A DNA stretch of 64,000 bases from the NCBI GenBank assembly GCA_938002255.1, contig CALLAL010000036.1, positions 1-64,000 on the forward strand. Direction: 5' to 3'. The DNA comes from an uncultured bacterium (GTDB taxonomy: Bacteria; Desulfobacterota; BSN033; UBA1163). The notes under the pieces are model-generated. The model was given only the letters and a program-made list of their open reading frames with translations, ran no database searches and was not told the origin of the DNA. Shown in pieces: positions 1 through 64,000 of the stretch (the first letter of the stretch is position 1; each line of letters opens with the position of its first letter). The position numbers were made by a program, and so were the translations under genes.

Positions 1-13
1 TCTCTCTCCGCCA
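1..13 (+). tRNA. 3' end of a tRNA, probably tRNA-Ser (cut by window start)
   Basis: The first 13 bases read as the 3' strand of an acceptor stem (tctctcc), a discriminator G and an encoded CCA. The complementary 5' strand would be ggagaga, typical of bacterial tRNA-Ser, and tRNA-Ser is a common neighbour of the SRP RNA gene. The anticodon lies outside the window, so the identity is an inference. Confidence 0.5.
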
Positions 14-127
14 GAAATATGTTAGAGATGGTGATTGGATTGAGGGATGAGAACCCTTTCCCCGTATAGGGGAATTGGTTCGGCGACCGGAGGGAGGCGG
101 AGGGAACGAAGTGAGCGAGCACATCCC

Positions 128-148
128 TCTCTCTCCGCCAGAAATATG
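128..148 (+). repeat. Second copy of the tRNA 3' end (direct repeat of positions 1-21)
   Basis: Twenty-one bases are identical to positions 1-21: the acceptor 3' strand, CCA and the next eight bases (gaaatatg). The 106 bases between the copies contain no complete tRNA; their second half is purine-rich (ggagggaggcggaggga) and could fold back on the repeat as an imperfect hairpin. Duplicated tRNA 3' ends are classic footprints of integration or of partial tRNA gene duplication; here the interval is far too short to hold an element. Confidence 0.65.
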
Positions 149-168
149 ATTAGAAACACAACATACCC

Positions 169-279
169 TGTTGATAGCCGGGTCCTGCGCAACAAGAAAT
201 TACAAACCCCGCCAGGTCCGGAAGGAAGCAACGGTAGTAATTCCCCTTGTGTGCCGCAGGGTAGCCTGGCTATCAACAT
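169..279 (+). ncRNA. ffs: Signal recognition particle RNA (4.5S, small bacterial type)
   Basis: The diagnostic domain IV sequence aggtccggaaggaagca lies at 214-230, with the GGAA apical loop and the asymmetric internal loop that binds Ffh. The ends pair perfectly: tgttgatagcc at 169-179 with ggctatcaaca at 268-278, giving a rod of about 110 nt. A run of six T follows (279-284), so the closing stem and T-run act as the terminator. The RNA pairs with Ffh for co-translational targeting of membrane proteins. Its position just before dnaX-ybaB-recR is a common bacterial arrangement. Confidence 0.93.
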
Positions 280-380
280 TTTTTAAAAAGGAAGGGAAGG
301 GAGATAAAAGGTTTAGGGGTAAGTAAAAGTTGTCAGGGAATCAGTCTCTCACATCGACCCTCTGACCTTATACATTAAAG

Positions 381-2147
381 ATGTCCTATCTGGTATTGGC
401 CAGGCAATGGAGACCTCAAGTCTTTGAGGAGGTGATTGGACAGAGATCCATCACCCGAACTCTCCAGAATGCCATTTCACAAAATCGAGTTTCTCACGCT
501 TTCCTTTTTTCGGGGGCTAGGGGAGTTGGAAAGACCTCCACGGCGCGGATATTGGCCAAAGCCCTAAATTGTGAAAAAGGTCCCCAGATTAACCCCTGCA
601 ATCAATGCACTCAGTGCAGGGAGGTAACGGAAGGGATCTCAATGGATGTCATTGAGATTGATGGGGCATCTAACCGAGGGATCGAAGAAATTCGGGAGTT
701 GAGAGAAAATGTCCGCTATACGCCAGCAAAAAGTCGTTATAAAATTTATATTATCGACGAAGTTCACATGCTGACCCGAGAGGCTTTCAATGCGCTTCTG
801 AAAACCCTGGAAGAACCTCCCCCTCATATCATCTTTATTTTTGCCACGACAGAACCTCACAAAATTCCAGCCACCATTCTTTCCCGTTGTCAACGTTATG
901 ATTTTAAGAGGATCTCTATTAAAGAGATGATGGAAAACTTAAAACAGATTACGGAAAGAGAGGGCATTCGAATTAGCGAAAGAGGTCTCCTGATGATCTC
1001 CAGGGAATCAGAGGGCAGTATGAGAGATGCTCAGAGTCTCCTTGACCAAGTCATCTCTTATGGTGGGAAGAACATACGAGATGAGGATATTATTGAAGTT
1101 CTCGGATTGATTGACCAGAAGATTCTTTTTGATACCGTTGGAGCGATAGCAGCGAGGGACGCGCAGCGATGCATGGAGATCGCGAACCATCTCTATCATT
1201 ACGGGCATGACATATCGCACTTCTGCCAAGATCTCCTGCACTACCTTCGCAATCTGATTCTGATCAAAGTGAGTCAGCATCCGGAAGGGTTGATCGAGGT
1301 CCCACGGGAGGAGTATGAAAGGTTGAAAGAGCAAGCAGAGCGTTTCCAATTTGAGGAATTGGACTATCTTTTTACCCTCCTTTTAAAAGGCGAAGAAGAG
1401 ATTGCGCAATCTGCCTTCCCACGGACGATGTTGGAGATCGTTCTGATCCGGATGGCAACCCTTCGTCCCGTTCTTTCGATCGATAACATTTTGAAAAAGC
1501 TGGAAGAGATGGAGAAGGTGTCACTTCCTCGGGACATCGAAAAAGCGGAGGGAATTTCCAAAGGCCAGAGACGAAAAGAAACCCAATCGCATTCCTCCCC
1601 GGAGGGATCCTTCCCAAAAAGTTTAGAACAAAAGGCCGCCAAGGAGAATGTCCCACAAGGTCATACTTCAAGCAACATTTCTTCTTCTCCAAAAGATTTA
1701 TCCAAACAGTCGGGGAGAGAAATTGAAGCCTATCAAGAGAGGTCTTTAGGGGAGTGGAAAGAAGTGTCAGAAGAGATGTGGCGAGGATTGGTCGATTTTA
1801 CCCGGGCGAGGAATCCTATCCTCGGTTCTTTTTTAATCTTTGGATCTCCAATCCGCATCAGTGACAAAGAGGTTGAAATTGGCTTTGAAAAAGACTCGTT
1901 CCACTATGACCGCATCCTCGATAGAGGAAATCGCAATCTCTTAGAGTCTCTCTGTCAAGAATACTTTAAGAAGAAGACACGGGTCATCATTACCCCTGTC
2001 GAGAGGGGAGCACGGTTCGAACATCCATTTACCAGTGCTCTTAGAGGAGATCGAGATCATCCGGAAGAGGGGAATCATAAGGTTGATGGACAGACCCTCA
2101 TCGAGGAGACTCTACGGCTTTTTGATGGAAAGATCGTCAAGACATAA
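381..2147 (+). CDS. dnaX: DNA polymerase III subunit gamma/tau
   Basis: Clamp-loader ATPase subunit of the replicative polymerase. The N-terminus (MSYLVLARQWRPQVFEEVIG) is canonical. A Walker A motif GARGVGKTS lies at residues 45-53, four zinc cysteines at 64, 73, 76 and 79, the DEVH Walker B box at 126-129 and the sensor SRC motif at 168-170. After about residue 370 a charged low-complexity linker leads into a tau-type C-terminal domain, so full-length tau (588 residues) is made; no obvious A-run slippage site for a short gamma form was noticed. It leads the dnaX-ybaB-recR operon. Confidence 0.96.
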   Translation: MSYLVLARQWRPQVFEEVIGQRSITRTLQNAISQNRVSHAFLFSGARGVGKTSTARILAKALNCEKGPQINPCNQCTQCREVTEGISMDVIEIDGASNRGIEEIRELRENVRYTPAKSRYKIYIIDEVHMLTREAFNALLKTLEEPPPHIIFIFATTEPHKIPATILSRCQRYDFKRISIKEMMENLKQITEREGIRISERGLLMISRESEGSMRDAQSLLDQVISYGGKNIRDEDIIEVLGLIDQKILFDTVGAIAARDAQRCMEIANHLYHYGHDISHFCQDLLHYLRNLILIKVSQHPEGLIEVPREEYERLKEQAERFQFEELDYLFTLLLKGEEEIAQSAFPRTMLEIVLIRMATLRPVLSIDNILKKLEEMEKVSLPRDIEKAEGISKGQRRKETQSHSSPEGSFPKSLEQKAAKENVPQGHTSSNISSSPKDLSKQSGREIEAYQERSLGEWKEVSEEMWRGLVDFTRARNPILGSFLIFGSPIRISDKEVEIGFEKDSFHYDRILDRGNRNLLESLCQEYFKKKTRVIITPVERGARFEHPFTSALRGDRDHPEEGNHKVDGQTLIEETLRLFDGKIVKT

Positions 2148-2171
2148 GAACAGGACAAAAAGGAGGAATCG

Positions 2172-2486
2172 ATGTCAAAGGGTTTTGGAAATATATTAAA
2201 ACAGGCCCAGCAGATGCACGCCAAGATTACTCAACTCCAAGAGGAAATGGCAGCCAAAACTGTGGAGGCAAGCTCAGGAGGAGGGATGGTCCATGTTACC
2301 ATGAATGGGAAGCAGGAAATTCTTGCGATTCGGATCGATCCAGAGGTCGTCAACCGTGAGGATGTCGAAATGCTTCAGGATTTGATTCTGGCGGCTGTGA
2401 ATGAGGCTATTCGAAAATCACAAGAGATCATGACAGAAGAGATGAAAAAGATCACCGGAGGGTTGAGTATCCCAGGATTATTTTGA
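2172..2486 (+). CDS. ybaB: YbaB/EbfC family nucleoid-associated protein
   Basis: A 104-residue DNA-binding protein that forms dimers and coats DNA. The sequence begins MSKGFGNILKQAQQMHAKI, with the long helical N-terminus and the central GGGMVHVTMNGKQEI strand pair of the family. An AGGAGG-type ribosome site sits 4-9 bases before the ATG. It follows dnaX by 24 bases and precedes recR, the usual order. Confidence 0.95.
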   Translation: MSKGFGNILKQAQQMHAKITQLQEEMAAKTVEASSGGGMVHVTMNGKQEILAIRIDPEVVNREDVEMLQDLILAAVNEAIRKSQEIMTEEMKKITGGLSIPGLF

Positions 2487-2577
2487 TGACCCTAACGAGT
2501 GTCAACATTCGCGTTCCAAAAGTTTACGTGATAGGTGAATTTTGATATTCGAGTTTTAAATTTTTGAAATTAAACCT

Positions 2578-3177
2578 ATGGCACTTCATGCTAAACCGAT
2601 AGATCATTTAATAGAAGCCCTTTCAAAGCTTCCCGGCATAGGGAAAAAGACCGCCTCACGACTGGCTTTTCACATTTTGCGTTCAAGCCTCTCAGATGCC
2701 CAGGAACTGGCAAGAGCGATCTTGGATGTGAAAGAGAAGATCCGCCTCTGCTCTATCTGCTTCAATTTAACCGATGAGGATCCATGCTGGATTTGTAGGG
2801 ATGAACAACGGTCATCCGAAATCCTCTGTGTCGTCGAAGGACCGAATGACCTTATCGCTATTGAAAATACGGGGGCCTTTCATGGAAAATATCATGTGCT
2901 TCATGGCGCTATTTCGCCATTGGAAGGGATTGGCCCGGAGGAACTGAAGATTAAAGAATTAATAACACGTCTTCAGAAAGAGAAGGTTACTGAAGTTATT
3001 CTTGCAACCAATCCAACGGTTGAAGGAGGGGCAACCACTCTTTACTTGACCGATTCACTCAAAGCCCTGGGAATCAAGGTGACTCGAATCGCTTATGGTG
3101 TTCCAGTGGGGGGTGAAATAGAATATTCTGATGGTTTGACATTATCAAAAGCACTTGAAGGCCGAAGAGAAATTTAA
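2578..3177 (+). CDS. recR: Recombination mediator RecR
   Basis: Part of the RecFOR pathway that loads RecA at single-strand gaps. The 199-residue chain has an N-terminal helix-hairpin-helix (LPGIGKKTASRLAFHIL, residues 18-34), a C4 zinc finger with cysteines 58, 61, 70 and 73, and a Toprim domain starting at ILCVVEGPNDLIAIE. Length matches the family. No strong ribosome site is visible before the ATG; an AT-rich leader of about 90 bases separates it from ybaB. Confidence 0.96.
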   Translation: MALHAKPIDHLIEALSKLPGIGKKTASRLAFHILRSSLSDAQELARAILDVKEKIRLCSICFNLTDEDPCWICRDEQRSSEILCVVEGPNDLIAIENTGAFHGKYHVLHGAISPLEGIGPEELKIKELITRLQKEKVTEVILATNPTVEGGATTLYLTDSLKALGIKVTRIAYGVPVGGEIEYSDGLTLSKALEGRREI

Positions 3178-3293
3178 AGATCTCTATGCAAGAAATATTT
3201 AGGATATCAAAGAGTTATATAAAAAATGAATTAGCCTCTTGACATGTTTAGGTTTAAGTGTTAACGGTAACGCATATAAGTAAGATAAGTTAA

Positions 3294-3320
3294 ATTTCAT
3301 ATTGTCTGACCATATGAAAT
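3294..3320. promoter_or_regulatory. Inverted repeat upstream of the 2-oxoacid oxidoreductase operon
   Basis: Perfect 9-bp arms atttcatat and atatgaaat flank a 9-base spacer, 31 bases before the first gene of the operon. The geometry suits a dimeric regulator. No convincing -35/-10 pair was found nearby, so the promoter is unplaced. Confidence 0.35.
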
Positions 3321-3350
3321 ATTTTATAAGGAAGTGTTAAGGAGAATCAA

Positions 3351-3896
3351 ATGATCGAAATCCGTTTTCATGGTAGAGGGGGGCAGGGAGCAGTCACATC
3401 TGCTGAATTGTTAGCCCTTGCTGCAATTCATGAAGGGAAATATGCTCAGGCTTTCCCAAGTTTTGGACCGGAAAGAAGGGGAGCGCCTGTCGTAGCCTTT
3501 TGTAGAATCAATGATAAGCCGATTCGGATCAGAGCCAACATCTATGAGCCTGATTTGGTTGTGGTGCTCGATGCTTCACTTTTGAAGATTGTCAATGTTG
3601 CCTCCGGATTAAAACCAGAGGGGATGATTGTGACCACCAGTAAAGATTCGCCAGAAAAGGTGAGAGAGATTTTAAATGTAAAAAATCGGGTTGGTGTGGT
3701 GGACGCAGTCAAGATTGCTCTTGAGGTCTTAGGACTTCCAATTACAAATACGACCATGCTGGGTTCAGTGGTCAAAGCCTCTGGCCTGGTTCAGAAAGAG
3801 TCTTTTATTCCTCCTTTTAAGGAAAGGTTCGGCAGGATTGCCGAAAAGAATATTGCTGCTTTTGAACGTGCCTATCAAGAAACTCTTATTGTATAA
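3351..3896 (+). CDS. porC: 2-oxoacid:ferredoxin oxidoreductase, gamma subunit
   Basis: Gamma subunit of a four-subunit, thiamine-diphosphate and coenzyme-A dependent oxidoreductase that decarboxylates a 2-oxoacid to an acyl-CoA. The 181-residue chain opens with the family signature [19 protein letters not shown] and continues with [13 protein letters not shown], as in pyruvate and 2-ketoisovalerate enzymes. An aaggag site lies nine bases before the ATG. It begins a seven-gene run in the order gamma, delta, alpha, beta, NuoE-like, NuoF-like, NuoG-like. The substrate (pyruvate, branched-chain or aryl 2-oxoacid) cannot be fixed from sequence. Confidence 0.9.
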
Positions 3897-3947
3897 TTGG
3901 CGATACGTCCTGTCTAACAAAGGCAGGAGACGAATGAGGTGAGGAGA

Positions 3948-4244
3948 ATGACAAAACCAGAATCAGAATGGACCTGGAAAGAGTTACCCGTCGGGAACGT
4001 GATCCTGGAACCCGGTAATGCCAGTTCCTACCGGACAGGAGATTGGAAAAGCTTTAAGCCAGTTCTCAACAAAGAGCTCTGCATTCATTGTGGACTCTGT
4101 TATATCTTTTGCCCGGATATGGCATACAATCTCGACGAGGAAGGTTATTTCATCGCAGACCTTTTTTATTGTAAAGGCTGCGGGATTTGTGCAACGGAAT
4201 GTCCCACCCGGGCCATTACCATGGTGGTAGAGGAGGAGAAGTAA
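3948..4244 (+). CDS. porD: 2-oxoacid:ferredoxin oxidoreductase, delta (ferredoxin) subunit
   Basis: A 98-residue subunit carrying two [4Fe-4S] sites, CIHCGLCYIFCP and CKGCGICATECP, which take electrons from the alpha/beta catalytic core. The ATG at 3948 is preferred over the upstream GTG at 3939 because a gaggtgaggaga ribosome site lies just before it. Two bases separate its stop from the alpha-subunit ATG, so translation is probably coupled. Confidence 0.92.
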   Translation: MTKPESEWTWKELPVGNVILEPGNASSYRTGDWKSFKPVLNKELCIHCGLCYIFCPDMAYNLDEEGYFIADLFYCKGCGICATECPTRAITMVVEEEK

Positions 4245-4246
4245 AC

Positions 4247-5422
4247 ATGGGGAAAAGGGTTGGTATGGAGGTTTCCATTGCAGCGGCCGAAGCGGTCAAG
4301 CAGGCAAATGTGGATGTCATTTCTGCCTATCCCATCACGCCGCAGACTCACATTGTTGAACACCTCTCTGAAATCGTGGCCAATGGAGAGCTGGATGCTG
4401 AATTTTTCTGTGTGGAGTCAGAACATTCGGCCATGAGCATCTGTATCGGGAGTGAAGCCACAGGAGCCCGATCGTTTACCTGTACGAGCGCTCAAGGATT
4501 AGCGTTGATGGCGGAGATGACCTATATTGCCTCCGGTCTTCGACTTCCCATCCTCATGATTGTTGCCAACCGTACGCTTTCGGCACCCTTGAGCATCTGG
4601 AATGATCACAGTGATACGATGATGATTCGGGACTGTGGGTGGATTCAATTCTTTGTTGAAAACGGGCAGGAAGTTTATGATCATGTCTTCATTTCCTACC
4701 GGGTTGGAGAGGATCGAAGTGTCCTCTTTCCCACCATCATCAATATGGACGGTTTCATCTTAAGCCATGTAATTGAGCCCATCGAATTAATCGACCAAGA
4801 AAAAGTCGACAAATTTCTGCCTCCTTATCAGCCTCTCTATCGTCTCCATCCTGACCAACCTGTTACGATGGGTGCATTTGCCCTACCCGCAATTTTTGCA
4901 GAAACGAAGAAAGCTCAGGAAGTGGCTCTAAGAGCCTCCCTTCCGAAAATACTGGAGGTGTGGAAAGAATTTGGTGATCTGACCGGTAGGTATTACCATC
5001 CTGTCGAAACTTATAAAGCCGAAGATGCAGAAACCCTCCTCGTGACCATGGGAAGCATTGGCGAAACAGCTTCTGTCGCTGTTGATCGGATGAGGGAGGA
5101 GGGAAGATCGGTTGGCCTGGTAAAGATACGGCTCTGGCGTCCCTTTCCTTTCGAAGCGTTAAAGCAGGCAACCCTTCATGCAAAGAATTTAGTCGTGATC
5201 GATCGTGCGGTCTCCGTTGGAGGTCCGGGCGGTCCGGTAGCCTCGGAGGTTAAAGCGGCCATTTATGGAGAACCCTTACGTCCGACGGTTTACAATTTTA
5301 TTGCTGGGATTTCAGGAAGGGATGTGGCGCCTTTTGACTTCATTAAAATGGTGGATAAGGCAGAGATTGAGATCGAAGAAGGGAAAAAGGATGGTTATGA
5401 ACTCTATGGGGTGAGAGAATGA
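4247..5422 (+). CDS. porA: 2-oxoacid:ferredoxin oxidoreductase, alpha subunit
   Basis: Alpha subunit (391 residues) with the hallmark AYPITPQT motif near residue 28, an FFCVESEHSAMS segment and the domain II region that binds coenzyme A. The ATG at 4247 is chosen because it follows an aggaggag site; in-frame codons back to 4187 lie inside the delta gene. The segment LSAPLSIWNDHSDTMM resembles four-subunit pyruvate-type enzymes more than 2-oxoglutarate enzymes, but this is only suggestive. The stop overlaps the next ATG (atga). Confidence 0.92.
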   Translation: MGKRVGMEVSIAAAEAVKQANVDVISAYPITPQTHIVEHLSEIVANGELDAEFFCVESEHSAMSICIGSEATGARSFTCTSAQGLALMAEMTYIASGLRLPILMIVANRTLSAPLSIWNDHSDTMMIRDCGWIQFFVENGQEVYDHVFISYRVGEDRSVLFPTIINMDGFILSHVIEPIELIDQEKVDKFLPPYQPLYRLHPDQPVTMGAFALPAIFAETKKAQEVALRASLPKILEVWKEFGDLTGRYYHPVETYKAEDAETLLVTMGSIGETASVAVDRMREEGRSVGLVKIRLWRPFPFEALKQATLHAKNLVVIDRAVSVGGPGGPVASEVKAAIYGEPLRPTVYNFIAGISGRDVAPFDFIKMVDKAEIEIEEGKKDGYELYGVRE

Positions 5423-6351
5423 TCGAGAATCTAAATGTATTTGCTGTAAGGACGTTGACTCAAAAGGAATATTTCGCGCCTGGCCATCGCTCCTGCCAGG
5501 GATGTGCAGAAGCCTTAGCCGTTCGATTGGTCTGTAAGGCTTTGGGGAGGAATATTATCATTGCAGCGGCGACAGGATGTATGGAGATTGTTTCATCACC
5601 TCTTCCTTATACGTCCTGGAGGGTTCCCTGGTTCCATTGCGCTTTTGAAAATACAGCCGCTGTAGCTTCCGGCATAGAAGTGGGGTTAAAGGTCTTAATG
5701 CGAAAGGGGCGCATTCCAAAGAAGAAGATCGTGACCATAGCCATGGCGGGTGATGGAGGAACTGCGGATATCGGACTTCAGGCCCTATCCGGTGCTCTTG
5801 AGAGAGGCCATGACTTTATTTATGTCTGCACTGACAACGAAGCCTATATGAATACAGGCATCCAGAGATCTTCTTCAACCCCGTTTGGGGCCTCTACGAC
5901 CACCTCTCCTGCCGGCAAGATGAAACCCGGCCAGATCACATGGAAAAAGAACATGGCGGCGATTGCCGCGGCCCATAGCATTCCTTATGTGGCCACAGCC
6001 TGCCCGAGTTATCCTCTCGACCTGATTCAAAAAGTTCGAAAAGCTGCGGATATTCCCGGGGCGGCTTACATCCATATCCTCTCCGTTTGCCCGACAGGAT
6101 GGAGATCTGCTCCTGACCAATCCATCAAACTGGGCCGCCTGGCCGTAGAGACAGGGACTTTTCCCCTTTATGAGGTTGAAAGGGGCAAGTATCATTTAAG
6201 TATCGATTTTCCAAAGTTGAAACCGATTAAAGAATATCTACGACTTCAGGGGCGGTTTCGACACCTCACCGATGAGATGATTGAGGAAATACAAGATCGC
6301 ATTCAACGAGACTATGAAATTCTGCGAGAAAGATCGAAGAGGGGATTCTAA
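5419..6351 (+). CDS. porB: 2-oxoacid:ferredoxin oxidoreductase, beta subunit
   Basis: Thiamine-diphosphate binding subunit of 310 residues. The cofactor motif GDGGTADIGLQALSGALERG is followed by the NEAYMNTGIQRS segment, and an N-terminal GHRSCQGCAEA loop and the CGC-like TGCMEI segment are in the usual places. It overlaps the alpha gene by four bases and is followed after two bases by the NuoE-like gene, which ties the catalytic core to the electron-transfer subunits. Confidence 0.92.
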   Translation: MIENLNVFAVRTLTQKEYFAPGHRSCQGCAEALAVRLVCKALGRNIIIAAATGCMEIVSSPLPYTSWRVPWFHCAFENTAAVASGIEVGLKVLMRKGRIPKKKIVTIAMAGDGGTADIGLQALSGALERGHDFIYVCTDNEAYMNTGIQRSSSTPFGASTTTSPAGKMKPGQITWKKNMAAIAAAHSIPYVATACPSYPLDLIQKVRKAADIPGAAYIHILSVCPTGWRSAPDQSIKLGRLAVETGTFPLYEVERGKYHLSIDFPKLKPIKEYLRLQGRFRHLTDEMIEEIQDRIQRDYEILRERSKRGF

Positions 6352-6353
6352 TC

Positions 6354-6842
6354 ATGACGCATTCTGAAATTGAAACCATTATCAGTAAGTACGGAAACAA
6401 GGAATCGTCTATCCTTGCGATCCTTCAGGACATTCAGGCAAAGGAGAAATATCTTCCAAGGGAGGCCCTTGAACTTGTTGGGGAGAAGTTAAATATTCCC
6501 ATCAACAAAATTTACAGAATTGCTACATTCTATCGGGCCTTCAGTCTGATGCCCAGAGGAAAACACGAAGTCTGTGTCTGTATGGGGACGGCCTGCCATG
6601 TTCGAGGAGCACAACGGATAGTAGATCAGATCAAACTCGAACTTGGAATTCGACCAGGTGAAACGACGAAGGATCAAAATTTTACTCTGGAGACAGTTAA
6701 CTGTTTAGGCGTCTGTGCCGCTGGGCCAGTGGTTGCTATAAATGGTGAATACTTTGGAAAGATGAGTCCAGGAAAAGTTGAAGGAACCCTAAAGAAATTT
6801 CGTTCCGAAAAGAAGAAGGAGGGGGCGAATGGCAAGGCTTAG
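6354..6842 (+). CDS. NuoE-like [2Fe-2S] subunit
   Basis: A 162-residue thioredoxin-fold ferredoxin of the NuoE/HndA/HydC family. Helical N-terminus, then the cluster ligands in VCVCMGTACHVRGA and NCLGVCAAGP. In complexes with a NuoF partner it relays electrons between FMN and other clusters. The start lies two bases after porB and the end overlaps the NuoF-like gene by 14 bases, so it is a subunit of the same complex and not of respiratory complex I; no other nuo genes are present. Confidence 0.88.
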   Translation: MTHSEIETIISKYGNKESSILAILQDIQAKEKYLPREALELVGEKLNIPINKIYRIATFYRAFSLMPRGKHEVCVCMGTACHVRGAQRIVDQIKLELGIRPGETTKDQNFTLETVNCLGVCAAGPVVAINGEYFGKMSPGKVEGTLKKFRSEKKKEGANGKA

Positions 6843-8700
6843 TTCTCCTCAGGAGTTGGAGAAATACAGAAATGAAATTCTTTCCAAGCGGAATCCCGAC
6901 CAGCCTATCATTACGGTCTGCGGGGGAACGGGATGTCATGCTTCGGGTTGTCAAGCAGTCGTGAAAGCTTTTAAAGAAGTTCTCCAGGAGAAAGCTCAGG
7001 GAAATGGGATTGGTCTGCGAGTGACAGGCTGCCACGGGTTTTGCGAGAGAGGGCCGCTGGTCGTCATTCATCCCCAGAAGGTTTTTTACCAAAAAGTCAA
7101 ACCAGAGGATGTACCGGCGATTTTCCAGGAGACGGTTCTGAAGGGAAAGGTCATCCAGGATCTTCTTTATGAGCATCCCGTGACCGGGGAAAAGATCGCT
7201 TCTGAAGAGGAAGTTCCATTTTACCAGAGGCAGAAGCGAATTATTTTCGGCAATAATGGAAGCATTGATCCCACCCACATTGAAGATTATATTGCGGTTG
7301 GGGGATATCGAGCCCTCGTAAAAGCCCTCTTTTCGATGAAACCGGTCGAGATCATCGAAGAGATCAAAAAGGCCAATTTGAGAGGTCGGGGGGGAGGTGG
7401 GTTTCCTGCTGGTCTGAAATGGGAACAATGTCGGAATGCCCCTGGCACCATTAAATATGTTGTTTGTAATGCTGATGAGGGTGACCCCGGAGCTTACATG
7501 GACCGGAGTTTATTGGAAGGCAACCCTCATAGTGTCCTCGAGGGGATGATCATTGGTGCTTTTGCCATTGGGTCTAATGAAGGCTATATCTTCGTCAGAC
7601 ACGAGTATCCCTTGGCTCTTGAGAATATCGGGATTGCGATTGAGCAGGCCCGAGAGCGAGGCCTGTTAGGAAAAGATATCTTAGGCTCAGGGTTCGATTT
7701 TGACATTAAGATCAGTCGAGGGGGAGGCGCGTTTGTAGCCGGGGAATCGACGGCTTTGATGGCCACCATTGAAGGCAATGTGGGAGAACCTCGAGCAAAA
7801 CATATCCACACGGTCATTAGCGGCCTTTATGATCGGCCCACGAACCTGAATAATGTTGAAACCTGGGCCAACGTACCGGTCATCATCAATGAAGGGGCGG
7901 ATTGGTATCGGCGCATTGGCACCGAAGGAAGTAAAGGAACGAAGATCTTCTCACTGGTTGGTAAGGTCAACAACACGGGGCTCGTGGAGGTTCCCATGGG
8001 GATTACTCTACGGGAGATTGTCTATGACATTGGTGGAGGGATCCCGGGGGGTAAAAAATTCAAAGCGGTCCAGACCGGAGGGCCTTCCGGTGGATGTATT
8101 CCAGAGTCGATGATTGATCTGCCTGTCGATTTCGATCGGTTGACTGAAGTCGGCTCCATGATGGGATCAGGCGGGATGATCGTCATGGATGAAAACACCT
8201 GTATGGTGGACGTGGCAAAATATTTTATGAACTTTCTAAAGGATGAATCGTGTGGGAAGTGTACGTCCTGTAGGGAAGGAACGAAACGGATGCATGAGAT
8301 TCTGACGGAGATTACGGAGGGACGGGGAAAGATCGAACATATTCAACTCCTCGAGGAATTAGGTTGGGTGACGATGGAGGCTTCTCTCTGTGCCTTAGGA
8401 GGGACAGCACCCAATCCCGTGCTTTCCACTCTTAAGTACTTCAGGCAGGAGTATGAGGAGCACATTCTCAACAAGAGATGTCCTGCTAAGGTCTGTCGTG
8501 CTCTTCTTCAATATCGAGTCATCTCTGAGGTTTGCAAAATGTGTGGGGCCTGTGCGAAAGCGTGTCCTTCAGAAGCCATTACCGGTAAGCGAAAGACGAA
8601 AAAAGTGGAAGGAGAGCCTTATAGAATTGACCCGGAAAAGTGTATTCGTTGTGGGATGTGTTTTGAAGCTTGCAAATTCGAAGCGATCGAAGTTCGATAA
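6829..8700 (+). CDS. NuoF-like NAD(H)-binding flavoprotein with extra ferredoxin domains
   Basis: A 623-residue NADH-oxidising/NAD-reducing module. Domains in order: an N-terminal thioredoxin-like [2Fe-2S] domain (Cys 31, 36, 68, 72); the NAD/FMN Rossmann domain with GRGGGGFPAGLKW near 186; an SLBB domain; the N3 cluster region ESCGKCTSCREG near 474-480; and a C-terminal 2x[4Fe-4S] ferredoxin (CKMCGACAKACP and CIRCGMCFEACK). This is the architecture of HydB/HndC in multimeric hydrogenases. Here it sits behind a 2-oxoacid oxidoreductase core, implying NAD as electron acceptor. Confidence 0.92.
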   Translation: MARLSSPQELEKYRNEILSKRNPDQPIITVCGGTGCHASGCQAVVKAFKEVLQEKAQGNGIGLRVTGCHGFCERGPLVVIHPQKVFYQKVKPEDVPAIFQETVLKGKVIQDLLYEHPVTGEKIASEEEVPFYQRQKRIIFGNNGSIDPTHIEDYIAVGGYRALVKALFSMKPVEIIEEIKKANLRGRGGGGFPAGLKWEQCRNAPGTIKYVVCNADEGDPGAYMDRSLLEGNPHSVLEGMIIGAFAIGSNEGYIFVRHEYPLALENIGIAIEQARERGLLGKDILGSGFDFDIKISRGGGAFVAGESTALMATIEGNVGEPRAKHIHTVISGLYDRPTNLNNVETWANVPVIINEGADWYRRIGTEGSKGTKIFSLVGKVNNTGLVEVPMGITLREIVYDIGGGIPGGKKFKAVQTGGPSGGCIPESMIDLPVDFDRLTEVGSMMGSGGMIVMDENTCMVDVAKYFMNFLKDESCGKCTSCREGTKRMHEILTEITEGRGKIEHIQLLEELGWVTMEASLCALGGTAPNPVLSTLKYFRQEYEEHILNKRCPAKVCRALLQYRVISEVCKMCGACAKACPSEAITGKRKTKKVEGEPYRIDPEKCIRCGMCFEACKFEAIEVR

Positions 8701-8735
8701 GGGTTGGAGATTTTGAAGGAAAGAAGGAGAAGAGG

Positions 8736-9449
8736 ATGGTCTCTTTTAAAATTGATGGTCGGTCTGTTGAGGCGAAAGAGGGAACGTATCTTTTAGAAGT
8801 GGCTCTGGATGCAGGGATTGAGATCCCTCATCTCTGTTATAATGAGTCTGTCAAGCCATATGGTGCCTGCCGCCTCTGTCTCGTGGAAGTGTCTCGAAAA
8901 GGAAAATCAAGGATGACGACTTCCTGTAACTATCCCGTGATGGAGGGGATCGAAGTGCTTACCCAAACCGATAAAGTCCTGCGGGCCCGTCGAATGATCA
9001 TGGAACTTCTCCTTTCCATGTGCCCAGGAGATAAACTGCTTCAGGAGATGGCGGAAGAGATGGGAGTCCGTGAGGTCAGGTTTAAAAAAGAGGATAAGGA
9101 CTGCATCCTTTGCGGTCTCTGTGCACGCGTCTGTGATGAAATTGTCGGCGCCCACGCCATTCAATTTGCCTTCCGAGGAGACCGAAGAGAGATGGTTCCT
9201 CCTTTTGGAGGGGAAGCCATGAATTGTATCGCCTGTGGGGCTTGTGTTGTCGTCTGTCCAGTCAATGTGATCGGTATGAAAGAGGAAGGCGATGAACGGA
9301 CCATCCTTCGATGGAAACGAACACTAAAGATGAAGCCCTGTAAGGTCTGTGGAAATTATTTTGCCCCCTGGTTCCAGCTTGAAAAGTTTAAAGAAAAGGC
9401 AAAACTTCCAAAAGATTTTTTTGATGTTTGCTTCACCTGTCGGAGTTAA
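8736..9449 (+). CDS. NuoG-N-terminal-like iron-sulfur subunit without a catalytic domain
   Basis: A 237-residue protein with a [2Fe-2S] plant-type ferredoxin domain (Cys 34, 45, 48, 64) and two [4Fe-4S] sites (CILCGLCARVC and CIACGACVVVCP). The His/Cys box that carries the N5 cluster in NuoG and HydA is not recognisable; only MCPGD remains there. The hydrogenase H-cluster and molybdopterin domains of relatives are absent. Instead the C-terminus has two CxxC pairs (CKVCGN, CFTCRS), possibly a metal ribbon. The start at 8736 follows a ggagaagagg site. Likely the electron-wiring subunit between the oxidoreductase and the NuoEF pair. Confidence 0.85.
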   Translation: MVSFKIDGRSVEAKEGTYLLEVALDAGIEIPHLCYNESVKPYGACRLCLVEVSRKGKSRMTTSCNYPVMEGIEVLTQTDKVLRARRMIMELLLSMCPGDKLLQEMAEEMGVREVRFKKEDKDCILCGLCARVCDEIVGAHAIQFAFRGDRREMVPPFGGEAMNCIACGACVVVCPVNVIGMKEEGDERTILRWKRTLKMKPCKVCGNYFAPWFQLEKFKEKAKLPKDFFDVCFTCRS

Positions 9450-9616
9450 ATGCTGCGTTCTTTCGTTACTACATCGTTTTAAAACAATCTCCCTCCCATC
9501 GGAAGGAATTCTTACTCAAAAAACAGACCCTGACTCACAGGAAGGAATTGGTCTGCCTTCTGGTAGGGGGTATGATTTTTTTCCCCTTACTGGGGGATTG
9601 CACAGAGTCGAACCAG

Positions 9617-9645
9617 TTGAAATTCTTTTCTGAAAAGAGTATATT
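9617..9645 (+). promoter_or_regulatory. Sigma-70-type promoter of the small heat-shock gene
   Basis: TTGAAA and TATATT with an ideal 17-base spacer, ending 33 bases before the gene. The spacer contains a near-palindrome (cttttctgaaaag) that could bind a repressor. Apart from this, the 229-base gap after the NuoG-like gene shows only a direct repeat ggaaggaatt at 9501 and 9541. Confidence 0.65.
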
Positions 9646-9678
9646 ATTGTTATTGATTCTTTTCATAAGGAGTGAGCC

Positions 9679-10125
9679 ATGGTCCATTATATTAAATGGG
9701 ATCCTTTCCGTGACCTGATGGCGATGCAGGATCGAATGACCCGCCTCTTTGACGAGAGCCTTAACCGGGTCTTTAAGGAAGATGCGCCCCGGGGTGCCTG
9801 GTCTCCCCCTGTGGATGTTTTAGAGCGGGACAAAGAGGTGATTCTGAAAATTGACCTTCCTGAAATGAATCAGAATGAGATTGAGATTCATGTTGAGGAG
9901 AATACTCTTTTCATCCAAGGGGAGAGAAGGCTCATTAAGGAAGATCCAGATGAGCGTTATATCCAAATCGAGCGGCCTTATGGAAATTTCCGGCGGGCTT
10001 TTAACCTTCCCAAAGCCATTGATCAGGAGGGGATTAAAGCTTCTTATAAAGATGGGGTGCTCCGGATTATTCTTCCTCGAAAGAAGGAGATTGCGTTAAA
10101 GCATATTTCTGTAGAGACCAGTTAA
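9679..10125 (+). CDS. Small heat-shock protein (Hsp20 family)
   Basis: ATP-independent holdase chaperone of 148 residues. The alpha-crystallin domain runs from about residue 37 (WSPPVDVLERDKEVILKIDL) to the conserved YKDGVLRIILPRKKE, which ends with the I-x-I type tail motif. An aaggag site precedes the ATG. It stands alone between its own promoter and a terminator. Confidence 0.93.
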   Translation: MVHYIKWDPFRDLMAMQDRMTRLFDESLNRVFKEDAPRGAWSPPVDVLERDKEVILKIDLPEMNQNEIEIHVEENTLFIQGERRLIKEDPDERYIQIERPYGNFRRAFNLPKAIDQEGIKASYKDGVLRIILPRKKEIALKHISVETS

Positions 10126-10172
10126 ACGAAATTCGGCACCTCTTTGCCTTTTATTCCGAGGGATGTCCTCTT

Positions 10173-10216
10173 AAGCCGTTTCATGCGATGATGGTTTCCG
10201 GATGAGCGGCTTTTTT
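10173..10216 (+). terminator. Rho-independent terminator after the Hsp20 gene
   Basis: aagccg at 10173-10178 pairs with cggctt at 10207-10212 and the stem can extend imperfectly inward; six T follow. It serves the plus strand and abuts the stop codon of the converging transaldolase gene. Confidence 0.6.
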
Positions 10217-10865
10217 ATTTTTTAGGGACTTTCTTCCAATCTTCGAGAAAGCGTTCGATTCCGATGTCGGTGAGAGGGTGCTTCATGAGTTGTTCGATGA
10301 CTTTATAGGGGATGGTTGCCACATCCGCTCCTATTAGAGCCGCTTCCAGGACGTGGATGGGGTGACGAATACTCGAAACAATGACTTCGGATTCAAAACC
10401 ATAATTGTTCATGATTGTCATGATCTGCCCTACCAATTCCATCCCGGTCTGTGAAATATCATCCAGCCTTCCGATAAAAGGGCTGATGTAAGTCGAGCCT
10501 GCTTTAGCGGCAAGGAGGGCCTGAGTTGGAGAAAAGACTAAGGTCATATTTGTTTTAATCCCTTCTGAAGTTAAGACCTTGGTGGCTTTGAGTCCTTCCG
10601 GGGTCATGGGGACCTTAATGACGATATTTTCGCCCATCTGGGAAAGAAGCCTTGCTTCCTGGATCATCTCTTCTGACTTAAGGCCAATGACCTCAAGGCT
10701 TATAGGAAGGTTATGGATGATTCCACAAATCTCTTTAATAAGGGAATCAAAATCCCTCTTCTCTTTGGAGATAAGGGTAGGATTGGTTGTGACTCCATCA
10801 ATCACGCCCATGTCATAGGCTTTACGGATTTCTTCTGGGTTAGCCGTATCGATAAAAAATTTCAT
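10215..10865 (-). CDS. Transaldolase-like / fructose-6-phosphate aldolase family protein
   Basis: A 216-residue TIM-barrel Schiff-base aldolase of the short transaldolase (MipB/TalC/FSA) class. [16 protein letters not shown] opens the chain, TTNPTLI follows at 27-33, and the Schiff-base lysine is K84 in [12 protein letters not shown]. The ATG at 10865 is preferred over a GTG two codons upstream because aaggag lies seven bases before it. Transaldolase versus aldolase activity cannot be decided from sequence; most bacterial members act as transaldolase in the pentose phosphate pathway. Confidence 0.88.
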
Positions 10866-10881
10866 GATCACACTCCTTAGA

Positions 10882-10915
10882 TAAAAAAGAAGTGGCAGGA
10901 ATTTCTTCCCGCCAC
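10882..10915 (-). terminator. Rho-independent terminator after the OmpA-like gene
   Basis: On the minus strand gtggcgggaa and ttcctgccac pair over 10 bp (one G-T) around a GAAA tetraloop, followed by ttcttttttat. It separates the OmpA-like gene from the downstream transaldolase gene. Confidence 0.85.
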
Positions 10916-10948
10916 CCTGAACAGACGCATTTGATTCCTTAGTTTTGT

Positions 10949-11812
10949 CTAAGGAAGAATCCTGAACTCAACTCTTCTATTTCTGGAACGACCATCTTCC
11001 GTTTTATTGTCGGCGATAGGTCTGGTTGACCCATACCCTTTCGTGACCAATCGATTTTCTGAAATCCCAAATTTATCCATCAGATATTTTTTAACACTTT
11101 GGGCTCTCTTTTCTGAAATGACCTGGTTTGCTTTTTCAGAGCCCGAAGCATCCGTATGTCCTCCGATTTCCACTTTGACATTGGGATTTTCTTTGAGAAG
11201 TGTTCCGTTTCGATCCAGAGCCTTTGCCGCAATAGGACTGATGTTCGTTTTATTCGGATCAAAATAGACCGGATCGAATACCAATGGTGCCTTCGGCGGT
11301 GCTGGTGGCGGGGCTGGTGCAGGAGCTGGTTTCGGAGCTGGAGGTGGAGCCGGAGGTTCAGGGGCTGGCGCTGGAGGCGTTGGTGCGGGCGGTGTCGGCG
11401 GAGGCATGGGCGGTTCCACTCGAGTGACGGGGGGAGTTGGGGTTGGTGGTGGGGCAGGTGGAGCTGGTTTCGGGGCTGGAGGTGCTGGTGGAGCCGGCGG
11501 TGGCTGACAGGCTTCAGCCTCTTTGGCCAGTTTTCTCGCCTCTGCCAAGATCTTCAATGCTTCCTCAGTCCGACAGGCCAAATACGTCTCGATTGCCTTT
11601 TTCCCTAATTCTTTGGCTTTAGCAATCTTATCTGGGCAGTATTTAGCCCCCTCTGATTTTTCAGCCTGGGCTATGGCGGCATCTGTTCGATCGAAATCGG
11701 ATGGCATTAAGATCGCCCGGTAAGTTACCCCGAAATGCTGCATGGTGCAGGACGTTCCCAATAAGAGAAAAAGGGCCATCACGACCAATGCTGTCCATCT
11801 TATTCTGTCCAT
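10949..11812 (-). CDS. OmpA-like peptidoglycan-binding lipoprotein with Pro/Ala-rich linker
   Basis: Envelope protein of 287 residues. The N-terminus is a signal peptide ending at ..LLLGTSC, a probable lipobox (Cys22, although -3 is Gly). A helical region to about 100 is followed by about 70 residues of Pro/Ala/Pro-rich linker and a C-terminal OmpA domain ([18 protein letters not shown] ... [12 protein letters not shown] ... NRRVEFRI), which binds peptidoglycan. The layout suggests an outer-membrane anchored tether with a rigid spacer. It has its own promoter and terminator, hence is monocistronic. Confidence 0.87.
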
Positions 11813-11859
11813 AAAAATACCCCCCTCCTCTTCAAATTAGTCAGTTGAGATATAGAATC

Positions 11860-11888
11860 ATCTTATATAAATTTTTTGTGGTTGTCAA
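11860..11888 (-). promoter_or_regulatory. Sigma-70-type promoter of the OmpA-like gene
   Basis: Minus-strand TTGACA (11883-11888) and TAAGAT (11860-11865) with a 17-base spacer, about 48 bases before the start codon. Confidence 0.75.
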
Positions 11889-11891
11889 ATA

Positions 11892-12146
11892 TTAATTCTC
11901 TTTTTTCCCCCGAAGATAACTTTTTAAACATTTCTTGGAACAGAAGTATAACACCTCACCTCTCACTTTTTTCTTGAGAGCTGATCGTTTTGGAGTATAA
12001 GTCAAACAATAAGGGTCCTGAATCAGTTCCTCAGGCCCCTTGTTTTTGTCTCTGGTTCCCTCTGAAGAGAAGAAAGGGCGGATGATAAACCGCAGAAGAT
12101 AGTAAATGATCAGAATGAGGAAGAGGATCGTGAGAAACCGAGACAT
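11892..12146 (-). CDS. Small membrane protein with a YHS/TRASH-like metal motif
   Basis: An 84-residue protein with an N-terminal membrane helix (residues 4-24) and a soluble tail containing DPYCLTY and YFCSKKC (Cys 47, 69, 73). The spacing resembles YHS/TRASH treble-clef domains that bind metals, but no close family is recognised. The ATG directly follows the folK stop codon, so it is co-translated with folK. Confidence 0.7.
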   Translation of the reverse strand: MSRFLTILFLILIIYYLLRFIIRPFFSSEGTRDKNKGPEELIQDPYCLTYTPKRSALKKKVRGEVLYFCSKKCLKSYLRGKKEN

Positions 12147-12638
12147 TTAGTCAGGCAACCTTTCTACTCCTTGATCCTCCTGGATCTGTTTTAGAAGCTC
12201 TCCAACTGTTTTCTTAAAAACGGGATGCAGGAGATCCTGATCAATTTCAAAGAGAGGGATGAGAACAAATTGACGTTCCTGAAGTCGGGGATGTGGGAGC
12301 TGAAGTTCTTGTGTATCCACTCGAAGATCATCATAAAAAAGAAGGTCGAGGTCAATGATTCGGGGACCCCATTGAAACGTTTCTTTACGTCCCAACCGGA
12401 GCTCAATGTTCTTCAGGTGGCGATAGAGATCAAAAGGTTCCAGATCGGTTTCAATTTTAATGACCCCATTGATAAACGAATCCTGAGCTGTGTAACCCAT
12501 GGGTCTTGTTTGATAGAAAGAAGATTTGGAAAGGAGTCGATGTCGGTCGATCTTTAAGATTTCGGAAATGGCCTTCTTGCAAAAGGCAATTTTGTCACCG
12601 AGATTGGAGCCAAGTCCGATATAAGCGATGTGTCCCAT
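12147..12638 (-). CDS. folK: 2-amino-4-hydroxy-6-hydroxymethyldihydropteridine pyrophosphokinase
   Basis: Folate biosynthesis enzyme (HPPK) that transfers pyrophosphate from ATP to the pterin. The 163-residue chain has YIGLGSNLGDK at the N-terminus and the diagnostic WGPRIIDLDLLFYDD motif with magnesium-binding aspartates near residue 100. It is downstream of tatA and upstream of the small membrane protein, all on one strand. Confidence 0.95.
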   Translation of the reverse strand: MGHIAYIGLGSNLGDKIAFCKKAISEILKIDRHRLLSKSSFYQTRPMGYTAQDSFINGVIKIETDLEPFDLYRHLKNIELRLGRKETFQWGPRIIDLDLLFYDDLRVDTQELQLPHPRLQERQFVLIPLFEIDQDLLHPVFKKTVGELLKQIQEDQGVERLPD

Positions 12639-12656
12639 TCTGGGGTGCCGGAAAGC

Positions 12657-12851
12657 TTACTCTTTTTTTTCTGAAATTTCTTCGGACTTTTTTGGAGTCA
12701 CGTCAATCTCATCCCGATCCTTGGTCGCTTTTTTGAAATTTCGGATCCCTTTCCCAAGCCCTTCACCGATCTGGGGGAGTTTTCCAGCTCCGAAAATGAC
12801 GAGGATGATCACAAGGATGATCAGTAATTCCGGCATTCCTATTCCAAACAT
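12657..12851 (-). CDS. tatA: Sec-independent protein translocase protein TatA/E
   Basis: A 64-residue pore component of the twin-arginine export system. One membrane helix (residues 5-22), the [17 protein letters not shown] hinge and amphipathic helix, and a charged tail. No tatB or tatC is in the window. The gene lies downstream of selC, about 85 bases away. Confidence 0.93.
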
Positions 12852-12936
12852 TCTTTTTCTCCTTTTTGTGGCAAGGTGTAGAGTATAGGCTGGTTTATTT
12901 TTTCAGGCTATCCTCTATGCGCCGTGCTCTTTGAAT

Positions 12937-13030
12937 TGGCGGAAGTGCATGGGAATCGAACCCACCATCCCGGGTCAACGGGATCACTGGATTTGAAGTC
13001 CAGGAGGCCCACCAGAACCTATCCACTTCC
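12937..13030 (-). tRNA. selC: Selenocysteine tRNA (anticodon TCA)
   Basis: A 94-base tRNA including encoded CCA. Anticodon TCA is at 12994-12996 within the loop cttcaaa, flanked by the CTGGA/TCCAG stem. The variable arm is long (atcccg/cgggat stem). Acceptor (GGAAGTG/CACTTCC plus an eighth G-G position) and a 5-bp T stem give the 13-bp branch (8/5) of bacterial tRNA-Sec; discriminator is G. It decodes UGA at SECIS-marked sites with SelB. It begins nine bases after the yggU stop and is probably processed from that transcript. Confidence 0.95.
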
Positions 13031-13039
13031 AATTGAAGA

Positions 13040-13333
13040 CTAATCGATTTTCCCTTTAAAGTCAAGGTCTTTGGGAGAACGGAAGAGATCTATTCCATTC
13101 TTAATCCCTGAAATCCTTAATATTTTTTCACGGAAATGGTGGCCTTTGAGGATTTCGATGCGAGTTGGAGGAATCTTCAATTTTTTGGAGAGGAGTTGAA
13201 TCAAGGCTTCATTTGCCTTTCCATCTACAGGTGGAGCGGTGACGGTGATCTTGATTCCGTCCCCATAAGGACCTACGATCTCATTTTTTGAAGATCTGGG
13301 CTGAAGATAAACTTTTAGGATCGTGTTTTCCAT
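13040..13333 (-). CDS. YggU family (DUF167) protein
   Basis: A roughly 98-residue protein of unknown function with the family core LKVYLQPRSSKNEIVG and APPVDGKANEALIQLLSKKL. An alternative start six codons upstream (13351) is possible; neither has a strong ribosome site. It lies between pgeF and selC on the same strand. Confidence 0.85.
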   Translation of the reverse strand: MENTILKVYLQPRSSKNEIVGPYGDGIKITVTAPPVDGKANEALIQLLSKKLKIPPTRIEILKGHHFREKILRISGIKNGIDLFRSPKDLDFKGKID

Positions 13334-13426
13334 TTCTCTGTCTTGATGCATAGGGCAGAGGGCATAGCAGATAGGGTTAAAAACGCTTTGTACACTCTTT
13401 CTCCTAAGCCCTTTGTCCTATGTGAA

Positions 13427-14215
13427 TTAGATGATTCCAATAAACGAGAGTTGCCTTCCGGTTTGTCCCTCGCCCCGGTAAGAAAAGAAAAGGTCACTGT
13501 TACAGCAGGTGCAGAGATCGACCCGGTAAATCTGCTCTTCTGTGATTCCTTCAAGTTTCAACTGGGCGATATTGATGGTTGCAAGATCAACCATCCACTT
13601 TCCCTCTCTTTTTCTAATGGAGAAAGGCTCCCATTCTTTTAAAAATACTTTCTCATCGATTTCATAACAGCAGGGTCCGATGGAGGGTCCTAGGGTAATA
13701 AGAAAGTCTCTTTCTGAGCACTGCCATTCCTCTTTCATCCTTCTCAACACCTTTCTCGTGATCTCTAAGGCGGTTCCCTGTCTTCCTGCATGAACGGCTC
13801 CGATGACTTTCTTTTTCTCATCTAAGATCAGAATGGGGATACAATCTGCTGTTTGAATCCCGAGGATCTGATGGGGAAGATTGGTGAGGATGGCGTCGTA
13901 TGCCAAAAGAGTTCCTTCCGTCTCCAATGGATTGTTTAGGAGATAAATGCCATCAAGCTGCATCTGTTTGAGCAAGATCAATCGATCGTTCTCAAAACCA
14001 AACGCTTTGGCAATTCGCATTCTGTTGGATAGGACGTGGTTGAGATGATCTCCATTGTTCAGGCTTACATTGAGGGAGTCATAGGGAGGAAGGCTTACGC
14101 CGCTCTGCCGCGTGAGAAAACCATGGGTCGCCCACCCTAATTGGTTGATGGCTGGATTCTCAATATATATAATCCCATCCCTTGATTTGAGATGGGTCCG
14201 ATGAAGTCTTTTCAT
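13427..14215 (-). CDS. pgeF: Peptidoglycan editing factor / purine nucleoside phosphorylase PgeF (YfiH)
   Basis: Copper/zinc-containing family once called multicopper polyphenol oxidase, with purine nucleoside phosphorylase activity and a role in preventing mis-incorporation into peptidoglycan. Of 262 residues, the metal-site motifs TADCIPIL, GAVHAGRQG and GPSIGPCCYEID are present. The ATG at 14215 overlaps the rluD stop (atga), making translational coupling likely. Confidence 0.9.
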   Translation of the reverse strand: MKRLHRTHLKSRDGIIYIENPAINQLGWATHGFLTRQSGVSLPPYDSLNVSLNNGDHLNHVLSNRMRIAKAFGFENDRLILLKQMQLDGIYLLNNPLETEGTLLAYDAILTNLPHQILGIQTADCIPILILDEKKKVIGAVHAGRQGTALEITRKVLRRMKEEWQCSERDFLITLGPSIGPCCYEIDEKVFLKEWEPFSIRKREGKWMVDLATINIAQLKLEGITEEQIYRVDLCTCCNSDLFFSYRGEGQTGRQLSFIGII

Positions 14216-15171
14216 ATCAATGACCGCAAACAATCGAGTGTTTCTTTCATATCCTGCGGCAAGGGTGCATGGAACAAAACCTTTTCTTTGGTTCGAGGAT
14301 GGTCAAATCCCAAACGTTTGGCATGAAGGGCCTGGCGATGGATCCTTCCCAGACACTCACGAAGCCGAGGATCGTCCATGGTCTGGGATTTCCCTCTCTT
14401 TCCATAGAGAGGGTCCTTGAGCAAGGGATGACCCATGGAGGTGAGGTGGACACGTATCTGATGGGTTCTCCCTGTCTGAGGATGAATCTCAAGTAATGTG
14501 AATGCTCCAAATCTTTCCAGGACTTTCCAGTGGGTGAGGGCGATTCGTCCTTTGGTCTTCTGGATCGACATCTTCTTCCTCTGATCAGGATGCCTTCCAA
14601 TTGGAGCATCGATCAGCCCTTCATCTCTTTTTACATTCCCATAGACGATCGCTAAATAGAGCTTTTCGACCTTTCGGTTTTTAAACTGTTTGACCAGATG
14701 ATGATAAGCTTCATCATTCTTGGCAACGACCATCACCCCAGAGGTTTCCTTGTCAAGACGATGGACAATTCCAGGGCGCAGAGTGCCATGAATCCCTGAA
14801 AGGTCCTTACAGTGGTGAAGAAGGGCATTGACCAATGTACCTGAAGGGTTCCCAGGGGCAGGATGGACGACCATTCCGGGGGGTTTATCGATGACAATGA
14901 TCGAAGGGTCTTCGTAGAGGACAGCGAGGGGAATAGGTTCAGGAGTTAACATTAAAGGTTTAGAGTGGGGCAGGGTTCCTGAGATGGTATCGCCAGATTT
15001 CAAACGGGCGCTGGGCTTCGTTACGCGTTGATTGAGGAGAATATGCTTCTCCTCAATCATATGTTTGATTTGAGATCGTGAAAGGTGAAGATCTGTTTCA
15101 GCAAGAAATTGGTCAATTCGTCTTCCGTGATCCTTTGGAGGCACAGAGATCGTGAACGATGGTTCGTTCAT
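14212..15171 (-). CDS. rluD: RluA-family 23S rRNA pseudouridine synthase (RluD-like)
   Basis: Pseudouridine synthase with an N-terminal S4 RNA-binding domain (RIDQFLAETDLHLSRSQIKH) and the catalytic HRLDKETSG motif, followed by HQIRVHLTSMGHPLLKDPLYG. The start at 15171 (MNEPSF) is chosen because the S4 domain begins soon after; in-frame codons upstream run into selA, the closest alternative overlapping the selA stop. RluD methyl-group neighbours fit helix 69 modification but the exact rRNA target is inferred. Confidence 0.9.
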   Translation of the reverse strand: MNEPSFTISVPPKDHGRRIDQFLAETDLHLSRSQIKHMIEEKHILLNQRVTKPSARLKSGDTISGTLPHSKPLMLTPEPIPLAVLYEDPSIIVIDKPPGMVVHPAPGNPSGTLVNALLHHCKDLSGIHGTLRPGIVHRLDKETSGVMVVAKNDEAYHHLVKQFKNRKVEKLYLAIVYGNVKRDEGLIDAPIGRHPDQRKKMSIQKTKGRIALTHWKVLERFGAFTLLEIHPQTGRTHQIRVHLTSMGHPLLKDPLYGKRGKSQTMDDPRLRECLGRIHRQALHAKRLGFDHPRTKEKVLFHAPLPQDMKETLDCLRSLI

Positions 15172-15223
15172 CTTTTCTGACGGAAGCATGTCTTGAGAAT
15201 TGCCATTTGGACATTCGTAGCGA

Positions 15224-16657
15224 TTATGTTTCATCGGTTTTGCATAGGGTTTTCTCAATGCCTTCAGCCAGAAAGTGGATTTCTTCATCCAGGACCGTTC
15301 GCATATCAAGGATTAATGCATCTTTCTTGATTCGAGAAATGATGGGGGGATTGGCTTTTCGGAACTTCTGTTCAAGGCTATGGGCTGAGTGGTGAGGAGA
15401 TTGAATTGCAACGACAATCGTCGGAAGTTCCTGAAGGGGAAGGGCTCCCCCACCGGCCTGAGAGACGTCTTCTTTCAATGTTATTTGAATAGATGTTTCG
15501 ATTTTGCCCTGGAGTCGCTTTAGTAAGCGTCTGCCTCTGTTTTTCAGGGTCTGCAGGTTTAGGGTGAGCATCTTAAGGGTCGGAATTTCGGAGAGGGCTT
15601 TCTTCTCATCAAGGTAAAGAAGGAGCGTTGATTCCAGTGCGGCCAGGGTGAGCTTATCAATGCGGAGAGCCCGGGTTAAAGGATTGACTTTAACCGAATC
15701 AAGAATATTTTTCTTCCCGAGAATGATTCCTGCCTGAGGCCCACCGAGCAATTTATCTCCACTGAATGAAATCAGGTCAACTCCTGTTCGGATGGAGTCC
15801 TGAACCGTGGGCTCTTTTTCCAAACCATATGGACTAAGGTCCACCATACATCCACTTCCAAGATCTTCCATTACAGACAAATGATATTTCCGCCCTAATT
15901 GAACCAGTTCTTCAAGAGAAACGTCCGAGGTGAAACCCATCACCCTGAAGTTGCTCGGGTGGACTTTTAAAAGAAGAGCCGTTTCAGAGCCTATGGCTTT
16001 TTCATAATCTTTGAGATGAGTTCGATTGGTCGTTCCCACTTCCTTTAAAAGCGCTCCACTTCGTCTCATCACATCCGGGATGCGAAAAGCACCTCCGATT
16101 TCAACCAACTCTCCTCTCGAAATGACAACCTCCCTCCCTTCTGCCAGCGTATTAAGACAGAGCAGAACAGCTCCGGCATTATTATTGACAACCAGAGCGG
16201 ATTCGGCGCCCGAGAGCCTGCATAACATCTCTTCCACATGGGAGTACCGATCCCCCCGTTCTCCCCGGACCAGATCGTATTCGAGATTGGAATAGGCTTT
16301 AGCGACCTCGACTACCTGTTTGAGGGCAAGAGGGTGAAGCGGTGCTCTTCCAAGATTGGTATGGATGACCACTCCTGTGGCATTGATGACCCGGCGAAGT
16401 TTCGGCTGAGCCAGCCAATCAATCTCTTTCCTGAAACGGGGCAAAAGGGTTTCAAAAGAAAAGAGCGCCTCATCCGCCAAGAAAGATTCTCCCCCCTTCG
16501 AAATCTCTTCTCGCAGTTGCCTCAACCCTCTCCGGACAGCCTCGACTACAACGGTTCGGGAATAGACCTTCAAAAGATCGCTCATCTCCTGTCTGGAGAG
16601 GATGTCCTCCACACTCGGAATCTTACGAAGAGCCTGTTGGCGAAGGGTTGGATCCAT
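15224..16657 (-). CDS. selA: L-seryl-tRNA(Sec) selenium transferase
   Basis: Pyridoxal-phosphate enzyme that converts Ser-tRNA(Sec) to Sec-tRNA(Sec) with selenophosphate. The 477-residue chain has the N-terminal tRNA-binding region (RKIPSVEDIL), RRVINATGVVIHTNLGRAPL at 88-107 and the cofactor lysine K302 in SFSGDKLLGGPQAG. A ggaggaag ribosome site precedes the ATG. It overlaps the upstream radical-SAM gene by 35 bases, so the two are co-translated. Confidence 0.97.
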   Translation of the reverse strand: MDPTLRQQALRKIPSVEDILSRQEMSDLLKVYSRTVVVEAVRRGLRQLREEISKGGESFLADEALFSFETLLPRFRKEIDWLAQPKLRRVINATGVVIHTNLGRAPLHPLALKQVVEVAKAYSNLEYDLVRGERGDRYSHVEEMLCRLSGAESALVVNNNAGAVLLCLNTLAEGREVVISRGELVEIGGAFRIPDVMRRSGALLKEVGTTNRTHLKDYEKAIGSETALLLKVHPSNFRVMGFTSDVSLEELVQLGRKYHLSVMEDLGSGCMVDLSPYGLEKEPTVQDSIRTGVDLISFSGDKLLGGPQAGIILGKKNILDSVKVNPLTRALRIDKLTLAALESTLLLYLDEKKALSEIPTLKMLTLNLQTLKNRGRRLLKRLQGKIETSIQITLKEDVSQAGGGALPLQELPTIVVAIQSPHHSAHSLEQKFRKANPPIISRIKKDALILDMRTVLDEEIHFLAEGIEKTLCKTDET

Positions 16658-18389
16658 GAGGCTTCCTCCTCGTGATCAGTGTTTTGAGGATTTTGAAGAA
16701 ATTCATTCGAATAAATCGTGTGGGCCACTCCAATTCTCTTTTTTCGCAGACCGTTGACATGCTGTATTGTTGTAGCGACTGAGGCTGATTCAGCATGGCC
16801 TCCAGAGAGGACTCCCTTTTCTGGGGATCGGGGATGGATAGGATCGAATCGATTTCCTTTAAGATTTGAAGGGCCCGATCGATTCTCGTCTCCACGGAGG
16901 CAGCAGTTTTTGGATCAATCAGGCCAAATTCCGCTTTAAGGCGATTGAGACGTCTGCCGGATTCATAAGTGCTTGCGACAATCTCATCTCGGTTCATCCA
17001 TTCTGTTTCGTAATTGAGGATATACTTCCAGCTCGGCGACATCATCGCCCGACGGTGCTCTTCCACACTCCGATACAGAAGACGGTATCCGTATTTTTCG
17101 GGTTCTTCAAAGATGGTGCTTCCTGGGTCAAGAAAAGGGGCCAGAGGGGAGATAAAGGGAATGAGTTTGTTATAGGGCTGGAATCGTTTAAGCAAGTCCC
17201 GGCAATAATCCACCGTTTCTAGGACCGATTGATAGGTCTGTTTTGGAAGACCAATCATGAAGAAGAGGTCAATTCGTTTGCAACCGAGTTCGATGGCATC
17301 CGCAATCATCTGCTCAAGAGGCGGATTTCCATAAGGCCTGCCAAAAGCCTTACGAACTTCCTCATCGTGGGATTCAGGAGAAATTTCAATATTAAAATTT
17401 TTTACTGTACGGGCGATCCTTTCTAATTGGTCCCTTGTGGGAGGGACGAAGAATTCAAAGGCAATGTGATTTTCAATCGGTTTTTTCCCCAACTCAGTCA
17501 GAAAGGTTTTTCCATACTCTTCCCCGGGTTGGAAGATATCGCCGATGATCATAATGGGAGCGTTTAGGTGTTCGGAGATGTCGAAAATGTCCTGCGCCAA
17601 AAGGATTGGGCTTCGGTAAGCCGGTCTTTTTCGGTTCGCCATCATTCGAAACGTCCGTGCCGATCCTCCGCACGTTTTACAATGATACGTGCAACCCCGA
17701 CAGGTAAAGACCGCGGTCACCGGATAGGAATACCAGTCGATAAAGGGTTGATAACCAACCGGGTCCATAAACCGGACTACCTTTCTCATGATATGACCGT
17801 AATCGATGGCGATCTCATCAAGATGTTCTGGCACATAGGTGATCGGGTTGACCCGGATGCCATTGCTTCCGTCCCGGTAGGTGAGGTTGGGAATATGGCT
17901 CAATTCTTTTTTACCTTTGAGTTCTCTTAATAACTGGACAAGAGGTTTTTCAGTTGAGTCCCCCCTCAGCACAAAATCAACATAAGGATACTGGCGTAAA
18001 ATCTCTTCATGATAATAGGTGGCAGAGAGTCCTCCCATGAGAACAGGGATATGGGGATGAAATTTCTTGATCAGTTCTGCCAGAGCCAGGGCTCCGTGGA
18101 CGTGAGCCATCCAGTGAAGGTCAATTCCATAGGCGAGGGGTCGGTTTTTTTGAATCAGCTTTTCTACATCAAAGTGATCATCCTTGATCATCTTCAGGGC
18201 AACATTGATGATCCTGACCTTCAAACCGTGGCGCTCTAAGTATTCTGAGAGGCTTGCAAAGCCGATTGGATACATTTCGAAGATCGGGGTGGATGGAACA
18301 ACATCACTGATGGGTCCGTAAATGCCAGGTCTTTTTCTGAAATCGTAGTAGGTAGGAGGGTGAAGAAGGATAAGATCGATAGTCGCCAT
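16623..18389 (-). CDS. B12-binding / radical SAM protein
   Basis: A 588-residue protein with an N-terminal cobalamin-binding-like domain (YGIDLHWMAHVHGA near 88-100, a DxH..G pattern) and a radical SAM core whose cluster motif is C233-x3-C237-x2-C240 (CTYHCKTC). It resembles the TIGR04190-type family as I remember it, whose substrate is unknown. It overlaps selA and follows a candidate selenoprotein gene, so a role linked to selenium or to that partner is a reasonable inference but unproved. The last 40 residues are basic and probably disordered. Confidence 0.8.
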   Translation of the reverse strand: MATIDLILLHPPTYYDFRKRPGIYGPISDVVPSTPIFEMYPIGFASLSEYLERHGLKVRIINVALKMIKDDHFDVEKLIQKNRPLAYGIDLHWMAHVHGALALAELIKKFHPHIPVLMGGLSATYYHEEILRQYPYVDFVLRGDSTEKPLVQLLRELKGKKELSHIPNLTYRDGSNGIRVNPITYVPEHLDEIAIDYGHIMRKVVRFMDPVGYQPFIDWYSYPVTAVFTCRGCTYHCKTCGGSARTFRMMANRKRPAYRSPILLAQDIFDISEHLNAPIMIIGDIFQPGEEYGKTFLTELGKKPIENHIAFEFFVPPTRDQLERIARTVKNFNIEISPESHDEEVRKAFGRPYGNPPLEQMIADAIELGCKRIDLFFMIGLPKQTYQSVLETVDYCRDLLKRFQPYNKLIPFISPLAPFLDPGSTIFEEPEKYGYRLLYRSVEEHRRAMMSPSWKYILNYETEWMNRDEIVASTYESGRRLNRLKAEFGLIDPKTAASVETRIDRALQILKEIDSILSIPDPQKRESSLEAMLNQPQSLQQYSMSTVCEKRELEWPTRFIRMNFFKILKTLITRRKPHGSNPSPTGSS

Positions 18390-18412
18390 GGTTAGTTTTG
18401 TTGAGTCCCTTT

Positions 18413-19716
18413 CTAAAGTCGGGGAGCTTCCAGCCTCGGTGGAGTGAACTTTTCCGGTTCGGGGTATTTCGCTCGAAACGCTTCAATCCTCTTTTGAATC
18501 TCAGGGTGGTCTTTGATCTGGTCTCCAAGAGCCACGAGATGATGGGTAAACTCATTCCTCCCTCGAAGTTGTTTGAGGATCTCCTCCGCCTCTTCTTTAA
18601 TCTTGATCCTCAAAGCCCTCTCTTTCTCCGAGTCCTTTGCCTTTAAGGAGGTGATAAGATTTCTGATGTTCTGGATCAATTCTTCCGGAAAAGGGATCTG
18701 GTAGAGACGGGCAAGGTTCAGGATGCGGAAATAAGAACTTTGGTTTATTCGGAGCCAGGATTCCATTTCGGTCACATTAGAAAAAGAGATTCTCGCCTTC
18801 AATTGATTCAAACCTGTCTCCAAAGCGCTTTTTTCATGGCTATTAAAAAAAAGAAAATCATTTTTATGAAAAACAAGATGTAAGCGTCCTCCATACAATC
18901 CTTTCGACCCCATTTGAAGAAGCAAACTCTTATTGATGATGGGTGGGTTGGCGAGATTGACTCCTGTATGACTTCCAATCATGAGGTGAATTCCCGGTAA
19001 TGTCTGTGCCAGTTGGACATCTTTGGGATATCCAAGATGGCTGAGGAGAACGATCAGGTCTGTTTTGGGTTGGAGCTCTTTAACCATAGCCTGAGCAACT
19101 TGCAAAGGGGGTTGAAAGAGGATTCCTTTTTTTCTAAGATCCGATTGATTTTGAAATGTATCGGGTGAGAGAAGGCTAAAGATGCCAATTCTCAACCCCT
19201 TATGATCGAGGACAAGAGAGGTTTGAAATAGAGGTTTACCCGTCGCCTCATCGAGGAGGTTAGATGAGAGAAAAGGGAAGTTGACTTTTTTGGAGAGATT
19301 CAACAGAAATTCCTTTCCAAGGGTCAGATCGTCGTCTCCTACTCCTATGGCTGTATACCCCATAAGGTCCATGCTTTCAGCGATGAGGATCGCCTGCTCT
19401 GTTATTTTCTTCAATTCCTGTTCCTGAACCGGTCCAGAATATTTCTTAAAGAGAAGATCGCCAGCATCGAGGAGAATCGGATCGTTTCCTTCTCTTTCTC
19501 GAATTTCTTGGATCCAGGTTGTCCTTCTGGCCAGACCGCCAAACCGAACCCTTGGGCTTCAAGAGGGACAGGGATCAATTTCTCCATTAATATTGTTTGT
19601 GTAGAGAAGGGTGAGAGCTCTGGGTGGTGTTTGAGCACTACAAAAAGCGCGGAAAAAAAAACACCAATCAAAACTACTAAGATGAATCCCCATCCTACTG
19701 ACTTATTGAATAACAT
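18413..19716 (-). CDS. UshA-like metallophosphatase selenoprotein, signal peptide out of frame by one base
   Basis: 5'-nucleotidase/UshA-type exported protein reconstructed from two frames. From 19716 a signal peptide (MLFNKSVGWGFILVVLIGVFF) is read up to a run of nine T; the mature protein continues in another frame (TLLYTNNINGEIDPCPSU, then FGGLARRTTWIQ, ILLDAGDLL, IGVGDDDL, GSHTG) to the stop at 18413. One extra T would join them and give a plausible cleavage site after CSA. In the mature frame a TGA at 19559-19561 falls where relatives have Cys, with a SECIS-like hairpin after it. The DxH and GNHE metal motifs are altered (NxN and GDDD), so phosphatase activity is doubtful. It may be intact (assembly error or slippage) or a pseudogene. 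Confidence 0.75.
19526..19543 (-). promoter_or_regulatory. Putative bacterial SECIS element in the UshA-like gene
   Basis: Minus-strand stem tttggc/gccaga (6 bp, one G-T) with loop ggtctg, starting 15 bases after the TGA. The GGUC-type loop resembles that of the Escherichia coli fdhF SECIS. Confidence 0.55.
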
Positions 19717-19770
19717 AGAGTTCATTCCTTCGATTTATGCGACTAAATGTTTTCATTTTGCTACTAAATT

Positions 19771-19799
19771 TTTATACCTTATTCGCCCCTTTAAAACAA
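19771..19799 (-). promoter_or_regulatory. Candidate sigma-70-type promoter before the UshA-like gene
   Basis: Minus-strand TTGTTT (19794-19799) and TATAAA (19771-19776), 17 bases apart, in the short gap after the DUF3343 gene and about 55 bases before the start codon. A gaaggaa ribosome site lies nine bases before the ATG at 19716. Confidence 0.5.
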
Positions 19800-19805
19800 G
19801 GGGAT

Positions 19806-20030
19806 TTAATCGGATAGGAAGTGAATCCCTTCTATTTTTATACCTTCCTGTTGTAACAGGCATTCCAAGGGTTCCTTCTGGTCAGAGGAACAACGAAGGC
19901 AGACTCCGCAGTCGGAGCTAAGGTGACGAGGGACTGGGATGAGTTTTACAGTGAATCCACTTCCTTTCGCCATTTTTTCGGCGCGAATCGCATAGTGGGT
20001 GGATGGGAAGAGGATGACAACGTAAGGCAT
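19806..20030 (-). CDS. DUF3343 protein (putative Se/S carrier-like)
   Basis: A 74-residue protein beginning MPYVVILFPSTHYAIRAEKM with a CGVCLRC motif, typical of the DUF3343 family that co-occurs with selenium utilisation genes and is thought to carry selenium or sulfur. The ATG at 20030 overlaps the end of the cysteine desulfurase gene; a TTG two codons earlier is less likely. A second, larger DUF3343 protein lies at 30827-31381. Confidence 0.82.
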   Translation of the reverse strand: MPYVVILFPSTHYAIRAEKMAKGSGFTVKLIPVPRHLSSDCGVCLRCSSDQKEPLECLLQQEGIKIEGIHFLSD

Positions 20031-20032
20031 AA

Positions 20033-21187
20033 TCAATTTTTTCTCCGAGCAATACGATCAATCGTTTCAAGCACCTTATGGATTTCTTCAAGAGTATTAA
20101 AACATCCAAGACTGAATCGGACCGTTCCCTCCGGAAAGGTTCCGATGGTTTTGTGGACGGATGGGGCACAGTGGAGCCCTGGTCGGCAGAGGATACCCGA
20201 TTCATCCTCCAGACGAGAAGCGACTTCTGAGGGTGCAAGATTTTTGAGATTGAATGAGAGGGTTGCCATTTTTTCAGCTGGGTTTTGAGGACCATACAGC
20301 AATATCCCTGGAACCTCTTGCAACCCTTCTGTCAATTTGCCGATGAGTTGGGTTTCATATTGGCGAACGAAAGCCACTCCTTTCTTCATAACAAAGGAGA
20401 CACCAGCCAGCAATCCAGCTATGCCAACGGCATTTGGCGTTCCACTCTCATACCGGTCTGGAAGAAAATCCGGTTGTTCCTCAAATTCCGAACGACTCCC
20501 GGTCCCTCCTTGCTTCAAGGGGGTAAGGTCTTGAATCTTGACCTTCTCGCCGATGGCCAATCCTCCTGTCCCCTGGGGGCCATAGAGGCTCTTATGGCCT
20601 GTAAACGCCAAAAGATCAATCCCATCGCTTTCCATATCGATAGGATAGGCCCCAGCGGTTTGAGCGGCATCCACGAAAAAAAGGATTCCATGATCACGGG
20701 CAATCTTTCCGATCTCAGGAACCGGGAGCAGGGTTCCTGTGACATTGGAGGCGTGATTGAGAACGATCATTTTTGTTTGGGATCGAATCTCCCTCTTCAC
20801 TTCTTCTGGATCGAGCTCCCCTTGCGGAGAACAGGGAACAATATGCAATGTTACCCCTCTCTTCTCTAACTCCCTGAGGGGTCTCATGACGGAATTATGT
20901 TCCATACTGCTTGTGAGCACATGGTCTCCAGTGCGCAGAAGCCCTTTTAGGGCAAGGTTGATTGATTCGGTTGCGTTGAGAGTAAAAACGATGCGGGAAG
21001 GATCTTTTACATTGAAGAGTTTTGAAAGGGCCTCTCTTGCTTCGTAGAGGATTCTTGCTGCTTCAATGGAAAGCCGGTGGCCGGACCGGCCCGGGTTGGC
21101 GCCAACCTCATCCATAAACCTGACCATCGCTTCTTTCACTTCAGGCGGCTTTGGCCAGGAAGTGGCGGCATTATCAAAGTAGATCAT
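20033..21187 (-). CDS. Cysteine desulfurase / selenocysteine lyase family aminotransferase
   Basis: Class V pyridoxal-phosphate enzyme of 384 residues. MIYFDNAATSWPKPPEV starts the chain, the cofactor lysine is K199 in FTGHKSLYGPQGTGG and the catalytic cysteine is in GLHCAP near residue 345. It resembles the subgroup found next to selD and yedF in many genomes, where it may release selenium or sulfur from Sec/Cys for selenophosphate synthesis. The specific substrate is inferred from context. Confidence 0.87.
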   Translation of the reverse strand: MIYFDNAATSWPKPPEVKEAMVRFMDEVGANPGRSGHRLSIEAARILYEAREALSKLFNVKDPSRIVFTLNATESINLALKGLLRTGDHVLTSSMEHNSVMRPLRELEKRGVTLHIVPCSPQGELDPEEVKREIRSQTKMIVLNHASNVTGTLLPVPEIGKIARDHGILFFVDAAQTAGAYPIDMESDGIDLLAFTGHKSLYGPQGTGGLAIGEKVKIQDLTPLKQGGTGSRSEFEEQPDFLPDRYESGTPNAVGIAGLLAGVSFVMKKGVAFVRQYETQLIGKLTEGLQEVPGILLYGPQNPAEKMATLSFNLKNLAPSEVASRLEDESGILCRPGLHCAPSVHKTIGTFPEGTVRFSLGCFNTLEEIHKVLETIDRIARRKN

Positions 21188-21314
21188 TGGAGTTAGCCTT
21201 TCCCCTTTTAGAGGTTTCAGAACAAAAATGTGGAGCAGGACCGAAACCAGCTTCTATGTCCAACGAAAGGTTTCCCATTTCAATCAAGACTCCCAAACAT
21301 CCTTCATTTCCTCC

Positions 21315-21524
21315 TTAAGGTTTCACAGGTAAAACGTGAATGGCTTTAACGATCAATTGGACCTCATCGCCAACCTTCAGGTCAAGAGCATCAACAGATT
21401 CGGTTGTAATGACCGACGCCATCTCTGCGGGGACCGTGATGGAAAATTTAATTAATGACATGACATCCCCACGTTTGATGGAAGTAACTTTTGCGCTGAT
21501 CTGATTTCTCGCCCCATGCTTCAT
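21315..21524 (-). CDS. Molybdenum-pterin-binding (Mop/TOBE) domain protein
   Basis: A 69-residue single TOBE/Mop domain (ARNQISAKVTSIKRGDVMSL ... ESVDALDLKVGDEVQLIVKA), the size of molbindin-type molybdate carriers. The ATG at 21524 follows aaggagg by eight bases; an in-frame GTG three codons upstream is rejected. It lies between yedF and the desulfurase gene. Selenium-dependent molybdenum hydroxylases are one known link between the two metals, but no such enzyme is in the window. Confidence 0.85.
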   Translation of the reverse strand: MKHGARNQISAKVTSIKRGDVMSLIKFSITVPAEMASVITTESVDALDLKVGDEVQLIVKAIHVLPVKP

Positions 21525-21647
21525 ACAGCCCACCTCCTTCTTACGGAATCTCGGTGAAGGGTTTCATAAAGGGGTTTCCCACTCAGATCTCCCGATCCTG
21601 CTCCTCCCTTCACCTTACATAGATTGAAGGATCCTGTCAATCCGCGT

Positions 21648-22229
21648 TTAGGGCCGAATCAATCGATCTGCCTCAAAGAGTGTTTTGGCGATGTCATACA
21701 TATTTGAGATGACGCCGACTTTTAGTTTTTCTTTGAGGCCATAGAAATCGAGGCAGGTTCCACAGGAGAGAATGATCACCCCCTTCTTTGAAAGAGCTTC
21801 GAGATCTTCTAAAACCATTGAACCTTCGGTTGTAAGCCGAACACCAGAATTAATAAACACCAGCGTGGAGGGTCTGGTTTCCATCTCTGATAGAACGTGA
21901 AGGAAAGATCTCATAAGCGTCGTACCCAGCGCTTCGTCTCCAACCCCCATCAGGTTTGAATTGATATAAACCACCACTTTTTCTGCTTTTTGAGGGGAGG
22001 AAGCAAGATCACAGGTCCCTCCTTTTTCAATGGTGAGGTAAAAATCGTTTCCCTTCTTTTCCACACTGACGCTTGCTCCCTGACTCTGTGCGAATCGTTC
22101 CACATTATCACGGGCAGCCAGATTATCAACAATGACCATTAATTTGCCTTGTGGACTCTCCTCAAGGGCTTTTTTGGTTGTTAAGACCGGTTGCGGACAT
22201 GCCAATCCCCGACAATCAATCTCTTTCAT
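21648..22229 (-). CDS. yedF: Sulfurtransferase-like selenium metabolism protein YedF
   Basis: A 193-residue fusion of an N-terminal TusA/SirA domain (DCRGLACPQPVLTTKKAL, with Cys 6 and 11) and a C-terminal DsrE-like domain ending in LSCGTCLDFYGLKEKLKVGV. This two-domain form is the YedF family tied to selenium utilisation. An aaggagg site lies before the ATG, 21 bases after the selD stop, so it is in the selD operon and may hand selenium to SelD. Confidence 0.92.
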   Translation of the reverse strand: MKEIDCRGLACPQPVLTTKKALEESPQGKLMVIVDNLAARDNVERFAQSQGASVSVEKKGNDFYLTIEKGGTCDLASSPQKAEKVVVYINSNLMGVGDEALGTTLMRSFLHVLSEMETRPSTLVFINSGVRLTTEGSMVLEDLEALSKKGVIILSCGTCLDFYGLKEKLKVGVISNMYDIAKTLFEADRLIRP

Positions 22230-22250
22230 ACAAGACCTCCTTATGTTGGA

Positions 22251-23300
22251 TTAAAGGATTTTCACCTTTGGATGGGACATGGCCACTACTTCTCCCACCC
22301 TGGCTACGGGCCCAACCTCTTTCTTTTTCAGTGCCTCTATAAAGGTATCGGCCTCTTTATATGAAACGGAAAGCAATAACCCTCCAGAGGTTTGAGGATC
22401 AAAAAGGATTTCTTCCCTTTCTCGGGTCAACGTTTTATTGATTTCCAAAAAACCCTCAGACAATTTCCGGTTGGCCTTATTGCTTCCCGTGGTCTCACCT
22501 CTTTGATACATCTCAAGGGCATGGGGATAGATGGGAATCTGGTCATAAAAAAGATGGATTTCCATTTGACTCCCTTTTGCCATTTCGAGAGAGTGTCCGA
22601 TGATGCCAAACCCTGTAATGTCGGTACAGGCATGAACATCAAATTGTATAGCAATTTCTATCGCTTCTCTATTTAATGAAGCAACCCTCGGCAGGATCGC
22701 CTCCAACTCCCGCCAGGAAAGTCTTTTCGAGCGACATGCATTGAACAAAACACCCGTCCCGATAGGTTTGGTCAGAATCAAAACGTCTCCCTCCTGGGCC
22801 CCTGCATTGGTCAGGATTCTTCTTGGATGAACCACGCCTGTAACCGCCAGTCCATATTTGGGCTCGTTGTCATCTACAGAATGACCTCCGGCGATGGAGG
22901 CACCCGCCTCAGTGACCTTGTCGGAACCTCCTCGTAAGATTTCTCTTAAAATACCCATATCGAGTATCTTAGATGGGAACATCACCAAATTCAAAGCGGT
23001 TAAGGGTTTTCCACCCATCGCATAAATATCCGATAGAGAGTTTGCTGCTGCAATCTGGCCAAACCAATAGGGATCGTCCACCGGCGGGGTGATGAAATCA
23101 ACGGTGCTGATAAAAGCGATCTCATCTGTGAGTTTGTATACCGCTGCATCGTCACTGGTCTCAAATCCTACAATGAGATTGGGATCTTGCGATCGCCCTA
23201 AGGATTTCAACGCGTCCGACAGATCCGTCGGACCGATCTTGGCTGCTCACCCACAAGTCCGGGAGAGTCCGGTTAAGGTTTTTTTCTTGAAAAAGTTCAT
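22251..23300 (-). CDS. selD: Selenophosphate synthetase containing selenocysteine
   Basis: Makes selenophosphate from selenide and ATP, the selenium donor for SelA. The full gene starts at an ATG at 23298-23300 and reads through an in-frame TGA (23247-23249) at codon 18: TGLSRTCGU then AAKIGPTDLSDAL. Position 18 with K21 matches the catalytic Cys/Sec-Lys pair of SelD. Without read-through only a shorter chain from a TTG at 23210 lacking the active site would be predicted. Remaining motifs (FITPPVDDPYWFGQIAAANS, AGGHSVDDNEPKYG) are typical; total 349 residues. selB ends 24 bases upstream. Confidence 0.95.
23214..23233 (-). promoter_or_regulatory. Bacterial SECIS hairpin in selD
   Basis: Perfect 7-bp stem gtccgac/gtcggac with loop ggatct, starting 13 bases after the selD TGA on the minus strand. 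Position and size fit the SelB-binding hairpin. Confidence 0.8.
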
Positions 23301-23324
23301 CAACTTCTACCACCTTTCTCCCCC

Positions 23325-25277
23325 CTAAAAATATTTTACGGTGGAGTGATCTTCTCTCGCCACATTCTTGTATAATACCCGATAATCTCCGACACGGATG
23401 GTAAATCGTATGGCGTCCAGATACTCAAAGATCGGTTGGGCCTGAGTTCGGCCAATCCCGATCACCTCCATGGCTTCCCCCAAGGCAATCTTTCCGTTTC
23501 TTTCGATATGCTGCTTTAAAATGGTTTTGATTTCTTCAATGGATTCTGAATGAATCAATCGATGATTTTTCAGCCTTATTAATCTTCCTTCGTTAATCAT
23601 CAACTTCAAAACTCCTTCTACTACCTTCTCTCCATAATCGTTTCTTACTCTGTTCAGAATATCTAGGGGAAGGGGTCTGAAACCGGAAGCCCTGCAAAGC
23701 CGATCAAATTCATTATAGATAGTTTTTTGTTTGTCACTCAGTGTTTGTTGAAATCCAGCTAACTTCATTCTTCCTTTTTGTATCTCAATCTTTCCCTCTT
23801 CCTTAAGTTTTCTAAGGGTTTCCTCAAATAAAGATGGATCCAGATGATGAGAAATCCTTGACCGAATCTCCTCCTGGGAGACATCTTTTAAATCTGGATT
23901 CTTTTCGTGAAATTCTCTGAGTCTTTCAAGAATCTCTTTTTTTAACTGTTCAATTGAATCGATATGGACCAGAAATCCATCGCCGATCCATAAAATTCGA
24001 TTCTCCTTCGATAAAATCTCACAACCTTTTTCAATCTCTTCCAAACTCAGACCCAGCCTTTTTGCGAGATCTGTTATTCCAAGTGTATACCTCTCTTTTC
24101 TAATTAAGGCTTCAATGGTTTCGTAACTATCTCTATTTTCAAGCATTTTTAAATAATCTGTCGCGATGGGATGAAGGGGAGAATGTTTTTTGGGATTGAT
24201 TTCTAAAATTATACCTCCTCCAATCGTGACTATCGGGCTTAAAGTTCTAACGATATATCGATCATAAGGGAGAGGAGAAATCTTCTTTTCTAATCGAAAC
24301 TGGACATAGCAGGTTTCTCCGGGCAGAAGCCTCTCCTTTTCTATCAACACCATTCGCCCAATGACTTCGGTTGTCCCTGAATAAAATTTCATTCTCATTC
24401 GGTTTGTAAGAGGAATTGAATTGGAATTTAAATATTGAAATTTTGCATTAAAGAGATGCGTTGGGACTAAGCCTTTTGGTTCACTTATGACCATTCCCCT
24501 ATCTATTTCTTCTAACTTCAGATTGGGAAGATTTAATCCCACCCTCTGGCCTGCAAAAGCCTCGTTGACCCATAGATTATGGATCTGAATATTTCTAACT
24601 ACCGCGGTCTTTTCGATAGGATAAATTTCAATGGTATCTCCTTTTTTTATTTTACCTGAAGCAATTGTGCCTGTAACCACCGTCCCGTAACCGACCATCG
24701 TAAAAACACGATCGATAGGAAGACGAAAAATTCCTCCTTGATTCTTTTCAACGACTTGATCAACCAGATGATCGATGGTTTGGATTATCTCTTCTGCCCC
24801 TTCTCCTGTAAGTGCTGAAAAAGGAATGATTGGGGCTTCCTCAAGAAAAGTTCCTTTGACAAGATTCCTTATCTCTTCTTTGGCTAATAAAAGGATCTCT
24901 TTATCAACAAGGTCAATCTTTGAAATAACAATTAAACCGTATCCAATATTTAGAAGTTTTAAGATATCCAGATGCTCCCGAGTTTGAGGCATCACCCCAT
25001 CGTCAGCCGCAATAACCATTAAAGCCACGTCCACCCCGGAAATCCCCCGAAGCATATTTTTGATAAACCGCTCATGCCCTGGAACATCTACCACAGAGAC
25101 TATTCTTCCGGAGGGAAGTTTGAGATAGGCAAACCCTGGTTCAATCGTCATCCCTCTTTCTTTCTCTTCTTTTAGCCGATCCGTATCGATGCCGGTTAGG
25201 ACTTTCACCAGGGCGGTCTTTCCATGATCGACATGACCTGCGGTTCCGATGACAATGTTTTTTTGATTACCATACAT
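23325..25277 (-). CDS. selB: Selenocysteine-specific elongation factor
   Basis: EF-Tu-like GTPase of 650 residues that delivers Sec-tRNA to UGA codons. G-domain motifs [25 protein letters not shown] and SKIDLVD are present, then EF-Tu domains 2 and 3 and C-terminal winged-helix repeats (from about residue 390) that bind SECIS. The ATG at 25277 follows aggtga; a GTG three codons upstream is the alternative. The gene begins 19 bases after the 3' end of the selC-like tRNA-Cys, so both share a transcript. Confidence 0.97.
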
Positions 25278-25296
25278 TTTAATCACCTAAGAATCA

Positions 25297-25388
25297 TGGA
25301 GGGGGCAGGGGGAATCGAACCTCCTCCTCGGTTTTTAGACGAGGCCAACGGGTTTGCAGCCCGCGGGGTGCCCAGCACCACTGCCCCC
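25297..25388 (-). tRNA. selC-like second cysteine tRNA (anticodon GCA, 8/4 structure)
   Basis: A 92-base type II tRNA. Acceptor GGGGGCAG/CTGCCCCC pairs over 8 bp; the T stem is then GG(A)GG/CCCC, 4 bp with one bulged A; T loop is ttcgatt; discriminator is T(U73) followed by encoded CCA. The D arm is compact (ggtgc/gcacc with a tgg loop), the anticodon loop ctgcaaa gives GCA (25355-25357), and the variable arm has a 5-bp stem (cctcg/cgagg) with a 9-base loop. U73 and GCA are the main cysteinyl-tRNA synthetase identity elements, while the overall shape mimics tRNA-Sec. It lies five bases after the ATPase stop and just before selB. Confidence 0.92.
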
Positions 25389-25393
25389 TTCTA

Positions 25394-26146
25394 TTATCGC
25401 CCTGATTCCTGAGCAATCATTGCAGCACCATAGGCACCTACGGTTTGGGGATTTTTTGGAATTTTTATTTCACAGCTAAGTAACTTACTGAGTAATTTCC
25501 TCATGCACGGGTTCTTGGCGACACCCCCTGCGAAAATAATGTCAGGTGCCGTAGATACTCTTTTCAATAAAGAAAGGGTCCGATTAAGGATTGCCATATG
25601 AATCCCCCGGGCAATATCCTCCCTTTGCTGTCTTCTGGCCAGTAGAGAGGTTACTTCTGATTGGGCAAATACCGTGCACATGCTGTTGATCTGGATATTG
25701 CCGTTCGCTCTCAATGCGGCTCCTCCAAATTCTTCCAGATCGTATCCCAGTGTCTTAGCTATGACTTCGAGAAACATCCCTGTTCCAGCGGCGCAGCGGT
25801 CATTCATCTCGAATTTAGAAACGTTTCCCCTTTCATCCAGTCCAATCGCTTTCGTATCCTGACCTCCTATATCAAGGATAGTCCGGCAATCAGGGAAAAG
25901 CGTCTTTGCTCCTCTGGCAAATGCCTTAATCTCTGTCACGGTTGGAGCATCAAAATGGGTTTTAAAAAAATGCCTTCCATATCCCGTGGCCAGGATCTTG
26001 TCAAAAGAGGTCTGGACTAAAAGTTTATTACATTGCTCGAGGGGATCATGGGTGGTGTCAGCTATTGACGAGTAAATAATTTCCCCATCTTCTACCACCA
26101 CTAATTTGATTGTCCTTGAACCAATATCAATACCTGCTGTCTTCAT
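25394..26146 (-). CDS. HgdC/BcrA-type ATPase activator (acyl-CoA dehydratase activase)
   Basis: ASKHA-fold ATPase of 250 residues that injects low-potential electrons into a double-cubane or dehydratase partner. GIDIGSRTIKLVVVEDG at the N-terminus binds ATP, and DRCAAGTG and NSMCTVFAQSEV carry the two cysteines that hold the shared [4Fe-4S] cluster of the dimer. It is directly adjacent (no gap) to a double-cubane-cluster protein gene and is followed by the selC-like tRNA-Cys and selB. Confidence 0.9.
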   Translation of the reverse strand: MKTAGIDIGSRTIKLVVVEDGEIIYSSIADTTHDPLEQCNKLLVQTSFDKILATGYGRHFFKTHFDAPTVTEIKAFARGAKTLFPDCRTILDIGGQDTKAIGLDERGNVSKFEMNDRCAAGTGMFLEVIAKTLGYDLEEFGGAALRANGNIQINSMCTVFAQSEVTSLLARRQQREDIARGIHMAILNRTLSLLKRVSTAPDIIFAGGVAKNPCMRKLLSKLLSCEIKIPKNPQTVGAYGAAMIAQESGR

Positions 26147-27292
26147 CTAACTTTTCACCATCTCCAGAAACGCTTCGATGCGCACCCTCAATTGTTCGGT
26201 ATCAGATTCGGAATAATCGGTTTCCAGATGCAGAAAGGGTAATCCCCATTTCTCACTGACAAATTTCTCGATTTGATACGATTCGATATTATAAGTGTGG
26301 CAGGCCTGCCAGGTCAGATCGATCACTCCATCCACTGAAAAATCCTCGATCAATTCGTCCAGAAGTTTAATTCTGCCCGGGTTTGGAGACATGACCGAAC
26401 AGGGAGTTGATAAATATTTTTCGGCCATGGCCTGAAGGGGTTCTTTATTTTCATCAATCATGAATACCGAACGATATCCACTGCAGTTCTCCAAACAAAC
26501 GACATTCGCCCCGGCTTTTTCAATCAGCCGAACCACCTTCTCAGAACCAAGCCCCACAGGAACACCCGTGACCAAGATTCTGGGGGTCTTTGGGTGAAAT
26601 GGGCTTTCTGCTGGATTACCTTTCCTACGAAATTCGTCAACAATTTCGTTCATCAGGGCAATTCCCAACCTTTTATCCATAAAGAATCCCGTCTTAAACA
26701 TCACGGTCAGAAGCTCAATGCCACTGATCGGAGAAGGGTTCATTTTCGGCAGGTCCATTAAGGCCTTTTTTGCCTTACGCTCCTGGTTAGTCAGTTTAAT
26801 CGCCTCGGATAATCTCTCGTCCGTAATTTCAACACCGGTCACTTTCTCTACCTTCTTTTTGAACTTAACGATCTCGTCATACCAGAAGGATAAAGCCCCG
26901 TCGGTTTCCTGTGTCTGGGGTAACTGAAGAATATGGATGGGCCGAAATTTAGCTAACAGCTCAAACATCTTCTTCTTGCCGTCACATGTGGTCTCGCCAA
27001 CGACCAGATCGGAAAACCGAAAATAGGGACACGTGTCTGTCGCGGCATAGCCGTAGCTACTTTTGATTAATGGACATAGATTTCTGGGCAATACTTTTTC
27101 AGCCGCCTCAATGGGTTCGTTTCGAGTGCCACAAAGAGAAACGGGAATCGCATTAGCAGCGACAGCAATCTCTATCGGAGAATAAAGACAGTAAAACCCA
27201 ATGACTTTTCGGCCTTCCTGCTTTGCCTTTGCAATATTAGGAAGGTTCTGTTCTGAAAGTTGCTGGAGTTTGCTAAAGGTTACCAAGTTCAT
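26147..27292 (-). CDS. Double-cubane-cluster protein / 2-hydroxyacyl-CoA dehydratase-like subunit
   Basis: Protein of 381 residues in the HgdB/BcrC superfamily. Conserved cysteine segments are GFYCLYSP, SLCGTRNEPIEAAEKVLPRN with CPLIKSSYG, GETTCDGKKKMFE, ENCSGYRS and TWQACHTYN, as in double-cubane-cluster proteins that reduce small molecules using an ATP-driven activator. No separate acyl-CoA binding partner or coenzyme-A transferase is nearby, favouring a DCCP over a dehydratase. The substrate is unknown. A paralogue lies at 28200-29480. Confidence 0.85.
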   Translation of the reverse strand: MNLVTFSKLQQLSEQNLPNIAKAKQEGRKVIGFYCLYSPIEIAVAANAIPVSLCGTRNEPIEAAEKVLPRNLCPLIKSSYGYAATDTCPYFRFSDLVVGETTCDGKKKMFELLAKFRPIHILQLPQTQETDGALSFWYDEIVKFKKKVEKVTGVEITDERLSEAIKLTNQERKAKKALMDLPKMNPSPISGIELLTVMFKTGFFMDKRLGIALMNEIVDEFRRKGNPAESPFHPKTPRILVTGVPVGLGSEKVVRLIEKAGANVVCLENCSGYRSVFMIDENKEPLQAMAEKYLSTPCSVMSPNPGRIKLLDELIEDFSVDGVIDLTWQACHTYNIESYQIEKFVSEKWGLPFLHLETDYSESDTEQLRVRIEAFLEMVKS

Positions 27293-27358
27293 AATTGCTT
27301 CTCCAAACCTCTCCTCCCACCCGGCGGGAGAAGAGATTTTTTGGAACGGACAAAACTT

Positions 27359-28129
27359 CTACCTGGGCATTGATTTATTTATAATGTCACCTCGTTGGCC
27401 AAAAAAATCAGCAGGGACAAATTTGTAACCTGGGATTGGTTCTATATCTAAAAGTTCTGATGGCGGTGTAGTCAGAACACGAAGACTAAGAGCGTCCTGC
27501 ATTATTTCTACCCGATTAATGTCCTCGGCCATCACAGGTTCTCCGTTGGCCCTCAATTGTCGAATTTTTCCTTCCAATTCGGCTAATTCTTTAGGAAAGA
27601 TCCCTTTTCTAAGGTGCACTTTATAGGCTTCTCCGGTGGAAATTTTCTGAATAATAAAACCGTCACCAATCGAGTTATCAATTCGTAACGTCTGGAAATT
27701 AAACCGAGCGCCGGTCATAAAGGCTACAGCATCTACCCAACATGGTCCGTTCTTTGAAACAGCTCGGAGATCGGTTCTGTCCACTACTCCATTTGGAAAT
27801 AGTTTTTCCAAAACGGCCTTGATTTGTACGAAGGCTACCACCAGTCCATCACACATATGTCCATGAATTCTTGCCAAATCTTTTAGTCCAATTTCCTTGG
27901 TTTTTAGTGAGTAGCGGCCAAGAGAGCTATCTGTATCCAGGACGACAATCGGTTTACTGTTCATTGCCCTGGAGGCCCACTCGGGATAGAACCAATCCGG
28001 TGAGTTGTCGGTTTTTCCAAAATTCTGTGCTAAACAAGGAATGGTGGTAATCCCAAGGAGTAAGAGGCTTAAAAACAAAACCTTACTGATCTTTTTGATT
28101 GCGTTAATCTTTCTGATGGTTTCTTTCAT
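27359..28129 (-). CDS. Exported FmdE-like (formylmethanofuran dehydrogenase subunit E domain) protein
   Basis: A 256-residue protein with a signal peptide (ISKVLFLSLLLLGITTIPCLA) and an FmdE-type domain: RIHGHMCDGLVVAF and NGPCWVDAVAFMTGARF, the conserved His/Cys metal or substrate site. The ATG at 28129 follows aaaggagg by eight bases. FmdE-domain proteins occur outside methanogens near molybdopterin and metal genes with unknown role. It lies between the two double-cubane-cluster genes, an unusual place for a periplasmic protein. Confidence 0.8.
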   Translation of the reverse strand: MKETIRKINAIKKISKVLFLSLLLLGITTIPCLAQNFGKTDNSPDWFYPEWASRAMNSKPIVVLDTDSSLGRYSLKTKEIGLKDLARIHGHMCDGLVVAFVQIKAVLEKLFPNGVVDRTDLRAVSKNGPCWVDAVAFMTGARFNFQTLRIDNSIGDGFIIQKISTGEAYKVHLRKGIFPKELAELEGKIRQLRANGEPVMAEDINRVEIMQDALSLRVLTTPPSELLDIEPIPGYKFVPADFFGQRGDIINKSMPR

Positions 28130-28199
28130 TTCTATTCCCTCCTTTTGAAGTTTGTAGATTAATGGTAAACAACTAACAACCAATGGAATGACCGAAGTC

Positions 28200-29480
28200 T
28201 CACTTCTTCACCATCTCCAGAAAAGCCTCGATTCTTGTCTTCAGTTGACCGACGTCCTCCATGCCGTAATCGGTTTCAATTTTAAGCATGGGAATTCCTT
28301 TTTCCTGAAGGGCTTTTTCAACTCTGTACGCCTCCACGGTATAAGGGGTACAAAACTGAATGCTGTAGTGGATGACTCCATCTGCTTTAAACTCCTTGAC
28401 CAGATCGAGAATATGGTCCGTCCGTTCCACATTTGGAGTGAAGCAGGCACAGTCTATCTTCATATATCGATCGGTGATAGCGTCGATCATCTCATCGAGC
28501 GTCTTTCCGCTCTCATCGACCAGATCTCTTGTGCTTCGCTCTCCCACGCAAGATTCCTCAGCCACAACAATGGCCCCACTTGTCTCTATGAGATAAGGGA
28601 TCTTCCAATTCGGGACTGCCATGGGAGATCCAGACACTAAAATCCTTGGTGTCCCATTTTTTACGACTCCTATTCCTTTTTTGATACGATCCTCAATTTC
28701 ATCACAAAGGTCATTGACACTCTTGGTGAACCGAAGAGGATCATCATAAAAGGCAATCTGATTCACCAGAAGAGCATCAAGTCCAGAGATAGGTGAAGGG
28801 ATTGCTTCTCGAAGAGAACTCAATCGTTGGAGAACCCGGCGTTTATTATTAACGATCTTGATTCCCTCCCTCAGGTTTTCAGAAGTAATCTTTCTACCAC
28901 TTAACTGCTCCACTTTGTCTTTGAACTGAATAATTTCACCCCGCCAGAGGGTCCTGTCCCGTTCAGTCTTCATCTGAGGGATTTCCATCACATAGGTCTC
29001 TTTATAATCATTCAGAATCTCATAAGCCTTTTTCTTTCCATCACAGGTCGTTTCTCCAACGACGAGATCGCTTGCCTGAATGTAAGGACAGAGACCGGCC
29101 AGTTTAAATCCCATAAAGGATTTAATTAAGGCACAGGTATTTCTTGGAAGGACTTTCTCTGCCTCATCGATACCGATCTCAGCTCCTGCACAGAGGCCTA
29201 CACAGGTGGCTCCAACGGCAAGGATCAACTCTTCCGGTACATAGACACAAAAGGTTCCTATTACTTTGTTTCCTTTTTTCTTCGTTTCCATCAATTCTTC
29301 AATCCTAAGTCCGTGAGCCTCTGAGATGACAAAATCGAGATACTGCATGCCTTTGGGTCGATTTTCCTGTCTCATATAGATGTCTTTGTAGGCCTGTCCT
29401 AAAACATTGAGAAGCTGATCGTGTCCCACAAGATTTAAACCCAGTTCTTTCCACATCGGACGATAATCTTTTTGAGTCAT
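28200..29480 (-). CDS. Double-cubane-cluster protein / 2-hydroxyacyl-CoA dehydratase-like subunit (paralogue)
   Basis: A 426-residue member of the same family as 26147-27292, with an N-terminal extension of about 50 residues. Motifs: GTFCVYVPEELILAVGA, GLCAGAEIGIDEAEKVLPRN, NTCALIKSFMGFKLAGLCPY, GETTCDGKKKAYE, EESCVGERS and IQFCTPYT. Both chains end in a near-identical tail (RIEAFLEMVK). The pair may form a heterodimer or two homodimers served by one activator. It is the first gene of the operon that runs to selB. Confidence 0.86.
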   Translation of the reverse strand: MTQKDYRPMWKELGLNLVGHDQLLNVLGQAYKDIYMRQENRPKGMQYLDFVISEAHGLRIEELMETKKKGNKVIGTFCVYVPEELILAVGATCVGLCAGAEIGIDEAEKVLPRNTCALIKSFMGFKLAGLCPYIQASDLVVGETTCDGKKKAYEILNDYKETYVMEIPQMKTERDRTLWRGEIIQFKDKVEQLSGRKITSENLREGIKIVNNKRRVLQRLSSLREAIPSPISGLDALLVNQIAFYDDPLRFTKSVNDLCDEIEDRIKKGIGVVKNGTPRILVSGSPMAVPNWKIPYLIETSGAIVVAEESCVGERSTRDLVDESGKTLDEMIDAITDRYMKIDCACFTPNVERTDHILDLVKEFKADGVIHYSIQFCTPYTVEAYRVEKALQEKGIPMLKIETDYGMEDVGQLKTRIEAFLEMVKK

Positions 29481-29726
29481 AGGTTTTCTCCTTTTCTGAT
29501 TCCTCTGCGAGGATATCCAACTAAAGTTATGTACTCTTGATTTTGACAGGGGATTTTAAGGAAGAAGATCTGGATGGAACATGAAGAGGAAAGGCCTTTT
29601 ACACTCTATGACGTTGAAAGAGATGAGAGCCTTGCTCCTGACCACCCGTCTGTTTTCCCCATCGCCTCAACCCAATCCTATGGGTTTTTGTGTCCAAGTA
29701 TCATGGTCGAAAGTAAATTGACACTA
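29481..29726. other. Gap without a convincing gene
   Basis: About 245 bases between the double-cubane operon and the end of the kinase-DUF1858 gene. A plus-strand reading frame of 65 codons from 29574 has no ribosome site or recognisable protein, and the minus strand is stop-rich. It presumably holds the promoter of the double-cubane operon, though no clear -35/-10 pair was found. Confidence 0.4.
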
Positions 29727-30842
29727 TCATCGGCTCTCACCCCCTTCATGAGTAATTTTAATTGTGTTTAATGATGAAATTGAATCTTCTAAATCTAAAA
29801 TAAGCTGATTTAAATCCAATTGATATTTCTGTGCTACCTGCCTGAGTGGTTCAAAAAGAGCCTGGCAACAAATGCAACCCCCAACTTTTTCGTCATATTT
29901 TTTAAAAACCGATTCTGTCTCTCGATAACGATCAATAATTTCTAAAACAGTCATTTCGGGATGAATATTTTTATGATTTTTTGATTCAGATTTGAGAACT
30001 TCCTCGATGGCCTTTGGAATATACTGGATAATTTCACTGACCTGAGTTCCTGGAGAGGGGTGTGCATAAGATCCGGCAAGTCTGTTTACCCGCGCCGCCA
30101 TAATGGCAGCCTTCCTTAACTCCATACCCGATGAAATGATTGCAGCCACGATTCCGGTCAACGTATCTCCGGTTCCTCCAATGGCCTCCATTGCCTCTTC
30201 CATAGGAGTATCAATGATGGTCTGAACCCCATCCTTATCCGCAAAGTAATCCTTCCTCCCTTTGACCAGAAGATATTGGGCGGCATTTCCGTGTTGATAG
30301 GCCCTTGCAATCAAGTCCGGAACACGGTTTTCTTCATGTAGAAGAAACCCTCTTGTGTAAAAAGGGTGAGGAGCCAGCTCATCAGCTAGAAACGCAAGCT
30401 CTCCCATATCTGGAGTAAAGAGGTCATAGGCACTGGATCGTCTGCTCATCTTAGCGACATACATAAAACCAGCATCTGCGATGAGGATCGGAGTGGGGGT
30501 TATTTTCTGAAGGACAGATAAAATTCGACTGTGCCATCCAATAAGGGGCTGAATGTAATGAAAGACGATCGTTTGGAAATGTTTTTCCTTCAAATCCTTG
30601 ACAAGATACTGATACAACTTCTGGCTGCCATCTCCATTTCCAATATCCCCTATCAAATAACCAAAGGGTTCTTTTTGACCCAATTTTTTTAATGTTTTAA
30701 TAGCAGCAGCCAATAATGCTGGAGTTCCCCTTTTTACAGGAATCTCGTTTCCATGTATATAGAGGGTCCCATTTTTGAGCTTAACCTCTCCTGCCACCAA
30801 TGGGAACTCAGGATTGGGCACCGTTCCTACAACTGCAAGCAT
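29727..30842 (-). CDS. NAD(P)H-hydrate dehydratase-like kinase fused to a DUF1858 redox-disulfide domain
   Basis: A 371-residue fusion. Residues 1-290 resemble ribokinase-fold NnrD/HMP-kinase-like proteins, with AIGGTGDTLTGIVAAIISSG containing the catalytic GD. The C-terminal 75 residues (PEMTVLEIIDRYRETESVFK and GGCICCQALFEPL) are a DUF1858 / hybrid-cluster-associated disulfide domain with a CxCC motif. Its first 16 bases overlap the DUF3343-type gene, placing it last in the yedE operon. The activity is not predictable; the fusion suggests a thiol or selenol carrier coupled to a small-molecule kinase fold. Confidence 0.78.
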   Translation of the reverse strand: MLAVVGTVPNPEFPLVAGEVKLKNGTLYIHGNEIPVKRGTPALLAAAIKTLKKLGQKEPFGYLIGDIGNGDGSQKLYQYLVKDLKEKHFQTIVFHYIQPLIGWHSRILSVLQKITPTPILIADAGFMYVAKMSRRSSAYDLFTPDMGELAFLADELAPHPFYTRGFLLHEENRVPDLIARAYQHGNAAQYLLVKGRKDYFADKDGVQTIIDTPMEEAMEAIGGTGDTLTGIVAAIISSGMELRKAAIMAARVNRLAGSYAHPSPGTQVSEIIQYIPKAIEEVLKSESKNHKNIHPEMTVLEIIDRYRETESVFKKYDEKVGGCICCQALFEPLRQVAQKYQLDLNQLILDLEDSISSLNTIKITHEGGESR

Positions 30843-31381
30843 CTTCTTTGCATTTCCTCATAAGCTAACTGAAGGGCATAACCACAGAGCGTATGTCCGA
30901 TGTCGCGGGGACTCGGAGCTTCGTGCAACGGTTTGCCCACCATCTGTTCAGCCAGATAGGGGACATCCGGGCAACCCCCTCCAGAAATATTCACAATCAT
31001 CAGGGATTCTTTTTCGATCGTCAGTTTCATGTTCGCCGCCTGAACCATGAAATATTTTCCAAAATCCTTTGTTTGAAATAGATTCACAGGTTCAAGTAGA
31101 GGGCTGCTGACCGGGATCACCTGAAGAGGAGAAATGCCTGCCTCCTGAAGCGTTTTGGTAATCTTTAATTCTTCAATCAAGGGAAATTCAATGACCAGAT
31201 CGCATCCTTTTCTGATTTCAGGCGGAGGTCCCATGACTTTAACCTCCCACCCTCTTTTCTTGAGCACTTTCTCCGCTTGGATGACTTCACTTGTGTTTTC
31301 AAATACCAAAAAGCCGCGGTCGTCTTTTTTACTTTCTTCAATCCGGGGTTGGCCCTTTTTTAAAAATTCCAACAGCGCCAT
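30827..31381 (-). CDS. DUF3343-containing protein (putative Se/S carrier) with C-terminal extension
   Basis: A 184-residue protein. Residues 20-90 (FLVFENTSEVIQAEKVLKKR and GCDLVIEF) match DUF3343, the putative selenium/sulfur carrier family; the C-terminal half (VNISGGGCPDVPYLAEQMVG, HTLCGYALQLAYEE) is a separate conserved-looking domain with two cysteines that I do not recognise. It lies three bases after tusA and overlaps the kinase fusion. Confidence 0.75.
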   Translation of the reverse strand: MALLEFLKKGQPRIEESKKDDRGFLVFENTSEVIQAEKVLKKRGWEVKVMGPPPEIRKGCDLVIEFPLIEELKITKTLQEAGISPLQVIPVSSPLLEPVNLFQTKDFGKYFMVQAANMKLTIEKESLMIVNISGGGCPDVPYLAEQMVGKPLHEAPSPRDIGHTLCGYALQLAYEEMQRRCLQL

Positions 31382-31384
31382 AGG

Positions 31385-31603
31385 TCAATCCTTTGCAACA
31401 ATGATGCGATATCCAATTCCTTCTGGCTCGATACTCTTCACTCGCCACCCTTGGGTCGTAGCAGCACGGGAAACATTCTCTTTGGAGGTATCTGTATCTA
31501 CCAAGACCACAATTTCTCCCTTGTTTACCTTCTTAATTTCGTTAAGGGTCATTAGAACAGGCTGTGGGCACGAAAGTCCTCTTGCATCAACAATATTGCT
31601 CAT
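31385..31603 (-). CDS. TusA/SirA-family sulfurtransferase-like protein
   Basis: A 72-residue single-domain TusA homologue with DARGLSCPQPVLMTLNEI; the reactive cysteine is in CPQP. It follows yedE by 16 bases. A TusA-like protein beside YedE is a known arrangement in selenium-using bacteria, where it is thought to receive selenium or sulfur from the transporter. Confidence 0.92.
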   Translation of the reverse strand: MSNIVDARGLSCPQPVLMTLNEIKKVNKGEIVVLVDTDTSKENVSRAATTQGWRVKSIEPEGIGYRIIVAKD

Positions 31604-31619
31604 ATTTATCCCTCCTTTT

Positions 31620-32714
31620 CTAAGCGACTTCTTTTCTCATGGTGAATCCAATAAACAAACAGGTAAGAAGCCCAATGATCACAGCAGGAATTCCATAATG
31701 TCCAACTCCATCCGGAGAACTGGCCAGGCCAAAGTTATGGGCAATACCGGCTCCAACGATCATTCCAAGGACGAATACTGCAGCATCCCCATCTCCTTCT
31801 CCCGCAAGAAAAAGCTGTCTTCCAGGACATCCGCCTGCCAGACAGAAGGCCAATCCTGCCAAAACCATGCCGCCGAAGTTCCAGAGGCTCATGGTGTGAG
31901 CTATAGGTTGTTTTTCAAAACCGGGGTTAAATTGTCCTAAAATCAGGTTGACGATGAAAGCAACCACGACGAGGGTAATAAATCCCAGAAGGAGATGAGC
32001 TTGCCTAAAAAGCACAAAATCCCTAATGGCGCCCATAGTGCAAAACCGGCTTCGCTGTGCCAGAAATCCAATCAAGAGTCCGATCGCCAGCGATACCAAA
32101 AGCGGGGCATGCATAGATCCAGGCCCTTTGACGCTGTAAAATAGAACTCCACTTTTTTCTTGTCCCGGAACTTGTGGAAAAATCAGCATTAAAACAAGGA
32201 AGCCCAGCATAATTAATGGTAGTAACCATCCAACCGAGGTGTGAGTTTTTTGAGCCCGTCCAAGGTTGTAGCCACCTTTTAAGAAGAAGGTGCCTATCCA
32301 TATCCCTCCAATGAGTCCGAGCAGGCCAAAGATAGCATTGCCGTCACCACCGGAAAGACGGAGTGCGGCCCGCCACGGGCAGCCTAAAAAGACTAGTCCT
32401 CCAATCATGGCAAAGGCTCCAAGAACAAATCGAACAATAGGAGCAGAGCCAGCCCTTGCTCGAAATTCCTTAAACGCATAGGCTGCAATCAGTGATCCCA
32501 AGACAAAGCCAATGATCTCGGGCCTCATGTATTGAACAACAGCCGCCCGATGAAGTCCGAGGGCACCCGCAATGTCCCTCTCCATGCAAGCCACACAGAC
32601 GCCCATGTTTGCAGGATTCCCCCACTTCTGCAGAAGTGGAGCAAAGATTCCAATGAAGGCTCCCACCGATATAATTCCCCAACGAGTCGCAAAAAAGTTT
32701 TTAATGGTGCTCAT
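31620..32714 (-). CDS. yedE: YedE family putative selenium transporter
   Basis: Integral membrane protein of 364 residues with two YeeE/YedE repeats and about ten hydrophobic helices. Conserved cysteines occur in CVACMERD, LGCPWRAAL, SRFCTMGAIRDF and GGCPGRQLF, residues used by this family to pass thiosulfate or selenium species. The ATG at 32714 follows aaaggagg by about seven bases; the upstream in-frame ATG would overlap that site. It leads a yedE-tusA-DUF3343-kinase operon. Confidence 0.9.
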   Translation of the reverse strand: MSTIKNFFATRWGIISVGAFIGIFAPLLQKWGNPANMGVCVACMERDIAGALGLHRAAVVQYMRPEIIGFVLGSLIAAYAFKEFRARAGSAPIVRFVLGAFAMIGGLVFLGCPWRAALRLSGGDGNAIFGLLGLIGGIWIGTFFLKGGYNLGRAQKTHTSVGWLLPLIMLGFLVLMLIFPQVPGQEKSGVLFYSVKGPGSMHAPLLVSLAIGLLIGFLAQRSRFCTMGAIRDFVLFRQAHLLLGFITLVVVAFIVNLILGQFNPGFEKQPIAHTMSLWNFGGMVLAGLAFCLAGGCPGRQLFLAGEGDGDAAVFVLGMIVGAGIAHNFGLASSPDGVGHYGIPAVIIGLLTCLFIGFTMRKEVA

Positions 32715-32749
32715 CGATGCTCCTCCTTTCATTTATCATTCTTTCTTTT

Positions 32750-32854
32750 TTAGGGATTCCCCTTCGGAGCGTATCTTTTGTATGTTTTTTGGGGAAGGAC
32801 AATGAAGGTCCCTACCGATATAATTCCCCAATGGGTGCCAAAGAATTTGACCAT
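32750..32854 (-). pseudogene. Truncated duplicate of the yedE 5' end
   Basis: Minus-strand codons from an ATG at 32852-32854 read MVKFFGTHWGIISVGTF, matching the yedE start (FFATRWGIISVGAF); ttggggaattatatcggt is identical in both. Similarity stops after about 60 bases and a short frame runs on to 32750. It is a remnant of a tandem duplication directly upstream of yedE; no intact protein is expected. Confidence 0.75.
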
Positions 32855-32952
32855 TTTGGCATAAAAGCATCCCTCCGTCTTGTTTACCTTATCATCCTGG
32901 CAATGAGGAAAATTTATTGTGAAAAAATAAACAAATAAATGGTCCCTAAAAA

Positions 32953-33007
32953 TTTTCAATATGTCAAATTGAATTTTTCAATAATCAAGGCTTGAGATAT
33001 TGAAAAA
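32953..33007. promoter_or_regulatory. Three TTTTCAATA half-sites between yedE and the divergent selenoprotein gene
   Basis: ttttcaata occurs at 32953-32961 and 32975-32983 (22 bases apart) and inverted as tattgaaaa at 32998-33006. Sites two and three form a 10-bp inverted repeat (tttttcaata/tattgaaaaa) enclosing a smaller one (tcaaggcttga). The two-turn spacing suggests cooperative binding by one regulator of both divergent transcripts. Confidence 0.5.
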
Positions 33008-33090
33008 TATGATAGAGTTGGAAGGGTGGATTGAAAAAAGCGAAACGTTCAATTAAAATGGCATTGTTTCATTTGAGAGCGGGAGGATTC

Positions 33091-33555
33091 ATGGGAAAAA
33101 AGTTGAAAGGTGCAGAGCTTTCCGAGCGAGCAAAGGATTATTTCTGCCAGGGATTTAATTGAGCAGAATCGATTTCCTTAAGTTTTAAGGAGGGTTTTGG
33201 TGACGGAGGTTCCCTCCTTCCCAAACTGGCTACGGGATTTGGTGGTGGCATCGGAAGAAAGGGTTCTTTATGTGGCGCATTTACTGCTGGCATCATGGTA
33301 TTAGGGATGTACATGGGGAGAACCGATCCTAAGGATCGTGAATCGCTTCTGCTGGTGTATGAAAAAAGTCAGCAATTCTGGGATAGATTCGAAAAAGACC
33401 TCGGGAGTAGGAACTGTTACGATCTGATTGGCCTCCATCTCGATGATCCGGAAGAGAATAAGTTGTGGGCATTAACTGGAGGGAGAGAAAAATGCACAGC
33501 GATTATAGAAAAAGCGGCTAAAATTCTCTGTGGACTTATTGAAGAAAGAAAATAA
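33091..33555 (+). CDS. C-GCAxxG-C-C family selenoprotein
   Basis: Reads as one 154-residue protein if the TGA at 33160-33162 is selenocysteine: [20 protein letters not shown], then GFNU, then [13 protein letters not shown]. Family members have Cys at this place (GxNCAQ). After it come [27 protein letters not shown], and the later cysteines [24 protein letters not shown] gggagga ribosome site precedes the ATG, and a hairpin follows the TGA. Without read-through the gene would look like a fragment starting at 33295. Function of the family is unknown, presumed redox. It is divergent from yedE and 22 bases before gdhA. Confidence 0.9.
33175..33191 (+). promoter_or_regulatory. Bacterial SECIS hairpin in the C-GCAxxG-C-C gene
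   Basis: Perfect 7-bp stem tccttaa/ttaagga with loop gtt, beginning 12 bases after the TGA, almost the same distance as in selD. The loop contains the G-U expected for SelB binding. Confidence 0.7.
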
Positions 33556-33577
33556 TCGTTCAAGGGGGGTAAAAACA

Positions 33578-34825
33578 ATGACTACATTGAATCCTTTTAA
33601 GATTGCTCAGGAACAGTTGGATGCAGCAGCCCAAAGGCTGGGACTGGATTCCGCAACTCACGAACTGCTACGATGGCCGCAGAAGGAATTAATCGTAACC
33701 ATTCCCATTCAGATGGATGACGGAAAGGTCAGGGTCTTTCATGGTTACCGCGTTCAGTACAACTATGCCCGAGGGCCAGCGAAGGGCGGGTTGAGGTGGC
33801 ACCCTGAGGAGACAATCGATACGGTGAGGGCTCTGGCAGCATGGATGACCTGGAAAACAGCAGTGGTCGATATACCTCTTGGAGGAGGCAAAGGAGGGGT
33901 GACCTGCAATCCGAAAGAAATGTCCGAAACAGAGAAGCAGCGTCTGGCACGGGGCTATATTCGAGCCGTTGCCAGCATGCTTTCCGTGACCAAGGATGTT
34001 CCGGCTCCCGATGTCTATACCACACCCCAGATTATGGCCTGGATGATGGATGAGTATGAGACTCTCGTCGGTGAACATCATCCTGGAGTCATCACCGGAA
34101 AGCCCATTCCCTTAGGAGGATCAGAAGGACGGGGAGATGCCACAGCAAGAGGTGGGATCTATGTCACCCGGGAAGCGGCCAAGGTTTTAGGCATTGACCT
34201 TAGGGAGAAGACCATGGCCATTCAGGGGTTCGGGAATGCAGGCCAGCATGCGGCTCTTTTAGGGCACGAACTTTTGGGGTTGAAACTTGTGGCTGTGTCA
34301 GATTCCAGAGGTGGGATCTATAACCCTAAAGGGATGGATGTAAAACAAGCGGTTGATTATAAATTAAGGACAGGAAGGCTGGAAGGTTTTCCAGGGGCAG
34401 AGTCCATTTCGAATGAAGAGCTTCTCCAGCTTGATGTGACTGTTCTCTTTCCTTCCGCCCTCGAAAATACCATCACCTCCTCAAATGCTGGTAAAATACG
34501 CTGCAAGATTTCCTGTGAACTTGCCAATGGCCCCACCACTCCAGAAGCTGATGACATCCTCTATCAAAATGGGGTTTTCGTCCTTCCGGATTTTCTTGCC
34601 AATGCCGGAGGGGTAACGGTTTCTTATTTTGAACAGGTCCAGAATACTTACAATTTTTACTGGCCACTGGATGAAGTTCATCGAAGATTGGATGAGAAAA
34701 TGACCAGGGCGTTCCATGGTGTGTATCAGTTGTACCTCAAGGAGAAAGTGACGATGAGGCAGGCAGCCTATCTGGTTTCAGTCGCCAGAGTCGCTGAAGC
34801 CTGCAAATTAAGAGGATGGGTATAG
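33578..34825 (+). CDS. gdhA: Glutamate dehydrogenase (Glu/Leu/Phe/Val dehydrogenase family)
   Basis: Hexameric-type amino-acid dehydrogenase of 415 residues interconverting glutamate and 2-oxoglutarate plus ammonia. Substrate-site segments [11 protein letters not shown] and [16 protein letters not shown] and the PAPDVYT loop are present; the nucleotide-binding motif is [12 protein letters not shown]. The ATG at 33578 follows aaggggggt; codons upstream overlap the selenoprotein gene. Cofactor preference is not clear. Confidence 0.94.
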
Positions 34826-34849
34826 GATGCCTCTGTGGTTTTTTGAGCG

Positions 34850-37123
34850 ATGGATCTTCTAAAGACTTACAGACTCTATAAAAAAATCAATCAATATCCG
34901 AATCTTCTTGGGCTGATCCGAAGCACCTTTATGGAAGTCCTGGAGCAGAGAGGAATTGCCACACGGGCGAAGCTTCAGGAGAGAGTTCTTGAAGAGTTAA
35001 AGAAGGATGGACTGGACGATACGGAAGCGAATCGGCAGGAATATCTGGAGGCGTTGATCGACTACTATTTCGCTACCCATCTTACCCCTTCCGAAATCGA
35101 GAGTTATATCAACCTCGCCCGCAAACGGGACAAAGCACAGACGCTGAGCAGACTGGTCAATCAAGATCAGGCGAGTTCCCTTCAGATTTTTAATGCTCTG
35201 GAAGAGTTCTGTGAGATTCCCAAAGGGGAAGTTTATATCTCCAGAGAAGAAGCAGAAGGAATCCGTGTGGCCCTGATCACACGGTTTATCTCCAGTCAAC
35301 TGCCGTTTATTAGCCTTTCGAAAAATCATATCACGATCCGGGACTTACATGAACTGCTCCGACATACCCTCTGGAGTCGTAAACGGCCTGGTAAGTTGGG
35401 AGGGAAAGCAGCGGGGATGATCCTTGCTCATAAAATCTTATTGCCCCTGCTTGAGAAACATGATCCTGAATTGGAAGAGTATGTTCGGGTGCCAGAAACC
35501 TGGTATTTAAATTCGGGGGTTTTTTCAGAGTTTCTGGATCGCAATAACCTCTACCTTTTTCATACTTTCAAATATAAAGATCGGGAAGCGATTGAGCGAG
35601 AATACTCCCGCATTGAGGAGAGATTTCGGTTTGCAAATTTTGCCCCTGAAGTTGTCGAAGATTTCCGAAAAATTCTTGGGGAGATTGGCGAACATCCCAT
35701 TATCATCCGATCCTCAAGCATGCTCGAGGATAGTTTTGGCCTGGCCTTTTCTGGGAAGTACCTGTCCATCTTTCTGACGAATCAAGGTGATCTTGAGACC
35801 CGGTTAAATAATTTTATTATGGGACTGAAAAAGGTATTTGCGAGCACATTTGGACCTGACCCCATTCTGTATCGAAGGGATCATGGCCTCCTGGACTACG
35901 ATGAACGGATGGCCATGATGGTTCAAAAGGTGGTGGGAAGGCGGTTCGGGGATTATTTCTTCCCACTGGTGGGCGGAGTAATGTTTTCCAAAAACGTTCA
36001 TACCTGGAACCCAAAGATCAAAAAAGAAGAAGGATTAGTTCGTTTAGTCTTCGGTTTGGGAACTCGAGCTGTAGATCGGGTGGGTTCGGATTACCCCAGA
36101 ATGATTCCCTTAAGCCATCCTCTTTTAAGACCAGAGGTGACCGGAGATCAAATCCGGAAATATTCTCAGCGGCAAGTGGATGTTTTGAATCTGAAAAAGG
36201 GTGTGCTGGAGACTGTTGATTTCAAAACCCTGGTCGATCAAATCGACCATCCAGACCTTTTCTATGCCGTCTCGGTTCGGCAAGATGATCATCTCGCCCC
36301 CCCGTTCTTTAAAACCGAACGTCTCAAGGGAAAAGATCTCTGTCTCACGTTTGATAATTTTCTGACGAAGAGTCCTTTTGTTCCCCTCGCCAAGAAGATT
36401 TTATCTAAGATTGAATCGGCTTATGGGAGGCCCGTTGATATTGAGTTTGCATGGGATGAGGACAAATTCTATCTGCTTCAATGCCGGTCTCTATCCCTAA
36501 GAAATGAAAAAGAGAGGGTCGATCTTCCCGGAGAGGTTTCTCCTGAAAAAGTCCTCTTTACCACTCATGCCGCTCTTTCAAACAGTATTGTTACAAACAT
36601 CGAATATATCGTCTACGTCGATCCGAAAGCCTATGATCTGCTTCCCACTTATGAACAGAAGATGAGAATCGCATCGATTGTCAATCTGCTGAATAAAAAC
36701 CTTCAAGAGAAACGGTATGCTTTGATGGGACCTGGTCGATGGGGGAGCAATGACATTAATTTAGGAGTTCGAGTGACCTATTCCAACATCAACAAGACCC
36801 GCGTCTTGATTGAGATTGCCTTTGCCAAGAATGGATCCACGCCAGAAGTCTCCTATGGAACCCATTTCTTTCAGGATCTCGTTGAAGCGGATATCGCCAT
36901 TGTTCCTCTCTATCCGGACGATCCAGAATCTGTTTTTAATGAAGCATTTTTATTGAAATCACCGAACCTTTTGAGGACGATGGTGCCCGAGGAAAAAGAG
37001 TTAGAGGCCGTGGTTAAAGTAATTCACATTCCTTCTGTATGCAATGGTGATTTCTTACATGTCTATCTCAGCACCCAGCATCAAAGAGGGATTGGCCTTT
37101 TCGGATCTCCTCAAGAAGGATGA
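34850..37123 (+). CDS. PEP-synthase-like pyruvate/phosphate-binding (PPDK N-terminal) protein
   Basis: A 757-residue protein. Residues 1-175 are helical without a recognised domain; from about 180 (RPGKLGGKAAGMILAHKIL) it has the ATP-grasp/pyruvate-phosphate dikinase nucleotide domain, with PIIIRSSSMLEDSFGLAFSG and the later GRPVDIEFAWDEDKFYLLQCR. The phosphohistidine and PEP/pyruvate barrel domains are absent and a C-terminal 200-residue region (RYALMGPGRWGSNDINLGVR) replaces them. The reaction is unknown. No ribosome site is obvious; it lies 24 bases after gdhA and overlaps the in-frame region before trpS. Confidence 0.82.
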   Translation: MDLLKTYRLYKKINQYPNLLGLIRSTFMEVLEQRGIATRAKLQERVLEELKKDGLDDTEANRQEYLEALIDYYFATHLTPSEIESYINLARKRDKAQTLSRLVNQDQASSLQIFNALEEFCEIPKGEVYISREEAEGIRVALITRFISSQLPFISLSKNHITIRDLHELLRHTLWSRKRPGKLGGKAAGMILAHKILLPLLEKHDPELEEYVRVPETWYLNSGVFSEFLDRNNLYLFHTFKYKDREAIEREYSRIEERFRFANFAPEVVEDFRKILGEIGEHPIIIRSSSMLEDSFGLAFSGKYLSIFLTNQGDLETRLNNFIMGLKKVFASTFGPDPILYRRDHGLLDYDERMAMMVQKVVGRRFGDYFFPLVGGVMFSKNVHTWNPKIKKEEGLVRLVFGLGTRAVDRVGSDYPRMIPLSHPLLRPEVTGDQIRKYSQRQVDVLNLKKGVLETVDFKTLVDQIDHPDLFYAVSVRQDDHLAPPFFKTERLKGKDLCLTFDNFLTKSPFVPLAKKILSKIESAYGRPVDIEFAWDEDKFYLLQCRSLSLRNEKERVDLPGEVSPEKVLFTTHAALSNSIVTNIEYIVYVDPKAYDLLPTYEQKMRIASIVNLLNKNLQEKRYALMGPGRWGSNDINLGVRVTYSNINKTRVLIEIAFAKNGSTPEVSYGTHFFQDLVEADIAIVPLYPDDPESVFNEAFLLKSPNLLRTMVPEEKELEAVVKVIHIPSVCNGDFLHVYLSTQHQRGIGLFGSPQEG

Positions 37124-37185
37124 ACTTTGAGATAGCCGTAGGGGAGAACTTCGTTACAGAAAAGAGGATAGGGGAGGCGTTACCG

Positions 37186-38172
37186 ATGGACCGCATCTTT
37201 AGTGGAATACAGCCCTCCGGGGAAATTCATATTGGCAATTATGTCGGCGCCATACGCAACTGGGTCAAACTGATTGACCGTTATGACTGCATTTATTGCG
37301 TGGTCGATTATCATGCCATTACGATCGAATATGATGTGACCCTTATGCAGAAAAGAATTCTTGAAACGGCCACCATTCTGGTCGCATGCGGCTTGACTCC
37401 AGACAAATGCATCGTATCCGTTCAGTCCCACATCCCCGAGCACACGGAACTAACATGGATCTTTAATTGTGTCACTCCTGTAGGTGAACTCGAAAGGATG
37501 ACCCAATTCAAGGAAAAGGGGAGGCGACACCGGCACAATGTGAATGTGGGACTTCTCGATTACCCTGTCCTTCAAGCGGCAGATATTCTGATCTATAAAG
37601 CCGGTTATGTACCTGTGGGTGAGGATCAAGTCCAGCATGTAGAATTTTCGAGGGAGGTGGCCCGGAAATTTAATGCCAGGTTCGGTAAGACCTTTCCTGA
37701 GCCTCAGGTCATTCTTTCTGAAGCACCGAGAATCATGGGGACGGATGGGAGCGCCAAGATGTCAAAATCATTGAACAATGCCATCGGTCTTCTTGATCCT
37801 CCTGAAATGATCTGGGAGAAACTTCGGACGGCTGCAACCTGTGAACACCGACAAAGAAGGACTGATCCAGGTCATCCAGAACACTGCAACATCTTCACCA
37901 TGCATCAGGCGTTTTCAAAACCGGATCAGATTTCGTTTGTCGACCAACAGTGTCGGACGGCCGGGATCGGGTGTATCGAATGTAAGGAAATCCTCTTCAG
38001 GAATATGAAGGAAGAACTGGAGCCGATTCAGGCCCGGGTTCGGAAGATGAATGGCACCCCCGGGTATATTATCGATATATTAAAATCAGGAGCGGCCCGC
38101 TGTAAAACCATTGCTGGAGAAGTGATGGATGAGGTCCGAACGAAGGTTGGTATTAAGCCGTCGTGGCTTTAG
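37186..38172 (+). CDS. trpS: Tryptophanyl-tRNA synthetase
   Basis: Class I synthetase of 328 residues charging tRNA-Trp. The start MDRIFSGIQPSGEIHIGNYV contains the HIGN signature, and AKMSKSLNNA is the KMSKS loop. The ATG at 37186 follows ggggagg; upstream in-frame codons overlap the previous gene by four bases and add 22 residues not seen in the family. It converges on purL with eight bases between stops. Confidence 0.95.
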   Translation: MDRIFSGIQPSGEIHIGNYVGAIRNWVKLIDRYDCIYCVVDYHAITIEYDVTLMQKRILETATILVACGLTPDKCIVSVQSHIPEHTELTWIFNCVTPVGELERMTQFKEKGRRHRHNVNVGLLDYPVLQAADILIYKAGYVPVGEDQVQHVEFSREVARKFNARFGKTFPEPQVILSEAPRIMGTDGSAKMSKSLNNAIGLLDPPEMIWEKLRTAATCEHRQRRTDPGHPEHCNIFTMHQAFSKPDQISFVDQQCRTAGIGCIECKEILFRNMKEELEPIQARVRKMNGTPGYIIDILKSGAARCKTIAGEVMDEVRTKVGIKPSWL

Positions 38173-38180
38173 GAATAGTC

Positions 38181-41100
38181 TTATCTCACCTCTTCACACC
38201 ACTGTCTTGCATTCTGAAACATCCTGATCCACGGAGATGCTTTGAGCCTCTGGTTTAAATCTGCGGGCATCCATGGCCACTGCCATTTGAGAAAGGCTCG
38301 CTCCGGATGGGGCATCACCGCCAGATGGCGACCATCTGGAGAACAGAGTCCAGTAATCCCAAAGGGTGAGCCATTGGGATTAAAAGGATAACTCTGGGAA
38401 ACCTTTCCGTCCTGCTGTCCTTCATCATCCACGAAGACAAGGGAAACCAGTTTTTTCTGGATGACCTCATCAATCAATGAGGGATCAGGAGAGAAAAGTC
38501 TTCCCTCCCCATGGGCTACCCAGACTCCAAGGATTGCCCCCTCCATTCCTCTGAACATGATCGCAGGACTTTCCAGGATCTTTACCGTTACCCAACGGGA
38601 TTCGAAACGACCGGAGGTGTTTTGGATGAATCGGGGTTGGAGAGAATCGGGGATCCCTTTCCAGGGCACCCAGCCAAGCAGGGCGAAGAGCTGGCACCCA
38701 TTACAGACTCCTAAGGAAAAGGTGTCAGGACGATCATAAAATTCATCAAACATCCTTCTCAATCGGTCATTAAACCGGATGACCGAAGCCCAACCTTTCG
38801 CGCTTTCCGGTACATCCGCATAAGAGAATCCTCCAACCGCCACAAGTCCTCTGAAACGCTCGAGGGTGATACGGCCCTGAATGAGATCGGTCATCGTAAT
38901 ATCCCAAGGACGAAATCCTGCCTGATAGAAAGCCGAAGTCATCTCCCGATCTCCATTGCTTCCTTCCTCTCTGAGGATTGCGACCTCTGGTTTTTCTCGA
39001 TCTTCCAGCAGGATTGGGGAGGTCGGTTCAGGGTCAAAGGGAATGATATAAGTGGGTCCCTTTCGCTCAAAAATATTTTTCCGTTCTTCGTCAGCACATT
39101 GAGGGTTCATCTGAAGACGCTCAATTTGATAGGATGTCTCTTCCCAATACTGACGAAGAAGACGCATGTCCGAGTCGAGAACAGTCTGAGAATTAACAAT
39201 GACCCGAATTCTTTTTTCCTCCGTCGTTTCACCGATGAGGGCTGAAGGAAGATGGTAGGCTTGGAGGACTTCCAAAATGTTATGGAGGTTACTCTGACGG
39301 CATTCAATGACCACCCCCAATTCCTCAGCAAAGAGCCTTTCCAAGGGAGTCCAGGATCCCTCCAGGTGAATGGTCAATCCACAGTTCCCCGCAAACGCCA
39401 TTTCAAGAAGGGTGGTCAGGAGACCCCCATCACTGATGTCGTGTCCGGCAAGAATCAAATTCTCAGCGATCAATTGCTGAAGGGCGTTGAAGGCAGATTT
39501 GAGCCTTTCAGGGTCATCGACATCTGGCGATTCGTTTCCGAGTTGTCCATAGGCTTGGGCCAGGGCTGATCCCCCAAGACGGACCCGATTTCCGGCGATG
39601 TCAATGAAAAGAAGCTGGGTTTCCCCGGGGCATTTAATGTCGGGAGTGACCACCTTTGTAATGTCTGGCATGGTCGAATACGCAGAGATCACCAGTTCAC
39701 GGGGTGATTTTACGATCTCTTCACCCACCCGGGTTGCCATAGAAAGACTATCCTTTCCGCCATCCACGGCAATGCCAAGTCGGATCATCAAATCACGCAT
39801 GGCACAAGCTGCATCATAAAGGGCGGCACCTTCCCCTGGAAGTTTGGGTGCCCACATCCAGTTGGCTGAGCATTTGATATCTTCCAAATGACGGATCTTT
39901 GCCCATACGATATTGGTTAACGCCTCTCCCACCGCCATTCTCGCTCCTGCTTTTGGATTGACCAACATTTTGATTGGCTGCTCGCCAATCGAGGTGGCGG
40001 CCCCGGTTAATCCAAAATGGCTCTGGGCGATAACCGCAAGATTGCTGACCGTCAATTGAAGGGGACCACAGCATTGCTGTCTCGCAATCAAACCAGTGAC
40101 ACTCCGATCCACTTTGTTAGTGAGAAATCGTTTTGACCCTACGGAAAGATGACGAAGAACGCGAAAAAGAGCTTCGTCCACTGAGGCGGAGGCAGGGAGG
40201 TGAAGAGGTTTCAGGAGTGGTTCTATCCTCTCATCTTTGAAGGTTTTTTGGGGCATATTGCCGAGTACCATCTCGAGATTAAGATTGACAGGCGTTGAGT
40301 CATCGAGCTCGTCATGGACTACGAATCGGCCATCCCCGGTTACCTCTCCAAGAACCTCACAGTTGACTTTCTCCCTCTCGCAAAGGAATTTAAATTCTTC
40401 CATTCGTTCAGGAGCGATGAGAAAACCGCATCGCTCCTGATACTCGGCAATCCAGATTTCAAGCACCGAGAGCGTCGGGTCACCCAATTTGATTCGTCTC
40501 AGTTCGATCCTGCCACCTGCTCTTTCCACCAGTTCCTTCAGCACATTGGCAGGTCCACCGGCTCCCTGATCATGAATACTCAAAATGGGATTGCGATCCC
40601 CCATCTCAATACAAGCACGGATCACGCGGTTCAACTTCTGTTCCATTTCAGCATCCCCCCTCTGAACCGCATTGAAATCGAGTTCTTCCACGTTTTCGCC
40701 CTGGAGTTTGCTCGAGGCTGATCCGCCACTAATACCAATCTTGTAAGCAGGACCTCCGACCTGGACGATCAGCATCCCCTTGTGGGCCTCTTCCTTTTCC
40801 ACATGTCTCGCATCAATCTGTCCGATTCCACCGGTGAACATAATAGGCTTAATCCAAGCCCAACGTTCACCATTGGGAAGCCTCTGGTCAAAGGAACGAG
40901 TAAACCCAAGAATGATGGGCTCCCCGAATTTGTTTCCGTAATCGCTCGCTCCGTCGCTTGCCCTGATTTCAATGGTGAGAGGAGAGGCGAGGTTCGTTAG
41001 ATAAACGGATTCCTTGTCTTCCCACGGCAGGTCATATCCAGGAATCAACAGGTTGGCCACACAATAAGCGGCTGTCCCTGCCACCACCAGACCTCCTCTT

Positions 41101-41999
41101 CCTGTAGCATGGACGTCACGAATTCTTCCTCCTGTTCCTGTCTCGGCCCCTGGGAATGGGGCGACCCCGGTCGGGAAGTTATGGGTCTCTGCTGTGAACA
41201 GAATGTGATATAAGACCTTTTGTTTTTTGAAAGGAGAAGGGTTGCCGGGTCGCTCAGGCAGAATCGTCCAGCAGTCATATCCTTTAATTCCACTTGAATT
41301 GTCTTTGAAGGCAATCAGGCTATTGGAGGGATTGGCTTTTAAGGTGGACTTGACAATCTCCAAAAGGGTCTCCGGCATGACCACGCCGTTGATCATCTGC
41401 TTGCCTTTGAAAAAACCATGCCGGGAATGTTCACTATTGGCATTATCGAGATCTCGAATTTCAACGATGGTGGGATTCCTTTTCTCTTCATTCACAAAAT
41501 AATGATAGTAGAGCTGCCTATCCCATTCATCCATAGCCAGTCCCGGGATTTCGAGTAGTGCCTCTGGACCCTTTTCCATTAAAGGAATCTCAAAAACGGG
41601 TTCAGGTTGAATTCCGGATTCAAATGTGTCCAGTGGATGCTCATAAAGGCATTCCGTCATCCGATCGTGATGTTCCTGAACAAATCGGGCCTTATCCATT
41701 CCGGGAGCAAGGCGGTATCGTCTGGATCGCTCTATTCGAGTCACTTTCTTCAGCCCGCAAGTATGGCAGATGGAGACGAGATTGGTTGAATAGGCCGTGG
41801 CAAAATTCATTCTTGGACCGAGTTCGACCACCTCACAATCCTCCGGGTAAGCTGATTTCATGGAAACGCTTTCAGCCATGAAGCCGTTTGCTAAGATCTG
41901 CCTCAATATGGAGAACTCCTTCCCATCGAGGGACACAGAGGTTTCAACATTGAAGCAGTATTCGAGGTGATCATTCCTCGGTAGAAAAAAGTGTAACAT
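38181..41999 (-). CDS. purL: Phosphoribosylformylglycinamidine synthase (single-chain PurL)
   Basis: Large PurL of 1272 residues that converts FGAR to FGAM in purine synthesis. It has the N-terminal PurS-like region, two AIRS-type domains (GGRIRDVHATGRGGLVVAGT; VDGGKDSLSM) and a C-terminal glutaminase with nucleophile in SLGVCNGCQLFALLGW and the AVMPHPERAF site. Single-chain PurL is typical of proteobacteria-like lineages. It lies 14 bases after purN on the same strand. Confidence 0.96.
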   Translation of the reverse strand: MLHFFLPRNDHLEYCFNVETSVSLDGKEFSILRQILANGFMAESVSMKSAYPEDCEVVELGPRMNFATAYSTNLVSICHTCGLKKVTRIERSRRYRLAPGMDKARFVQEHHDRMTECLYEHPLDTFESGIQPEPVFEIPLMEKGPEALLEIPGLAMDEWDRQLYYHYFVNEEKRNPTIVEIRDLDNANSEHSRHGFFKGKQMINGVVMPETLLEIVKSTLKANPSNSLIAFKDNSSGIKGYDCWTILPERPGNPSPFKKQKVLYHILFTAETHNFPTGVAPFPGAETGTGGRIRDVHATGRGGLVVAGTAAYCVANLLIPGYDLPWEDKESVYLTNLASPLTIEIRASDGASDYGNKFGEPIILGFTRSFDQRLPNGERWAWIKPIMFTGGIGQIDARHVEKEEAHKGMLIVQVGGPAYKIGISGGSASSKLQGENVEELDFNAVQRGDAEMEQKLNRVIRACIEMGDRNPILSIHDQGAGGPANVLKELVERAGGRIELRRIKLGDPTLSVLEIWIAEYQERCGFLIAPERMEEFKFLCEREKVNCEVLGEVTGDGRFVVHDELDDSTPVNLNLEMVLGNMPQKTFKDERIEPLLKPLHLPASASVDEALFRVLRHLSVGSKRFLTNKVDRSVTGLIARQQCCGPLQLTVSNLAVIAQSHFGLTGAATSIGEQPIKMLVNPKAGARMAVGEALTNIVWAKIRHLEDIKCSANWMWAPKLPGEGAALYDAACAMRDLMIRLGIAVDGGKDSLSMATRVGEEIVKSPRELVISAYSTMPDITKVVTPDIKCPGETQLLFIDIAGNRVRLGGSALAQAYGQLGNESPDVDDPERLKSAFNALQQLIAENLILAGHDISDGGLLTTLLEMAFAGNCGLTIHLEGSWTPLERLFAEELGVVIECRQSNLHNILEVLQAYHLPSALIGETTEEKRIRVIVNSQTVLDSDMRLLRQYWEETSYQIERLQMNPQCADEERKNIFERKGPTYIIPFDPEPTSPILLEDREKPEVAILREEGSNGDREMTSAFYQAGFRPWDITMTDLIQGRITLERFRGLVAVGGFSYADVPESAKGWASVIRFNDRLRRMFDEFYDRPDTFSLGVCNGCQLFALLGWVPWKGIPDSLQPRFIQNTSGRFESRWVTVKILESPAIMFRGMEGAILGVWVAHGEGRLFSPDPSLIDEVIQKKLVSLVFVDDEGQQDGKVSQSYPFNPNGSPFGITGLCSPDGRHLAVMPHPERAFLKWQWPWMPADLNQRLKASPWIRMFQNARQWCEEVR

Positions 42000-42013
42000 T
42001 CGTCTCCTCCCAA

Positions 42014-42676
42014 TTAATAAAAAAGCCTCGAGGGTTTTCCACTTTTATAAAAGACCTGTCCATGGCTAAGATAAATGTATTGATGGACCACCAAGTTTAA
42101 GATATAGCTCTGCCAGGCCCGCTCTTTTTCATTGACCCTTTTGGCTAGGGTTTCAGCATCATCGTCCGGTCTGATCAGCACAGGCATCTGGAAGAAAATT
42201 GGGCCATGGTCATAAGCAGTTTCATCAACAAAATGCATGGTCACTGCGCTTTGAGTGATCTCTCCCCGCCGATAAGCAGCCATCACAGCCTCATGAACAT
42301 GATGACCGTACATTCCTGGGCCTCCGAATCGGGGAAGAGGGCCGGGGTGGATATTAACAGTTTTAGCCGGATCGAGTCCTCGAACAAATTTTAACCATCC
42401 AGAACACATGACAAAATCTGCCCGATACTTATTAACGAAGGATTGGTAACCTTTGGCTTCAAAAGGCCCGGGCCAATACTCGAAAGGAATTCGAAGGGCC
42501 TGAGCTTTTTTAAAGACTCCTCCCTCAGGATGGTTTGAAATGACTCCAACGATTTCAGCGTCCAAAACGGGTGGGTTAGTTCGGGAGAATTCGACCAATT
42601 CCTGGAAACCCGAACCTCCTCCTCGCGCATCGCCGCTTGCAAACACTAAAACCCTGATTTTTTGGGCAGATGCCAT
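42014..42676 (-). CDS. purN: Phosphoribosylglycinamide formyltransferase-like protein
   Basis: A 220-residue formyltransferase-fold protein. The catalytic residues appear as NIHPGPLPRFGG (Asn, His) and ETAYDHGPIF (Asp). The loop GMYGHHVHEAVMAAYRRGEI is close to PurN rather than to methionyl-tRNA formyltransferase. The ATG at 42676 is preferred because ggagg lies eight bases upstream. It is upstream of purL, supporting a purine role. Confidence 0.88.
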   Translation of the reverse strand: MASAQKIRVLVFASGDARGGGSGFQELVEFSRTNPPVLDAEIVGVISNHPEGGVFKKAQALRIPFEYWPGPFEAKGYQSFVNKYRADFVMCSGWLKFVRGLDPAKTVNIHPGPLPRFGGPGMYGHHVHEAVMAAYRRGEITQSAVTMHFVDETAYDHGPIFFQMPVLIRPDDDAETLAKRVNEKERAWQSYILNLVVHQYIYLSHGQVFYKSGKPSRLFY

Positions 42677-42933
42677 TCCCATGTCCTCCAAAGGCTGGTC
42701 AATTCATCTATATGCAGATTAAATGATTTGGGGGAAAAGTCAACCCTCTGGGTGAGTCGCATGGATTCATGGCAAGCCTCAAGGCTAAATCGTTAGAGGT
42801 TAAACTGTTTATCTTTTTGACACAGTTGAAACGTTCTGTTCCTCCATACGTAACCTCCCGTTCGGATTCCTTCATCCTCTCCTAGGTCGGCGGAATCTTC
42901 GCTTCGAGTCCTCCCAGGTAAGAATCAAGAATT

Positions 42934-42965
42934 AAAAAGGGGATCTTAATGATCCCCTTTTTTAA
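42934..42965 (-). terminator. Rho-independent terminator after tRNA-Asn
   Basis: aaaaaggggatc and gatccccttttt form a perfect 12-bp stem around a 5-base loop, with T runs in both directions, so it can work on either strand. It lies five bases past the tRNA-Asn CCA end. Confidence 0.9.
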
Positions 42966-42969
42966 ATTC

Positions 42970-43045
42970 TGGCTCCCCGAGGAGGACTCGAACCTCCAAC
43001 CTAGTGGTTAACAGCCACCCGCTCTGCCGGTTGAGCTATCGGGGA
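42970..43045 (-). tRNA. tRNA-Asn (anticodon GTT)
   Basis: A 76-base cloverleaf with acceptor TCCCCGA/TCGGGGA, D arm tagctcaaccggcagagc, anticodon loop ctgttaa giving GTT, T loop ttcgagt, discriminator G and encoded CCA at 42970-42972. It lies between pssA and purN and is followed by a strong terminator. Confidence 0.96.
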
Positions 43046-43096
43046 ATGTGTGTTTAGTTTAAAAGAAAATTTACTGGATGGCAAGAGGCAATTTGG

Positions 43097-43876
43097 TCAA
43101 CCCTTGACCGTTGCTTCGTCTTCGAGGGAGATTTCCAGTTTCTTTATTACCCGCTTTTTGTGCCAGGCTCTGATCATATTGATTGGACCGGAGAGAGTGT
43201 AGGAGAGAATGAAAGCGAAGAGAACAATGGCCGGTTCCATGACAATGACGATCATCGAGAGTACAATGAAGATAAAGAGGCTAAAGGGTTTTCTTCGGGC
43301 AAGATCGAATTCCTTGAAACTGACATAACGAATATTGGAGACCATTAAGAAAGCCAGTACATAGATCATAATGAGAATAACGATATCTTTGACCCAACCG
43401 GTCTCGATCAGACGAAGGTAAAGGAGGATCGTCAGGGCGATCATCGTTGCAGCGGCCGGGATGGGAAGGCCTTTGAAGTATTTTGTATCTCCTGCAGCCG
43501 ACATGACATTAAAACGGGCCAATCTCAAGGCACCGCAGACGACAAAGAGGAAGGCGGCTAACCAGCCAAAGCGTCCATAAGGGCGCAGTGCCCAACTGAA
43601 AGCAAGAAGCGCAGGGGCTACACCAAATGAGATCAGATCAGCGAGAGAATCATATTGAACGCCAAATTTAGAGGTTGCTCCTGAAAGGCGTGCGACTTTC
43701 CCATCGAGGATATCAAAGACCGAAGCCAAAAGGATGGCCACAGCTGCATAGTAAAATTTCTCCTGAAAGACAGAGACGATTGCCCAGAAACCACAGAAGA
43801 GATTTCCAGTGGTAAACAGATTGGGAAGGATGTAAACCCCTTTTCTCATCTTAATTCGAGGTCTTCTCTTTCTCAT
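43097..43876 (-). CDS. pssA: CDP-diacylglycerol--serine O-phosphatidyltransferase
   Basis: Membrane enzyme of about 259 residues making phosphatidylserine. The CDP-alcohol phosphatidyltransferase signature is complete: DILDGKVARLSGATSKFG followed by VQYDSLADL (D-x2-DG-x2-AR-x8-G-x3-D-x3-D). Eight or so hydrophobic segments follow. The start overlaps the psd end; MRKGVYILPNLFTTGNLF from 43849 is an alternative start. With psd it forms a phosphatidylethanolamine pathway unit. Confidence 0.92.
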   Translation of the reverse strand: MRKRRPRIKMRKGVYILPNLFTTGNLFCGFWAIVSVFQEKFYYAAVAILLASVFDILDGKVARLSGATSKFGVQYDSLADLISFGVAPALLAFSWALRPYGRFGWLAAFLFVVCGALRLARFNVMSAAGDTKYFKGLPIPAAATMIALTILLYLRLIETGWVKDIVILIMIYVLAFLMVSNIRYVSFKEFDLARRKPFSLFIFIVLSMIVIVMEPAIVLFAFILSYTLSGPINMIRAWHKKRVIKKLEISLEDEATVKG

Positions 43877-44519
43877 CACGATACCCGATTATTGATTCCC
43901 CCCCTTTAAGGTGTTGTCCCACCTTGACAATAGGTTGAACATCCGCAGGGAGATAGAGGTCAACCCTTGACCCAAACCGAATCATACCAAATATTTCCCC
44001 ACGATTCAAGAGGTCACCCGGTTTTACGTAGCAGACGATTCGTCGGGCCACAAATCCTGCAATTTGGATGAGCAGGATTTTGAAACGGTCTTCGGTCTCC
44101 AAAATCAGAGCGTTTTGTTCATTGAGAAGAGAGGCTTTTTCCTGACTGGCTACGAAGAATCGTCCTGGATGGTAATTGATCTGGAGAATTTTTCCTGAGG
44201 CAGGAGAACGATTGATATGGACATCAAAGGGAGACATAAAGATTGAGACCCTTAACGTCCGTTGTTTTAAAAAACGATCCTCCTCACATTCCCCTACATG
44301 GATGACTGTTCCATCTGCAGGAGAGACAAGGATATTCTTTAGAGTAGGAATCTTTCTCTTTGGGTTCCTAAAGAAATAGGCTACAAAAAGGGTAAAAAGC
44401 CCTCCCAGAATGGCCAGAATAATCCAGCCCATCCACCCAAAGAAAAGGGTGAGGATTGCGGAAGAGAAAAGGAAAGGAAGTCCCTCCTTTGCGATAGGCC
44501 ATTGATATGGAGGTGTCAA
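43851..44519 (-). CDS. psd: Phosphatidylserine decarboxylase proenzyme (short type)
   Basis: About 222 residues, the short archaeal/bacterial class. Two hydrophobic N-terminal segments, then [35 protein letters not shown] and the self-cleavage site [10 protein letters not shown], where the Ser becomes the pyruvoyl group. A TTG start at 44519 overlapping the ilvC stop is chosen because family similarity begins there; longer frames run inside ilvC. pssA overlaps its end. Confidence 0.9.
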
Positions 44520-45514
44520 CGTTTCTTCTCTTTCAGCCAACCCATCATGGAGCGAAGTTGTTTGCCTACTGTCTCGATGGGATGTTCTGCTTCTTTTCTT
44601 CTCAAAGCAGTAAAAACCGGCCGACCCACCTGGTTCTCCGTGATCCATTCTTTGGCAAAGTGCCCGTTTTGGACCTCTTCGAGGATGCGTTTCATTTCCC
44701 GCCGTGTTTCCTGAGTGATAATTCTTTTTCCCCTGGTCAAATCCCCATATTCCGCCGTATCTGAGACCGAGTAGCGCATATAGGACAGGCCACCTTCATA
44801 CATAAGATCTACGATCAGTTTCAATTCGTGAAGACATTCAAAATAAGCGATTTCAGGTTGATAGCCTGCCTCCACAAGCGTATCAAAGCCTGCTTTGATC
44901 AATTCACTCACTCCTCCACAAAGTACGGATTGCTCCCCAAACAGATCAGTTTCAGTTTCTTCCTTGAAGGTCGTTTCGATCACCCCCGCACGGGTTGCCC
45001 CCAAGCCCTTGGCATAAGCGAGAGCGGTTTGCTTGGCTTTCTTTGTGAAGTCCTGATAAATAGCGATGAGGGAGGGGACACCAGCTCCTTTTTCAAATTC
45101 CCTTCGCACCAGATGCCCCGGTCCCTTTGGAGCGATCATGACGACATCGATTTCTTTTGGAGGCACAATCTGGCCATAGTGGATATTGAACCCGTGGGAA
45201 AAGAGTAGCGTTTTCCCTTTCCGGAGATGAGGTTTCACATCTTCCTCGTAAAGTTTTGCCTGAATATGGTCCTGAGTGAGAATCTGGATGAGATCGGCTT
45301 CTTTCGCGGCTTCGGCAGCACTCACCGGCTTGAATCCATGTTTGATTGCAAGCTCATAATTATCGCTCCCTTTTCTCTGAGAGACGATCACCTTTAAGCC
45401 ACTGTCACGCAGATTGAGGGCCTGCGCATGGCCCTGGCTCCCATATCCGATGATGGCAATTTTCTTTCCTTTCAACAAATTGAGGTCTGCATCTTTGTCG
45501 TAATAAATCTTCAT
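44516..45514 (-). CDS. ilvC: Ketol-acid reductoisomerase
   Basis: Class I enzyme of 332 residues for valine, leucine and isoleucine synthesis. [20 protein letters not shown] starts the chain, with the [17 protein letters not shown] nucleotide motif and SQRKGS specificity loop, and the metal-binding [16 protein letters not shown] segment. The ATG at 45514 follows aaaggag by nine bases. It lies between ilvN and psd, an arrangement common in deltaproteobacteria. Confidence 0.96.
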
Positions 45515-45577
45515 CAGCCTGCTCCTTTTTAGAAAAAATGACACCAATGATCACAGATGATGTGGACATTGGCATGG

Positions 45578-46075
45578 TTAAGTCAGTTCGGTAATAGCTT
45601 TGCTTCCTCTTGCCATGGCGACCCGGCCAGTTCTCACCAATTCCTTGATTCCCAGAGGTTTTAAAAGGGAAAGAAGGGCATCAATCTTTTTTTCATCTCC
45701 GGTGACTTCGATCGTGTAGGTTTTGGATCCCACATCGATGACTTTCCCCCGGAAAATGTCTGTGATCCTGAGAATTTCTTCACGGGTCTTTTCCGTGGCC
45801 GAGACTTTTACCAGGACCATCTCTCTTTCAACGAAATCCTTATCAATGAGGTCCACCACTTTGATCACAGGGATCAGTTTGTTCAACTGCTTGAGGACCT
45901 GTTCGATGATTTGGTCATCTCCACGGGTGACAATGGTCATGGTGGACACTGTGGGATCGAGGGTTTCAGCAACTGAGAGGCATTCGATGTTGAAGCCTCT
46001 ACCACTGAAGAGACTTGCGATTCTGGCCAGGACGCCGAATTCGTTTTCAACCAAGAGGGTGATCACGTGCCTCAT
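45578..46075 (-). CDS. ilvN: Acetolactate synthase small (regulatory) subunit
   Basis: A 165-residue regulatory subunit with an N-terminal ACT domain ([20 protein letters not shown], then [17 protein letters not shown]) that senses valine, and the C-terminal IlvH domain ([18 protein letters not shown]). It activates the IlvB subunit encoded just upstream. Confidence 0.95.
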
Positions 46076-46186
46076 CTCAACCTCATATCAGTAGGTTACA
46101 TTAGGATCAGCATTGAAGTTCAAATGTCAACGTTTAGATTATTAGGTTTTAAATTTAGATTTCTTTTGAACTTTGACATTTAATTT

Positions 46187-47875
46187 TTACACCAGTCTCA
46201 TCTGGTTAAGAGGTTCTCCTGCTGGAACCATGGGATAGACATTCTCTTCAGGATCAACAACAAAATCGATGACCACAGGTTCGGGTAAAGAGAATGCTTT
46301 CTTTAAGATGGGAACAACTTCTTCGGGTTTGGTAGCCCTCAATCCGATGGCTCCGTAGGCTTCTGCAAGTTTTACAAAGTCAGGAGAGTGACCTTCAAGA
46401 GAAGATGCGGCATAGCGTTTTCCGTAAAAGAACTCCTGCCATTGCCTGACCATTCCGAGGTAGCCATTGTTGAGAATGGCAACCTTGATCGGAAGTCGAT
46501 ATTGGACAGCCGTTGCCAGTTCCTGGGAGTTCATCTGAAAACTCCCATCGCCCGAAATTCCAATGACCAGTCTATTTGGAAATGCGACTTGGGCTCCGAT
46601 CGCTGCAGGAAGACCGTAGCCCATCGTTCCCAGTCCACCGGAAGTTAGGAAGGTCCTCGGTTTTAAATATTTATAATATTGAGCGGCCCACATCTGATTT
46701 TGACCAACTTCCGTGGTGAGAATGGCTTCTCCTTTGGTCAATTCATCAATCTTTTCAATGACATATTGGGGTTTGATGCTCTGTTCCTGCTGGTAGCTCA
46801 TCGTATAGATGGATTTCCAGTTTTCAATTTGTCGATGCCATTTATGAAGTCCTTCTTTGAACGAGGAAAAATCCTCTTTTTCAATCAGGGAGATCATTTT
46901 TAACAGGATGTGCTTGCAGTCGCCTACAATAGGAAGATCCACCCTCACATTTTTACTGATAGAGGTGGGGTCGATATCGATATGAATTACTTTCGCCTGC
47001 GGAGCAAAGGATTCGAGCTTGCCAGTCACCCGGTCATCAAACCGGGCTCCGACAGCGATGAGCAGATCGGATTCCATCACGGCCATATTGGCGTGATAAG
47101 TCCCATGCATTCCAAGCATTCCGAGAGAGAGAGGATGATTTCCAGGAAAGCCTCCCAGCCCCATGAGGGTCATGGTGACCGGGATCGAAAGGGTTTCAGC
47201 AAACTGGAAAAGTTCTTTGGAAGCATTGGCAGAGATGATTCCACCTCCCACGTAGAAGACCGGTTTCTTCGATTTCAGGATCAGATGAACTGCTCTCTGA
47301 ATCTGGCCAAGATGACCTTCCAGAGTGGGGCGGTATCCACGGATGGAGATCTTTTCTGGATACTTAAACTCCGTTGATCCCACAAGAATGTCTTTAGGCA
47401 GGTCGATCAGGACCGGTCCTGGTCTTCCACTTCGGGCAATATAAAAAGCCTCTTTAATGATTCGACTTAAATCTTTAATCTCCTTGACAAGATAATTGTG
47501 CTTGGTGCAAGGCCGGGTGATTCCAATGATATCCGCTTCCTGAAACGCGTCGTTTCCTATTAGATAGGTCGGAATTTGACCGGTGAGGATGACCACAGGA
47601 ATCGAATCCATATAGGCCGTAGCAATGCCTGTAACGGTGTTGGTCGCCCCTGGCCCCGAAGTAACCAGAACAACCCCGACCTTCCCAGAAGCACGGGCGT
47701 AACCATCTGCGGCATGGACGGCAGCCTGCTCATGGCGAACCAAAATCTGGCGGAAAGGAGAACTGATCAACTCGTCGAAGAGGGGGAGAACTGCCCCTCC
47801 TGGATAGTAGAAAAGGGTGTCCACCCCTTCTTTCTTTAAGCACTCCACAACGATTTGGGAACCGGTTTTTTTCAT
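46187..47875 (-). CDS. ilvB: Acetolactate synthase large subunit
   Basis: Thiamine-diphosphate enzyme of 562 residues making acetolactate and acetohydroxybutyrate. [19 protein letters not shown], the catalytic glutamate in [20 protein letters not shown], and the cofactor motif [18 protein letters not shown] are present. It is the first gene of the ilvB-ilvN-ilvC-psd-pssA run. No attenuator-like leader peptide was recognised in the 110 bases before it. Confidence 0.96.
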
Positions 47876-47986
47876 AATTTAAGCCATCGAAATGATAGAA
47901 TGATAGGAGCATTAAATATCGGGTTTTGAAAGGGGTTCGTTTATCTTTTAGAACCAGGGATCCGATCTTCTATCTTTCTAATCTCT

Positions 47987-48205
47987 TTAGCGATATTTTC
48001 TCAAAATCTTTTCCATTTCATCCTTGCAGGCCAACTTTTTCTTCTTAATGATTTTGATCTCCATCTCATCTTGAGGGGTCAGAAAAGGTTTTTTCTCCAA
48101 TTCATCAAGCTGGGCAGCCAGTTCTGAATGAGCCTTTTTGATGCGCCTGAATTCTTCATCGTCCTTCATCAATCTTTCAATTAATTCCTCCTCACGAGTT
48201 GGCAT
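47987..48205 (-). CDS. DUF465 family (YdcH-like) coiled-coil protein
   Basis: A 72-residue helical protein: MPTREEELIERLMKDDEEFR followed by HSELAAQLDELEKKPFLT and IKIIKKKKLACKDEMEKIL, the typical DUF465 helical hairpin of unknown function. The ATG at 48205 follows a ggggggagagg stretch; a longer frame starting 18 codons upstream lacks support. Confidence 0.85.
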   Translation of the reverse strand: MPTREEELIERLMKDDEEFRRIKKAHSELAAQLDELEKKPFLTPQDEMEIKIIKKKKLACKDEMEKILRKYR

Positions 48206-48296
48206 CCTCTCCCCCCCCATGTAACCTTTTGAAACGTCAACTGGTTTTAAACATAACATTAATATAATCCATGAATCTTTGTCAAATCGCAGCTCC

Positions 48297-49001
48297 TCAA
48301 GGATTGATGGAGGTTTTTTGCTGCCATTTTATCTCTGCCTCTGAGGGGCGGATATATAGAGGGACAAAGGTTGCAACATTAAAGGCCTCTCCCTTGAGGA
48401 TCAATTCCCTTCCCAATCTGGCGACGGTAGATCCAAGGGGAAGATCAAAAGAAGGATTGGTGAATAGGGCAAAATTAGGCAGCACTTGCTTAAGGTAATT
48501 GCTATAGATGGCGACGCCATTCCCTATAAAGAGGGTTTTCTCCTGAATGTTTTTTACAAGTATCTCAGGAGTCAACACTTGATAATCCGATTTCCTTTTT
48601 AATTGGTTAAGTTCTTCGTATCGATAGAAAGCGGTATAGACTTCTCCCTTTCGAGCATCCAGTATGGGGCAAATCAAATAGGGAGTCGGGGAGATCTGAG
48701 AAGCCAGGACATCAAGAGACGGGACCCCCACAACGGGTTTTCGAGTGGCATAGGCTAATCCTTTTACCGTACTGATACCGATTCTTAAGCCAGTAAAAGA
48801 GCCCGGTCCAAGGGAGATAGCCCACCCATCAATTGCATTCAACGGGCAACGTGCTCCCTTAAGCAGATAGTCGATCGTTTCAAGAAGCCTTTCTGAATGA
48901 GTGACCGGAATATTCAGGAAGGTTTCCGAAATCACTTTTCCATGGTCAACCAATCCAACGCTTTCGCATTGGGTCGAAGTATCAATACCAAGCACCTTCA
49001 T
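48297..49001 (-). CDS. tsaB: tRNA threonylcarbamoyladenosine biosynthesis protein TsaB
   Basis: ASKHA-fold partner of TsaD needed for the t6A37 tRNA modification. The 234-residue chain has MKVLGIDTSTQCESVGLVDH, SLGPGSFTGLRIGISTVKGL and VVGVPSLDVLA, and lacks the TsaD catalytic motifs as expected. It lies 30 bases after rseP on the same strand. Confidence 0.93.
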   Translation of the reverse strand: MKVLGIDTSTQCESVGLVDHGKVISETFLNIPVTHSERLLETIDYLLKGARCPLNAIDGWAISLGPGSFTGLRIGISTVKGLAYATRKPVVGVPSLDVLASQISPTPYLICPILDARKGEVYTAFYRYEELNQLKRKSDYQVLTPEILVKNIQEKTLFIGNGVAIYSNYLKQVLPNFALFTNPSFDLPLGSTVARLGRELILKGEAFNVATFVPLYIRPSEAEIKWQQKTSINP

Positions 49002-49031
49002 GTCATTCTTTGTTTGTGACTCGTTTTGGGC

Positions 49032-50114
49032 TTAAAAATCAAACCTTCCTTCCGGAGTGATGATACGAATCAAATCGTTATAAAAAGCGAAAAGCATCAA
49101 TAAGATGATGAGAATCAGGCCTACCTGCTGAGCAATTTCCATTTTCCTTATGCTGATGGGCTTTCTTAGAATGGCTTCCAGGATCAGGAAGATGAAATGT
49201 CCTCCATCCAAGATGGGGATGGGAAAGAGGTTGATGACTCCCAGGTTGATGCTTAGGATGGCTGTAAAGAGCACCAAACTCAGAAGACCCCTCTTAGCCT
49301 GTTCGCCGGCCATTTGAGCAATGAGGATAGGACCGCCTATGGTCTTGGCTGGAATCACTCTTTGGATGAGTTTGATAATGCCAACAATGGTTAATTTAAT
49401 TCCTTGATAGGTCTGGACAAAACCGCTTCCAATCGCAACGAGAGGATTTACTTTTTCGATCAACACTTCTCCTGAATGGGTGATCCCGATCACAAACGTT
49501 GAAACTTCTTCCCCAAAAAGGTTCTTCACCGTGGAAGGTTTTGGGAAGACTCTGAATTCAAGAATTTCCTCTGCCCGTTTCACTTTGAGATGTAATTCCT
49601 TTCCCTGGCTCCCACGAATGATTCGGGAAAGGTCTTCCCATGTTTTAAGGTCTTGCCCATTGATGGAGAGGATGAGATCTCCTTTTAGCAACCCTGCCGA
49701 TTCGGCAGGAAGACCTGGATTGACTTCTCCAACCTTTGGAGGAGAGTAGGGGATTCCAAAGAGGTTGGTTGTGGAGAAAAGGACGACGGCCAGAAAGAAA
49801 TTGAAGAATGGACCTGCTGCAATAATCAAGGCTCGCTTCCAAACAGGTTGATGGGAGAAAGAGCGACTGAGATCTTCCTCTTTGACCCTCTCTTCTGGAT
49901 TCTCTCCAATCAATTTTACAAAACCACCCAAGGGGACCATCGCGATCTGATAATTCGTTTCCCCGATCTTTCTTCCGAGGATTTTGGGCCCAAAGCCCAG
50001 GGAGAAGGTCAATACCCCCACTCCTAACCTCTTTGCCAGGAGAAAGTGTCCCAACTCATGGACGAAAACGAGAATGCCCAAAACAATAATGGTTGAGATA
50101 ATTGTGGTCAACAC
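49032..50114 (-). CDS. rseP: RIP metalloprotease RseP (site-2 protease)
   Basis: Intramembrane zinc protease of about 360 residues that cleaves anti-sigma factors and remnant signal peptides. HELGH in VLGILVFVHELGHFLLAKR and the PIPILDGGHF motif form the active site; a PDZ domain lies between (GEVNPGLPAESAGLLKGDLI). The GTG at 50114, overlapping the dxr end, follows agaaggga; a TTG one codon later is equally possible. Downstream of dxr, the common order. Confidence 0.94.
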   Translation of the reverse strand: MLTTIISTIIVLGILVFVHELGHFLLAKRLGVGVLTFSLGFGPKILGRKIGETNYQIAMVPLGGFVKLIGENPEERVKEEDLSRSFSHQPVWKRALIIAAGPFFNFFLAVVLFSTTNLFGIPYSPPKVGEVNPGLPAESAGLLKGDLILSINGQDLKTWEDLSRIIRGSQGKELHLKVKRAEEILEFRVFPKPSTVKNLFGEEVSTFVIGITHSGEVLIEKVNPLVAIGSGFVQTYQGIKLTIVGIIKLIQRVIPAKTIGGPILIAQMAGEQAKRGLLSLVLFTAILSINLGVINLFPIPILDGGHFIFLILEAILRKPISIRKMEIAQQVGLILIILLMLFAFYNDLIRIITPEGRFDF

Positions 50115-51271
50115 AGTTTTTTCCCTTCTATCAGTAGTTTCGCTTTTTCTCTTGCCCACTGATCCGCTCTCAAGATGTCTTCGATCGTGCGGACCGTTCT
50201 GATCTCATGTTCTTCCATTACCCTCTGGATGAGGAGAGGGATATCGGTGAATTTGATTGATCCTTCAAGAAAGCCATTGACCGCCACCTCATTGGCTGCG
50301 TTCAGCACGGCTGGCAAGGTTTCTCCCATTTCCATGGATTGATAAGCCAGTCGAAGACACGGAAATTTTTCTGGATCGGGGATGGAAAAGGTAAGCGGTT
50401 CGATTTTGGAAAGATCAAGGGGGGCGAGGTTCAAGTGCATCCGTTCTGGAAACGACAGGGCATAGGAGATAGGAATTCTCATATCCGCAATTCCCATCTG
50501 GCCGATAATAGAGCCATCCACATACTCCACCATGGAATGGATGATACTTTGTGGATGGATTCGAACGATGATCTTTTCGACTGGGATATCAAAAAGCCAG
50601 TGAGCTTCAATGACCTCCAGCCCTTTGTTCATGAGTGATGCGGAGTCTATGGTGATCTTTTTTCCCATCTCCCAGTGAGGATGATTCAGAGCCTCTTGAA
50701 CGGTCACCTGATGGAGTTTAGAGACTGGCAGATTGAGGAAGGGGCCACCCGAAGCGGTCAGGATGAGACGACGGATGTCTTTCTTTCGATGGCCGATCAA
50801 GGACTGGAAGATGGCACTGTGCTCACTGTCAATGGGCAGGATTTGGGCTCCCGACTTCCCTGCCTCCTCCATCACAATCTTGCCTGCCATGACCAGAGGT
50901 TCCTTATTCGCTAACGCAACGGTTTTACCTGTTTTGATGGCAGAAAGGGTTGGAATGAGTCCCACAGCCCCAACAATGGCTGAAACGACCAGAGTTACAT
51001 CGGGATGAGTTGCTACCCGAATCAGACCTTCAACGCCATAAACGACTTCCACATCCACACCGGAAAGTCCTTTCTGAAGTTCTCCGGCCACTTCTCGATT
51101 GAGAACCGAGACCAGTTTGGGCTGGAATTGGAGGATCTGTGTTTTCAGCAGATGGATGTTGAGACCCGCTGACAGGCTGATCACTTTGAACTGTTCAGGA
51201 AATTGACGGACAATATCAAGGGTGCTGGCCCCGATGGAGCCTGTAGATCCAAGGATGGCGAGAGACTTCAT
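50108..51271 (-). CDS. dxr: 1-deoxy-D-xylulose 5-phosphate reductoisomerase
   Basis: Second enzyme of the MEP isoprenoid pathway, 387 residues. ILGSTGSIGASTLDIVRQFP binds NADPH, PIDSEHSAIFQSL binds the metal and substrate, and TIDSASLMNKGLEVIEAHWL is the flexible loop. Overlaps cdsA by four bases upstream and rseP downstream. Confidence 0.96.
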   Translation of the reverse strand: MKSLAILGSTGSIGASTLDIVRQFPEQFKVISLSAGLNIHLLKTQILQFQPKLVSVLNREVAGELQKGLSGVDVEVVYGVEGLIRVATHPDVTLVVSAIVGAVGLIPTLSAIKTGKTVALANKEPLVMAGKIVMEEAGKSGAQILPIDSEHSAIFQSLIGHRKKDIRRLILTASGGPFLNLPVSKLHQVTVQEALNHPHWEMGKKITIDSASLMNKGLEVIEAHWLFDIPVEKIIVRIHPQSIIHSMVEYVDGSIIGQMGIADMRIPISYALSFPERMHLNLAPLDLSKIEPLTFSIPDPEKFPCLRLAYQSMEMGETLPAVLNAANEVAVNGFLEGSIKFTDIPLLIQRVMEEHEIRTVRTIEDILRADQWAREKAKLLIEGKKLC

Positions 51272-52086
51272 GAAATCTCCTTTGAAAGGAACGGGAGCAG
51301 ATAATAGAGGAAAGGAGCTGCAAAAAGGAAGCTATCGATTCGATCAAGGATTCCTCCGTGCCCCGGAAGCAAGCCCCCTGAATCTTTCACTTGAGCGCTT
51401 CGCTTAAGCATCGATTCAGTGAAATCTCCCAATTGACCCAGAATGCCTATCCCTCCAGTTACCAGAAGACAGGTACTTTTATCCAAAGAGGGGAGAAACA
51501 AAGACGCAAAGACCAGTCCAATGGCAACCGAACCAATGATGGCACCCAGGAGCCCCTCATAGGTTTTGTTGGGACTGATTTTCGGATAAAGCTTATGTTT
51601 GCCAAAGAGTGTGCCGCTGAAGAGCGCGATGATATCCCCTGCCCAGACTGTAAAAATTAAGAAAAGAACCCACTCCCTTCCCTCCACCTGATTGCGGATG
51701 AGGATGATATGGGAGAGGAGAAAGGCTACGTAAAAAATGCCAAAGAAGGTAATGCTTAAGTTGGCGATGGCTTTTATGAGATGATTGGAGATGATCATAA
51801 AGAGGGTAGCCAGAGTAAGTAAGATGAGGACAAGGACAGGTGGGAGGAGGTCCGGCTCTCCATATCCAATGGCTACGGCGAGGATCAATCCAAAACCCAT
51901 ACCGATGGTGCGCTCGGTCCAACCCGCTTGAGGAAGGGCAAGATGATAGAATTCTTTCAATCCGAGGAGGATGGTGATCAGAACCATGAAGATGAGAAAA
52001 AGAGGGTGGCCCAGGGCGATGAGAAGGACAAGCGGGGGGATCATGATCAGTGCTGTCCAAATCTTTTTCTTTTCAATTTTAGCCAT
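51268..52086 (-). CDS. cdsA: Phosphatidate cytidylyltransferase
   Basis: Integral membrane enzyme of 272 residues making CDP-diacylglycerol, the substrate of PssA encoded at 43.1 kb. Eight hydrophobic segments and the C-terminal signature SMLKRSAQVKDSGGLLPGHG followed by GILDRIDS are present, as is KISPNKTYEGLLGA. Confidence 0.95.
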   Translation of the reverse strand: MAKIEKKKIWTALIMIPPLVLLIALGHPLFLIFMVLITILLGLKEFYHLALPQAGWTERTIGMGFGLILAVAIGYGEPDLLPPVLVLILLTLATLFMIISNHLIKAIANLSITFFGIFYVAFLLSHIILIRNQVEGREWVLFLIFTVWAGDIIALFSGTLFGKHKLYPKISPNKTYEGLLGAIIGSVAIGLVFASLFLPSLDKSTCLLVTGGIGILGQLGDFTESMLKRSAQVKDSGGLLPGHGGILDRIDSFLFAAPFLYYLLPFLSKEIS

Positions 52087-52160
52087 TATCCCTTCCGTCG
52101 CTCGGAGTTTGGTGATTTAAATTCCTAAGGATTTTTACACCGACCTAAGAACTCAAAACT

Positions 52161-52904
52161 CTATGTTCCGATCCCATTGATCTGTTCACTCGTCCGACCA
52201 AATCTTCTTTCCCTCAATTGATAATCCGCAATCGCTTTAAGCAATTCCTTGCGATTAAAATCTGGCCAGAGGGTTTGGGTCAGGTAAAGTTCCGTATAGG
52301 CAATCTGATAGAGAAGGAAGTTGGAAATCCGGGATTCCCCGCTTGTCCTGATGAGCAGGTCAGGATCGGGCAGGTTCCCTGTCCAAAGATATTTCTGGAA
52401 AGAGGATAAGTCAATCTCTTCTTCTCTCAGTTTTCCCTCTTTCAAATCAGAAATAATTCCTCGAACCGCGTGGAGAATTTCTGAACGGCCTCCATAACTT
52501 AACGCCAGATTGAGAATCATCCCATCACAGTTTTCTGTCTTTTCCATCGTCTCCCTGAGTGTGGTCAGAACATCTTGAGGAAGGTCTTCAAGCCTGCCGA
52601 TTGCAGAGAGCCGAATGTTGTTTTTGACCATTTCCTCGCCTTCCTTGACCAAATATTCCTTCAGCAACCCCATTAGAGCAGAGACCTCTTCTTGAGGCCT
52701 CTGCCAATTCTCTATGGAAAAGGCGTAAAGAGTTAAGACCTTTATCCCCAGTTCGCGGCAAGCGGTCACCACCTCTCGAACCGCATCCACGCCTTTGATG
52801 TGGCCACGTATCCGATTTAACTTTTTCTTCTTTGCCCATCGTCCGTTTCCATCCATAATAATGGCAATGTGACGAGGAAGTTTCTCTTGATCAATTTCTT
52901 CCAT
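52161..52904 (-). CDS. uppS: Isoprenyl transferase (undecaprenyl diphosphate synthase)
   Basis: Cis-prenyltransferase of 247 residues supplying the lipid carrier for peptidoglycan. IAIIMDGNGRWAKKK binds the diphosphate, YAFSIENWQRP and SYGGRSEI are family motifs, and LLIRTSGESRISNFLLYQ and ELYLTQTLWPDF complete the active site. It precedes cdsA as in most bacteria. Confidence 0.96.
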   Translation of the reverse strand: MEEIDQEKLPRHIAIIMDGNGRWAKKKKLNRIRGHIKGVDAVREVVTACRELGIKVLTLYAFSIENWQRPQEEVSALMGLLKEYLVKEGEEMVKNNIRLSAIGRLEDLPQDVLTTLRETMEKTENCDGMILNLALSYGGRSEILHAVRGIISDLKEGKLREEEIDLSSFQKYLWTGNLPDPDLLIRTSGESRISNFLLYQIAYTELYLTQTLWPDFNRKELLKAIADYQLRERRFGRTSEQINGIGT

Positions 52905-53067
52905 AGGCTGCAGGGTTTTAAATTTGCTCGATTATGTCAGAGAATTGTTTGATCTATTGGTTTAAAGTTACCATATCGAGGGGGGATTTTCAATTCAAGG
53001 AGGAACAAAGGGTAAGGCCTTTGAATGTGGGATCGGGAGAAGGGAAGTCTCCTTTCCCCCTCCCGTA

Positions 53068-53235
53068 TCATTTCTCGACGATTGCCTCAACAGGGCAAAC
53101 CTCTACACAACTTCCGCATTCCGTGCATTTTTCTTCGTTAATCGTATAGGGTTCTCCCTCTTCAATTGCCTCTGCCGGACATTCCTCTGCACAAGTCCCA
53201 CAAGCCACACATTCCTCAGTGATTACATAGGCCAC
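53068..53235 (-). CDS. 2[4Fe-4S] ferredoxin
   Basis: A 55-residue clostridial-type ferredoxin: CVACGTCAEECPAEAI and CTECGSCVEVCPVEAI bind two low-potential clusters. The GTG at 53235 (codons read as MAYVITEECVACG) follows an aaagggggtga stretch; the longer frame upstream overlaps frr and is not protein-like. It sits between frr and uppS, a place where most genomes have nothing. Confidence 0.88.
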   Translation of the reverse strand: MAYVITEECVACGTCAEECPAEAIEEGEPYTINEEKCTECGSCVEVCPVEAIVEK

Positions 53236-53254
53236 GCTGTTCACCCCCTTTTCT

Positions 53255-53812
53255 TTATATTTCAAGAATCTCCTTTTCTTTTGCGGAAAGAGCGGAATCC
53301 ACTTTCTCGACAAATTTATCTGTAGAGGTTTGAATCTTATCCATCCACTGATGGAGCTGGTCCTGAGAAAGTTTTTTATTCTTCTCTAATTGTTTCAGTT
53401 GATCGTTTGCCTCTCTCCGGATATTCCGGAGGGCCACCTTGGCGGTCTCCCCCATCTTTTTCACCACTTTAACCAGTTCTTTTCGTCGCTCTTCGGTCAA
53501 CCTGGGGATATTGATCCGAATGGTTTTTCCATCATTCATGGGTGTCAATCCAAGTTCGGATTTCAGGATCGCCTTTTCAATCTCTCCTAAAATAGAAGAA
53601 TCCCAAGGCTGGATCGTGATGAGCCTGGGTTCTGGAACGGCGAGCGTTGCAACTTGGTTGAGAGGGGTTGGGGTTCCATAATAATCGACCCGAATATCGT
53701 CCAGAAGGGCGAGGGACGCCCTGCCCGTTCGGACCTTGTTAAGATCTGCCTTCAGGGTAATGATCGTCTTTTCCATCTTTGAATTGGCTTCCGTATAAAT
53801 CTTCTCTTCCAT
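53255..53812 (-). CDS. frr: Ribosome recycling factor
   Basis: A 185-residue L-shaped protein that, with EF-G, splits post-termination ribosomes. [20 protein letters not shown] and RIDYYG-like [16 protein letters not shown] are followed by [20 protein letters not shown] and [20 protein letters not shown]. Three bases separate it from pyrH, indicating co-transcription. Confidence 0.97.
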
Positions 53813-53815
53813 CGC

Positions 53816-54532
53816 TCAACCCCTGACTTTTGTTCCCACCTTCTCGCCCAAGGCAACCCGTCGAATGTTTCCTTTCTTTTTTAGGTTAAAGACAATGATG
53901 GGGATTCCATGATCCATACAGAGAGAAATGGCGGTTGCATCCATCACCTTGAGCTGTTTTTTTAGAACGTCCAGATAGGTCAGTTCATCATATTTCCTTG
54001 CCCGTCGATTCATCATCGGGTCGGTATCATAGATTCCATCCACTTTTGTTGCTTTTAAAATGACTTCAGCTCCAATTTCCATGGCCCGAAGGGACGCCGT
54101 GGTATCCGTGGTAAAAAAGGGGTTTCCTGTTCCTCCGGCAAAGATGACCACTCTGCCCTTTTCAAGATGGCGCATGGCTCTTCGGCGAATAAAGGGCTCA
54201 GCCAGTTCTTTCATTTCGATGGCTGTCTGAAGGCGAGTCTGTACTCCCTGTTTCTCGAGGGCATCCTGAAGGGCGATGCCATTAATAATGGTGGCTAACA
54301 TCCCCATATGGTCTGCCGATACCCGGTCCATCCCTTTGGAGCTGGGGGCAACCCCTCTGAAAATATTTCCCCCTCCAATTACGATGGCGATCTCAACACC
54401 AAGAGATCTCACTTCACGAATCTCTCCTGCAATTTGCCGAATGACCGCAGGGTCGATTCCGAATTCCCCTTCTCCCGTCAACACCTCTCCACTAATTTTC
54501 AAGAGAATTCGTTTGTAGGGGAGTTGTCTCAT
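53816..54532 (-). CDS. pyrH: Uridylate kinase
   Basis: Bacterial UMP kinase of the amino-acid kinase fold, 238 residues. [20 protein letters not shown] binds [14 protein letters not shown] and [16 protein letters not shown] are family motifs. The ATG at 54532 (MRQLPYKRI) is chosen because similarity starts there; the longer frame reaches back into tsf. Confidence 0.95.
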
Positions 54533-54548
54533 GGGCAGTAGAAATGGT

Positions 54549-55160
54549 CTATGATTGGGAGGATAATCCTTCCCCCAACTGAAACCGAGCAAAGCGTCGG
54601 ATAGCGATGTTCTCTCCAAGTTTGCCGATCATCCCATCAAGAACTTCTTTCACCGTCAGATCTGAGTCCCGGATATAGGTCTGTTCGAGAAGGCAAGTCT
54701 CTGAGTAGAATCTCTCCAGTTTTCCTTCTACGATTTTATCGATGACCTTTTCCGGTTTTCCTGACTCAAGCGCTTGGGTGCGGTAGATCTCCCGCTCTTT
54801 TTCCAGCACATGGGAAGGAACGTCTTCCCTTCGGATGAATTGGGGGTTGGCTGCGGCAATATGCATCGCCATATTTTTCACAAAATTCTGAAATTCTTCG
54901 GTTTTTGCAACAAAATCGGTCTCACAGTTGATTTCGACAAGAACCCCGATCTTTCCCCCCGCATGGATATAAGAGGCGATCAACCCTTCGGTGGCAATCC
55001 GGCCTGCCTTTTTGGCAGCCGTGGCCAGGCCTTTTTTTCTCAGATATTCAATGGCACCTTCCATATTCCCTTTAGATTCCTGAAGGGCAGCTTTACAATC
55101 GACAATTCCTGCTCCTGTCCTCTGCCTTAAATCCTTGACAAGCTCAATTGAAATTTCCAT
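54549..55160 (-). CDS. tsf: Translation elongation factor Ts (short form)
   Basis: Guanine nucleotide exchange factor for EF-Tu, 203 residues; this is the short form lacking one copy of the core subdomain. [20 protein letters not shown] at the N-terminus, [20 protein letters not shown] and [16 protein letters not shown] are diagnostic. Follows rpsB by six bases. Confidence 0.96.
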
Positions 55161-55166
55161 GAGAAC

Positions 55167-55961
55167 TCATTCCTCCTCATCTTCCATGCTTTCTTCCACT
55201 TCGATCTCTTTCGAGGCTTCAACTTCAGGGACCAACTCTTTTTCCTCTTTGGCTCCTTCAAGCTGAAGTTGTTTTTCGTAAAGCTGCTTTCCCTCGATCA
55301 CCGCATCGGCGATCTTTGTGGTAAAGAGCTGGATGGCTCGGATGGCATCATCATTGCCGGGGATAACATAATCCACATCATCAGGGTCACAGTTGGTGTC
55401 CACGATTCCCACGGAGGGAATACCAATTTTCCGGGCTTCCCGAGTGGCGATCTTCTCTTTCTTCGGATCGATCACAAAGAGAGCTCCAGGCAGACGATTC
55501 ATATTTTTGATGCCCCCCAGCGATCGTTCCAGCTTTGCTCTCTCCTTCTCCATCTCGAGAATCTCTTTTTTGGGGAGAAGCTGATAAATCTCTTGGTTCT
55601 TCATGGCTTCGAGTTGATTGAACCGGTCGATCGATCGCTTAATGGTCTGGAAATTGGTCAGCATCCCTCCTAACCACCGATGGTTCACGTAGAACATTCC
55701 ACAACGGGTGGCCTGTTCCGCAATGGTTTCCTGGGCCTGTTTTTTCGTTCCAACAAAAAGGATGTATTCCCCTTTCGACGCCACATCGCGAATAAACTGG
55801 TAAGCCTCTTTAAAAAGTTGAACGGTCTTCTGGAGGTCAATGATATAGATTCCATTCCTTGCTCCAAAAATGTATGGTTTCATTTTCGGGTCCCAACGTT
55901 TGGTTTCGTGGCCGAAATGGACCCCAGCCTCCAGTAGTTCTTTCATGGTTACCGTTGACAT
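55167..55961 (-). CDS. rpsB: 30S ribosomal protein S2
   Basis: Protein of 264 residues with [47 protein letters not shown] and the [20 protein letters not shown] signature. The C-terminal 35 residues are strongly acidic. It heads the rpsB-tsf-pyrH-frr cluster. An upstream short reading frame overlaps its start. Confidence 0.97.
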
Positions 55962-55984
55962 TTAACCCTCCGTTTCTTTTCCAT
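55949..55984 (-). other. Possible 11-codon upstream reading frame overlapping the rpsB start
   Basis: An ATG at 55982-55984 with a near-ideal aggagg site before it reads [11 protein letters not shown] and stops at 55949-55951, inside the first codons of rpsB in another frame. It could be a leader peptide coupled to rpsB translation, or chance. Confidence 0.3.
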
Positions 55985-56273
55985 CTAACCTCCTGTTTTC
56001 AAAATTAGTCAAATAGAATTTTTGTTAACATATGAGCCCCCTTTTTGCAAGTGAAAAATATTCCCAAAACCCCCTTTCTTGTATCTTTTCTTGTAGGATG
56101 TTGATCAAATACCAAAAAAAACCTTCTATCTATTTGATTAAATTATCGAATCATAGAATTTTATCTCCAGGATATAAAATGAAATGGAGATTAATTTTTT
56201 AGCGGGATTTGATCTAAGTCAATGAAGAAAGGATAATGTGATGTTATGGTTGAATTGAAAGGAGGAAATGTAT
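55985..56273. promoter_or_regulatory. Divergent intergenic region between rpsB and the HD-domain gene
   Basis: About 290 AT-rich bases. On the minus strand TTGCAA, 17 bases, TAACAA (near 56020-56050) is a weak candidate promoter for rpsB, with a leader of some 60 bases. No riboswitch-like structure was recognised. On the plus strand an aaaggagg site precedes the HD-domain gene. Confidence 0.35.
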
Positions 56274-57023
56274 ATGAAATGTCCTGGACAAGATTCAAGA
56301 TTTTGGAAGCCGGATGATGTCTTTGAGGTCCAATGCCTCCAATGTGGCTGGAAGGTCGAATTTTTTAAAGATGACGTCAAGAGAAAGTGTCGGTGTGGGC
56401 AGGAGATCGTCAATCCACGGTTAGATTTTGGTTGTGCTCAATGGTGTGAGTATGGAGAACAGTGTATCGGGGTGATCCCGAAAGAGCTGGAGGATTTGAA
56501 GAAAGAGCTGGAAAAGGGCCGGTTTAAAGAGAAATTCTCACAGGCAATGAAAAGATATTTTGAGAAAGATTTAAGCCGGGTTCAGCATGCCCAGAGAGTT
56601 GCTCGTTTTGCTGAAGAGATAGCCAAGGAAGAGGGGGGAAATCCTCTGGTTGTTCTTGGCAGTGCTTATTTACATGAGATTGGTGTATATGAGGCAGAGA
56701 AAAAATATGGGAATTCCTCCAGTGAATATCAGGAAAAAGAGGCTCCTTCTCTCGCTAAAGACCTCTTAAGTCGAATCGGTCTTAAACCTGAATTGATCCA
56801 GGAGATCTGTGACATTATTGGCCACCATCGCCATCCCAGAGAGGAAGAGACGTTAAATTTCCAAATCCTTTATGAAGCAGAGTGGCTGGCCAATATCGAA
56901 GAAGAAGGAATTGCCAAAGATCGAGAAAAATTGGAATCCTTAATCCCTAAAGTTTTTCAGACGTCAACCGGCAAAAGACTGGCTGAAGATCTTTACTTAA
57001 ACAAACTGATGGCGAGTGCTTAA
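56274..57023 (+). CDS. HD-domain phosphohydrolase with N-terminal zinc ribbons
   Basis: A 249-residue protein. The first 70 residues hold several Cys pairs (CLQCGW, CRCGQE, CAQWCEYGEQC), likely zinc or cluster binding; then an HD domain with HAQRVARFAEEIAKEEG, AYLHEIG and IIGHHRHPREEE. Its substrate is unknown, possibly a nucleotide. The ATG at 56274 is preferred over one two codons earlier because of its eight-base distance from aaaggagg. It converges with the DUF72 gene. Confidence 0.8.
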   Translation: MKCPGQDSRFWKPDDVFEVQCLQCGWKVEFFKDDVKRKCRCGQEIVNPRLDFGCAQWCEYGEQCIGVIPKELEDLKKELEKGRFKEKFSQAMKRYFEKDLSRVQHAQRVARFAEEIAKEEGGNPLVVLGSAYLHEIGVYEAEKKYGNSSSEYQEKEAPSLAKDLLSRIGLKPELIQEICDIIGHHRHPREEETLNFQILYEAEWLANIEEEGIAKDREKLESLIPKVFQTSTGKRLAEDLYLNKLMASA

Positions 57024-57032
57024 AAGCATTTT

Positions 57033-57845
57033 TTAAATGGACGATGGGGATAAGAGTGTTTTTAGAGTAAGCCCATTTTTAATGGCGAAGCCATAGGCGT
57101 CGTTGTTAAAGAAGATAAAGACGTCTTTTCCTTTTCTTTTCCAGCCTTTGATTCGATTAGCCCAATCTTTTAGCTCTTTTTCCGAATAGTTCGAGCCATA
57201 GAGGCGTTCCCCTCCATGGAGGCGGAGATAAACGAAACCAGCTGTCACCCGATCAACAAAAGGAAGTCCAGACCCATGGGCGAGGCAGAGACTAAACTGG
57301 AATTCTTCAAGGATTCTGAAACATTCCTGGGTTAACCAGGATTCATCCCTGAATTCGAAAGCGTGGCGGAGAGATTTTGAACGGGGAAGAGTGGATAGAA
57401 GCACACAGAATTGTTCGAGACGTTCTTTATCAAAGGGAAATTGAGGTGGCAATTGCCATAATAAGGCTCCCATCTTTCCCTTCAGGGGAGAAGCGTTATC
57501 AAGAAGAAGGGAAAGAGGTTCCCTACAATCTTTTAACCGTTTGATATGGGTGATGAATCGGCTCCCTTTCATGGCAAAGGTGAAATGTTTGGGGGTTCGT
57601 TTATACCATCCTTCAAAGATCTCTTTCTTCGGGAGACGATAGAAAGTGACATTGAGTTCTACGGTGTCAAAGTGCTGGGCGTAGAATTCAAGCCATTTTT
57701 TCTGAGGAAGGTCGTTAGGATAGAAAACCCCATTCCACCAATGGGGGTAATTGTATCCGCTGGTGCCGATATAAATTGCAGATTTCAAATCGTGGTCGGT
57801 ACGACCACCTGTACCGTGGCGGATTGCGGGATTTGAAGTATCCAT
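57033..57845 (-). CDS. DUF72 (YecE family) protein
   Basis: TIM-barrel-like protein of 270 residues. IYIGTSGYNYPHWWNGVFYP and HFDTVELNVTFYRLP are characteristic, and AFEFRDESWL and FNNDAYGFAIKNGLTL follow in the usual positions. Function is unknown. One base separates it from the rhomboid gene upstream. Confidence 0.9.
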   Translation of the reverse strand: MDTSNPAIRHGTGGRTDHDLKSAIYIGTSGYNYPHWWNGVFYPNDLPQKKWLEFYAQHFDTVELNVTFYRLPKKEIFEGWYKRTPKHFTFAMKGSRFITHIKRLKDCREPLSLLLDNASPLKGKMGALLWQLPPQFPFDKERLEQFCVLLSTLPRSKSLRHAFEFRDESWLTQECFRILEEFQFSLCLAHGSGLPFVDRVTAGFVYLRLHGGERLYGSNYSEKELKDWANRIKGWKRKGKDVFIFFNNDAYGFAIKNGLTLKTLLSPSSI

Positions 57846-58511
57846 TTAATGATAGTAATTTCGATTACCAGGGTTTTTCCGGGACCACTTCCTTTTGTAG
57901 TATTCCCTCCGAATCTTCTGGCGAACATGAGGATAGGTCATATAGATAAGCCCGAAAACCAGTCCACCGAGATGAGTCAGGTGGGCAATGCCTCCCCCAG
58001 TCCCTTCCATAGAGGCAAAAAGTTCAATCACGCCGAAGAGGATCACCATATATTTAGCGGGAATGGGAAAAAGGAAATAGAGGAAGATGGGGCGATTCGG
58101 ATAGAGCCAGCCAAAAGCTAACAGAATTCCATAGATGGCGCCCGAAGCACCGATCACAGGAATCATTTGATTGGGGCTGAACAGGACGGTGCACAATCCG
58201 GCTCCAATTCCACAGAAAAAGAAATAGAATAAGAACTTTTTTGATCCCCAATCGTTCTCTAACGCTCCTCCAAACATCCATAGGGCGAGGAGATTAAAGA
58301 GGAGGTGAGTGATGCCTCCGTGGAGGAAGAGATAGGTGAAGAGTTGCCATAGAAAAAATTTCTTCCAGACCATGATCGGAACAAGGCCCAGATAGAAATT
58401 CATTCGGTAACTGACGACCATCTGCAAAAGGAAGACAATCCCCATCAGGATCATCAACTTTTTAATGGTCGGTGGAAATCCATATCCGAACTGAACTCGA
58501 TAATAAGTCAT
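57846..58511 (-). CDS. Rhomboid family intramembrane serine protease
   Basis: A 221-residue membrane protein with six hydrophobic helices. FLHGGITHLLFNLLALWMFG, the nucleophile in VIGASGAIYGIL and the catalytic histidine in LTHLGGLVFG are in place. It is downstream of the NtrC-type regulator gene; its substrates are unknown. Confidence 0.92.
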   Translation of the reverse strand: MTYYRVQFGYGFPPTIKKLMILMGIVFLLQMVVSYRMNFYLGLVPIMVWKKFFLWQLFTYLFLHGGITHLLFNLLALWMFGGALENDWGSKKFLFYFFFCGIGAGLCTVLFSPNQMIPVIGASGAIYGILLAFGWLYPNRPIFLYFLFPIPAKYMVILFGVIELFASMEGTGGGIAHLTHLGGLVFGLIYMTYPHVRQKIRREYYKRKWSRKNPGNRNYYH

Positions 58512-58534
58512 TTCAAATCCCCGAACTCCGAACT

Positions 58535-59917
58535 TTACACTCCGGATGATGATTGTCGAATGCCATATTTTTTCATCTTGTATCGGAGGACTCTTTCACT
58601 GATTCCAAGACTTTCGGCTGCCCGGGTCTGAATCCCCTGGTGCTGATGAAGCGCCCTGATGATGAGGTCGCGCTCGATTTCCTCGAGGGATTCTGGAAGG
58701 GTTTTGCCTTTTCCGGGACTTTCCCATTGTTTTTCAGACGTTTCCTCTCTCAGATGGAAAGGAAGGTCCTGAGTGGTAATCATGTTCCCACGGCATAAGA
58801 CCACGGCTCTCTCGATGAGGTTTTCTAATTCCCGAATATTGCCAGGATAGGAATAGCGCATCAGAAGGGCTCTGGCTTCTTTAGAGAGGTCATCAATCTT
58901 TTTTTGATTGACCTCCGAGTACTTCTTCAAAAAATGATCGATCAAAATCGGGATGTCTTCTTTTCTCTCCCTCAAAGGGGGGAGCAGGATAGAGATGACA
59001 TTCAGTCGGTAGTAGAGGTCCTCCCTGAAAAGCCCCTGCTTCATCGCCTCCTCGAGATTGCGATGGGTGGCGGCAATAATCCTCACATCAGTTTTGAGAC
59101 TCAAATTGGATCCCAGTCTCTGGAATTCCTTCTCCTGTAGGATTCTCAAAAGTTTCACCTGCGTGGAGGCGGTCAGTTCTCCAATCTCATCAAGAAAGAT
59201 CGTTCCCCCATGGGCCTCTTCAAAACGGCCAATCCGTTTCTGTATGGCTCCTGTGAAGGCTCCCTTCTCATGACCGAATAGCTCGCTTTCAAGGAGGGTT
59301 TCAGGAATGGCGGCACAGCTCACTTTGATGAAAGGTTTATCCGACCGGGTGCTGGCGAAATGGATGGCATTGGCGATTAGTTCCTTTCCCGTTCCGCTTT
59401 CCCCTCTAATCAAGACTGTGGCTTGACTGGGTGCAACCCGCGCCACCAGACCCATGACTTCTACCATTTGGGGACTGCTATAAATGATATTTTGAAATGT
59501 GAATCTTTCCTGAAGACGGGCTTTGAGCTCTTTATTCTCTTTGATGAGGGTGGATCGTTCAAGAACTTTCTGGATCATCAGGAGGAGTTCGTCGAGATCG
59601 ATCGGTTTGGTAAGGTAGTCGAGAGCCCCCTCTTTCATTGAGGCGACAGCAGTTTCTACCGTTCCATAGGCGGTCATCATCACGACCGGCAGGTCAGGGC
59701 ACTGCTTCCGAATCTCACGAAGCGTTTGAAGTCCATTGAGTTCAGGCATCTTGTAGTCGAGAAGAACGAGATCAAAGAGATCAGCGTTGATCTGCTCAAG
59801 AGCTTGTTTCCCATTAGAGACCGCTTTGACCCTGAATCCTTCCTTCTTTAAAAATCCTTCGAGAAGATCTCTTTGAGCCTTCTCATCCTCAGCCATGAGG
59901 ATTCTTGCCTTTTCCAT
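58535..59917 (-). CDS. Sigma-54-dependent response regulator (ZraR/NtrC family)
   Basis: A 460-residue regulator: receiver domain with phospho-acceptor D54 (LVLLDYKMPELNG), AAA+ domain with GESGTGKE and the sigma-54 contact GAFTGA, and a Fis-type helix-turn-helix at the end (TRAAESLGISERVLRYKMKK). The adjacent kinase and Spy-like genes make a ZraSR-like envelope-stress or metal response likely. A matching sigma-54 promoter lies at 62843-62859. Confidence 0.94.
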   Translation of the reverse strand: MEKARILMAEDEKAQRDLLEGFLKKEGFRVKAVSNGKQALEQINADLFDLVLLDYKMPELNGLQTLREIRKQCPDLPVVMMTAYGTVETAVASMKEGALDYLTKPIDLDELLLMIQKVLERSTLIKENKELKARLQERFTFQNIIYSSPQMVEVMGLVARVAPSQATVLIRGESGTGKELIANAIHFASTRSDKPFIKVSCAAIPETLLESELFGHEKGAFTGAIQKRIGRFEEAHGGTIFLDEIGELTASTQVKLLRILQEKEFQRLGSNLSLKTDVRIIAATHRNLEEAMKQGLFREDLYYRLNVISILLPPLRERKEDIPILIDHFLKKYSEVNQKKIDDLSKEARALLMRYSYPGNIRELENLIERAVVLCRGNMITTQDLPFHLREETSEKQWESPGKGKTLPESLEEIERDLIIRALHQHQGIQTRAAESLGISERVLRYKMKKYGIRQSSSGV

Positions 59918-59959
59918 GCCTGTTCATCCCTCAAAGGATTGGCTGGATAATCCCTCTTT

Positions 59960-61654
59960 CTATTTTACCGGGAGCGTGATCGTTACCTTTGTTCCTACGC
60001 CTGTCTTGCTCTCTATTTTTAACTGGCCTCCATGGGCTTCAATAATGCGGTGGGCAATAGGAAGACCCAATCCCACCCCCCTTTCTTTGGTAGTATAATA
60101 GTAATTGAAAATCTTTTCCATCTGATCTTCTGGAATGCCAGAGCCTGAGTCTGAGAAAATCACCTCCACGCTGTCTTTTAACCGTTGCGTCTCAATTCGA
60201 AGGGTTCCGCCATGGTCCATGGACTGGATACCGTTTTTCATAATATTGATAAAAGCCTGTGTCAATTTTTGCTCATCCATCTGGATCAAAGGAAGATCAG
60301 ATCTCAGTTCTAACTGCAATTTAATTTCCTTTGTATGGGCTTCTTCCTCGAATAGGGTCACCAACTGTTTGAGAAGCTCTGTAAGCGATCCTAATTTCTG
60401 TTTAAGACCAAAAGGACGGGAAAGAGATAAGAAGTGTTCAATGATTTCATTTACCCTCCGTATCTCTTTCAGGATCAAGTCCAGAAAGGAGAGATACTCC
60501 TCCCTCTTTCGTTCTTCCTCTGGGGGGAATTCCCTCCTGAGCCGCTGGAGCCCCATCCCGATTGCATTGAGGGGGTTGCGAATCTCGTGAGCCACGCCTG
60601 CGGCTAAATGGCCCAGGGAAGAAAGTCGTTCTGCTAACTGAACACGGCTTTCCAGTTCTTCCATTTTTCGAAGATGTCGATTCTGATTGGCCCAGATCAA
60701 GGCTGTGGCAGAGGTTCCGAGCAGGAGGGAGAAGACAATGGATAGAGCAACGCTCTTTTTGATCTGGTTGATCAGTGGACGAACCTCTGCGGAAGAGTAT
60801 CCGATTCGGATAATTCCCGCCTGTTGATCTTTCAGTGCAAAAGACTTTATGACCTCAAAAATCTCTTCACCCTTTGAAGGTCGATAAAGTCGGGCCATTA
60901 ATTTTTGGGTGTGCAAACTACTTTCGAGGAAGGGGTCTTCTTCTTTTTTCCCAATGAGGGAGGTGTCCGTATGGGCGAGGGTAACGAGATTCGAATCCAG
61001 AACAGAGACGAAAAGGATGGTCTCTCTAAGCCCAAGCTCAGAAAGGGATCTCTGAGCGGCAAATTGCCGAAGGAGTTCTTTCACTTGATGTCCACGGAGC
61101 TGAATGGCGATGATCCCTGGTTTCTTTTTTCTTTCGATGGCAAGGGTGAAAAGTGCTTCATCGGTAAGAGGTTTTTCAAAGAGATCAATCACAACGGATT
61201 GCTTTTTCTCTATGAGGTCTCTTAGAAAAGTTCTCTTTTCATAAGTGGAAGGTTCAGGCCAAGCTCGGAGGCGCTTCCCTTTCGGGTCGAACAGGTCTAT
61301 GGAAGCGATGGAATACTGATGGATGATGGATTGGAGGTCAGTGGACGTTAAAGGAGTTAAACTATCCAAATGGTCGATCCGCAGGAGAACGTCGATGAGG
61401 TGCTCTGCAACCCATTCTTCCATGCCCAAGAAAGTCTGTGAAGACTGAAGGGAATTGATGGCCTCCTGGATACTCTTCTCGATGTGCTGAATCAAGACAG
61501 CCGCCTCCCTTTCAAGTAAGAGATAGAACCCCTTTTGGGTTCGATTTATTTCGAGAAGGCCATTGATGGTTAGAAGGACAAGAATGATTCCAGAAAAGAT
61601 AGCGAGATAAATTGGAGAAAAGCTTCTACGGGTTCTCTTTCTATTGGCCGACAA
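59960..61654 (-). CDS. Two-component sensor histidine kinase
   Basis: A 564-residue kinase with an N-terminal membrane helix (about 13-33), a periplasmic sensor region of roughly 270 residues without recognised domain, a second helix (SVALSIVFSLLLGTSATALI), the phospho-acceptor H in GVAHEIRNPLNAIG, and an ATPase domain (DSGSGIPEDQMEKIFNYYYT). It lies 42 bases upstream of the sigma-54 regulator gene, its evident partner. Confidence 0.93.
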   Translation of the reverse strand: MSANRKRTRRSFSPIYLAIFSGIILVLLTINGLLEINRTQKGFYLLLEREAAVLIQHIEKSIQEAINSLQSSQTFLGMEEWVAEHLIDVLLRIDHLDSLTPLTSTDLQSIIHQYSIASIDLFDPKGKRLRAWPEPSTYEKRTFLRDLIEKKQSVVIDLFEKPLTDEALFTLAIERKKKPGIIAIQLRGHQVKELLRQFAAQRSLSELGLRETILFVSVLDSNLVTLAHTDTSLIGKKEEDPFLESSLHTQKLMARLYRPSKGEEIFEVIKSFALKDQQAGIIRIGYSSAEVRPLINQIKKSVALSIVFSLLLGTSATALIWANQNRHLRKMEELESRVQLAERLSSLGHLAAGVAHEIRNPLNAIGMGLQRLRREFPPEEERKREEYLSFLDLILKEIRRVNEIIEHFLSLSRPFGLKQKLGSLTELLKQLVTLFEEEAHTKEIKLQLELRSDLPLIQMDEQKLTQAFINIMKNGIQSMDHGGTLRIETQRLKDSVEVIFSDSGSGIPEDQMEKIFNYYYTTKERGVGLGLPIAHRIIEAHGGQLKIESKTGVGTKVTITLPVK

Positions 61655-61667
61655 TCGTTACCCCTTT

Positions 61668-62147
61668 CTATTCTTCTGGTAACAAATTTTTCTTGGGTCC
61701 CCCGTGCCGTCCCCTTGAAGGATGCATAGGCATCATTCGCTGAAACACAGGGAACTCCTGCTCAGGGCACCAGAGTCGAAGTTGTTCAGGGGTCAGCAAC
61801 TGACGTACCTTCAAAAGATAATCCAATCCCTTCTCTTCGATTTTAGACTGGATTTCAGCCAACTCCATGTGTTTGTTGCGGATCAGCTCTGTTTTATGAT
61901 CGGGATGGGTAAGAAGGTCGCGAATTTCAAGTCGTTTCGTAAAAAGCTGACTTCGTAGTAATTGGGTTTCTCGAAGGTAACTCTGCTGAAGAAGCTCGAG
62001 CGCTTTCGTTTGTTCCAGAGAGAGGTTGAGTTCGGAGGCTTTCCCACAGAAAGGATCTCTCTTCCAGGGCCGCATTCCCATGGGTTGAGCATTGGAAACG
62101 ATCGGAAAACAATACACAAAAATGAGGATTAGAAGAATAGATTTCAT
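61668..62147 (-). CDS. Spy/CpxP/ZraP-like periplasmic protein
   Basis: A 159-residue exported helical protein: signal peptide (MKSILLILIFVYCFPIVSNA), then LNLSLEQTKALELLQQSYL and repeated leucine-rich helices and RQLLTPEQLRLW, the LTxxQ-type motif of the Spy/CpxP family. Family members are chaperones or metal-binding feedback regulators of two-component systems, consistent with its place before the kinase gene. The ATG at 62147 starts the signal peptide; an upstream frame adds 11 codons. Confidence 0.8.
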   Translation of the reverse strand: MKSILLILIFVYCFPIVSNAQPMGMRPWKRDPFCGKASELNLSLEQTKALELLQQSYLRETQLLRSQLFTKRLEIRDLLTHPDHKTELIRNKHMELAEIQSKIEEKGLDYLLKVRQLLTPEQLRLWCPEQEFPVFQRMMPMHPSRGRHGGPKKNLLPEE

Positions 62148-62213
62148 GTTTAAGTCGTTCACTTGTGGATTCTCGTCCAACCATACCGGATTGAATTGGA
62201 AATGTCAAAACAA

Positions 62214-62243
62214 AAAGGGGAGAGAGCATCGTCTTTCCCCTTT
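62214..62243 (-). terminator. Rho-independent terminator between the Spy-like pseudogene and the Spy-like gene
   Basis: aaagggga and tccccttt pair over 8 bp around a 14-base loop; on the minus strand the 3' arm runs into ctttttgttttg. It may attenuate read-through from the sigma-54 promoter into the kinase operon. Confidence 0.6.
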
Positions 62244-62314
62244 ACCCCCTTCACAGGGTGCCCCCATCCCCTGGAGGGGGCCTCTCCTCAATTGCCTGAT
62301 TCAGTCAAATTATT

Positions 62315-62802
62315 TTACTGAGCATAATGTCCTTTTCCCGGGCCTATTCCACGGCCTTTCATCGGTCGAGGGCCAAACCCAGGTCCCATTCTCCCACAAG
62401 CTCCAAACTCAGAGATCTGTTCGGGGGTCATCCATTGACGAGCCTCGAGTTTAAATTGAAGTCCCTTCTCCCGGATTTGGTTTTGGAGATTCCTTAATTC
62501 TCTCTCTTTTTCAAGGATGGCTCTGTTGTCGACCGTTGGATTGTTCCAGAGGGATTGGAGTTCCATTCTTTTGTTTAAAAGATCCTCTCTCAGTTTTGCA
62601 GTCTCTTCAAAAACTTCTGCCGCAATTCTTGAAACTTTACCTTCTATTCCGGGGTGAAGGCGCCTGCTCTACCTGGGTCGTAGGCTTCCCAGCAATATCC
62701 CTCTCTTCGATGGGGACCATAACCGGGGCTATAGCCAAACGCTTAGATTGAACTCAGAACCATAACAGATACCATTCCCAACACCATCAATTTTTTTCTC
62801 AT
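62315..62802 (-). pseudogene. Decayed Spy/ZraP-like periplasmic protein gene
   Basis: From an ATG at 62802 the frame reads a signal peptide MRKKLMVLGMVSVMVLSSI, then TAA (62743-62745), AFGYSPGYGPHRREGYCWEA, a TAG (62644-62646) where TPEQK is expected, and then a frameshift into AAEVFEETAKLREDLLNKRM and RQWMTPEQISEFGACGRMGP. Both stops fit single C-to-T changes of CAA and CAG glutamine codons. At least three lesions make it a pseudogene; the distal 83 codons remain open. Confidence 0.82.
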
Positions 62803-62842
62803 TTCAACTTCCTCTTTTTTATTAAAGTTTTGTCTTATCCAA

Positions 62843-62859
62843 AGCAATGGTTATGCCAA
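62843..62859 (-). promoter_or_regulatory. Sigma-54 promoter
   Basis: Minus-strand TTGGCAT-AACCA-TTGCT: the -24 GG and -12 GC are ten bases apart, the exact sigma-54 spacing. It lies about 40 bases before the Spy-like pseudogene start and close to a gene for a sigma-54 activator. Confidence 0.75.
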
Positions 62860-63044
62860 GTTTTTAAAAAAGGGGAGCCTCCAATTGTTTAAATCACCTG
62901 TTATTTAATTTTATTAAGGAATTAAAAAAGATGTAATGAACGCACAAAAGCTCTCCAATTCAGACTCATAGAATTTCGACAATTCTGACGACCTCTTCGA
63001 CAAAGGTTTCCGGTTTGGTAGGGCTTACTTTCATTAAAAAAGAC

Positions 63045-63073
63045 TTGACAAATAGGGAATGCGGAGGTAATAG
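63045..63073 (+). promoter_or_regulatory. Sigma-70-type promoter of the IclR-type regulator gene
   Basis: TTGACA and TAATAG with a 17-base spacer, 43 bases before the start codon. The rest of the 313-base gap from 62803 holds the divergent sigma-54 promoter and otherwise AT-rich sequence without a gene. Confidence 0.7.
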
Positions 63074-63082
63074 GAAGTAAAA

Positions 63083-63111
63083 ATATCGATATCAAGTATC
63101 GCATAGCGATA
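63083..63111. promoter_or_regulatory. Palindromes overlapping the start of the IclR-type transcript
   Basis: Two palindromes: atatcgatat (63083-63092) and tatcgc-ata-gcgata (63097-63111), just after the -10 box and before the ATG. Placement fits autoregulation by the encoded IclR-type repressor. Confidence 0.5.
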
Positions 63112-63116
63112 AAAGT

Positions 63117-63899
63117 ATGGAGACGACCAGGCATTTTATCGAATCGCTTTCAAGGGGGATGAACTTACTCTCAACGCTCTCAGAGAGTTTCCAGCCGCTC
63201 AGCCTGACGGAACTTGCCCGTCAACTCTCCTTAAGTAAAAGCACGGTCCAGCGTCTTACATACACCCTTCTTCGATTGGGGTATCTCGATCGGGACAAAG
63301 AAACAAAGAAATTCCACCTGGGGCAGAGAGCGATGGTGCTTGGCCTATCGATCGTTAGACATTCAGACCTTCGTAAAGTGGCTTTCCCTCATCTCGAAAA
63401 GACCTCAAAAGAGATTGGAGAAACCGTCAATCTCGCCATCCTCGATGGCACGGAGATTGTCTATGTGGAACGGATCAAGACCCAACAGATCCTTAATATC
63501 AATCTCGAAGTGGGATCGAGGCTCCCTGCCTATTGCACCTCGATGGGAAAAGCGCTACTGGCATTCCTTCCAGAAAAACAGTTGGGTGAGCTCTTCCGCA
63601 AGATGACGTTTAAACCTTACACCTCCAATACCCTCCTGTCGAAAGAAGCTCTCAAGAGGGAGCTTGAGGAGGTGAGACGTCGCGGGTTCGCTACCAATAA
63701 CGAAGAGCTCTCCAATGGACTTCGATCCGTGGCGGCTCCCGTCAGAGATGCTTCGGGAAAAGTTATAGCAGCAGTCAATATTGCTGTTCCCTCAAGCCGG
63801 GTCCAATTAAAACGGCTGGAGACGGTTCTGGCAAGAAAGGCCTTGGAGACGGCCGATCGGATTTCCTTCACTCTCGGTTATCGAAAGGAGGCGTCATGA
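63117..63899 (+). CDS. IclR family transcriptional regulator
   Basis: A 260-residue regulator with an N-terminal winged helix-turn-helix (LSLTELARQLSLSKSTVQRL) and a C-terminal GAF-like effector domain (VNLAILDGTEIVYVERI, LPAYCTSMGKALLAFLPE, NNEELSNGLRSVAAPVRD). It overlaps the following aminotransferase gene by four bases, so it probably controls that catabolic or biosynthetic operon. No strong ribosome site precedes the ATG. Confidence 0.93.
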   Translation: METTRHFIESLSRGMNLLSTLSESFQPLSLTELARQLSLSKSTVQRLTYTLLRLGYLDRDKETKKFHLGQRAMVLGLSIVRHSDLRKVAFPHLEKTSKEIGETVNLAILDGTEIVYVERIKTQQILNINLEVGSRLPAYCTSMGKALLAFLPEKQLGELFRKMTFKPYTSNTLLSKEALKRELEEVRRRGFATNNEELSNGLRSVAAPVRDASGKVIAAVNIAVPSSRVQLKRLETVLARKALETADRISFTLGYRKEAS

Positions 63900-64000
63900 G
63901 ATATGGATATCCAAAGGGTCATGTTTTTTATCGAAAGTTGGGAAGAGTCTATCCTCTGGTTACCCATGGAGAAGGTATCTACCTCTACGATGAGGAGGGA
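63896..64000 (+). CDS. Class III aminotransferase, N-terminal part (cut by window end)
   Basis: Thirty-five codons are visible: MRYGYPKGHVFYRKLGRVYP then THGEGIYLYDEEG, the N-terminal strand pattern of pyridoxal-phosphate class III aminotransferases. An aaaggagg site precedes the ATG, which overlaps the IclR gene stop. The substrate cannot be told from this fragment. Confidence 0.75.
   Translation, partial: MRYGYPKGHVFYRKLGRVYPLVTHGEGIYLYDEEG

Follow-up and report, generated by a model that had tools for sequence, protein, structure and literature searches.

Why does a bacterium keep, just ahead of a gene for the delivery factor SelB, a cysteine tRNA that is built like tRNA-Sec? The question is raised by a 64,000-nucleotide stretch of DNA (the window) from an uncultured member of the Desulfobacterota, in which a tRNA gene, here called selC*, occupies positions 25297..25388 of the minus strand. 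Its neighbors lie on the same strand. Upstream, in gene order, are yedE for a putative selenium transporter (31620..32732; TIGR04112), a Se/S carrier-like protein (30827..31381; PF11823, formerly DUF3343), a carbohydrate-kinase/DUF1858 fusion that recurs in the neighborhood (29727..30842), two double-cubane-cluster proteins (28200..29480 and 26147..27292; both NF040772), and an activase of the double-cubane or 2-hydroxyacyl-CoA dehydratase type (25394..26146; TIGR00241). Downstream are a SelB gene (selB*, 23325..25277; TIGR00475, 366 bits), the selenoprotein gene selD (22251..23300), yedF (21648..22229; TIGR03527), and a cysteine desulfurase family gene whose product resembles selenocysteine lyase (SclA) while scoring below the SclA cut-off (20033..21187). 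The spacing is as tight as the first-pass annotation had described: selC* begins 5 nt past the activase stop at 25394 and ends 19 nt before the selB* ATG at 25277, with an alternative in-frame GTG at 25286. Near the start of the window, a bacterial small SRP RNA is encoded at 176-274 on the plus strand.

A cysteine tRNA on the plan of tRNA-Sec

Direct reading of selC* yields an 8-bp acceptor stem (GGGGGCAG/CUGCCCCC), a D stem of GGUGC/GCACC closing a 3-nt loop, the anticodon loop CUGCAAA, the long variable arm of a type II tRNA (CCUCG/CGAGG), and a 4-bp T stem with a single bulged A (GG-A-GG/CCCC). The 3′ end carries U73 followed by an encoded CCA. ARAGORN likewise calls a tRNA-Cys (gca) at exactly these positions, and the architecture described in the first-pass annotation is confirmed. 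The Rfam tRNA-Sec model matches the same stretch at 56.7 bits, above its cut-off of 47, and the ordinary tRNA model scores it at 21.8 bits. Thus, selC* shares the overall plan of canonical bacterial tRNA-Sec (RF01852), but it differs in having U73 instead of the G73 needed by SerRS, a GCA rather than a UCA anticodon, an 8/4 branch with a bulge rather than 8/5, and a 5-bp D stem.

The fold is not a product of chance. In an alignment of 79 relatives, 98.3% of cells pair and both-sided changes occur at 17 of the 27 pairs, compared with 8.7 in shuffled versions; this alignment was fitted to the model and has 72 distinct rows, two of which are canonical tRNA-Sec. A small unfitted alignment agrees with it on the conserved pairing, and the structure is maintained by compensatory changes in relatives.

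An ordinary tRNA-Cys is encoded at G000:C42:31263, so selC* is not the only tRNA-Cys of the cell, and the single CysRS gene over the curated cut-off resides on a different contig from the window. The window itself also encodes a canonical selC with a UCA anticodon (12937..13030, minus strand; ARAGORN and Rfam) and selA (15224..16657, minus strand; TIGR00474, 633 bits). Therefore, selC* is an extra tRNA, present beside an ordinary tRNA-Cys, one CysRS and a canonical tRNA-Sec. SelA is found in all well-sampled selC* genomes and in 36 of 38 overall, the two genomes that lack it being 79% and 62% complete.

These properties identify the window pair as a further member of a published but little-tested system, as the first-pass annotation had suggested for the tRNA. 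That system comprises selC* tRNA-Cys, SelB* and, in some Desulfobacterales, a dedicated CysRS* (Mukai et al. 2017, NAR, as relayed by PMC7609411). Shared with that account are the 8-bp acceptor stem, the 4-bp T stem with its bulged A51a, the long variable arm, U73, the GCA anticodon, a second selB downstream and the same bacterial groups. The window differs from the system as related there by its double-cubane activase upstream, by selD and yedF downstream and by having no CysRS* gene. It falls outside the CysRS* subgroup, since its anticodon is GCA rather than UCA and its sole cysS over the cut-off is on another contig.

Of 395 genomes sampled from the phylum, 40 match a covariance model of selC*, and inspection leaves at most 38: the matches in G119 and G196 are canonical tRNA-Sec, and the one in G305 (locus L160) is a divergent 8/5 form with a GCA anticodon. 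Scanning a single genome per species for the selC* pattern returned 79 stretches. Two of them, from Dehalococcoidia (L237:5626-5721 and L266:6524-6619), are canonical tRNA-Sec genes (UCA, G73) with the same 8/4 branch and bulged A. The others come mostly from metagenome-assembled genomes of Desulfobacterota/Deltaproteobacteria; four are labeled Actinomycetota and one Nitrospirota, although such labels can be wrong. Carriers include cultured bacteria such as Desulfacinum. The same pattern had no match in viral contigs. Across 92 unique loci the anticodon is UCA at 54 and GCA at 38. GCA is more simply viewed as ancestral, because the UCA rows nest within one GCA-containing group of the SelB tree. 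Three UCA-type genes (L142, L146 and L240), each followed by SelB*, have A73 in place of U73.

A second SelB as the partner of selC*

Two genes in the genome pass the SelB cut-off, namely the window copy and one at C49:6369-8258. Among 59 relatives, including this genome, exactly five have two selB genes, and the same five have selC* beside selB. In a SelB tree of 57 rows (quick search, midpoint rooting), all 27 selC*-linked rows fall into one clade with an SH-aLRT of 100, and the C49 protein groups with the canonical SelBs of its own family. The window gene thus shows both marks of published SelB*, being a second copy downstream of selC* and phylogenetically distinct from canonical SelB. The gene order recurs in relatives: a SelB gene follows shortly downstream in 68 of the 83 unique selC* loci that have at least 700 nt of downstream sequence. 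One contig (RPGP01000040.1; L280/L253) has two selC* copies, and at L280 another SelB*-like ORF lies upstream and SelB* itself is divided between two ORFs.

The partner of selC* is therefore a dedicated second SelB rather than the canonical SelB of the cell. This corrects the first-pass proposal that the tRNA is produced together with SelB and may tune Sec/Cys insertion at UGA. The adjacent SelB gene is real, but it encodes SelB*, and with canonical SelB encoded on C49, competition with Sec-tRNA for the same factor does not follow.

SelB* proteins are also altered at informative positions (E. coli numbering). Residues Y42, D180, R181 and R236 of E. coli SelB bind Sec, as mapped from eEFSec (PMC5059743) and our alignment. 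All 57 SelB* proteins retain D180 and R236, 34 of them have Q, G, K or H in place of R181, K186 is often replaced, and V or I predominates at position 42 (F/Y). At position 238, beside R236, 56 of the 57 SelB* proteins have Gly, and each of the 29 canonical SelBs sampled has Ala. The protein at L265 is the sole selC*-linked SelB with Ala there. The window SelB* retains F42, D180, R181 and R236; with F42 and R181 unaltered, it shows the least change in the core of the pocket. The pocket residues of SelB* differ from those of canonical SelB, and SelB* may deliver Cys-tRNA(selC*) rather than Sec-tRNA.

Changes are likewise seen in the last winged-helix domain, WHD4. K582, present in 29 of 29 canonical SelBs, is gone from nearly all SelB* proteins and R607 from most; canonical SelBs vary little or not at all at these two positions and at F573, which is also lost. 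R581, T597, R599 and R604 are retained. Given the known role of this domain, the changes may alter recognition of mRNA by SelB*, with K582 and R607 as putative RNA contacts.

Redox operons and UGA codons beside selC*

The surroundings of selB* are distinctive. We probed for genes encoding heterodisulfide reductase, MvhD, double-cubane protein with its activase, formate dehydrogenase and hydrogenase. Of 38 selB* loci, 29 have such genes no more than 1.5 kb away, versus none of 58 canonical selB loci, a real contrast whose size is inexact because the probes were picked from selB* neighborhoods and the loci are not independent. In two lineages the FDH-N genes beside UCA-type selC* have TGC at the classical Sec site, and the hydrogenase adjoining the gene at L152 is of the NiFeSe type with an uninterrupted frame. 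These cases hint at an association of selC* with the Cys forms of selenoenzymes. At four loci (L263, L269, L277 and L239) a small cysteine-rich protein, similar by eye to A-type Fe-S carriers, is encoded just upstream of selC*; a Pfam scan of the one at L277 gave no match.

If SelB* acts at UGA, then where are its codons? The window selD has an in-frame TGA at 23249-23247, within the motif TCGUAAK and followed directly by a hairpin, and the genome has a second SelD with TGA at C25:89603. On the sense strand and in the coding frame, selD is the only UGA gene adjoining selC*. The adjacent redox genes contained no in-frame UGA by tblastn (41 and then 116 loci) or by a readthrough scan of the UCA loci, genes of the HGD-D family in 20 genomes are free of stops, and the gaps upstream of selC* held no convincing small UGA gene. 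Other TGA/Cys alignments beside selC* proved to be antisense or out-of-frame matches, and a split HdrA at L063 is caused by a frameshift rather than by TGA. A UGA-containing SelD is near-universal across the phylum, whether selC* is present or not, so bootstrapping of SelD is rejected as an explanation peculiar to selC*. A comparison by eye of SelD SECIS hairpins between selC* genomes and others revealed no clear difference.

Possible roles of selC* and SelB*

The explanation that we favor, and that we regard as about evenly poised between right and wrong, is a backup that places Cys where Sec is meant. According to this model, selC* and SelB* would form a dedicated pair of a tRNA-Cys on the tRNA-Sec plan and its own delivery factor. 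The only CysRS of the cell would charge selC* with Cys, as U73 and GCA predict and as the literature reports for relatives. The tRNA-Sec-like body would keep selC* from EF-Tu, and SelB* would bring Cys-tRNA(selC*) to ribosomes that have reached a UGA codon in a selenoprotein mRNA. Cys would then replace Sec, most usefully under selenium shortage. We infer each of these points, namely charging, delivery, UGA as the target and the role in selenium shortage. In favor of the model are the conserved pairing of selC* with SelB*, the separate SelB* clade and its altered aminoacyl pocket, the SelA of selC* genomes, selD as the sole neighboring UGA gene, and TGC at the Sec site of the FDH-N genes.

Precedents exist for this scheme. 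In Desulfotomaculum nigrificans, a tRNA-Cys with a GCA anticodon and a tRNA-Sec-like body is described as decoding Sec UGA with Cys through SelB, not EF-Tu (Vargas-Rodriguez et al. 2018, RNA Biol, as conveyed by PMC11415595); the window differs from that account in encoding a dedicated SelB* beside the tRNA. A role in selenium scarcity has been proposed for such tRNAs (PMC9437257). The archaeal SelB relative aEF-X (MM1309; PMC4329189) also binds Cys-tRNA, but this 350-aa protein binds ordinary tRNA-Cys, whereas SelB* retains the C-terminal winged-helix domains. Insertion of Cys at Sec UGA codons is thus a published hypothesis that has been reported for a GCA relative. The opal suppression raised in the first-pass annotation was proposed mainly for UCA members, and the annotation's interpretation as a whole is partly supported. 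The UGA of selD fits the backup model without singling it out, because that codon is near-universal in the phylum. Arguing against the model are the genomes of family f19 (L064, L143, L148, L153 and L154), in which a selC*-like tRNA with GCA, U73, an 8/5 branch and no bulge occupies a conserved spot without SelB*. The loss of K582, R607 and F573 from WHD4 is a further hint against it, since SelB* may not read the same SECIS.

That loss could instead point to a distinct signal. We consider it somewhat unlikely that SelB* delivers Cys-tRNA(selC*) to mRNAs with a hairpin of their own, distinct from the SECIS read by SelB, perhaps those of co-transcribed redox enzymes. A WHD4 without K582 and R607 that nonetheless keeps R581, T597, R599 and R604 would suit such a factor, as would the redox genes found by selB* and not by canonical selB. 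Against this, the adjacent redox genes of the UCA lineages offer no in-frame UGA, the HGD-D genes of 20 genomes contain no stop, no conserved signal came to light, and the RNA contacts of K582 and R607 are themselves presumed from the known role of the domain. A slightly less doubtful form of the idea would make SelB* a cysteine-specific factor for orthogonal recoding that recognizes a signal of its own in mRNA and is housed in operons of cysteine-containing redox enzymes.

Might selC* simply be a minor tRNA-Cys, carried by EF-Tu to UGC and UGU codons, with selB nearby by accident? The intact CysRS identity elements and the five f19 genomes would permit this. It is nevertheless improbable in view of the normal tRNA-Cys in the genome, a pairing with SelB* conserved over many lineages, UCA members that could not read UGC or UGU, and the relative reported not to be carried by EF-Tu (PMC11415595).

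Still a little less probable is a tRNA-like element whose processing from the operon mRNA controls selB* expression, as has been proposed for nested selC genes (PMC8124441). Only 5 nt separate selC* from the activase gene and 19 nt from selB*, so that RNase P would sever the transcript, but the conserved anticodon, U73 and CCA would be unneeded for regulation alone. Such control may coexist with one of the other roles instead of competing with it. Least credible of all is a tRNA-Sec whose GCA anticodon would place Sec at Cys codons, as reportedly happens in Aeromonas salmonicida, a reading that would suit the tRNA-Sec-like body, the selA and canonical selC of the same window and the retained Sec-binding residues of its SelB*, but that U73 and a canonical tRNA-Sec with its own UCA anticodon speak against.

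To the reviews cited here our analysis adds the distribution in the phylum, the nesting of UCA within GCA types, the Fe-S/redox operon setting and selD as the only adjacent UGA gene. These findings bear on two questions: whether bacteria put Cys in the place of Sec on purpose, and how two SelB factors are kept distinct within one cell. The changes in SelB* at position 238 of the aminoacyl pocket and at 582 and 607 of WHD4, along with the redox-operon setting, make a loose hypothesis testable by binding and decoding experiments. If SelB* is indeed an orthogonal recoding factor, then some bacteria would run two separate SelB decoding systems in parallel.
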